IMG/VR virus record: IMGVR_UViG_3300025646_000202
Location: 1 to 31,336 of that record
DNA from: a virus
Direction: 5' to 3' (one strand)
Length of the DNA: 31,336 nucleotides
The translations under genes were made by a program, and so were the position numbers. Positions 1 to 31,336 of this stretch are shown here, in pieces; position 1 is the first letter of the stretch, and the number at the start of each line of letters is the position of its first letter. The notes below the pieces were generated by a model. It searched no databases. It worked only from the letters and a program-made list of their open reading frames with translations, and was not told the DNA's origin.

Positions 1-975
1 CTCATATCGCAAGATCCCATTGGTAACTTACATCTTTGGGAGAATGTAGAAGAACCTTGGCAGTTCCTAGCAGCAGCTGAGGAGTACTATCATTGTGTCG
101 TAGTTGCCGATAGGCAGTTCACACGACTGATGGTTGCTACAGATGCTACTTGCTCAGGATTACAAATCCTAGCAGGGTTGGCTAGAGATAAATCAACTGC
201 ACGTCTTGTGAATGTCTTGCCTGGTGATAAGCCACAAGATGCTTACAAGGTAGTTGCAGAGACTGCTGCACCTTACTGTCCTGAATCTATCCAGCCTTAC
301 ATGGATAGGAAGACAGTTAAGCGTGTCGTGATGACTGTCCCTTACAATGCCAAACCTTTCTCTAATCGTGGGTACATCAGAGACGCACTCAAAGAAAAAG
401 GTGTAGAGATCAGCAAGGAAGACCTAACCAAGACAGTTAAGGCTGTACGCAATGCCATGGATGTTGTCGTACCTGGTCCTATGGCTGTTATGTCTTGGAT
501 TGAACAAGAGGTTGCTAATGCAATCAAAGCTGGTAAGGAGTATCTTCAATGGACGACACCATCTGGTTTTGTTGTCCATCAAAAGTTAAACAAGAAGCTG
601 GTTGTCTCCATTGAGTTACAACTTTTGGGTCGTTGTAAGATGCAGGTCGCAGTTGACGATTCTGATGAGGTTGATCTCAACCATCACAAGAATGCAACAG
701 CTCCTAATCTGATCCACAGTCTTGATGCTAGCCTGCTACACTTGAGTGTCTTACGCTTTGACGCACCCATTGCTCTCATCCATGATTCCGTGTTATGTAG
801 AGCTACTGACATGTCTTCACTGTCTAGCATTGTACGACAAACCTACATGCACCTGTTTGCAGAGCATGATTATCTAAAAGACTTTGCTTCACACATTGGA
901 GCAGAGACTGACCCACCGATTGTCGGAGACCTTGAACCGGAATCCGTAATCGAATCTACCTACTTTTTTTGTTAA
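1..975 (+). CDS. T7-like single-subunit RNA polymerase, C-terminal part (5' end outside window)
   Basis: This is the C-terminal portion of a phage single-subunit DNA-directed RNA polymerase; the frame is open from base 1, so the gene begins upstream. Visible family landmarks are DATCSG with the first catalytic Asp (codon 142-144, T7 D537), KRVVMTVPY with the fingers Lys at 319-321 and Tyr at 343-345 (T7 K631 and Y639), and IHDS with the second catalytic Asp at 784-786 (T7 D812). The C-terminus ends in Phe-Cys, whereas T7 ends FAFA. It transcribes the phage middle and late genes from phage promoters. In the promoter-recognition loop (about 601-645) the T7 N748 and R756 positions are Glu and Lys, while the Q758 position stays Gln, so its promoter should differ from that of T7. 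The stop overlaps the next start as TAATG. Confidence 0.95.
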   Translation, partial: LISQDPIGNLHLWENVEEPWQFLAAAEEYYHCVVVADRQFTRLMVATDATCSGLQILAGLARDKSTARLVNVLPGDKPQDAYKVVAETAAPYCPESIQPYMDRKTVKRVVMTVPYNAKPFSNRGYIRDALKEKGVEISKEDLTKTVKAVRNAMDVVVPGPMAVMSWIEQEVANAIKAGKEYLQWTTPSGFVVHQKLNKKLVVSIELQLLGRCKMQVAVDDSDEVDLNHHKNATAPNLIHSLDASLLHLSVLRFDAPIALIHDSVLCRATDMSSLSSIVRQTYMHLFAEHDYLKDFASHIGAETDPPIVGDLEPESVIESTYFFC

Positions 976-1541
976 TGGCACAATCCATCCACGTTACCCA
1001 ACAGCCTGTTGTCCTTGAAGGCTACCAAGCTGTACTGAAGCCAAGTAAGTTTGGCTATTCATTGTCTGCTCTTGTCGATCAATCTCTGGTTGAGAAACTG
1101 GAAGAGGATCGAGTTGATTCCCTTAAGTGGGCTGAGTCTAAACTGAAGAACCCGAAGCGTTCCACCCTTAAACCTGAACCCTGGGAGGAAGTGTCTGATG
1201 GAAAGTACAAAGTTAAGTTCAGCTGGAATGAGGAAACTAAACCACCTGTCGTTGATACAGAAGGAACACCTATTGCTGACCCCAACACGCCGATCTACAG
1301 TGGATCTACGGTCAAGCTTGCCTTCCGTCAGAAGCCATACATCCTCCGTGATGGTGTCACCTATGGTACAAGTCTCAAGCTTGTCGGTATCCAAGTGGTT
1401 ACGGTTGGATCTGCTGCTGGTGTTGATACAGGCGATCTTGGTGAAACTGAAGTGGCAGCTCTCTTTGGTCAAACAAAGGGTTACAAGACTTCTGAACCGA
1501 ACATCACTGCCGCACCTGAAGTAGAGGAAGATGATTTCTAA
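975..1541 (+). CDS. gp2.5-like single-stranded DNA-binding protein
   Basis: A 188-aa protein in the T7 gene 2.5 position between RNA polymerase and endonuclease I. It should coat single-stranded DNA at the replication fork and support recombination. Position, size and a strongly acidic tail ending EVEEDDF support the call. In T7 gp2.5 the acidic tail ending in Phe contacts the DNA polymerase, and the same ending is kept here. I chose the ATG at 975, which overlaps the polymerase stop (TAATG), over a TTG six bases upstream. The body of the protein shows little obvious identity to T7 gp2.5, so the call rests on synteny and the tail. The stop overlaps the next ATG, again as TAATG. Confidence 0.8.
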   Translation: MAQSIHVTQQPVVLEGYQAVLKPSKFGYSLSALVDQSLVEKLEEDRVDSLKWAESKLKNPKRSTLKPEPWEEVSDGKYKVKFSWNEETKPPVVDTEGTPIADPNTPIYSGSTVKLAFRQKPYILRDGVTYGTSLKLVGIQVVTVGSAAGVDTGDLGETEVAALFGQTKGYKTSEPNITAAPEVEEDDF

Positions 1542-1897
1542 TGGCTAAGTACCGTTCAGGTCTTGAAGAGAAGGTTGCTGATCTTCTCTCAAGCTTGAAG
1601 GTACCTTTTGAGTACGAGTCAACCAAAGTTCCTTACATTCTTCAATGCAACTACACACCCGACTTTCTTTTACCGAATGGTGTCTACTTAGAAACAAAGG
1701 GACGCCTGACGGAGGAAGACCGAAGGAAGATGATCGCAGTGAAGAAAGCGAATCCCGACTTAGATATTCGATTCGTCTTTCAAGCACCCTATAACAAGAT
1801 CTACAAAGGATCTAAGACTACTTATGCGAAGTGGTGTGAAAAACACGGCTTCCAATACTGTTCATTTCACTCCATCCCAATCGAATGGCTAACTTGA
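1541..1897 (+). CDS. Endonuclease I (T7 gp3-like Holliday-junction resolvase)
   Basis: A 118-aa nuclease that cuts branched DNA and Holliday junctions and helps degrade host DNA and resolve replication intermediates. The T7 endonuclease I core is clear: GLEEKV (Glu9, T7 E20), YTPDFLLPNG (Asp41, T7 D55) and ETKG (Glu51 and Lys53, T7 E65 and K67), followed by LDIRFVFQ, a KIYKGSKTTYAKWCEKHG block and a PIEWL ending. All four catalytic residues are present. It is shorter than T7 gp3 (149 aa) because it lacks the long basic tail after the EWL motif. It starts on the overlapping TAATG of the ssDNA-binding protein gene and overlaps the next gene by 13 bases. Confidence 0.95.
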   Translation: MAKYRSGLEEKVADLLSSLKVPFEYESTKVPYILQCNYTPDFLLPNGVYLETKGRLTEEDRRKMIAVKKANPDLDIRFVFQAPYNKIYKGSKTTYAKWCEKHGFQYCSFHSIPIEWLT

Positions 1898-2094
1898 CTT
1901 ACGGCACACCTGAGTTCTATGCTGAAGGCTTCAGTGATTACCTTGCTGATGTTGATGCTGACCGACCCGATACTGTAGACAACCTTATTGAAGGTTTCTA
2001 CCGCGCACTTGATTCCTGGTTCGACTATCACGATGCACAAGCACGAGCATATGCAGACCTCCGAAAGCGAGTTCGTCAGGCACTTACCGTGTGA
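1885..2094 (+). CDS. Small acidic protein of unknown function
   Basis: A 69-aa protein that I do not recognise. The first half is rich in Asp, Tyr and Phe (FSDYLADVDADRPDTVDNL), the middle looks helical and aromatic (GFYRALDSWFDYHDAQ), and the end is Arg-rich. There is no Cys and no signal or membrane segment. It starts 13 bases inside endonuclease I and overlaps the primase-helicase start by about 44 bases, which fits translational coupling in the replication operon. In T7 the gene between endonuclease I and primase-helicase is the gene 3.5 amidase/lysozyme; this protein has no such motifs, so that function is absent from this position. Confidence 0.65.
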   Translation: MANLTYGTPEFYAEGFSDYLADVDADRPDTVDNLIEGFYRALDSWFDYHDAQARAYADLRKRVRQALTV

Positions 2095-3628
2095 TAGTTG
2101 CGGCAGTAGTGATGCAAACAGTTTATACACTGACGGGCATACCTACTGCTTTTCTTGTAATACTTACGGACACACTGAAGAAGATGTTGTTCACACTCAC
2201 AACAAAATGTCATTCACCTTGCAAGGTGTAGCTACTAGACTACAGAAACGAAACATCTCTGAGAAAGTATGCCAACAGTATAAGATCTACCGTGATGGTG
2301 ATCTACTCAGGTTCCATTACTATGATGAGACTGGCATCCTGATTGGATGTAAGACTAAGACCAAAGACAAAGACTTCCGTTATGAAGGACAACCACCTAC
2401 CTGTCTCTTTGGACAACATTTGTTTCCCGCCACTGGAAAACGAGTCGTCATTACAGAAGGCGAACTCGATGCAGCTTCATGTAGTGAGGCTATGCCGGGG
2501 TGGCCGATGGTATCTTTACCTAGCGGTGCCGCAGCGGCCAAGAAGTCGATTCAACGGGCTATCCCCTGGCTCCAGGGTTATGAAGAGATTGTCCTGTTCT
2601 TCGACAATGACGATGCAGGCCGTAAGGCAGCGGAGGAAGCGGCAGGGATCTTACCACCTGGCAAGACAAAGATCGCAAGACTTGAGAACTACAAGGATGC
2701 GTCAGACGCTCTCCAGGTCAATGACTCTGAGGCGATTCGTCGAGCTATTTGGAACGCGAAGCCTTACCGTCCAGATGGAATCGTAGATGGTAAATCACTC
2801 CTAGATTTAGTTACAACACCCACCCTACCTGCTGATCATGACTATCCATTTCAAGGAATCCAAAGCAAACTACACGGGATCAGGTTTGGAGAACTTGTTA
2901 CAATCACTGCTGGATCTGGTATCGGGAAATCCAGCTTCTGTCGTGAACTCGCAACTCACCTGTTACGTAAAGGCGAACGGGTCGGTTACCTGGCTCTTGA
3001 GGAATCCAACCGTCGTACAGCTCTCGGACTGATGTCCGCTGCTATTGGTAAATCACTACACATTGGAGAACATGACCGAGCTACTCTCACCCAAGCATAT
3101 CAAGACACTCTTGCTCAGTGGAATCTTTTTCTTTTCGACGGCTTTGGTTCTTTTGATCCTGATCTCATCTACAACCGAATTGAGTACCTGGCAACGGGTC
3201 TTGATACAAGGGTAATTTTCCTAGATCACCTCTCTATTCTGTTAAGTGGTCTTGATGGTGATGAGCGTCGGATGATTGATACCACCATGACACGGCTGCG
3301 TTCTCTTGTGGAGCGTACAGGTATCGCATTGTTCCTTGTCTCACACTTACGGAGAACATCTAGTGACCAAAACCATGAAGAGGGTGCCCGCGTCACTTTG
3401 GGGCAGTTGCGAGGATCTGCAGCCATTGCTCAACTCTCTGACGGAGTTATTGCACTCGAAAGAGACCAGCAGAGCACATCTGGTGGAAGTGACACAACTG
3501 TGCGAGTCCTTAAGAATCGCTATTCTGGCGAGGTTGGCGTCGCGTGCAATCTAAAGTACGATCTTGACACCTGTAAATTTACTGAAACACAATCCACCGA
3601 TGACTTCGACCCGACGACAGATTTCTGA
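2051..3628 (+). CDS. Primase-helicase (T7 gp4-like)
   Basis: A bifunctional replication protein of 525 aa (T7 gp4A is 566): it synthesises RNA primers and unwinds DNA as a hexameric ring. Domains in order: a zinc-binding primase finger (Cys14, Cys17, Cys33, Cys36), a TOPRIM primase core (ITEGELDAAS with Glu136; FFDNDDAG with Asp185), then a DnaB-like helicase with Walker A GSGIGKSS (Lys293), Walker B VIFLDHLS, the LFLVSHLRR motif and the LRGSAAIAQLSD segment. It ends in an acidic tail DDFDPTTDF; in T7 the equivalent tail with terminal Phe binds the DNA polymerase. The frame is open upstream to 1988, but the ATG at 2051 matches the T7 N-terminus just before HLPCDSCGSSD. ATG 2033 is an alternative. 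No clear Shine-Dalgarno is visible. Confidence 0.95.
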   Translation: MQTSESEFVRHLPCDSCGSSDANSLYTDGHTYCFSCNTYGHTEEDVVHTHNKMSFTLQGVATRLQKRNISEKVCQQYKIYRDGDLLRFHYYDETGILIGCKTKTKDKDFRYEGQPPTCLFGQHLFPATGKRVVITEGELDAASCSEAMPGWPMVSLPSGAAAAKKSIQRAIPWLQGYEEIVLFFDNDDAGRKAAEEAAGILPPGKTKIARLENYKDASDALQVNDSEAIRRAIWNAKPYRPDGIVDGKSLLDLVTTPTLPADHDYPFQGIQSKLHGIRFGELVTITAGSGIGKSSFCRELATHLLRKGERVGYLALEESNRRTALGLMSAAIGKSLHIGEHDRATLTQAYQDTLAQWNLFLFDGFGSFDPDLIYNRIEYLATGLDTRVIFLDHLSILLSGLDGDERRMIDTTMTRLRSLVERTGIALFLVSHLRRTSSDQNHEEGARVTLGQLRGSAAIAQLSDGVIALERDQQSTSGGSDTTVRVLKNRYSGEVGVACNLKYDLDTCKFTETQSTDDFDPTTDF

Positions 3629-3800
3629 AATTGTTGATTACTATGCTGAATTGGAAGCACAAAGTACTTCACGCAAAGCAGTGTTTCACAGTCCATTGAA
3701 GCGGCCCAACCCCCCTACTCCTGAAGCTGTAGCCAAAGCACAATTTGTAGACAAAACATATGTCTGGAAAGAGACTGCTCCAAAGGCTCAACCTTCTTGA
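3600..3800 (+). CDS. Small hypothetical protein
   Basis: A 66-aa protein that I do not recognise, located where T7 carries small genes between primase-helicase and DNA polymerase. The N-terminal third looks helical (ISEIVDYYAELEAQ), followed by a basic, Pro-rich segment (SPLKRPNPPTPEAVAKAQ) and a short aromatic stretch (FVDKTYVWKE). The frame runs upstream to 3564, but the ATG at 3600 gives a short 29-base overlap with the primase-helicase end and is the more natural start. There are no membrane segments or metal sites. Function unknown; its place in the operon suggests an accessory replication role, which is inference only. Confidence 0.6.
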   Translation: MTSTRRQISEIVDYYAELEAQSTSRKAVFHSPLKRPNPPTPEAVAKAQFVDKTYVWKETAPKAQPS

Positions 3801-3804
3801 GTTG

Positions 3805-3873
3805 ATGATCTTCATCACAAACCTATTTATTGTTGCTGGAGTAATTCGTCACTGGAATGACGCTAATCTTTGA
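3805..3873 (+). CDS. Possible 22-aa membrane peptide
   Basis: A tiny open frame encoding 22 residues, starting MIFITNLFIVAGVI and ending RHWNDANL. The hydrophobic first half could sit in a membrane. It fills the gap between the 66-aa gene and the exonuclease ORF and overlaps the latter by 17 bases in another frame. There is no good Shine-Dalgarno and no recognised family, so it may be chance. Confidence 0.25.
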   Translation: MIFITNLFIVAGVIRHWNDANL

Positions 3874-4375
3874 CTTAGAAACAAACGGTCTCCTACATGA
3901 TGTTACCCGCATCCACTGCCTTGGTATCTATGATGCAGAGACTGATCAAACCCTTGTCTACAATGATGAAGGGGATACTGAACCACTTACAAGAGGCATT
4001 CAACGTCTTGAAGACGCAGATCTTATTGTGGGTCATAACATTATCAATTACGATATTCCTGTTATCCGTAAGCTCTATCCTTGGTTTCAAAACATGGGTA
4101 GGGTTCTGGATACTTTGGTCCTTAGCCGTGTTTGTCACGCTGATATTCTGAAGACAGATCAGAAACGTAAGTGGAAACATATGCCACTGCAGTTATATGG
4201 TCGTCATTCACTTGAGGCGTATGGTTACCGACTAGGTGAGTACAAAGGCTCCTTCGGTAAGGATACCGACTGGCAAGAGTGGAGCCAGGAGATGCAGGAT
4301 TACATGGTACAAGACGTTGTTGTTACGACTAAACTTTGGAAACACTTTCAACCATTCCTGAATGGATCACGTTAG
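3857..4375 (+). CDS. DNA polymerase, 3'-5' exonuclease domain (split gene, part 1)
   Basis: This 172-aa ORF corresponds to the N-terminal proofreading exonuclease domain of T7 gp5. Exo I is FDLETNG (Asp6, Glu8), Exo II is GHNIINYDIP (Asp66), a DTLVLSR block and SLEAYGYRLGEYKG match T7 closely, and Exo III is YMVQDVVVT (Asp153). All acidic metal ligands are present, so proofreading should be active. The ORF stops at 4375, just after the exonuclease domain, whereas in T7 one chain of 704 aa continues into the polymerase. The remainder lies in a frame shifted by -1 that begins at 4336. The two products may associate, or the full chain may arise by frameshifting. Confidence 0.93.
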   Translation: MTLIFDLETNGLLHDVTRIHCLGIYDAETDQTLVYNDEGDTEPLTRGIQRLEDADLIVGHNIINYDIPVIRKLYPWFQNMGRVLDTLVLSRVCHADILKTDQKRKWKHMPLQLYGRHSLEAYGYRLGEYKGSFGKDTDWQEWSQEMQDYMVQDVVVTTKLWKHFQPFLNGSR

Positions 4376-5604
4376 AACATGACGTTGCAAAGATCCTCAC
4401 GGAACAAGAATTATATGGATGGTACTTTGATGAGCCTGCTGCACGGGAACTTGCACAAGCTCTCTATTCCGAGCTTGCTGATCTTAATCAGTTACTACGG
4501 GAGCGGTACCCTTACGTTGCTGGACCGGAGTTTACTCCTAAGCGACCTAACAAAACACAAGGATACATCACCGGAGCTACTTTCACTAGACTGAAGGAGT
4601 TCAATCCTACAAGCCGTGAGCACATTGCTTGGGTGATGCGGACACACCATAACTGGGAACCTGAGAAAACTACCAACACTGGTAAAGCAGTGATTGATGA
4701 GACAGTTCTCAAAGACATAGGCACAGAGGAAGCTCTGCAGTTCTTATGTTGCTTTGAGACAACCAAAAAGCTTGGTATGTTGTCTGAAGGCAACAACGCT
4801 TGGCTGAAACTAGTACGAAACAATCGTATCCATCACCACTGTTCTGTAGCTACGAACACATTTAGATGTGCTCACAGAAACCCAAATCTTGCACAGGTAC
4901 CAAGTGATCTTGAATTTAGAAAACTATTCCGTGCTAGTCCTAACCATGTCATGGTTGGTGCTGATCTCGCAGGCATTGAACTTAGAATGCTCGCACACTA
5001 TCTGGCTCGATATGATGGAGGCAGGTACGGAGACGTACTTCTCAACGGTGACATACACCAAGAGAATGCGGACAAGATTGGAATCTCACGCCGTCTAGTG
5101 AAGACTGTAACCTATGCGTTTTTGTATGGAGCAGGTGATCAAAAAATCGGACTATCTTACGATGCACAATTATCTCCCAAGGATGCCAAAGCTAAAGGTG
5201 CCGAGATACGTCAAGCTTACATGGATGCAATTCCTGGACTTGAGAAACTGGTTACTGCGGTTAAGTCCAAGGCGGAATCTGGTTACATCAACTTGTGTGA
5301 CGGTCGCCGCTGCGCTGTTGATGGTAGCCACAAAGCCCTTAACTACCTTCTCCAAGGGAGCGCAGGTATTGTAGCAAAACAATGGATGGTTCACACTCAT
5401 AATGTAATCAAACAGTGTGAAATCAAAGCACATCAACTAGCATTCATCCATGATGAGTTGCAGTTTGAATGCCCACCTGAATATGCAGACACACTATCAT
5501 CAGCCCTCACTATCTCTGCCCTTACAGCAGGAGAACACTACAACCTCAGAGCCCCAATCGCAGCAGAAGCCAAGGTTGGAAACAACTGGGCAGAAGTCCA
5601 CTAA
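4336..5604 (+). CDS. DNA polymerase, family A polymerase domain (split gene, part 2)
   Basis: This carries the thumb, palm and fingers of a T7 gp5-like polymerase. Motif A is VGADLAGIELRMLAHYLARY (Asp210), motif B is KTVTYAFLYGAGDQKIG (Lys256, Tyr260) and motif C is FIHDELQ (Asp373); all catalytic residues are present. Homology to T7 begins near residue 11 (ITLEHDVAKIL), directly continuing the exonuclease ORF. The only plausible start before that is TTG at 4336; the first in-frame ATG is far inside the domain. The segment matching the T7 thioredoxin-binding insertion is much shortened, with roughly 35 residues between RYPYVAG and FNPTS against about 76-85 in T7. The ORF overlaps part 1 by 40 bases and the endonuclease gene at its 3' end. 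Confidence 0.93.
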   Translation: METLSTIPEWITLEHDVAKILTEQELYGWYFDEPAARELAQALYSELADLNQLLRERYPYVAGPEFTPKRPNKTQGYITGATFTRLKEFNPTSREHIAWVMRTHHNWEPEKTTNTGKAVIDETVLKDIGTEEALQFLCCFETTKKLGMLSEGNNAWLKLVRNNRIHHHCSVATNTFRCAHRNPNLAQVPSDLEFRKLFRASPNHVMVGADLAGIELRMLAHYLARYDGGRYGDVLLNGDIHQENADKIGISRRLVKTVTYAFLYGAGDQKIGLSYDAQLSPKDAKAKGAEIRQAYMDAIPGLEKLVTAVKSKAESGYINLCDGRRCAVDGSHKALNYLLQGSAGIVAKQWMVHTHNVIKQCEIKAHQLAFIHDELQFECPPEYADTLSSALTISALTAGEHYNLRAPIAAEAKVGNNWAEVH

Positions 5605-5944
5605 AGTTTGTAGAGTTTGTAACCAGGAGAAACCTTATTCTGAGTTTTATAAAAAAAGGGGTAATTTAGATCGTCATGATACCCGCTGTAAACAGTGTAA
5701 AAAAGAGTACGATATAGCTTTGAATAAAGTTAAAGCTACAGCACCGCCTAAACCATCTGCATGTGCCTGTTGCAACAAACAAACTCCGAATCTTGTAGTA
5801 GACCACTGTCACAAATCAAATGTTTTTAGAGGTTGGATTTGTGTACCGTGTAATCTTTCCATTGGTAGACTAGGTGACAACGTTGAGGGAGTACAAAAAG
5901 CACTAACTTATTTAATTAACGCATTTAATGGCAACCAAATCTAA
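5576..5944 (+). CDS. Endonuclease VII-like HNH nuclease
   Basis: A His-Me/HNH-superfamily nuclease resembling phage recombination endonuclease VII and free-standing homing endonucleases. Numbered from the TTG at 5576 (122 aa) it has a first zinc ribbon (Cys12, Cys15, Cys38, Cys41) and then the endonuclease VII core: CACC (Cys63, Cys66), VVDHCH (Asp76, His77, His79), a C-x2-C-N motif (Cys89, Cys92, Asn93) and IGRLGDN. No ATG lies between the polymerase stop and the first zinc ribbon. The frame extends back to ATG 5483 or 5450 inside the polymerase gene, but that sequence codes for polymerase in another frame and looks low-complexity as protein. The start is therefore uncertain. The gene is AT-rich with poly-A runs compared with its neighbours, which suggests recent arrival. 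Confidence 0.85.
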   Translation: METTGQKSTKVCRVCNQEKPYSEFYKKRGNLDRHDTRCKQCKKEYDIALNKVKATAPPKPSACACCNKQTPNLVVDHCHKSNVFRGWICVPCNLSIGRLGDNVEGVQKALTYLINAFNGNQI

Positions 5945-6065
5945 AACAGCACTGGGACGTGTTGAATTCCAGTCCCGTGCAAAATACAAGCACACCCACC
6001 AAGGCAACGGCACTCGCAGTCTCCCTAAGCGTGGGCGTAAGCTCAAGCGGGGACAAGGTAAGTGA
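5928..6065 (+). CDS. 45-aa basic protein of unknown function
   Basis: A 45-residue, strongly basic protein between the endonuclease gene and the exonuclease. It ends in a dense Lys/Arg stretch (SLPKRGRKLKRGQGK); the first part includes GRVEFQSRAKYKHTHQGNG. It overlaps the endonuclease stop by 17 bases, and its stop overlaps the GTG start of the exonuclease (GTGA), so it looks fully integrated in the operon. High charge and small size suggest nucleic-acid binding, but that is inference. I recall short proteins with a similar KRGRK...RGQG tail in other marine cyanophages, which supports it being real. Confidence 0.75.
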   Translation: MATKSKTALGRVEFQSRAKYKHTHQGNGTRSLPKRGRKLKRGQGK

Positions 6066-6829
6066 GCCTACTAATCGACTGTGACTATATTGTCTACAAA
6101 TGTGCAGCCGCCACTGAAACAGAGATTGACTTCGGAGAAGATCTCATCGTCGTCACATCCAACTTCTCCGATGCCTATAGCTACGTCGAACGTGAACTCT
6201 ATAGCATCGCTTCTGACCTTGGATGTTTTGATGATTCTATTCTGTTCTTTTCTGATAGTATCAATTTCCGTAAATCTATTGACCCAGCTTATAAAGGACA
6301 CCGCAACCGAAAGAAGCCGTGTGGTTACAAAAGGATCATCAACAAGCTCAAGGAAGACTACAACGTTGTTGTGATGCCTAAGTTAGAAGCTGATGATGCT
6401 ATGGGTATCTACGCTACCAAGGAACCTGGACATATCATCTGCTCACCTGATAAGGATATGAGGCAGATCCCTGGTAATCTCTTCGACCTTAAAGAAGGTG
6501 TGATTGAGATTACTAAAGAAGAAGGTGATCGTTGGCACCTCATCCAAACCATGGCAGGTGATCAAACAGATGGCTATGCAGGTGTCCCTGGAATTGGAAT
6601 CAAAAGAGCAGCAGCACTTCTAGATGAACACGGTGATAACTGGAAGACTGTCGTAGATGCTTTCGCTGAAAAGGGTCTCGATGAGTCAGTTGCATTACAG
6701 AATGCACGACTAGCAAAGATCCTTCAATGTGAAGACTATGATTTCACCAATCAAGAACCAAGACTTTGGAATCCCAGCTCCAGTGTTGGAGTTGACGATG
6801 GAGCAACAATTCAAGATGAAACAGATTGA
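6062..6829 (+). CDS. 5'-3' exonuclease (T7 gp6-like, FEN/RNase H family)
   Basis: A 255-aa exonuclease that would remove RNA primers and degrade host DNA for nucleotide recycling. The FEN-type acidic sites are visible: LLIDCDYIVYK near the N-terminus (Asp6, Asp8), LEADDAMG and CSPDKDMRQ in the middle, then the helix-three-turn-helix region MAGDQTDGYAGVPGIGIKRA that binds DNA. The start is GTG at 6062, overlapping the previous stop as GTGA, with AAGG a few bases upstream. The 3' end overlaps the next gene by 32 bases. Length is somewhat under that of T7 gp6 (300 aa). Its position directly after DNA polymerase matches T7. Confidence 0.93.
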   Translation: MSLLIDCDYIVYKCAAATETEIDFGEDLIVVTSNFSDAYSYVERELYSIASDLGCFDDSILFFSDSINFRKSIDPAYKGHRNRKKPCGYKRIINKLKEDYNVVVMPKLEADDAMGIYATKEPGHIICSPDKDMRQIPGNLFDLKEGVIEITKEEGDRWHLIQTMAGDQTDGYAGVPGIGIKRAAALLDEHGDNWKTVVDAFAEKGLDESVALQNARLAKILQCEDYDFTNQEPRLWNPSSSVGVDDGATIQDETD

Positions 6830-7025
6830 GGATGCTCTACGCAACCCTGAATCTAAAAAGGAAGATATCATCACGATCTTCCTAGCACTACAGCGCCAAT
6901 GCTTTGTGCTTGGCAATTCAATGTCCAACCTAGTTAAGAAATGGCCAACTCCAATTCCACCGGACCCCGCTACTACAAGCGAGGGTCAATTCAAGTTTGG
7001 GACTTCATACGAGACCAAGACCTGA
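6798..7025 (+). CDS. 75-aa protein of unknown function
   Basis: A small protein starting at ATG 6798, with GGAG seven bases upstream (TGGAGTTGACGATG). An earlier in-frame ATG at 6729 lies deep in the exonuclease gene and is not needed. The N-terminal half is a charged, likely helical segment (MEQQFKMKQIEDALRNPESK) leading to a more hydrophobic helix (IITIFLALQRQCFVLG); the tail is Pro-rich and polar. I do not recognise a family with certainty. It overlaps the exonuclease by 32 bases and the DUF3310-like gene by 85, and sits among nucleotide-metabolism genes. Confidence 0.7.
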   Translation: MEQQFKMKQIEDALRNPESKKEDIITIFLALQRQCFVLGNSMSNLVKKWPTPIPPDPATTSEGQFKFGTSYETKT

Positions 7026-7264
7026 ACTTCCATCTTGGGAATGCCATCAAATACATCTGCCGTGCTGGACACAAAGGTGTTGACGGTAGAAGTCTACAAG
7101 ACGCATACATCCAAGATCTTACTAAAGCAATCCACTATCTACAAAATGAGCTTGAAAGCCAAATCATTTCTCAGCGTCCAAGCAAAAGAGTTCAGGAAAA
7201 GTTTCCAGGTCAGGAACAGTACGAGTCCAGCTTCACGGACTATGCAACGGAGTTTGATCGTTGA
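6941..7264 (+). CDS. DUF3310-like protein (T7 gp1.7-related domain)
   Basis: A 107-aa protein with the DUF3310 pattern: YYKRG, VWDFIRDQDLNFHLGNAIKY, ICRAGHKG and DLTKAIHYLQNELE. This domain occurs in many phage proteins, including the T7 gp1.7 nucleotide kinase, and is usually linked to nucleotide metabolism, though its exact activity here is not shown. The ATG at 6941 is required because the domain starts at residue 11. After the domain (about residue 72) a polar tail continues, and the DNA coding for that tail also codes for the start of the MazG-like gene. It overlaps the previous gene by 85 bases and the next by 119. Confidence 0.85.
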   Translation: MANSNSTGPRYYKRGSIQVWDFIRDQDLNFHLGNAIKYICRAGHKGVDGRSLQDAYIQDLTKAIHYLQNELESQIISQRPSKRVQEKFPGQEQYESSFTDYATEFDR

Positions 7265-7535
7265 GGAGTTCAAAGAGTTCCTAGACTCTGAGAATCAACT
7301 CATCATGGGTCTCCGTGTTAATGCAACTGAGTGCCTGAAAGAACTAGCTGATCTTGTTTATGTCTGCTATCAATATGCAGAAAACCTTGGTTGGGATCTT
7401 GATGAAGCACTCAACCGTGTCCACCAAAGCAACATGAGTAAGCTTGATGAGGATGGGCAACCTATTCGCCGTGAAGACGGTAAGGTTCTAAAAGGACCGA
7501 ACTACAAAGAACCCACACTTACTGATCTCGTTTAA
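7146..7535 (+). CDS. MazG-like nucleotide pyrophosphohydrolase
   Basis: A 129-aa protein of the all-alpha NTP pyrophosphohydrolase (MazG/HisE-like) superfamily. The two metal-binding helices are visible: LIVEEFKEFLDSE and ECLKELADLVYVCYQYAENLG, giving the EExxE...ExxD pattern. It then has an NxSKLDEDGQPIRREDGKVLKGPNY tail-type segment common in phage MazG-like proteins. It may hydrolyse dNTPs or signalling nucleotides; cyanophage MazG is discussed in connection with the host growth state, but the substrate here is unknown. Start at ATG 7146 is preferred because the family needs a helix before the first metal site (VQAKEFRKSFQV); ATG 7242 would remove it. The gene ends 2 bases before the reductase start. 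Confidence 0.85.
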   Translation: MSLKAKSFLSVQAKEFRKSFQVRNSTSPASRTMQRSLIVEEFKEFLDSENQLIMGLRVNATECLKELADLVYVCYQYAENLGWDLDEALNRVHQSNMSKLDEDGQPIRREDGKVLKGPNYKEPTLTDLV

Positions 7536-7537
7536 TA

Positions 7538-8929
7538 ATGTCTAAACCCACCAAAGAACTGATCGCTCGTACTGGGCGTGTTGAATCTTGGATCAATGAC
7601 CCAACCTCTCGCTTGCCTGTCTCCTGTACCGTCTTCGTTGTTGAAGACACAATGGAAGGACCAAATGGTATCGAAGCATCCTGGCGTTTTGTTTCCCACG
7701 CTCTCCGCTACGGAGCTGGCGTGGCTATCCATCTATCCAAGCTCCGACCCAAAGGAGCTGAAAATGGCAAGGGACTTGTGGCTAGCGGCCCAGTATCCTT
7801 TGCAAAGATCTACTCCACACTCAACGAAATCTTGAGGCGTGGGGGAGTTTACAAGAATGGCGCTGTTGTATGTCATCTTGATCTTAGTCATCCAGATGTA
7901 CTTGAGTTTATTACTGCTAGCCGGTCTGAGCTTCCTTGGGTTAAGCGTTGTGTTAACATTAACCCACGTTGGTGGGAACTCGCAGACCAAGAAGTGAAAG
8001 ATGCCCTGCTTGAAGGTATCAAGCGTGGTGACATTTGGCTCAACAAAACTAAAGTTGATAAAAATGGAAATCGAATCCGGGGTAACGTATGCTTGGAAGT
8101 GTACCTGCCCTCAAGGGGTACCTGTCTACTTCAACATGTTAACCTCGGCCAGTGCGAACTCGATGACATTCAAAGTGCGTTTGTTAACGGAATGTCCGAA
8201 TTGTGCTCACTACACGGCAAAACAAATGTTGGCGCAAGCGGAGAATACCTCCCTCCAGAGACTGATCGCCAAGTCGGTCTCGGAATGCTGGGGCTCGCCA
8301 ACCTTCTCCGACAAAGTGGAGTAACTTATAAGCAGTTTGGGGAAGCATTAACTGAGATCAATAGTGGTCTTAAGTATGAATGCACACCAGCTACTATCAT
8401 TGCCGAGGAGATTGCTGCTGGCATCAAAGCAGCTGCTCAGGTAGCACGATTCAACAACATGGATCGAGCCTTTGCTATTGCTCCTACTGCTAGCTGCAGT
8501 TATCGTTATACTGATCTCGATGGGTACACTACCTGCCCTGAGATCGCTCCTCCCATTGCCCGTCAAGTAGACCGTGATAGCGGTACATTTGGCGTCCAGA
8601 GCTTCGACTACGGTCCTGTTGAGATCGCATCTGAAGTTGGCTGGGAAGATTACAAAGCAGTATGTGATGGTATCATTACCCTGCTAGATAAGACTGGATT
8701 GTTGCATGGTTATTCATTCAACAGTTGGTCAGATGTGGTTACCTATGATGAGCAATTCATCGAAGATTGGTTGGCAAGTCCACAGACTTCTCTTTACTAC
8801 TCGCTTCAGGTAATGGGCGACGTTCAAGATAAGTCTGATGCTTATGCAGCGTTGGACGAAGGTGACGTTGACGCATACCTGGAGTCTCTTCTAAATGATC
8901 CTGCTCCAGATTGTAATTGCGGCGAATGA
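7538..8929 (+). CDS. Ribonucleotide reductase, catalytic (alpha) subunit, cyanophage type
   Basis: The 463-aa catalytic subunit reduces ribonucleotides to deoxyribonucleotides for phage DNA synthesis. Key residues are visible: the redox Cys30 in LPVSCTVF, the active-site NxCxE motif (Asn183, thiyl-radical Cys185, Glu187), the second redox Cys206 in NLGQCEL, and the swinging C-terminal pair Cys459 and Cys461 (DCNCGE). It also has the APTASCSYRYTD phosphate-binding region. It is short compared with cellular class I alpha and lacks an N-terminal ATP-cone. Such cyanophage enzymes were first labelled class II, but the adjacent ferritin-like beta gene indicates class I, as proposed for cyanophage Syn5-type (Cyano SP) reductases. 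The stop overlaps the beta start as ATGA. Confidence 0.92.
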   Translation: MSKPTKELIARTGRVESWINDPTSRLPVSCTVFVVEDTMEGPNGIEASWRFVSHALRYGAGVAIHLSKLRPKGAENGKGLVASGPVSFAKIYSTLNEILRRGGVYKNGAVVCHLDLSHPDVLEFITASRSELPWVKRCVNINPRWWELADQEVKDALLEGIKRGDIWLNKTKVDKNGNRIRGNVCLEVYLPSRGTCLLQHVNLGQCELDDIQSAFVNGMSELCSLHGKTNVGASGEYLPPETDRQVGLGMLGLANLLRQSGVTYKQFGEALTEINSGLKYECTPATIIAEEIAAGIKAAAQVARFNNMDRAFAIAPTASCSYRYTDLDGYTTCPEIAPPIARQVDRDSGTFGVQSFDYGPVEIASEVGWEDYKAVCDGIITLLDKTGLLHGYSFNSWSDVVTYDEQFIEDWLASPQTSLYYSLQVMGDVQDKSDAYAALDEGDVDAYLESLLNDPAPDCNCGE

Positions 8930-9642
8930 ACCCCTATCAAAAACTACTAAATCGTAAACGTACATGGACTCCTGTCCAAACAACTGCTGGTAAACTAGTC
9001 GAAGGTGCGGAAGAAGCTATCTACCGTGCCTTGGCTATCCGGCATATGGAACTACCTGTTGGTGACTTTATCAAGGATGCTCTCAAAAATGAAGTACCGG
9101 AAGTGGCAAGGGACATTCTTCTGTCCAATATCAAGGACGAAGAGAATCATGACCTTGCACTCGGTTACATCGCCAATGCTATCGGTGTTGATGAAGAAGC
9201 TGAAGCAGAGGCAAAGAAAATACGAGACGCCTGGATTGCTCATCCGGATCACACAATCCTCAAAGCACTTGTTGCCGAGCGTGCAATTTTCTTTGTGCTC
9301 CTCCCATTCTTCCGATTTAACGGTGATGCTGGATTGCGAACAGTAAGTGCTGACATTAGCAGAGATGAACAAGTTCATGTTGCTACCAATAGCCTTGTTT
9401 GTCGTGAGTTGGGGCTTGATATCAGTCCTTCTCTTGATAAACTGCGTAAGGCAACTATCAACTGGGTAATGCAACCACTAGGTAATAATACCCAGTCCAA
9501 ATATTTAAACAAAAAATTTTGGCTGGATTCCAGTGATAACCTGATGTATCAAGGAAAAGCACCTGAGCTTTCTGACACACGTCGGGCACGAATGCCTGCC
9601 TTCTTTGAACATGCAAACCCCAACCTCCCACAATATGCTTAG
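8926..9642 (+). CDS. Ribonucleotide reductase, radical-generating (beta) subunit, tyrosine-less
   Basis: A 238-aa ferritin-like protein directly coupled to the alpha subunit by ATGA. Six likely metal ligands fit class I beta: Glu42, Glu72 and His75 (EENH), Glu118 (VAERAIFF), Glu148 and His151 (EQVH). The position of the radical tyrosine of E. coli NrdB (four after the first His) is Leu79, so this protein cannot form the usual tyrosyl radical there. It more likely uses a metal-based oxidant such as Mn/Fe, as in the Chlamydia type and as proposed for cyanophage beta subunits. It is much shorter than E. coli NrdB (376 aa). A TTG at 8917 is possible, but ATG 8926 fits the coupling better. It overlaps the next gene by 8 bases. 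Confidence 0.88.
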   Translation: MNPYQKLLNRKRTWTPVQTTAGKLVEGAEEAIYRALAIRHMELPVGDFIKDALKNEVPEVARDILLSNIKDEENHDLALGYIANAIGVDEEAEAEAKKIRDAWIAHPDHTILKALVAERAIFFVLLPFFRFNGDAGLRTVSADISRDEQVHVATNSLVCRELGLDISPSLDKLRKATINWVMQPLGNNTQSKYLNKKFWLDSSDNLMYQGKAPELSDTRRARMPAFFEHANPNLPQYA

Positions 9643-9820
9643 CCTGCTGGAGACAACAGGCATTCAGCTCAGCTCACTCATCGCTGAATTAGATGAGAAC
9701 TTTCCACCACTTAATCCCCACCCGGATGACTCACACTCACAAATAATGTACCGCTCCGGCCAACGTTCAGTTGTGGAGTGGATTCAACATCAACTTAACG
9801 AAAAGAACAATGAGCCTTAA
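9635..9820 (+). CDS. 61-aa protein of unknown function
   Basis: A small acidic protein starting at ATG 9635, just inside the beta subunit (ATGCTTAG overlap). In-frame ATGs at 9605 and 9611 would extend it further into that gene and are less likely. The N-terminus looks helical (MLSLLETTGIQLSSLIAELD), then a Pro/His/Asp-rich turn, and a motif IMYRSGQRSVVEWIQHQL. I recall the YRSGQRSVVEWI motif from other cyanopodoviruses at this place before the structural genes, but its function is unknown to me. It overlaps the next gene by 11 bases. Confidence 0.7.
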   Translation: MLSLLETTGIQLSSLIAELDENFPPLNPHPDDSHSQIMYRSGQRSVVEWIQHQLNEKNNEP

Positions 9821-10841
9821 CAGATTTGTTGACACTGCTGCTGGAGGTACAAAAGGTACCTTAGGACTTGCTGCTGTTAAAAAAGCATTAGCCGGTGGCA
9901 TGAGTAAAAATGATCTCAAACGCAAAGCAGAAAAACAAGGGATCAAATTTGGTGCAGCAGCCAAAGACTTCCTGAATAATCCGGGTGGTTTTGGGGCTAC
10001 TGTAAAAAAGGCAGCCAAGGATCAAGTTATCTCCGAAGAGGAGGTTAAAAAAATCATGAAGATCGCCCCAACTGCTGCTAAAGCAGTTAACCAAATTGCT
10101 AAGTCTGGGGCAACTCTAAGGACAAGTGCTTCTAATTATATAGTAGAGCAAGCTAGGGCTAACCCTTCAACTCCGCGCAACCCTAATAAACCAGTTCTTG
10201 GTACCAGTAAATTAGGTAAAACTCTTGGTAGGATGGCAGGAGTTCCTGGTTATAAGCCTACAAGCTCTGCTCGAAACCTATTTATCAAAGGTGAAAAACT
10301 TGATTCAAAGGGGCGTATCGTTACTGGCCGACCTATACAAGTTGTAACTTCTGGTGGCGGTGATACTACCACTCCTCCTGGTGGCGGTGATACTACCACT
10401 CCTCCTGGTCTAACAGAAATCGATAAGTATTTCGGTGACTTAGATTTGAGTTCAATCTTTGATCAACAGACTCAAGACGACGCCTTCTTAAATGCAATTA
10501 GTGGTCTGGGTGATTCATTCATCACTGCTATGGGTGGTTACCAGCAAAATATGGGCGACCTGTTCTCCTCTGCTATGGGTAGTTACCAGCAAAATATATC
10601 AGACCAAATGGCTCTGATGAATCAATTTGCTGCACCTCAACCGACGGAACGTTTCTTCGGTGCTGGTCAGAACTATTACATGGATGCTATCCGAGCTGCT
10701 CAACGTAACCGCCAACGCCGTTCAGGTTATCTACGTGGTGGTATGGGTATTGGTGGGCAGTCTGGTGTAACTACTGGCGCACCAACCTCCGGCCTCAACA
10801 TTGGATCTGCTCTCGGCATTCTTGGAGGAGTGACTGGCTAA
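9810..10841 (+). CDS. Putative virion protein before the portal (possibly a T7 gp7.3-like tail or host-range protein)
   Basis: A 343-aa protein immediately upstream of the portal gene and joined to it by TAATG. The N-terminal 120 residues are Lys/Ala-rich and contain GGMSKNDLKRKAEKQGIKFG and a DQVISEEEVKKIMKI helix resembling an EF-hand-like or helical segment. A Gly/Pro/Thr linker with an exact 9-residue duplication follows, then two imperfect repeats around AMGGYQQN and AMGSYQQN, and a basic, Gly-rich C-terminus (RRSGYLRGGMGIGGQSG). T7 gene 7.3 in this position encodes a small structural protein needed for adsorption, with a Gly-rich end; this is far longer. I assign it as structural from position and composition only. 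The start at ATG 9810 overlaps the previous stop; 9771 is an unlikely upstream ATG. Confidence 0.65.
   Translation: MSLNRFVDTAAGGTKGTLGLAAVKKALAGGMSKNDLKRKAEKQGIKFGAAAKDFLNNPGGFGATVKKAAKDQVISEEEVKKIMKIAPTAAKAVNQIAKSGATLRTSASNYIVEQARANPSTPRNPNKPVLGTSKLGKTLGRMAGVPGYKPTSSARNLFIKGEKLDSKGRIVTGRPIQVVTSGGGDTTTPPGGGDTTTPPGLTEIDKYFGDLDLSSIFDQQTQDDAFLNAISGLGDSFITAMGGYQQNMGDLFSSAMGSYQQNISDQMALMNQFAAPQPTERFFGAGQNYYMDAIRAAQRNRQRRSGYLRGGMGIGGQSGVTTGAPTSGLNIGSALGILGGVTG
10353..10406 (+). repeat. Exact 27-bp tandem duplication (Gly/Thr/Pro linker)
   Basis: Two identical adjacent 27-base units (10353-10379 and 10380-10406), each coding GGGDTTTPP, inside the putative virion protein. The identity of all 27 bases, including third codon positions, suggests a recent duplication. 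It lies in what looks like a flexible linker, so copy number could vary between strains. Confidence 0.95.
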
Positions 10842-12418
10842 TGTCTGCTAAACAACGGTATGATTTCCTTACTGGTGACCGCAACCAATATCTCACCGTA
10901 GGTCGTAGAGCTTCGGACCTAACACTCCCTTATCTGATTCGTGATGATGATGACTTCACCAAACAAGCACAGCCACTACCATCTCCTTGGCAATCGGTTG
11001 GTGCTAAAGGTGTAGTCACCTTGTCTTCTAAACTAATGCTTGCTTTGCTTCCCCCACAGACTAGCTTCTTTAAGCTACAGGTGGATGAATCAATGCTTGG
11101 TGAAAATACAGCAGCAATTAAATCCGAACTTGATCTAGCTTTTGCTAAGATTGAACGGACTATCATGGAAGCTATTGCAGCCAGTGATGATCGTGTTGTT
11201 GTACACCAAGCTCTTAAGCATCTAGTTGTTGCAGGCAACGCACTACTCTTTATGGGTAAAGATGGTCTACGTTTGTATCCTCTCAACCGCTACGTTGTAG
11301 ATAGAGATGGTGACGGTAATGTAATTGAAATTGTAACCAAGGAACGAATCTCCAAACAACTACTGGGAGATCTCATTCCTGATGAACCTAAACCTAATAC
11401 ACCTGGTAATGATGAGCATGATGCTTATCGTGATGAGGTGGATGTATACACCCATGTCAAACGAGACAACAATAGGTACGTTTGGCATCAAGAAGTATAC
11501 GATAAAATTCTTCCCAAGTCTTTTGGTAAAGCACCTGTTGATGCCTCACCTTGGATTGCTCTACGTTTCAATTCTGTAGATGGTGAATGCTATGGACGTG
11601 GTAGAGTAGAAGAGTTTCTTGGAGACCTTAAGTCTCTTGAAGCTTTGACTCAAGCTCTTGTTGAGGGCTCAGCTGCTGCAGCAAAAGTTGTGTTTGTTGT
11701 GTCTCCATCTAGTACAACTAAACCTGCAACACTTGCAGCTGCTGGTAACGGTGCTATCGTTCAAGGACGACCTGATGACATTGGTGTTATTCAAGTAGGA
11801 AAGACTGCTGACTTTAGAACTGCTTATGAAATGTCCGCTCAACTTGAGCGTAGACTTTCTGAAGCATTCCTTATTATGAATGTGCGTAACTCTGAACGTA
11901 CTACAGCAGAAGAAGTCCGAATGACTCAACTTGAATTGGAAGCCCAATTGGGTGGCCTATTCTCTATGTTGACTGTTGACTTCTTAGTTCCTTACTTAAA
12001 TCGTAAACTGTCTGTCTATCAAAAGACTGGAGAAATCCCACGTATTCCTAAGGGAATCGTGAAACCTACTATTGTTGCTGGTATCAATGCTATTGGTCGT
12101 GGACAGGATCGAGAAAGCCTCGGGCAATTCTTGATGACTATTGCACAGACCATGGGTCCAGAAGCAATTCAAACCTTTGTAAATCCTGAGGAAGTTATCA
12201 AGCGTCTGGCTGCTGCACAAGGTATTGATGTTCTTAACTTGGTTCGTAGTATGCAAGATGTTCAAGCAGAGCAAGCTGCAGCAATGCAACAGCAACAACA
12301 ACTTGAGTTGACTAAGCAAGCTGGTCAATTGGCATCTGCTCCTATTAACGACCCATCTAAAAATCCACAACTAAATGGACAACAACCCACCCAAGAAGCG
12401 CAGCCGCAGCAAGGCTGA
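10841..12418 (+). CDS. Portal (head-tail connector) protein, T7 gp8-like
   Basis: A 525-aa protein (T7 gp8 is 536) that would form the dodecameric portal ring at one capsid vertex, through which DNA is packaged and the tail attached. It matches T7 gp8 in the N-terminal region: YLTVGRRASDLTLPYLI, then PWQSVGAKGVVTLSSKLMLALLPPQTSFFKL. Further on it has a LVVAGNALLFM segment, WIALRFNSVDGECYGRGRVEEFLGDLKSLEALTQA and MNVRNSERTTAEEVR, typical of podovirus portals. The C-terminus is Gln-rich (about the last 60 residues, QAEQAAAMQQQQQLE onwards). It starts on TAATG and overlaps the next small gene by 44 bases. Confidence 0.95.
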   Translation: MSAKQRYDFLTGDRNQYLTVGRRASDLTLPYLIRDDDDFTKQAQPLPSPWQSVGAKGVVTLSSKLMLALLPPQTSFFKLQVDESMLGENTAAIKSELDLAFAKIERTIMEAIAASDDRVVVHQALKHLVVAGNALLFMGKDGLRLYPLNRYVVDRDGDGNVIEIVTKERISKQLLGDLIPDEPKPNTPGNDEHDAYRDEVDVYTHVKRDNNRYVWHQEVYDKILPKSFGKAPVDASPWIALRFNSVDGECYGRGRVEEFLGDLKSLEALTQALVEGSAAAAKVVFVVSPSSTTKPATLAAAGNGAIVQGRPDDIGVIQVGKTADFRTAYEMSAQLERRLSEAFLIMNVRNSERTTAEEVRMTQLELEAQLGGLFSMLTVDFLVPYLNRKLSVYQKTGEIPRIPKGIVKPTIVAGINAIGRGQDRESLGQFLMTIAQTMGPEAIQTFVNPEEVIKRLAAAQGIDVLNLVRSMQDVQAEQAAAMQQQQQLELTKQAGQLASAPINDPSKNPQLNGQQPTQEAQPQQG

Positions 12419-12599
12419 ACCTAAGGCTACTACACCTAATGTAGAAGTTAGTCGTCCAAACAAATATGCTCCCAAAGCACGTATTGGTAAAGCTACTGTA
12501 GGACGACCTACTGGTTATGTAGAGACTGTAGGTCTAGGTAAGCTCAAAGTAATCCACGCCACCAACACTAATGACAACCCTAACGTACAACCCGAATGA
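12375..12599 (+). CDS. Small basic protein between portal and scaffold
   Basis: A 74-aa protein that overlaps the portal end by 44 bases and the scaffold start by 29. The N-terminus is basic and polar (MDNNPPKKRSRSKAEPKATT), followed by SRPNKYAPKARIGKATVGRP and a short non-polar part. There is no known domain. The part not overlapping other genes is fully open and codon-like, and no other gene occupies 12419-12570, so I believe it is real. Its role is unknown; small genes at this point in podovirus genomes can encode minor head proteins. Confidence 0.6.
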   Translation: MDNNPPKKRSRSKAEPKATTPNVEVSRPNKYAPKARIGKATVGRPTGYVETVGLGKLKVIHATNTNDNPNVQPE

Positions 12600-13359
12600 A
12601 GTTCCTGAAGGTGAACTGACTGCTGAAGAGCAAGACTCTTTGGCTGTAGGAGAGAAAGCTTTTGCTGATCAACAAGAACTGTTGGCTGGTAAGTTCCGTG
12701 ATGCTGAAGAACTAGAAAAGGCATACATTGAACTACAGAAAAAGTTTGGCTCCCGTTCCAATGAACAGGATACTGCTCAAGAAGAAACTACCGATGAAGC
12801 TGAAGAGGTGGTAGAGGAAGAGGAAACCTCTGAGTCTAATATCCTTGAAGCTTTATGGGAACAAGGTTTGGAAGGTAAGTTTGAGGAAGACACTCTTAAA
12901 GAGTTGTCTAACCTTAGCTCTGCAGACCTTGCTAAGATGTATTTAGAGTATCGTGCTGAAGCAGAAAGGAACTCTACTCCTGCTACAGATGATGTGACAG
13001 ATAGTGATCTCACTGAACTCCGCCAGATTGTTGGTGGTGATGATGAGTATGGCTCAATGTTGAGTTGGGCTTCAGAAAATCTTTCTCCAGAAGAGATTGA
13101 TCGCTATGATGCAGTGATGGAGAATGGTGATAAAAACGCCATGTCCTTTGCTGTTGAAGCTTTGTTCAATCGTTATCAAGATGCAGTAGGTGTAGAAGGT
13201 CAGCTATTGACTGGCAAGGCTACAGCTAACACTAAAGATGTGTTCCGTTCTCAAGCTGAAGTTGTTCGTGCTATGAGTGACCCACGCTATGATAATGATC
13301 CTGCATATCGTCAGGATGTTTTTGCTAAACTTGAGAGGTCTAATCTTGATTACCAGTAA
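12571..13359 (+). CDS. Capsid assembly scaffolding protein, T7 gp9-like
   Basis: A 262-aa, very acidic protein between portal and capsid genes, as expected for the scaffold that shapes the procapsid and then leaves. The N-terminal part has the common KFRDAEELEKAYIELQKKFG motif seen in podovirus scaffolds, followed by an Asp/Glu-rich low-complexity stretch (residues about 65-90) and further acidic helices. The end contains the charged SDPRYDNDPAYRQDVFAKL motif, a type seen in other phage scaffolds near the capsid-binding C-terminus. The length is close to T7 gp9 (307). In this phage the scaffold and capsid genes are separated by about 2.3 kb of accessory genes instead of being adjacent. Confidence 0.9.
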   Translation: MTTLTYNPNEVPEGELTAEEQDSLAVGEKAFADQQELLAGKFRDAEELEKAYIELQKKFGSRSNEQDTAQEETTDEAEEVVEEEETSESNILEALWEQGLEGKFEEDTLKELSNLSSADLAKMYLEYRAEAERNSTPATDDVTDSDLTELRQIVGGDDEYGSMLSWASENLSPEEIDRYDAVMENGDKNAMSFAVEALFNRYQDAVGVEGQLLTGKATANTKDVFRSQAEVVRAMSDPRYDNDPAYRQDVFAKLERSNLDYQ

Positions 13360-13399
13360 CGAATACAACCAACAAAACATCTTCGCTAAAGAACCCACC

Positions 13400-13537
13400 A
13401 TGTACACTGACAAAGATTACACTGTGCCCCACAACGAACGTGCTGAACTCCTCAATGGTCGCCTTGCTATGCTTGGTTTCGTGGCTGCTATTGGCGCTTA
13501 TGTAATGACTGGACAAATTATCCCTGGAGTATTCTAA
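13400..13537 (+). CDS. hli: High-light-inducible protein (Hli)
   Basis: A 45-aa single-helix chlorophyll-binding-type stress protein of host origin. The signature ExxxNGRxAMxGF is present (Glu16, Asn19, Gly20, Arg21, Ala23, Met24, Gly26, Phe27), leading into one hydrophobic helix (AMLGFVAAIGAYVMTGQI) that would span the thylakoid membrane. Hli proteins are thought to protect photosystems and dissipate excess energy, which would keep photosynthesis running during infection. The frame extends further 5' (TTG at 13346 would add 18 residues), but ATG 13400 gives the size typical of cyanophage Hli. It follows the scaffold gene by 40 bases and lies upstream of psbA, the usual partnership in cyanophages. 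Confidence 0.93.
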   Translation: MYTDKDYTVPHNERAELLNGRLAMLGFVAAIGAYVMTGQIIPGVF

Positions 13538-13539
13538 TC

Positions 13540-13590
13540 ATGTCTTGCGGAAAGAAAGGCCACAAAGGTGGCGGCGGTAAGAAAAAGTAG
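13540..13590 (+). CDS. 16-aa Gly/Lys-rich peptide
   Basis: A tiny frame right after hli, encoding MSCGKKGHKGGGGKKK. It starts two bases after the hli stop, with GGAG about 13 bases upstream. The composition (6 Lys, 6 Gly, one Cys and one His) is striking and similar tiny Lys/Gly-rich frames appear in other marine phages as I recall, but no function is known. It may be a real peptide or chance. Confidence 0.4.
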   Translation: MSCGKKGHKGGGGKKK

Positions 13591-13599
13591 AATTGCCAA

Positions 13600-13630
13600 A
13601 TCCGTCAATACTGCGAGTGTATTGGCGGAT
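13600..13630 (+). promoter_or_regulatory. 12-bp stem hairpin upstream of the RlpA-like gene
   Basis: Arms 13600-13611 (ATCCGTCAATAC) and 13619-13630 (GTATTGGCGGAT) pair fully with one G-U, around a 7-base loop. No T-run follows, so it is not a standard terminator. It ends 5 bases before the AGGAG ribosome-binding site at 13635-13639. It could be an mRNA processing or stabilising element for the rlpA-like/psbA message. Confidence 0.7.
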
Positions 13631-13647
13631 CAGTAGGAGTAATCAAT

Positions 13648-13968
13648 ATTAAAGTTCTTCGCTTTATTATTATGATTCCTGTTCTAACTACTCTATCGGT
13701 GATCGCTAGCTGGTATGGTCCTGGTTTCCATGGGAACCTTACTGCTAACGGTGAACGATATAATCAAAATGCCCTTACTGCTGCGCACAAGACACTACCC
13801 TTTGGAACACGACTTCGTGTATGTTTCAAACGGTGTGCCGTTGTTCGGGTAAATGATCGTGGTCCTTACATTCATGGTAGGAACATTGATCTAAGTAAAG
13901 GTGCGGCTGATGCTATCGGTCTCACTGGTTCTGGAGTTGGACGAGTCAAAGTAACACGTCTTAACTAA
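13648..13968 (+). CDS. RlpA-like double-psi beta-barrel protein, probable AUU start, signal peptide
   Basis: A full RlpA-type domain, a fold whose bacterial members bind or cleave denuded peptidoglycan as lytic transglycosylases. Seen: [33 protein letters not shown] and [22 protein letters not shown]. The residues matching the proposed RlpA catalytic set are Glu36, His47 and Asp70 in the 106-aa form. The first ATG, at 13672, has no ribosome-binding site. An in-frame ATT at 13648 lies 8 bases after a good AGGAG (13635-13639) and adds KVLRFII, turning the N-terminus into a convincing signal peptide (basic Lys2 and Arg5, hydrophobic core, likely cleavage after Ala20). I therefore prefer the ATT start. 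It could help lysis or wall remodelling; its place between hli and psbA is odd for a lysis gene. Two cysteines (59, 63) could form a disulfide. Confidence 0.82.
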
Positions 13969-13973
13969 CTACA

Positions 13974-15029
13974 ATGGTTACTATTGCACAACCCCAAACT
14001 AAAAATCTTTGGGACGACTTCTGCGATTGGGTAACCAGTACAGATAACCGTCTTTATGTCGGCTGGTTTGGAACACTGATGATTCCGTGTCTCCTTGCTG
14101 CAGCCATTTGCTTTATCATCGCCTTCATTGCTGCACCTCCGGTGGACATTGATGGCATTCGTGAGCCTGTTGCTGGCTCTCTTCTCTATGGAAACAACAT
14201 CATATCGGGAGCCGTCGTTCCGAGCAGCAATGCCATCGGACTACACTTCTACCCAATTTGGGAAGCTAATTCACTTGATGAATGGCTCTACAACGGCGGT
14301 CCTTTCCAGCTTACCGTCTTCCACTTCCTCATTGGCATCTATGCTTACATGGGACGAGAGTGGGAACTTAGCTATCGACTAGGAATGAGGCCGTGGATTT
14401 GTGTCGCATATTCAGCTCCGGTGGCGGCAGCTACCGCTGTATTCCTTGTCTATCCCTTTGGCCAAGGAAGCTTCTCTGATGCTATGCCTTTGGGTATCTC
14501 GGGAACCTTCAACTACATGCTGGTGTTCCAGGCTGAACATAACATTCTTATGCACCCCTTCCATATGCTGGGAGTTGCAGGTGTTTTTGGTGGGTCTTTA
14601 TTTAGCGCGATGCACGGCAGTTTGGTTACGTCTAGTCTTGTTCGTGAAACGACTGAGGAAGTATCTCAGAACTATGGATACAAGTTTGGTCAAGAAGAGG
14701 AGACGTATAACATCGTTGCCGCTCATGGCTATTTTGGACGTTTGATCTTCCAGTATGCATCTTTCAATAATAGCCGTAGCCTTCATTTCTTCCTTGCTGC
14801 TTGGCCTGTTATTGGTATCTGGTTTGCTGCTTTGGGCGTTTCGACCATGGCTTTTAATCTTAATGGTTTCAACTTTAACCAGAGCCTTCTCGATTCTCAA
14901 GGGCAAGTGATTAACACTTGGGCTGATGTACTCAACCGTGCTAACCTTGGATTTGAAGTAATGCACGAACGTAATGCTCATAACTTCCCTCTTGACCTTG
15001 CTACACACACCGCTCCGGTGATCGGCTAA
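13974..15029 (+). CDS. psbA: Photosystem II reaction-centre protein D1
   Basis: A 351-aa D1 protein, host-derived, that replaces photodamaged host D1 so that photosynthetic electron flow continues during infection. Five hydrophobic helices and the conserved blocks are present: [56 protein letters not shown] (TyrZ and Asp170 region), [15 protein letters not shown] (Glu189, His190, His198 region), [13 protein letters not shown] (Ser264 and His272 region) and [13 protein letters not shown] (Mn-cluster ligands). The residue matching D1 position 130 is Glu129, the form linked to high-light D1 variants. The C-terminal extension after the processing Ala is only 8 residues (THTAPVIG), shorter than in most cyanobacterial D1. 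The reading frame is uninterrupted, with no intron. It begins 5 bases after the RlpA-like gene and overlaps the next gene by TAATG. Confidence 0.99.
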
Positions 15030-15178
15030 TGGCTAAGCGTGGTCTCTATGCGAACATCCACGCCAAGCGTAAGCGTATCGCTGCTGGTAGTGGTGAGAAG
15101 ATGAGAAAGGCTGGAGCCAAAGGTGCTCCAACTGCTGCTCAATTTAAGAAGGCAGCTAAGACTGCTAAGAAGAAGTAA
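15029..15178 (+). CDS. 49-aa basic protein, common in marine phages
   Basis: A small Lys/Ala-rich protein beginning [17 protein letters not shown], with GEKMRKAGAKGAPTA in the middle and a Lys-rich end. It starts on the TAATG overlap with psbA. I recall very similar GLYANIHAKRKRI...GEKMRKxGAKGAPT proteins in many marine cyanophages, so it is real and conserved, but its function is unknown to me. Strong positive charge suggests binding to nucleic acid. Its TAA stop is directly followed, in the same frame and without another stop, by the riboswitch region and the 34-aa peptide gene. Confidence 0.85.
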   Translation: MAKRGLYANIHAKRKRIAAGSGEKMRKAGAKGAPTAAQFKKAAKTAKKK

Positions 15179-15186
15179 GCAACGTA

Positions 15187-15236
15187 CGTTCATCCCTTTC
15201 GGGACGCATACCGCCTGAGCATGGAACGGGGCTCAG
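15187..15236 (+). promoter_or_regulatory. Glutamine-II (Downstream-peptide) riboswitch candidate
   Basis: An H-type pseudoknot can be drawn directly from the bases. P1 is CGTTC 15187-15191 with GAACG 15224-15228. A hairpin inside its loop is TCCC 15193-15196 with GGGA 15201-15204 (loop TTTC). A pseudoknot helix is CTGAGC 15215-15220 with GCTCAG 15231-15236. The conserved-looking parts CGTTCATCC, GGACGCAT and ATGGAACGG agree with my memory of the Downstream-peptide RNA family, shown to bind L-glutamine and known from marine picocyanobacteria and cyanophage, where it precedes short peptide genes. A short peptide gene indeed starts 17 bases downstream. It would couple this peptide's expression to glutamine, a nitrogen-status signal. 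The family assignment is from memory and not a covariance-model hit. Confidence 0.8.
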
Positions 15237-15253
15237 ACACTTCTTTCCTTACA

Positions 15254-15358
15254 ATGACACAAGTCGAATTGGATGCCCGTGTACGGGAGCAGAAAGCTGC
15301 TGACAAGGAGCAGAAGCTGAAGTATCGCGGCGTTGCTTACACACCTAAACAAAAATAA
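15254..15358 (+). CDS. 34-aa peptide downstream of the riboswitch
   Basis: A short charged peptide, MTQVELDARVREQKAADKEQ followed by KLKYRGVAYTPKQK. The first two-thirds look like one amphipathic, charged helix; the end carries a YRGVAY motif reminiscent of small cyanobacterial proteins with YRGVxY. Glutamine-II riboswitches typically precede such 17-100 aa peptides, which is strong contextual support. No Shine-Dalgarno is obvious before ATG 15254. An in-frame ATG at 15221, inside the aptamer, would add 11 residues, and the frame is open back to the stop of the 49-aa gene at 15178. The likely role is a small regulator of host nitrogen or carbon metabolism, but this is inference. Confidence 0.75.
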   Translation: MTQVELDARVREQKAADKEQKLKYRGVAYTPKQK

Positions 15359-15627
15359 ACTTTAATAAGGAATCTCTTATTAAAGGTTCCCCCTCCTATC
15401 TTTAATAGTGGGGCTGAAATCCACAGAGATGTGGTTGGAGTCAGGCACCTCAGAGTCGGACCTGGCTCCTATTGACTATTGGCCGGTTACGACCGACACC
15501 CTTTAGTCATGACGGTCTGGAGAGACAGACAATTTTCAAAAAACTTGAATGGCAATGAATACTGAAAATTCACTGCAATTCCTATGCGCATAGGGAGACT
15601 GTATAAAACAACTCTCTCTTTTCTATT
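15359..15627 (+). promoter_or_regulatory. Structured non-coding leader of the major capsid gene
   Basis: 269 bases without a credible gene, packed with possible hairpins: a perfect 10-bp inverted repeat (15360-15369 with 15376-15385); CCCC/GGGG plus CTAT/ATAG (15390-15413); CCACA-GAGA-TGTGG (15421-15434); a 9-bp stem with one G-U (15437-15445 with 15461-15469); CGGT-TACG-ACCG (15484-15495); GTCTG/CAGAC (15515-15530); AATTTTCA/TGAAAATT (15531-15538 with 15563-15570); and a 14-bp palindrome (15581-15594). CCAC at 15421-15424 can pair either with GTGG 15408-15411 or within its own hairpin, so alternative folds exist. In T7 the same position holds the strongest late promoter and an RNase III site. 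I cannot assign a known RNA family. Confidence 0.65.
15581..15598 (+). promoter_or_regulatory. Palindrome with T7-like initiation sequence (candidate phage late promoter)
   Basis: The perfect 14-bp palindrome CCTATGCGCATAGG is followed by GAGAC, giving CATAGGGAGAC. T7 class III promoters end in TATAGGGAGA with transcription starting at GGGAGA, so this may be the phage RNA polymerase start for the capsid operon. It lies about 35 bases before the capsid GTG start. The rest of the T7 promoter is not recognisable and I saw no second copy in the window. Confidence 0.35.
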
Positions 15628-16641
15628 GTGGCTAACACTCTTGTTACTTCGGTAGGCTCGATTAACAATACGAGTTCTACCCCTCTTGCTCTTGGTACTG
15701 CTTATGATACCAAGTATGCAACTTATCTGAAACTGTTTACTGGCGAAATGATGAAGGCGTATGAAAGCGCCACTATCGCTAAAGGTACTGTGATGAGCCG
15801 CTCTCTGCGTGGGGGCAAATCTGCACAGTTCATTTTCACTGGTCGTATGACGGCGGCTTATCATGAGCCCGGCACTCCGATCCTTGGTACTAACAGCCCT
15901 CCGGTGGCTGAGAAGACCATCGTGATGGATGATCTTCTGATCAGCTCTGCTTTCGTGTATGATCTGGATGAAACGCTTGCACATTATAGCCTGCGTTCTG
16001 AGATCTCTGCTAAGATCGGTCATGCTCTGGCTGAGGCTTATGATAAGAAGATCTTCCGTCAGATCGCTAAAGCTGCTCGTGAAGCTCACCCGATCACTGC
16101 TGCTCCTGGTCCTGAGCCCGGCGGTAGTGTGATCAACATTGGTGCTAATAAAGAGTATGATGCTCAAGCACTGGTTGATGCTTTCTTTGAAGCTGCCTCT
16201 ATTCTCGATGAGAAGAACCTGCCTAAGCAAGGTCGTACCGCTGTGCTGTCCCCGCGTCAGTATTACGCTCTGATCTCTCAGGTTGATTCTAACATCCTGA
16301 ACCGTGACTTTGGTGCTAGCCAAGGTAACCTGAACTCTGGCGAAGGTCTCTATGAGATCGCTGGTATCTCCATCAAGCGTTCCAACAACCTGCCTTTCCT
16401 GGCTGGTAACGTGGCTGCTGTGAATGGTGAGAACAACGACTACTCCGGTAACTTCACCAACCACTGCGGTCTGATCTATCAGAAGGATGCCGTGGGTGTG
16501 GTTGAGGCTATTGGTCCTCAGGTTCAAACCACTGGTTCTGATGTTCGTACCATGTACCAAGGTGATATCATCGTTGGTCGTCTGGCCATGGGTGCTGGTA
16601 CCCTGAACCCCGCTGCTGCTATTGAGCTGCAAAATGTCTGA
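15628..16641 (+). CDS. Major capsid protein, T7 gp10-like
   Basis: A 337-aa HK97-fold capsid protein. It matches cyanopodovirus capsids: ANTLVTSVGSIN, ALGTAYDTKYATYLKLFTGE, SAQFIFTGRMTAAYHEPGTP, EKTIVMDDLLISSAFVYDLD, GRTAVLSPRQYYALI and a C-terminal YQGDIIVGRLAMGAG. The start is GTG at 15628; an in-frame TAA at 15604-15606 rules out anything further upstream, and no ATG fits. No Shine-Dalgarno lies near the GTG; the preceding bases are a pyrimidine run (ACTCTCTCTTTTCTATT). This is unusual for the most abundant virion protein. Codon choice is strongly biased, as in highly expressed genes. The reading frame is intact, with no sign of the capsid-gene intron reported in one related phage. Confidence 0.96.
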   Translation: MANTLVTSVGSINNTSSTPLALGTAYDTKYATYLKLFTGEMMKAYESATIAKGTVMSRSLRGGKSAQFIFTGRMTAAYHEPGTPILGTNSPPVAEKTIVMDDLLISSAFVYDLDETLAHYSLRSEISAKIGHALAEAYDKKIFRQIAKAAREAHPITAAPGPEPGGSVINIGANKEYDAQALVDAFFEAASILDEKNLPKQGRTAVLSPRQYYALISQVDSNILNRDFGASQGNLNSGEGLYEIAGISIKRSNNLPFLAGNVAAVNGENNDYSGNFTNHCGLIYQKDAVGVVEAIGPQVQTTGSDVRTMYQGDIIVGRLAMGAGTLNPAAAIELQNV

Positions 16642-16659
16642 TAAAGGAGGTACTAACTG

Positions 16660-16842
16660 ATGACTGTTGCTTCGGGTACTTCTATTATTATTCAGGAACC
16701 TAATGGTGTGGGTCTTGTAAGTTCTGAAACTTTCAACCCGCCTCGTCCTGTTGAAGTTGGTCGTTCAGTGACTGGTGGTGTAGAAACCAAGTATGTCCTG
16801 ACTTCGGCTGATGCAGACGGCAAACTCCCATATGCTGTTTGA
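16660..16842 (+). CDS. 60-aa protein after the capsid gene
   Basis: A small protein starting at ATG 16660 with a near-perfect Shine-Dalgarno AAGGAGG (16644-16650) nine bases upstream, implying strong translation. The sequence includes TSIIIQEPNGVGLVSSETF and GGVETKYVLTSADADGKLPY, a beta-type pattern without a known domain. Being translated at capsid level from the same message, it could be a minor or decorating head protein; that is inference. It lies 18 bases after the capsid stop. Confidence 0.8.
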   Translation: MTVASGTSIIIQEPNGVGLVSSETFNPPRPVEVGRSVTGGVETKYVLTSADADGKLPYAV

Positions 16843-16849
16843 TTGAATT

Positions 16850-17134
16850 ATGGCTAATCTTACTACTGCTGCTGGTAATAACGGTGCTGCTGGCACTGTT
16901 AATTTTGCTACCCGCACGATCACTGGTGCCCTTGGTACCACCTACTCTGACAACGGTACTCTGGCTGTCTCTGACAATCATGCTGTCCGTCGTTCTGTGG
17001 CTAAAACCGCTCAAGGTTTTGGCTCTGCTGTGAACGCTTCTACTGTGTTCTCTGAGACTCAAGGTTTCCGTACCGCTTATTCTGGTGTGGAAGCTGATTC
17101 TCCTGCTCTGGATGCAGCTCGCGTTGCTGCCTGA
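16850..17134 (+). CDS. 94-aa protein, possible head-associated protein
   Basis: A small Ala/Gly/Thr-rich protein, starting MANLTTAAGNNGAAGTVNFA and containing TYSDNGTLAVSDNHAVRRSV and GVEADSPALDAARVAA. I do not recognise a family. It begins 7 bases after the previous stop and is the last gene before the intrinsic terminator, so it shares the capsid transcript. Its codon use is like that of the capsid gene. A structural role is likely from context but not shown. Confidence 0.75.
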   Translation: MANLTTAAGNNGAAGTVNFATRTITGALGTTYSDNGTLAVSDNHAVRRSVAKTAQGFGSAVNASTVFSETQGFRTAYSGVEADSPALDAARVAA

Positions 17135-17144
17135 GTTATCTTTT

Positions 17145-17170
17145 GGGAGTCCTTCGGGGCTCCCTTTTTT
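17145..17170 (+). terminator. Intrinsic terminator after the capsid operon
   Basis: A GC-rich 8-bp stem GGGAGTCC (17145-17152) with GGGCTCCC (17157-17164), one G-U pair and a UUCG tetraloop, followed by six T (17165-17170). It stands between the capsid cluster and the tail genes, the same place as the T7 T-phi terminator after gene 10. It would lower tail-gene transcription relative to capsid. Confidence 0.95.
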
Positions 17171-17196
17171 CTTACTATACATATAACATTATTGTT

Positions 17197-17865
17197 ATGT
17201 CATTTCACACCACTGGCTCTAAAACTGAGCTACAAGCTATTAACCAAATTTTGGCGTCAGTTGGTCAAGCGCCTGTGACCACTTTGGAGACTGAAACAGT
17301 AGAACGTGCTGACGGTTCTACCGTAACCATAGTAACCAACCCGGACGTTGCGATTGCTTATGATACCTTTCAAGAAGTATCTAGAGAAGTCCAGGCTGAA
17401 GGATGGACATTCAATAAAGAATATGATTTCCCACTAGCACCTGATGGTAACAAACATATTGCATTTCCTATCAATGCTTTACAAGTAGATATCTCCAACA
17501 ATCCTGCATATACAGCTTATGCTTATATTGATCTGGTGAAGAAAGGTGGTTATCTTTATGACCGTCGTGCTCATACAGATGAGTGGGATGATTCTATCTA
17601 CTGTGATATTGTATGGTGGAGAGAATGGACTGATCTCCCAGCTCCTATTCAAGACTACATTACAGCACGAGCTGCGACTATTGTAGCTAGTCGTATTGTC
17701 GGTGATAGCAACCAATATCAAATCCTTCAACAAAAAGAAGCGTACTGCAGAGCTATGGCTATTGAGTATGAATGTAATCAAGGTGATTACTCATACTTTG
17801 GTACGCCTAGGGAGGGATCTGCTTATCAATCCTTCCAACCGTTTAAAGCACTACAGAGGTGGTAA
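17197..17865 (+). CDS. Tail tubular protein A, T7 gp11-like
   Basis: A 222-aa gatekeeper protein that would form the ring joining portal and tail nozzle. Family features are TELQAINQILASVGQAPV at the start, VAIAYDTFQEVSREVQAEGWTF and FNKEYDFPLAPD, and a DLPAPIQDYITARAATIVASR helix near the end. The T7 protein is 196 aa. The frame is open back to 17143 inside the terminator; ATG 17197, just before SFHTTGSKTEL, fits the family better. It has no strong Shine-Dalgarno. It ends on the TAATG overlap with the next gene. Confidence 0.93.
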   Translation: MSFHTTGSKTELQAINQILASVGQAPVTTLETETVERADGSTVTIVTNPDVAIAYDTFQEVSREVQAEGWTFNKEYDFPLAPDGNKHIAFPINALQVDISNNPAYTAYAYIDLVKKGGYLYDRRAHTDEWDDSIYCDIVWWREWTDLPAPIQDYITARAATIVASRIVGDSNQYQILQQKEAYCRAMAIEYECNQGDYSYFGTPREGSAYQSFQPFKALQRW

Positions 17866-20342
17866 TGGCAGCAATCACACAACAAATCGCTACCTTTCTT
17901 GGTGGTATTAGTACCCAAGAAGATATTAAGAAATCTCCAGGTCAGGTAGCTGAAATCCTTAACGGTTATCCCGACCCTACATTTGGTCTTGTTAAAAGAA
18001 ATGGTAGTCAGTTTCTTACTACCCTAACTAATGCTGCAGGTTTAGATAACGGTTATTGGTTTAACATTAACCGAGATGATGATGAAAGCTACATTGGTGT
18101 AATCACTAACTCTGGTGATATTCGGATCTGGAATATGATTCCAACACTTAGTGGTAGTCAGTATGTCTGGACTGAAGCGACCATCACAGGTAAAAGCAAT
18201 GCTGATGTTATCAGTTACCTGACAAGTACCAAAGCAGTAGATAGTATTCATGATGTAACTTATCTTGATCAGACTTATTTGATCAATAAGACAAAGACTG
18301 TTGCAATGCAACCCAAGACAAACTATACTCTTGGGACTCGTGGTACGGTTGTTGTTGCATTCATTGAACAAGGTAACTATACAATTTATTTGAATGGTAC
18401 AGCCTGCACACATGCTATAGCAAGCAACGATACACTTGATCATGTTCTAACAACACTATCAACAGCTATCACTACCAATACCACAGGCTTTACTGTGGCT
18501 AAATATGGTAGCTCTCTGGAGATTACACATGCCTCACCTTTTACTTTGGAGGTAAAGGCGGGTGATAGTGGCCTAGCGTTGACTTCATATCAAGATGAAG
18601 TAACAAGTACCAGCCGCTTATCTTCTACTACCGTTAATGGTCGTAGGGTTAAGATCATTAACTCCATCAATGAACGTAATTCTTACTTTGTTCAATTCAA
18701 AGGTGTAAGTGGATCTACTACCAATGCTGGTACAGGTTATTGGGAAGAATCACTTGGTTGGGAAGATGATGGTGGTACAAACAAACTAGCTAGTGCTGGT
18801 TTTGATGCCACTACAATGCCATATAAGTTGATCAATACTGGCTTGAATACCTTTACCATCTCTCAAGAAACTTGGGCACCTCGTGCTACAGGTAATGACT
18901 ACGGTAATCCAGTACCTTCTTTTGTCAATAAGACAATTAAGTTTGGTGTATTGAACAGTAACCGTTTGGCTTTCTTGTCACCCGACTCAGTTGTTATGAG
19001 TGTGGCAAAGGATTTCCCTAACTTTTTCTACACTAGTGCTCAAACAGTTACTGCTGCTGATCCTGTTGATGTAGATGTTTCTAGCTTTAGGGTTGGTACA
19101 CTTCACTCTGCTGTATCTAGACCACAAGGTTTGATTCTGTTCAGTCAATTTGAACAGTTCTTGATGTATTCTGAAAGTGGTAACCTGACACCGTTTGACT
19201 CAATTATTCGTACAATTGGTCAATATGAAAGTGCTGCTGATGTACCTGTAAAGGATATGGGTAGTTATGTAAGCTTTGTCTCACGTACTCCTTTGTATTC
19301 TAAGGTCTTTGGTATGCAACCACGTGGTGGTAGTGAAACGCCAACGACTGTAGATATCAGCCAAGTTGTAGCTGAATACCTTCCTGTAGATATTACTAAG
19401 CTAGCAACAGATCCACAGAACTCTTTGCTTGCTACATACAGTGATACAACAAAATGTCTGTACCTGTATAAATTCTACAGTAATGGTGAGCAGCAATTGA
19501 TGCAAGCCTGGTTTAAATGGGATCTACCTGGTTCTATTCAATTCATGGAAATCATTCAGAACGTGTTGTTCTTTGTAACGAAGAACGGTTCTGACTATCA
19601 ACTTGGTATGGTGAGTATGGTGCAAACACCGTATCCAGTTAGTAGCCGTTTCCCGACGTTTGGTAACATTACTATGTCTACTGCACGTCTTGATTTCCTG
19701 TATCCAGCATCTATCGCTGGTACTATTACCTATAATCCGGTAACAAAACGATCTACCTTACCTACTCTTTATACACACATTGCTGGTAAACAACCTGTTG
19801 CAGTTACCATCCCAACAGTAACAACTGCTGCTCCAGTTGGTATTAACGAACTCTCTAAGCTGTTTATTTCACAACAAACCAACCAACCTAATGCTGGTTT
19901 TGTTATGGACATTGATCCTACTGATTGGTCAATTCCTGGTGATTGGACAGGTCAAGAAAGTAATCTTGCTATTGGTTATGAGTACACCTATGAAGTAGAA
20001 TTACCCACTTATTTCTACGCTCCTGGTAATCAACCAAAAGATTGGAGTTCAATACTAACAATTGCTAGGATGAAGTTCAGTCTTGGTCTTAGTGGTCTTG
20101 TTGGATTCTATCAGAAGAAGTATGGTTCACCCGAATGGCGTCCTGTTCAATCAGTTCAGGAAGCAGATCGTTATATTGAAAGTAACGCACCATTAGTACA
20201 AAACACGGTAGTCACTGTGCCTATTCATCAACGTAACACTAGCTTCCAATTGAAAATTAACAGTACATCACCATTCCCTGTTACATTGAGTAGCATGACT
20301 TGGGAAGGTAACTATTCACCTCGTTATTATAGGAGGGCTTAA
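17865..20342 (+). CDS. Tail tubular protein B (nozzle), T7 gp12-like
   Basis: An 825-aa tail nozzle protein (T7 gp12 is 794). The N-terminus has the typical ATFLGGISTQEDIKKSPGQV and AEILNGYPDPTFGLVKRNG segments shared by podovirus nozzle proteins, and later blocks such as NSYFVQFKG, GYWEE, FFYTSAQTVTAADPVDVDVS and QGLILFSQFEQFLM. It would form a hexameric tube below gp11 and carry the fibres. Mostly beta-rich sequence with no membrane segment. I prefer the ATG at 17865 (TAATG with gp11) to the GTG six bases upstream. Its end, TATAGGAGGGCTTAAGG, supplies the ribosome-binding site of the next gene. Confidence 0.95.
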   Translation: MAAITQQIATFLGGISTQEDIKKSPGQVAEILNGYPDPTFGLVKRNGSQFLTTLTNAAGLDNGYWFNINRDDDESYIGVITNSGDIRIWNMIPTLSGSQYVWTEATITGKSNADVISYLTSTKAVDSIHDVTYLDQTYLINKTKTVAMQPKTNYTLGTRGTVVVAFIEQGNYTIYLNGTACTHAIASNDTLDHVLTTLSTAITTNTTGFTVAKYGSSLEITHASPFTLEVKAGDSGLALTSYQDEVTSTSRLSSTTVNGRRVKIINSINERNSYFVQFKGVSGSTTNAGTGYWEESLGWEDDGGTNKLASAGFDATTMPYKLINTGLNTFTISQETWAPRATGNDYGNPVPSFVNKTIKFGVLNSNRLAFLSPDSVVMSVAKDFPNFFYTSAQTVTAADPVDVDVSSFRVGTLHSAVSRPQGLILFSQFEQFLMYSESGNLTPFDSIIRTIGQYESAADVPVKDMGSYVSFVSRTPLYSKVFGMQPRGGSETPTTVDISQVVAEYLPVDITKLATDPQNSLLATYSDTTKCLYLYKFYSNGEQQLMQAWFKWDLPGSIQFMEIIQNVLFFVTKNGSDYQLGMVSMVQTPYPVSSRFPTFGNITMSTARLDFLYPASIAGTITYNPVTKRSTLPTLYTHIAGKQPVAVTIPTVTTAAPVGINELSKLFISQQTNQPNAGFVMDIDPTDWSIPGDWTGQESNLAIGYEYTYEVELPTYFYAPGNQPKDWSSILTIARMKFSLGLSGLVGFYQKKYGSPEWRPVQSVQEADRYIESNAPLVQNTVVTVPIHQRNTSFQLKINSTSPFPVTLSSMTWEGNYSPRYYRRA

Positions 20343-20344
20343 GG

Positions 20345-21490
20345 ATGCCTGTACTTAAACTTGCTGAAATAGCATATAACTTTGTATCAGGTGCTGTCGG
20401 AGCAAACGCTCAAAACGAAGCTGCTAGACGAGAAGCTGAAGAAAGAACTCAAGCTGCTAAGGTTAATCGTCGCTATATAATGGAGATGCTTCGTAGGGAT
20501 CGAAGATTCCTCAAAGAAGGGGTTAATATCCAACGCCAAAATATTGAGTCAGAATACGCTTACCGCGATCAAACCGCCTTGGATTCTTGGCGGTATCAAA
20601 TGGGTATCCGGGCGTTTGATTACAACCAAGCCAAACGTGCGTATAACCTTCGACAAAAGACAGCCCTTCAACAGCTTGACTTCAATAACATTGCTCTAGA
20701 TTTCTCCCTTCAAGATAATGCTAGATGGGAACAAGAGCAAAACCTTCAACTTGATTTCCAAGAGAAATCGACTATGTTGGAGTTCCAGTATGCCCAACGT
20801 GGTATTGCTCAAGACTTTATTGCTGCAGATGTTACAAGACAACAAGCTGCTGCAAGTGGTCAGATTGACCAACAAATTGCATATGTGCAAGGCTTGAAGC
20901 AAGCTGGTGAAGCCCAAGCCAAAGGTGGTATGGGTGTCAGTGCTGAAAAGGTAGCCGCTGCATCCATTGCAGAGACTGGATTGATGACTTCTCAAATCAT
21001 CCAAAATGTAATGAATGCAGATAGGAACTTCGGTCTTACTGCTTCACAACTTGGTACTAAACTGGAACAACTGAATGATACATTCTATCTCTCCAGAGCA
21101 CAACTTGCTGCATCTCGTTTGAGTCTTGGTATGCAAGCTACTGCTATGCGACGGGATGCTGCTATTCAGAAATTCCAAGCTGACCTTAGTGCTATCACTA
21201 GTGTTGGCCTTGCTCCTGCTATTCCTCCTGCACTTCCTATCCCACAGACGCTACCTAGACCTGAACTTCAGACTCCTGCTAAAATTATCAAGCTACCTAA
21301 GGTTACATCTTATAAAGCTCAAACAGTTAACCCATTCCTTGCTGGACTTCAAGCTGCAGCACCTTCAATTGGTGGAGCAGTAGCTGGTGCATTTGGAAAT
21401 AACATTACCCCTCCCAGTGGTCAGACTGATATTTTAAGTAAAGATACCACTATAAGTGGTGGATTTTTACCTAGTAACAACATTGGCTAA
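20345..21490 (+). CDS. Internal virion protein (T7 gp14-like position)
   Basis: A 381-aa protein following the nozzle gene, in the place of T7 gp14, which is ejected into the host envelope to begin DNA entry. Residues about 20-190 form a highly charged, coiled-coil-like region (EAARREAEERTQAAKVNRRY and several FDYNQ or LDFQ helices) with many Gln, Arg and Glu. A GGMGVSAEKVAAAS segment follows. The C-terminus is Pro-rich and then Gly/Ala-rich (FLAGLQAAAPSIGGAVAGAF), a possible membrane-inserting stretch. It is about twice the length of T7 gp14 (196 aa). Good ribosome-binding site AGGAGGGCTTAAGG upstream of ATG 20345. The assignment is by position and general character. Confidence 0.8.
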   Translation: MPVLKLAEIAYNFVSGAVGANAQNEAARREAEERTQAAKVNRRYIMEMLRRDRRFLKEGVNIQRQNIESEYAYRDQTALDSWRYQMGIRAFDYNQAKRAYNLRQKTALQQLDFNNIALDFSLQDNARWEQEQNLQLDFQEKSTMLEFQYAQRGIAQDFIAADVTRQQAAASGQIDQQIAYVQGLKQAGEAQAKGGMGVSAEKVAAASIAETGLMTSQIIQNVMNADRNFGLTASQLGTKLEQLNDTFYLSRAQLAASRLSLGMQATAMRRDAAIQKFQADLSAITSVGLAPAIPPALPIPQTLPRPELQTPAKIIKLPKVTSYKAQTVNPFLAGLQAAAPSIGGAVAGAFGNNITPPSGQTDILSKDTTISGGFLPSNNIG

Positions 21491-21498
21491 ATTAAATT

Positions 21499-24400
21499 AT
21501 GGCTACATTTAAATCATACGCCTCTCAAGGTTCTTTTACTCCAATTAAAGCTCCCGATGTAGCCTCAATGGTTGAGCAAAAGGCTAAGGATCAGTCTAAC
21601 TACATGCGGGAGGCTGCTCAATATAATATCAACGAACGGCAACGTATCGGGAGTACTATTGAGATCAATAACAAACTTGAGTTCCAAAACCGCCAAGACT
21701 TGTTTAACTTTGAGACAAAGAATCTTGAAGCTATTCAAAACCAGGTGATGGGTAATTACCAAGCAACCCTTAGTAATATCCAAGCTCAGAATGCAAGTGA
21801 ACTAGCAACACTAAATGCTATCAGCAATATCTCCCAAACTGCTTTTAATACGGTACAAGCTATCAACGAAAAGGTTGAGACTGGACGTAAGCTTGCTGTA
21901 GAGCAAACTCTATATGCTACGGGCATTACAACCAAAGAGTTGATGGAGATTCATAAGTTAGATCGAAACCTTTCTGATCAAGCTTATGCAGAGAATAGTG
22001 CTATTCGGGCTATTGTCGATAGGACTGGAGCATCTATCCAACAGATTCGTTATCTGCATCAGAACAGTAATGCTAAGATGTGGAATGAATCCACAGCTTT
22101 AATTGGTAATACTGTTAGCGGTTTTAGGACACATGTTAATGATAGGTATGGCGCTAAATATGATCTAGGTGATGGACGACAGCTCAGCCTTGCAGAGACT
22201 GAAGGTCGTGATCCTGGAGCATATGATCAGATCTTCCGTCTTGTACATTCTGAGTATGCTGCTACATCTGGAATGCTAAATTTGAGCACCTCTATTTTGG
22301 GTGCTAAAGTCCATCCCCAGATGCGTGCTATTGAAAATGAATATAAGCAACAAAGTAACGCTAAGTATCGTGGATTTGTTAAGGCTGATGCTGAGCAACA
22401 GGTTTTCTTTGCATTAGATCAAAATATCCGTAACGGTGGTGCAGATTACATTGCATCCCAACTGGAGACACTTCGTGGTGCAGCACGTAGTGCATTCCTT
22501 GCTGATACTTATCAAGTTGTTGCAACTAATGCCGAGGGTCCACAAAGTACATTCTATGAAACCGTTTGGAAGAATTTGCTTGCAAGACCGACTGTCTACA
22601 ACGGTAAGGAGACAACTTATTCAGAAGTTCTCAAGAGTCCTGCTGCACAAGAAGTTACACAAGCTTTCTTTAATGCACGTCAACGTGTCTTAGCACGTTC
22701 CAGGCAACAGGAAGCTTTTGAGGAACGTAATCGTGATGCTTACGAGGACTATGCAGTTGATGTTCTAAGTCAAAAACCTGGTGGCTTTACTGCTGCTGAT
22801 GTTGACGCAGCTATACAAGAGTTCGGTGTTAGGTTCCCTGGACAAACAAGCCAACGTCTTGAAGTGATGAAGAATAACCAAAGTGTTGATGCTTTGGAGA
22901 TTCAACGTCAAGCAAAAGAAGCTGAAGACCTGCAGAATCGTGGTATTTTGACCATGGAATACATGCGGGATATGGGCTACCACAGTAGTGTTATTTCCAG
23001 ATTCCAGCAAGCGGCGATGGCAGCTTCTGATAGTCGTAAGGCTAACGACAACTATAAGTACGAACTAGCCTCACTGACTGCACTAGCTAAGAAACCTCCT
23101 CAAATTCAAGCTAAAAGAGAAGGTCAGTTTAGCCCTACTGTTTCTCTGATGGAACAGCGGTTACATAACCAATTCTATGCTAAAGTTGCTGCACTTCAAG
23201 CAGTTAATGATACTAATGCTGTAGCTAATGCTGAAGCTTTTGTTAGGGCAGAGTTTGAAAAAGAAATTGCTAATCCTCAGTTCTTTAAGGATGGTGATTA
23301 TGCTTTATTCAAAGGTACTCCTACAATACCGGCTGCAGCAGCTGCTCGGGGTCAGTGGGTTGAGAGTAATGTTAAACGTCTCCGTGCGAAAGCTTTAGAC
23401 ACAAACGGTGCTATTTACACCATCTCTGAACTTAATGAAATTGAAGAGGATATGCAAAAGCCTGGTTATAAATGGGATCCACTAGCTCAGAACTTGGCTG
23501 CTCGGTTTGGTATTAGCCCTTTGGCTGTAATCAACCGTCAACGCCGTGCTGCTGGTATGGATCCCATCATGCCACCTTCAATATCTAAGTTTGCTACTAA
23601 AGCCGATCCAAACCTTGTTCGGCAGCTGGAGCAATATCAAACTCCTGAGATCTCTACTCGGGCAATGGGTAGTACTAATACCTTTATGCCTGAGCTGATC
23701 GAACCTTATAATGGTATTGATATTGCCTCTTTGATTCAACAAACTGCTACTAAGTATAACCTTCCTACTCCAGTTCTTGCTGGTCTACTTGCACATGAAA
23801 GTGATGGATTTGATCCTGCTGTACTTTCTGGGCAACGTAGGAGTTCTGCAGGCGCTATCGGTATTGCACAATTTATGCCTGGTACTGCTGCAGAAATGGG
23901 CGTTGATCCATTAAATGTTGCTCAAGCTATTGATGGCGCAGCTCGTTACTTGAGTCAAAACATGCGTCATCCTAACAACCCAGGTAATAGCCTTAACTGG
24001 GCAATCAGTGCTTACAATAGCGGACCTGGGGCTGTAGGCATGTCCCAAGAAAACAGGGAATACTTCGATAAGGTGATGAAGGAAGCCTACAAGTATGGTC
24101 ACGGTAGGCAATCACTTCAATCTCGTTCTTTGCTGCGTCCTGGTTTTATCCAAAGGACTAGTAACTATGATACTGGTTTTGGATGGCAACCTGTGTCTAT
24201 GCAAGACGAAAAGGGACGACCTGTTGTTATGAGTCGTGATGCTGCTAATGCCTTCGCTCAAATGGTACAAGCTTCTGGTGGTGCTGTAAGAGGTTCTGAT
24301 ATTACTAGTTCTCAACGGACTAAAGAAAAGAACATTGCAGTTGGTGGTGTTCCTGGATCTAGACATGTACATGGAGAAGCTATTGATATTCATGGCAAAT

Positions 24401-24501
24401 CAAAGAAGTGGATGATTGAAAACGGTCAACGTTACGGTTGGTACCTTGTAGACTATCAAGGAAGCCATGGCGGACATTTTGAATATCGTGGTGTTCATTA
24501 A
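21499..24501 (+). CDS. Internal virion protein with lytic transglycosylase and M15 peptidase domains
   Basis: A 1000-aa protein in the T7 gp15 position. Residues 1-740 are long charged helices without a known domain, consistent with an internal core protein. Residues about 745-870 form an SLT-type lytic transglycosylase: AHES with catalytic Glu767, GAIGIAQFMPGTA and ISAYNSGPGAV (838-844 region). Residues about 915-1000 resemble an M15/VanY-type zinc peptidase: SRHVHGEAID gives Ser954, His956 and Asp963, and GGHFEYRG gives His993. Both act on peptidoglycan, one on glycan, the other on peptide. In T7 the SLT domain is on gp16 at the N-terminus and there is no M15 domain. The protein is likely ejected with DNA to pierce the cell wall locally. 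Confidence 0.87.
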   Translation: MATFKSYASQGSFTPIKAPDVASMVEQKAKDQSNYMREAAQYNINERQRIGSTIEINNKLEFQNRQDLFNFETKNLEAIQNQVMGNYQATLSNIQAQNASELATLNAISNISQTAFNTVQAINEKVETGRKLAVEQTLYATGITTKELMEIHKLDRNLSDQAYAENSAIRAIVDRTGASIQQIRYLHQNSNAKMWNESTALIGNTVSGFRTHVNDRYGAKYDLGDGRQLSLAETEGRDPGAYDQIFRLVHSEYAATSGMLNLSTSILGAKVHPQMRAIENEYKQQSNAKYRGFVKADAEQQVFFALDQNIRNGGADYIASQLETLRGAARSAFLADTYQVVATNAEGPQSTFYETVWKNLLARPTVYNGKETTYSEVLKSPAAQEVTQAFFNARQRVLARSRQQEAFEERNRDAYEDYAVDVLSQKPGGFTAADVDAAIQEFGVRFPGQTSQRLEVMKNNQSVDALEIQRQAKEAEDLQNRGILTMEYMRDMGYHSSVISRFQQAAMAASDSRKANDNYKYELASLTALAKKPPQIQAKREGQFSPTVSLMEQRLHNQFYAKVAALQAVNDTNAVANAEAFVRAEFEKEIANPQFFKDGDYALFKGTPTIPAAAAARGQWVESNVKRLRAKALDTNGAIYTISELNEIEEDMQKPGYKWDPLAQNLAARFGISPLAVINRQRRAAGMDPIMPPSISKFATKADPNLVRQLEQYQTPEISTRAMGSTNTFMPELIEPYNGIDIASLIQQTATKYNLPTPVLAGLLAHESDGFDPAVLSGQRRSSAGAIGIAQFMPGTAAEMGVDPLNVAQAIDGAARYLSQNMRHPNNPGNSLNWAISAYNSGPGAVGMSQENREYFDKVMKEAYKYGHGRQSLQSRSLLRPGFIQRTSNYDTGFGWQPVSMQDEKGRPVVMSRDAANAFAQMVQASGGAVRGSDITSSQRTKEKNIAVGGVPGSRHVHGEAIDIHGKSKKWMIENGQRYGWYLVDYQGSHGGHFEYRGVH

Positions 24502-24514
24502 ACTTTAACTTAAA

Positions 24515-27500
24515 ATGACAGATCCGATGAATGAAGTCCTGTTCGGTACGCCGGACTTGACTCCCGAAGAAGAGCAAGCTTTGATGCTGCAAGCCCAGCA
24601 AAGTGAACAAGACTTTGCACAAATGGAAGCTATGGCTAACCAACAAGCTGCAGCAGAAGCGCAAGGTTTTTCTACAAATCAATTACAACAAACACCACAA
24701 CCAACTGCTACACCAGCTCCTGCACCTACACAGGAACCTGAACAACCTAAAGAAGGGGGTTTAGATATTGGTGGTTTAGCACGTACAACCCTGGAAGGTG
24801 CAATGACTGTACCTGCAGGTCTTGTTGACTTTGGTGTTAATACGATCAATATCTTACCATCTAAAGAGGTTCCTGGGATGACTAACCCCTTCCGACCTGA
24901 TGGTAAGGTACCGAAACTGCCTAAGTTCCAAAATGATATTATGCAATCTCTTCGTGAGATTAGCAGTGTTGTTGCTCCAACTATTATATTTACTAAAGGA
25001 CTGGGTACTACACTTGGAGCAGTAGGTGAAGCTAGTAAAGCTAAAATCCTTGCTGATCCTTTTATGAAGTGGTTGGCTCCAAAACTGCTTGGTGCTGGTG
25101 TAGGAACAGGTGTTGAGGCAATTCAACTATCTGGTGTACCTGATGAAGAGGTGGGACATAACCTGACTGGATTGGCTAAGAAACATTTTCCCGCTCAATT
25201 TGGTTGGATTCCTGATAATATCGCAACACTTGACCAAGACTCTGCTGATGACAAGCGGATAAAAAATCTAGTTGAAGGTACAGCTTTAGGTTCTAGCATT
25301 GATTTTCTTGAAGGTATTGCTAAAGTAGCTAAAGCTAGGTTTGGTATCCGACGTGCTACTCAATGGGTACCTGAAAATGAAAAAGCAAAAGCTTTCCTTG
25401 ATGCTAATTTAGATGATGATAGCCTTGATACCATTGAGGATGCAATCGCTAAATCAGCTGCCAAGCGTTCTGCTGCTCTTGATGAGCTAGGAGAGTACAA
25501 TTTCTCTAAGAGTCAGAATCTTGATGAACCTATGTTTGGTGTTCATGACCTTTATGGTTACCAAGAATCAGGTATCCGTTCTGTAGATGATCTAGGTATT
25601 GTTGCTGCTCAAGTTGATTACGCTCGTATTGAGGGTAACTTTGATAGCGTCTATGGTCGTGTTGGTAGTGTTGTCTCTGAAGCTGCTTTGAAGTATGGTT
25701 TGGAGATCCCTGAGGGACCAGATGTTATCATTCGTGGTCTTAGTGAGCAACTCAAAGAAGCTGGTGAGTATGGTTACAGAACAGCTTCTGGGCGTTACCT
25801 CTCATTCAAGGATATCTCATTGGCTGGTGAAAGGCTTGCTGATGATTTCTATGGACTGACTACACCACAACTTAAAGAAGCTGTTCGTAAATTCCAATAC
25901 ATTGATCCTAATACTGAAACTCTTGTCCTTAAGGATGAGGGGTATGCTGCTGTGTTTAATACAATTAAACGCTACATGCAGGATTATATGGATCTGGACT
26001 ACATGAAAGCTCAGGCATTGGTTGGTACATCCTTTGGTGGCCAGGTCTCTGACATGGCTCAAGGTATGCGACTTATGGCTGAAACACCTGCTGTTAGTCG
26101 TGCTCAAGAGCAAATCCTTGATCGCCTTGAGTTTTTGATGGCACAAAAAGGTATGACTTCCTACACTAGAGGTCGTGCCTTGAACATGCTTAACCTTTGG
26201 AATCGCCTTACTGATACTGCAAGTAAAGCCTTTGGTAAAGGTGAAGCAACACGAACTGCTAATGCTATTGCTAATGAGAAGAACGATACCCTGAAAGCTA
26301 TTGCTCGTATTCAAGCAGAAGCTAAAGGTACTATTGATACTTTACGTGCTGTTAAAGCTGAACGTCCAGAGATGTTGGCACCATTGATGATGGCATATGA
26401 GTTGACTGATGGCAGTGTTAACAGCATTACTAAACTCAATAACTATGTCCGTAATAGCACTGGTCTCATTAGTAAAGCATTCTACGATGGTGAACCTGAT
26501 ATACCTTCTATGGTCCTTAAAGGTTCCATGGCTAATGTATATAACTCAACCTTGAGTGCTGTTGCTACACCAACTAAAGCTGGACTTAGTAACCTTTTTG
26601 GTCTTGCTATGCGTCCCATCGCCCAATCTGCTGGGTATGTGATGTTTGGTAAAAGTGATATGTTGAAAAGGGCTGCCTTCCAATATGCTGCTGGGATTGA
26701 TACCCTTCAAAAAGGTTTCTCCTATATGGGTCAAGTCTTTAAGCGTTCCGCTTCAGATCCATATGTTATGAGTCTTCGTGAAGATATGGGTGCTGCTGAT
26801 GAGAAGCAGCTTGAAATCTTCCGAGCATTTGCCAATGCTAAGGCGGAAGCTGGTGACTTCGGTCCACAAGCAATGCTTGCACAAATTGAAGAAATCAATG
26901 ATCTTGCTCAACATCCCTGGCTACGTTTTGGTAACCGTGGTATGCAGGCATTTGATGGCTTCACACAAGCTGTTATTGCTAACTGGGAAGCACGTGGTAA
27001 GGCATGGGATGAAGTAACCAAAGGTGGTAGTCTTCAACTTGATGGTAAAAAAGCACAAGAGCTTTCACAGAAAGTTTATCGGGAGATGTTTGACGAAAAT
27101 GATAACATCACTGATTCTGCTGTGAGGCATATTGCTGGTGAGATCTCAATGAGTTTGGATAGTAAAACAAACGATGCAGTATCAGCATTGCTTCGTCGTC
27201 TTCCAGTTCTTAAGCCATTTATGTTGTTTACTAAAACACCCATCAATGACCTTAAGTTCTCAGCTTCTCAAACTCCAATGGGATTGTTTGTAGATCTTTA
27301 CCATCAGTATAGGCGACCATTTAGAGAGATGCCTACTGAAAAAGTAGAGCAACTACTTACCAGTCGTGGTATTGAATATACACCGGAGACCATGGAAAGT
27401 GCTTATACTACAGTTAAAGCTGAACTTGCTGGTCGTAAAGCAATTGGTATGCTATCCGTTATGGGAGCTGTTGGTCTTTTCATGAATGATCAGCTCACTG

Positions 27501-28489
27501 GTGATGGTCTCTATGATAAAGAGAAGCAACGGCTTCGTGTTGCTGCTGATTGGAAACCTAGGTCTATTAAGGTGCCTGGTTTTGGTTGGGTTGGTTATGA
27601 TACCATCCCCGGTGTTAGTAACTGGCTAGCTACTACTGCTAATATCCTTGATAACTACTACGTTCTTAATTCAGCTGAACTTAGTGAACACCTTCGTGCT
27701 CAAGCCTTCTCTCTTGCAGCTGCAGTAACTAATAAGTCTATGTTGGCAGCACTTGAACCGCTCACTGATATGTTGCGTGGTGATATTGGTGCTATTAACC
27801 GTTGGACTTCTTCGTATGCAACTGCTGCTATGTCTCCTGGTTCTAGCCTTATGGCTGAATTTGCTAGACTTATTGAACCTTCAAGAAAAGAACTTGACAA
27901 TAACTTCTTTGACTTGATGGCTAACCGTAACCCATTGTTGAAACAAACCCTACCTAATGCACATGATTGGATTGATGGTGGTGTTGTTGGTGAACCCCCT
28001 AATTTCTGGGCAAGGATCTGGAATACTTATCTTCCTTGGAAAGTAAATGGACAGATCTCTCCAGAGAAACAATTCCTTATTGATATTGAATATGATGCCC
28101 GTCCTAGTCTTCGTACTAATGGTCGTGGTATTGAATACACCAATGAGGAACGCTCTGAAGTTACCAGCATTATGGGTCAACAAGGTTACTTTAAGCAAGC
28201 TATTCAACAAGTTATGCAAAGCACTAAAGGTAAAGAGTTTAGGAAACGCTTTGAGGATGCAAGGGCACGGGGCTTTGAACCAGAACTTGAATCATTTGAT
28301 GGTTTGCATATGATGCTTGATTCTGCACTTCGTTCTTCAATGCGAATGGCTGAAGCTTATGTATCTACTCGTGATGGTATCCAACTGAAGCAGTACAAAA
28401 ATCAAACCATGGAAAACTTTATGAAGGTTGGAGACCTAGATGGTGCTGAAAAGTTCCTGAAAGATTTTAAACAAAACTATTCTTATTGA
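24515..28489 (+). CDS. Internal virion protein (T7 gp16-like)
   Basis: At 1324 aa it is nearly the same length as T7 gp16 (1318) and lies in its position. The first 90 residues are acidic and then Gln/Pro/Thr-rich (low complexity around QQTPQPTATPAPAPTQEPEQ). Hydrophobic or amphipathic stretches follow (TLEGAMTVPAGLVDFG; LAPKLLGAGVGTGVEAIQL), then long helical regions to the end, with a further hydrophobic segment around IGMLSVMGAVGLFMND. I see no SLT motif here, unlike T7 gp16, because that domain is on the preceding protein. It is probably ejected into the host to form the periplasmic or inner-membrane DNA channel. It starts 13 bases after the previous stop. Confidence 0.85.
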   Translation: MTDPMNEVLFGTPDLTPEEEQALMLQAQQSEQDFAQMEAMANQQAAAEAQGFSTNQLQQTPQPTATPAPAPTQEPEQPKEGGLDIGGLARTTLEGAMTVPAGLVDFGVNTINILPSKEVPGMTNPFRPDGKVPKLPKFQNDIMQSLREISSVVAPTIIFTKGLGTTLGAVGEASKAKILADPFMKWLAPKLLGAGVGTGVEAIQLSGVPDEEVGHNLTGLAKKHFPAQFGWIPDNIATLDQDSADDKRIKNLVEGTALGSSIDFLEGIAKVAKARFGIRRATQWVPENEKAKAFLDANLDDDSLDTIEDAIAKSAAKRSAALDELGEYNFSKSQNLDEPMFGVHDLYGYQESGIRSVDDLGIVAAQVDYARIEGNFDSVYGRVGSVVSEAALKYGLEIPEGPDVIIRGLSEQLKEAGEYGYRTASGRYLSFKDISLAGERLADDFYGLTTPQLKEAVRKFQYIDPNTETLVLKDEGYAAVFNTIKRYMQDYMDLDYMKAQALVGTSFGGQVSDMAQGMRLMAETPAVSRAQEQILDRLEFLMAQKGMTSYTRGRALNMLNLWNRLTDTASKAFGKGEATRTANAIANEKNDTLKAIARIQAEAKGTIDTLRAVKAERPEMLAPLMMAYELTDGSVNSITKLNNYVRNSTGLISKAFYDGEPDIPSMVLKGSMANVYNSTLSAVATPTKAGLSNLFGLAMRPIAQSAGYVMFGKSDMLKRAAFQYAAGIDTLQKGFSYMGQVFKRSASDPYVMSLREDMGAADEKQLEIFRAFANAKAEAGDFGPQAMLAQIEEINDLAQHPWLRFGNRGMQAFDGFTQAVIANWEARGKAWDEVTKGGSLQLDGKKAQELSQKVYREMFDENDNITDSAVRHIAGEISMSLDSKTNDAVSALLRRLPVLKPFMLFTKTPINDLKFSASQTPMGLFVDLYHQYRRPFREMPTEKVEQLLTSRGIEYTPETMESAYTTVKAELAGRKAIGMLSVMGAVGLFMNDQLTGDGLYDKEKQRLRVAADWKPRSIKVPGFGWVGYDTIPGVSNWLATTANILDNYYVLNSAELSEHLRAQAFSLAAAVTNKSMLAALEPLTDMLRGDIGAINRWTSSYATAAMSPGSSLMAEFARLIEPSRKELDNNFFDLMANRNPLLKQTLPNAHDWIDGGVVGEPPNFWARIWNTYLPWKVNGQISPEKQFLIDIEYDARPSLRTNGRGIEYTNEERSEVTSIMGQQGYFKQAIQQVMQSTKGKEFRKRFEDARARGFEPELESFDGLHMMLDSALRSSMRMAEAYVSTRDGIQLKQYKNQTMENFMKVGDLDGAEKFLKDFKQNYSY

Positions 28490-28500
28490 GGTCTTATTAA

Positions 28501-29493
28501 ATGGCTGTCACTGAAACATCTTTACCTGGTAACGGGACTGCCGGACCCTTTACTTATACCTTTCCGGCACTTGAAGCAGCACACATTAAAGTAAGTTTGG
28601 ATAATGTTGCACAGACTGTAGGTGTTAATTACTCCTTAGACTTTGTTCAAAAACAAATCACCTTTCTTGTAGCTCCATATCCTACAGCTGCTCAGACAAT
28701 TAGGATCTATCGTGAAACTGATGATACTGCTCTAGAGGCTACATTTTACTCTGGAGCTGCTATCAGAGCTACTGATTTAAATAATAATTTTAATCAAGCT
28801 CTTTATGTAGCACAGGAAACTTCTAATAATTCCGTTCAAGACGTTGGCAATGTCTCCCTTAATGCTAACTACACCTTTAATGGAACCGCCTCAGGTCAAA
28901 CACCAACAGCTAATAGCAACTTTGCTACCAAACAGTATGTAGATGACGCTGTCTTTGCCTCTGGTAATCTTACTGTTGGTAATAAGGGAGACATTACTGT
29001 TAACAGTGCCAATAGTTGGGAAGTAAATAATGCAGTTATTGATGAAAGCAACCTTAGTTTCACCCCACTTAAACCTACTGATATCGGTGTAACCGTCCAA
29101 GCCTACGACGCTGATACTGTTAAGACCGACGTTGCTCAAACCTTTACTGCACAGCAAACCTTTACAGGCGGCCTAGAAGTTGATGGTGCTTACAAGCAAA
29201 CTGTTGAAGCCGTTGCGGCACTAGACATTGACTGCAGCACCGGCAATTACTTCACCAAGACGATCAACGGTAACAGCACCTTTACCGTGAGCAATGTTCC
29301 CGCCTCAAGTGCTTACGCCTTCACCTTGGAACTGACGCACACCAGCGGTACGGTGACTTGGTTCACCGGAGTGGAATGGCCCAAGGGAACGGTCCCTACT
29401 TTGACGACAGGCAAGACGCACCTGTTCATCTTCGTCACAGATGATGGTGGATCACGCTGGCGTGGATCTGCCCTTGTTGACTATGTGAACTGA
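28501..29493 (+). CDS. Tail fibre protein, T7 gp17 N-terminal type
   Basis: A 330-aa fibre. The N-terminal 110 residues match the T7 gp17 tail-attachment domain: GNGTAGPFTYTFPALEAAHI, VKVSLDNV-like beta strands, IRIYRETDDTALEATFYSGA and IRATDLNNNFNQALYVAQE. A shaft-like part with TANSNFATKQYVDDAV and DADTVKTDVAQTFTAQQTF follows. The end (YAFTLELTHTSGTVTWF, VEWPKG, GKTHLFIFVTDDGGSRWRGS) is a domain common in marine phage fibres. Base composition changes sharply near 29160-29220: in three hand-counted 60-base blocks before it G+C was 18, 24 and 25 of 60, and in three after it 30, 32 and 36. The C-terminal module was therefore probably acquired separately. It is much shorter than T7 gp17 (553 aa), so further fibre proteins are expected. 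Confidence 0.9.
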   Translation: MAVTETSLPGNGTAGPFTYTFPALEAAHIKVSLDNVAQTVGVNYSLDFVQKQITFLVAPYPTAAQTIRIYRETDDTALEATFYSGAAIRATDLNNNFNQALYVAQETSNNSVQDVGNVSLNANYTFNGTASGQTPTANSNFATKQYVDDAVFASGNLTVGNKGDITVNSANSWEVNNAVIDESNLSFTPLKPTDIGVTVQAYDADTVKTDVAQTFTAQQTFTGGLEVDGAYKQTVEAVAALDIDCSTGNYFTKTINGNSTFTVSNVPASSAYAFTLELTHTSGTVTWFTGVEWPKGTVPTLTTGKTHLFIFVTDDGGSRWRGSALVDYVN

Positions 29494-29498
29494 TAACT

Positions 29499-30803
29499 AT
29501 GGATATCACATCACAACGCTTATTGCTTGGTGCTAGTGCAGGTGGGGATAGTTACTGGCAACTGACACACGGTCAACTCGGAGGAGGTGTTTACGGGCTT
29601 TACGATAATGAATCCCATGTAGTTTCTGACGCCAACCAGAACGCCTACTGGTCGGTCAATCTTTACTACTCGACATCTAGTCCCAAACGGAATGGGCTTT
29701 TTAAGGTTAGCAAGGATGGAGACCTTGAATTTAAGGTAAGGACCAATAGCAGCACAACTGCTAGCTCTGTTGATACTTGGTCTATGGCAGTATCCGACGC
29801 TGATGGCGCTCTGTATTCGCTTGGTAACTACCGAACCTTTCAAAATGCACTGACAAAAACCGACCTTAATTATACAGATCTAGCTGCCCACACCGGCTCC
29901 ACCAATACTGGCTCAACTTACAGTAACGGCAGGGTTATACTAACATCAACAGGAGCGCCGATTGTATGCAGCCCAGACAATGCTAATCTCTACATTAACC
30001 GCCTTAGTTCCTCTCTGACTGCAATTAGCTCTTTCAGACTTGCATATAGTGGTAGGTATTTTCGTTATCACTGTCAGGCTGCGTTGCTAAGTGATGGCAG
30101 TATTCTTTGCTTAGCAGCGTTCAATGCTGGTAATACAACTAGCAACCAGCTTGCACTTACTCTCCTTAACTCAACTGCCAGCTCTGTTACTTGGGCTCGA
30201 TACATTAACGCAGGTAATGCTGACTTTAATACAATGGCTGTTGATGCGTCAAATAATATCTACATCCTTTATACAGAAAATCCAAATGGTGGTGATCTCC
30301 GATTAATTAAATATAACTCAAGTGGGGTGCTTCAGTGGGCTAAGCAGTGGAATATTGGTTCGACAACGCTCCCATACTACGCCATCTGGCACGACAACCA
30401 ATTTATAGTTTGTGGTGACACGGATAAATATACCAATAGAAAAGGCTTCGTCGCTTCGTTCGATAGCGATGGTAATAAGCTTTGGGATAACTACTCCAAT
30501 CAAGGTGGCACTTCTAGAACCAGTTACTCCATATGCCCTGCTGGTCCAAAAGCTATCTACTTTGTCGATGGAAACACTAGCGGCCTAGCCTTATACAAGG
30601 TACCTACTGATGGCGGCGCCACTAATGCACCTGGATCAGGTTACAGATTTGGGGGAGCTATGCCCGCCACTACCACCACAACTATTTCGGAGCAATCGTG
30701 GACATGGACTACGGCACAGGCGATGCCATTGAACCTAACAACCCAAACCCCTGACGCTTTTAACACCGTCACTGCAAATCCTACCCTTACCCCTATTGCA
30801 TAA
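29499..30803 (+). CDS. Fibre-associated protein, probable beta-propeller-like repeats
   Basis: A 434-aa protein directly after the fibre. The N-terminus (DITSQRLLLGASAGGDSYWQ) resembles the tail-end type seen in cyanophage fibre-associated proteins. The rest has repeated blade-like units: hydrophobic strand, Asp/Asn-rich turn, W-A-R/K-Y or W-A-K-Q strand (TWARYINAG, QWAKQWNIG, LWDNYSNQG), alternating with segments like DASNNIYILYTE and HDNQFIVCGDT. This repeat pattern suggests a beta-propeller, suited to receptor or sugar binding. It probably contributes to host recognition, but neither ligand nor family is certain. Its stop overlaps the next start (TAATG). Confidence 0.75.
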   Translation: MDITSQRLLLGASAGGDSYWQLTHGQLGGGVYGLYDNESHVVSDANQNAYWSVNLYYSTSSPKRNGLFKVSKDGDLEFKVRTNSSTTASSVDTWSMAVSDADGALYSLGNYRTFQNALTKTDLNYTDLAAHTGSTNTGSTYSNGRVILTSTGAPIVCSPDNANLYINRLSSSLTAISSFRLAYSGRYFRYHCQAALLSDGSILCLAAFNAGNTTSNQLALTLLNSTASSVTWARYINAGNADFNTMAVDASNNIYILYTENPNGGDLRLIKYNSSGVLQWAKQWNIGSTTLPYYAIWHDNQFIVCGDTDKYTNRKGFVASFDSDGNKLWDNYSNQGGTSRTSYSICPAGPKAIYFVDGNTSGLALYKVPTDGGATNAPGSGYRFGGAMPATTTTTISEQSWTWTTAQAMPLNLTTQTPDAFNTVTANPTLTPIA

Positions 30804-31261
30804 TGCTTGCTTTCATTTCCAACGGCGTACTGACCCAGTACCCAATCGGCCTGCAAGACCTAAAGCAGGCATACTCCAATACCAGTTTTACGCTTCCTCT
30901 CGTCGCCTCAGAGCTTGCTGACTTTGACGTGGTGGAGGTTGCAGCAACCGATCAACCTGTCTTTGATCCCCGTACCCAACGCATTGAAGAGTCTTCTCCT
31001 GCGTTAGTTGATGGTGAGTGGCGGCAGCAGTGGTCAGTCATCTCTTTGACCGTTGAAGAAATCCAGGCCATTGAAGATGCACAGGCTGAGTCAGTGCGTG
31101 CCGAACGAAACCGCAATCTTGCAGAATGCGATTGGACGCAGCTTTCAGATGCCCCGGTGGACGCTGCCGTGTGGGCGACCTACCGTCAAGCACTCCGCGA
31201 CGTGCCTTCTCAACCTGGCTTCCCACATAATGTGACTTGGCCAACTGAACCTACTACTTAA
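30803..31261 (+). CDS. Tail-fibre assembly chaperone-like protein
   Basis: A 152-aa protein. The C-terminal part has the hallmark of phage tail assembly chaperones and related fibre-assembly proteins: RAERNRNLAECDWTQLSDAP, then AVWATYRQALRDVPSQPGFP and a final WPTEPT. The N-terminal part (residues 1-70) is beta-rich, and the middle is a charged helix (LTVEEIQAIEDAQAESVRAE). Such proteins assist folding or trimerisation of the fibre encoded just upstream, which matches the context. It is GC-richer than the virion genes, like the end of the fibre gene, so the two may have been acquired together. It begins on TAATG. Confidence 0.88.
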   Translation: MLAFISNGVLTQYPIGLQDLKQAYSNTSFTLPLVASELADFDVVEVAATDQPVFDPRTQRIEESSPALVDGEWRQQWSVISLTVEEIQAIEDAQAESVRAERNRNLAECDWTQLSDAPVDAAVWATYRQALRDVPSQPGFPHNVTWPTEPTT

Positions 31262-31269
31262 CACCTATC

Positions 31270-31336
31270 ATGATCACTATCCTTGGCATCAAAGTGTCCT
31301 ATGAGGCACTCATCTTTTTCGCTCTTTTTATCGGCT
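31270..31336 (+). CDS. Small membrane protein, 5' part only (runs off the window)
   Basis: The frame starts at ATG 31270, eight bases after the chaperone stop, and reads MITILGIKVSYEALIFFALF followed by I and G to the window end. The hydrophobic stretch fits a transmembrane segment. I recall small single-pass membrane proteins with an ILGIKxSxEAL start in this region of cyanopodovirus genomes; function unknown. It could also be a holin, which cannot be judged from 22 residues. Confidence 0.65.
   Translation, partial: MITILGIKVSYEALIFFALFIG

Follow-up and report, generated by a model that had tools for sequence, protein, structure and literature searches.

The viral DNA analysed here (the window: 31,336 nucleotides, IMG/VR record IMGVR_UViG_3300025646_000202) comes from a T7-like cyanophage related to S-CBP4, its nearest match (84% over 5.8 kb), and carries a glutamine-II aptamer followed by the gene for a 34-aa peptide. 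Most probably the cassette is a riboswitch of the ON type that responds to L-glutamine and lies in the 5′ leader of a YRGxxY gene, the product of which would act in trans in nitrogen metabolism. A scan of the whole window against Rfam matched the Downstream-peptide family (RF01704) at 15184-15236 on the plus strand with 48.1 bits (E 6.3e-9), around 15 bits above the gathering cut-off of 33 bits, and this was the sole gathering-level match. Under R1, a model built from phage aptamers whose E-values are rough, the same element scored 73.6 bits. The preliminary description had proposed this identity and suggested the covariance-model search that now bears it out; the three helices it had drawn are exact in their coordinates on reading the sequence. 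The element is a glutamine-II aptamer.

The window RNA is a pseudoknot, since the CGTTC/GAACG helix and the CTGAGC/GCTCAG helix cross (Table 1). In the numbering of the crystallised RNA (PMC6698751), C1, G2, G18, C19, A33, C39, G40, G41 and G42 correspond to 15187, 15188, 15206, 15207, 15221, 15227, 15228, 15229 and 15230, and all are intact in the window. These nucleotides provide the ligand contacts, the base triple (G18), the long-range pair (C19 with G41) and the transition pair of the crystal structure (PMC6698751). Glutamine binding and activation are established for the class in the literature (PMC6316151, PMC6698751), and by analogy the window copy would be expected to bind glutamine as well.

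Table 1. Features of the cassette and its neighbours in the window.
Feature	Position	Strand	Evidence or remark
psbA (photosystem II D1), upstream, inconstant neighbour	13974..15029	+	phrog_182, E 2e-193
Glutamine-II (type-2 glutamine riboswitch) aptamer	15184..15236	+	RF01704 48.1 bits; R1 73.6 bits
Ligand-binding pseudoknot helix, 5′ strand CGUUC	15187..15191	+	pairs with 15224-15228 GAACG; C1-C5 with G36-G40 of PMC6698751
Inner hairpin UCCC-UUUC-GGGA	15193..15204	+	15193-15196 with 15201-15204; P2 here is P1 in PMC6698751
CGCA joining strand	15205..15208	+	aligned to the crystallised RNA of PMC6698751
Outer helix, 5′ strand CUGAGC	15215..15220	+	pairs with 15231-15236 GCUCAG; P3 here is P2 in PMC6698751
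Core AUGGAACGGG	15221..15230	+	A15221:G15230 (A33:G42), C15227 (C39), G15228 (G40), G15229 (G41)
In-frame AUG within the aptamer, would give 45 aa	15221..15253	+	probably not the start
34-aa peptide gene MTQVELDARVREQKAADKEQKLKYRGVAYTPKQK, YRGxxY (DUF4278-like) micropeptide	15254..15358	+	DUF4278 E 0.0016; phrog_5049 E 1e-4
Structured leader, peptide gene to capsid gene	15359..15627	+	folding z-score -3.45 versus shuffles
Major capsid protein gene, constant downstream neighbour	15628..16641	+	phrog_267, E 1.6e-82

An aptamer-core pattern scan of IMG/VR found at least 120 contigs, and the fractions derived from it describe samples of viral metagenome contigs that carry no host. Among 57 distinct phage aptamers, 97.9% of the paired cells could pair and 12 pairs showed changes on both sides, a result equalled by none of 500 shuffles. 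Both-sided changes were present in all four pairs of the inner hairpin and in all eight pairs of the outer pseudoknot helix (15215-15220/15231-15236), the one in which compensatory changes among related phages had been looked to for support in the preliminary description. Because helix formation had served as a filter for this alignment, the count was repeated on 98 distinct loci selected solely by the downstream peptide motif, and the same compensatory pattern was obtained. The CGUUC/GAACG helix lies outside the covariation test, since the search pattern fixed it and it is therefore present but invariant by design; the CGCA joining strand is likewise invariant in alignment A1, where the pattern fixed it.

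The short peptide gene expected behind the aptamer is indeed present as a 34-aa open reading frame (15254-15358), opening with ATG and bearing KYRGVAY, the YRGxxY core of DUF4278, behind a glutamine riboswitch. The peptide scores 19.2 bits against DUF4278 (PF14105; E 0.0016), below the curated Pfam cut-off of 25.3 bits, and for this reason we call it DUF4278-like rather than a member of the family. An open reading frame with the motif [YFW]RGxx[YFW], starting no more than 60 nt from the aptamer, was found in 101 of the 112 listed viral pattern matches with enough sequence; the same test at randomly chosen positions of the retrieved loci succeeded in 57 of 7290 cases (0.8%). Across the 114 loci with a YRG reading frame the peptide measures 13-60 aa, and a GGAG-type ribosome site precedes it in 78; no such site is found in the window leader or in its clade. 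Pooled pN/pS is 0.44-0.45 in the window peptide's own family and 0.44-0.48 across the 34-aa and 17-aa families, with the Y, R and G codons varying, so that the amino acid sequence of the peptide is under selection. The 34-aa reading frame is a real coding gene. The AUG at 15221, which would give the 45-aa product, was rejected as a general start because only 28 of the 114 loci have it in an open frame shared with the peptide, about what chance would give.

Every one of the 26 Prochlorococcus or Synechococcus aptamer loci found with the phage model precedes a YRG protein of two or three motifs, and two of these proteins that were scanned pass the DUF4278 cut-off with 30-33 bits. According to a review, type-2 glutamine riboswitches of marine picocyanobacteria control DUF4278 proteins, PMM1846 among them, with a relationship to the N-terminal part of IF17, a factor that inactivates glutamine synthetase; the same review reports a Prochlorococcus DP element at which glutamine activates expression (PMC6316151). 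Judged by motif and position, then, the phage peptide is no orphan; it is related, in minimal form, to the DUF4278 proteins under host glutamine riboswitches. The order, aptamer and then small YRGxxY protein, is the same in both, although the motif occurs two or three times in the host proteins and once in nearly all phage peptides, which go down to 13 aa and stand before the capsid gene. With IF17 and IF7 the phage peptide shares just the DUF4278-like part, which has been described as dispensable for inhibition by IF17 (PMC6316151). Relative to RF01704 as described (Weinberg 2010, PMC2864571; structure, PMC6698751), the window shares the helices, the pocket nucleotides and the placement before a short reading frame; the phage copies stand apart as a subtype in sequence, most of them with a CGCAUGA joining strand, and the joining strand of the host copies is plainly different. 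Under the phage-built model the phage copies score about 53-80 bits and the host copies 25-38, a gap to be expected from a model of that origin. The CGCAUGA strand also suggested that the crystallised 'Prochlorococcus RS01' aptamer might be phage-derived, an idea we dropped as it has no match among the viral contigs and phage records.

Considering these data together, the scheme that we favour is as follows. When glutamine in the host is high, the pseudoknot would close on glutamine, and an ample nitrogen supply would thus turn on synthesis of the 34-aa micropeptide. With its single motif, this peptide is a reduced relative of the host proteins, which have two or three. Because it is such a relative under the same riboswitch class, its action is most likely in trans, on the targets of the host DUF4278 proteins, perhaps in competition with the host protein. 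We infer the direction of switching, its level (translation versus transcription) and what the peptide acts on. Some observations count against this scheme: the window leader has no GGAG-type ribosome site, the peptide stays under the DUF4278 cut-off, and folding predictions revealed no expression platform. Over 102 loci, forcing the aptamer helices left the predicted accessibility of the start nearly unchanged (0.405 vs 0.402), and a clamp drawn around the window aptamer is no more stable than its shuffles (z -0.83). No sigma-70-like promoter was found for the cassette.

A different role for the cassette is suggested by its surroundings. The next large gene is that for the major capsid protein, which lies downstream in 92 of the 96 testable loci among the matches listed, also where psbA is missing, at a median of 374 nt from the aptamer start, and the leader between folds better than shuffles (z -3.45). 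The cassette could thus be mainly a cis-acting capsid leader, in which the glutamine sensor, together with passage of ribosomes through the short reading frame, tunes output of the most abundant virion protein to the supply of amino-nitrogen and the peptide is of minor importance. We regard this as unlikely: the peptide residues are conserved while synonymous sites vary, in host relatives this aptamer is likewise followed by the motif, the peptide stop is separated from the capsid start by 269 nt with a structure of its own, and the cassette is missing from most capsid relatives. In relatives the capsid leader contains a hairpin like GGGGGGTTCGATTCCCCCC, which resembles a tRNA T arm, and in one contig (L134) it holds a complete tRNA-Trp.

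The preliminary description had put forward joint control of photosynthesis and nitrogen metabolism, the riboswitch coupling psbA to nitrogen status. Although psbA does precede the cassette in the window, as it does in many isolates, a riboswitch in a 5′ leader acts on what is downstream, and psbA, with a 49-aa gene in between, is outside the output of this leader. Furthermore, the cassette occurs without adjoining psbA in S-TIP28, S-RIP1 and the L145 group. Since the capsid gene follows in 92/96 loci and psbA is missing in several relatives, we reject this reading, which now seems highly improbable. That the cassette is a leftover of host regulatory DNA, decayed or neutral, that no longer does anything is scarcely credible. 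Many close relatives lack it, as for a passing insertion, but over many phage genera its helices change in a compensatory way, its pocket is complete and its peptide is held by purifying selection.

The favoured riboswitch and its trans-acting peptide would be widespread among T7-like cyanophages. An aptamer at gathering level with a YRG peptide is present in the isolates P-SSP7, P-SSP2, P-SSP3, NATL2A-133, 9515-10a, P-GSP1, S-RIP1, S-RIP2, KBS-P-1A, S-TIP28, S-TIP37, S-CBP1 and S-CBP4 and in the siphovirus S-CBS4, and is unannotated in most of these records. Its occurrence in a siphovirus means that the cassette is not limited to T7-like phages; in S-CBS4 (L337, HQ698895.1, 1017-1159) the aptamer sits directly 3′ of a tRNA-Thr gene. 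Among 80 listed capsid-gene relatives the cassette is absent from the majority, including many close ones. All 17 loci with the aptamer have the peptide, and those without the aptamer also lack the peptide, the exceptions being L180 and L184, in which the contig starts 8-9 nt upstream of the peptide; five more are too short upstream to judge. Aptamer and peptide are gained and lost as one unit. A search of the accessible literature found no paper on a glutamine riboswitch in T7-like cyanophages. Phage-borne glutamine riboswitches have been reported from T4-like cyanophages (PMC9964418, PMC9602691) and also from the methylophage Melnitz, where, unlike the window cassette, the riboswitch was reported with a tmRNA gene (PMC9004378). 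Matches of 24 nt in T4-like phages were set aside as instances of the same cassette, being a glnA-like element under the Rfam cut-offs. In the T4-like phage Syn33 (L322, GU071108.1, 1499-1549 and 1762-1929) a glnA-like element, below both cut-offs, stands ahead of a two-motif 55-aa protein (phrog_545); this aptamer-like element falls within the annotated start of Syn33_196, which is probably placed too early.

Of the two elaborations of the cassette, one contains a gene within the aptamer itself. In S-SBP1 (L336, MT424636.1, 432-760) and 80 contigs (L460-L539) a gene of 51-55 aa fills the hairpin loop of the glutamine-II aptamer, and this arrangement is present in all 80 SSBP1_gp32 relatives listed in IMG/VR. 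The insert spans 158-168 nt between CGUUC and CGCA, with its AUG in the 5′ strand of the hairpin and its stop in or just after the CGCA joining strand (within CGCAUGA in 70 of the 81); a YRG peptide follows the aptamer downstream. In 50 distinct loci the hairpin forms 279 pairs across the nested gene, compared with a mean of 233 and a maximum of 260 for shuffles, and a pN/pS of 0.18 indicates strong purifying selection. With the AUG in a hairpin strand and the stop at the joining strand, translation must therefore melt the aptamer and folding of the aptamer must hide the start. This is the architecture as read in the sequences; we suggest tentatively, with somewhat less than even confidence, that a single glutamine aptamer may switch the nested gene and the YRG peptide in opposite directions, the reciprocal switching being our extrapolation from it. 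What the window carries is the simple version of this cassette. Weak homologues of the nested gene (~30% identity) occur in the two T4-like phages inspected, S-SM2 and S-RS29, annotated as ordinary genes by uvsY or a baseplate gene. Our literature search, with key subscription papers beyond reach, found no description of a gene nested in the aptamer, nor of the variant pocket that follows.

The second elaboration concerns the ligand pocket. In 11 distinct sequences, including the isolate S-CBP3, the aptamer reads CGUUCA-hairpin-CGGG...CUGGAACGC, so that the C19:G41 pair is flipped to G:C, and A33 is changed to C in all but one intermediate (L378). The variant loci are L122 (2687-2741), L123, L133, L357, L367, L368 (S-CBP3), L369, L386, L404, L416, L418 and L448; L122, L123 and L133 are the window's closest cassette-bearing capsid relatives among those listed. 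For most of them an outer helix with compensatory variation can be drawn and a YRG peptide follows, while the five variant sequences compared with Rfam all fell under both glutamine cut-offs. This variant raises the possibility of an altered ligand.

These findings suggest direct, RNA-based nitrogen sensing as a common trait of T7-like cyanophages and point to a family of viral peptides of 13-60 aa that is mostly unannotated. Because host and phage share sensor and motif, the phage peptide would be informative both on the role of DUF4278 in picocyanobacteria and on the ways in which phages sense or redirect nitrogen metabolism in the host. S-CBP1, S-CBP4 and the pocket variant S-CBP3 are cultured on one host, Synechococcus CB0101, so the cassette is testable now.

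Some neighbouring reading frames in the window also deserve mention. A lysine-rich 49-aa frame (15029-15178; phrog_16028, of unknown function) shares one base with the stop codon of psbA and finishes shortly 5′ of the aptamer; it is found in relatives with and without the cassette. The frame at 13672-13968 sits between a high-light-inducible gene and psbA, and the region matching it in the S-CBP4 record is annotated with a rare lipoprotein A gene, which is unusual among phage photosynthesis genes. Directly 3′ of the DNA polymerase frame, the frame at 5450-5944 has a CxxC and a DHCH motif by eye, typical of HNH/endonuclease VII.
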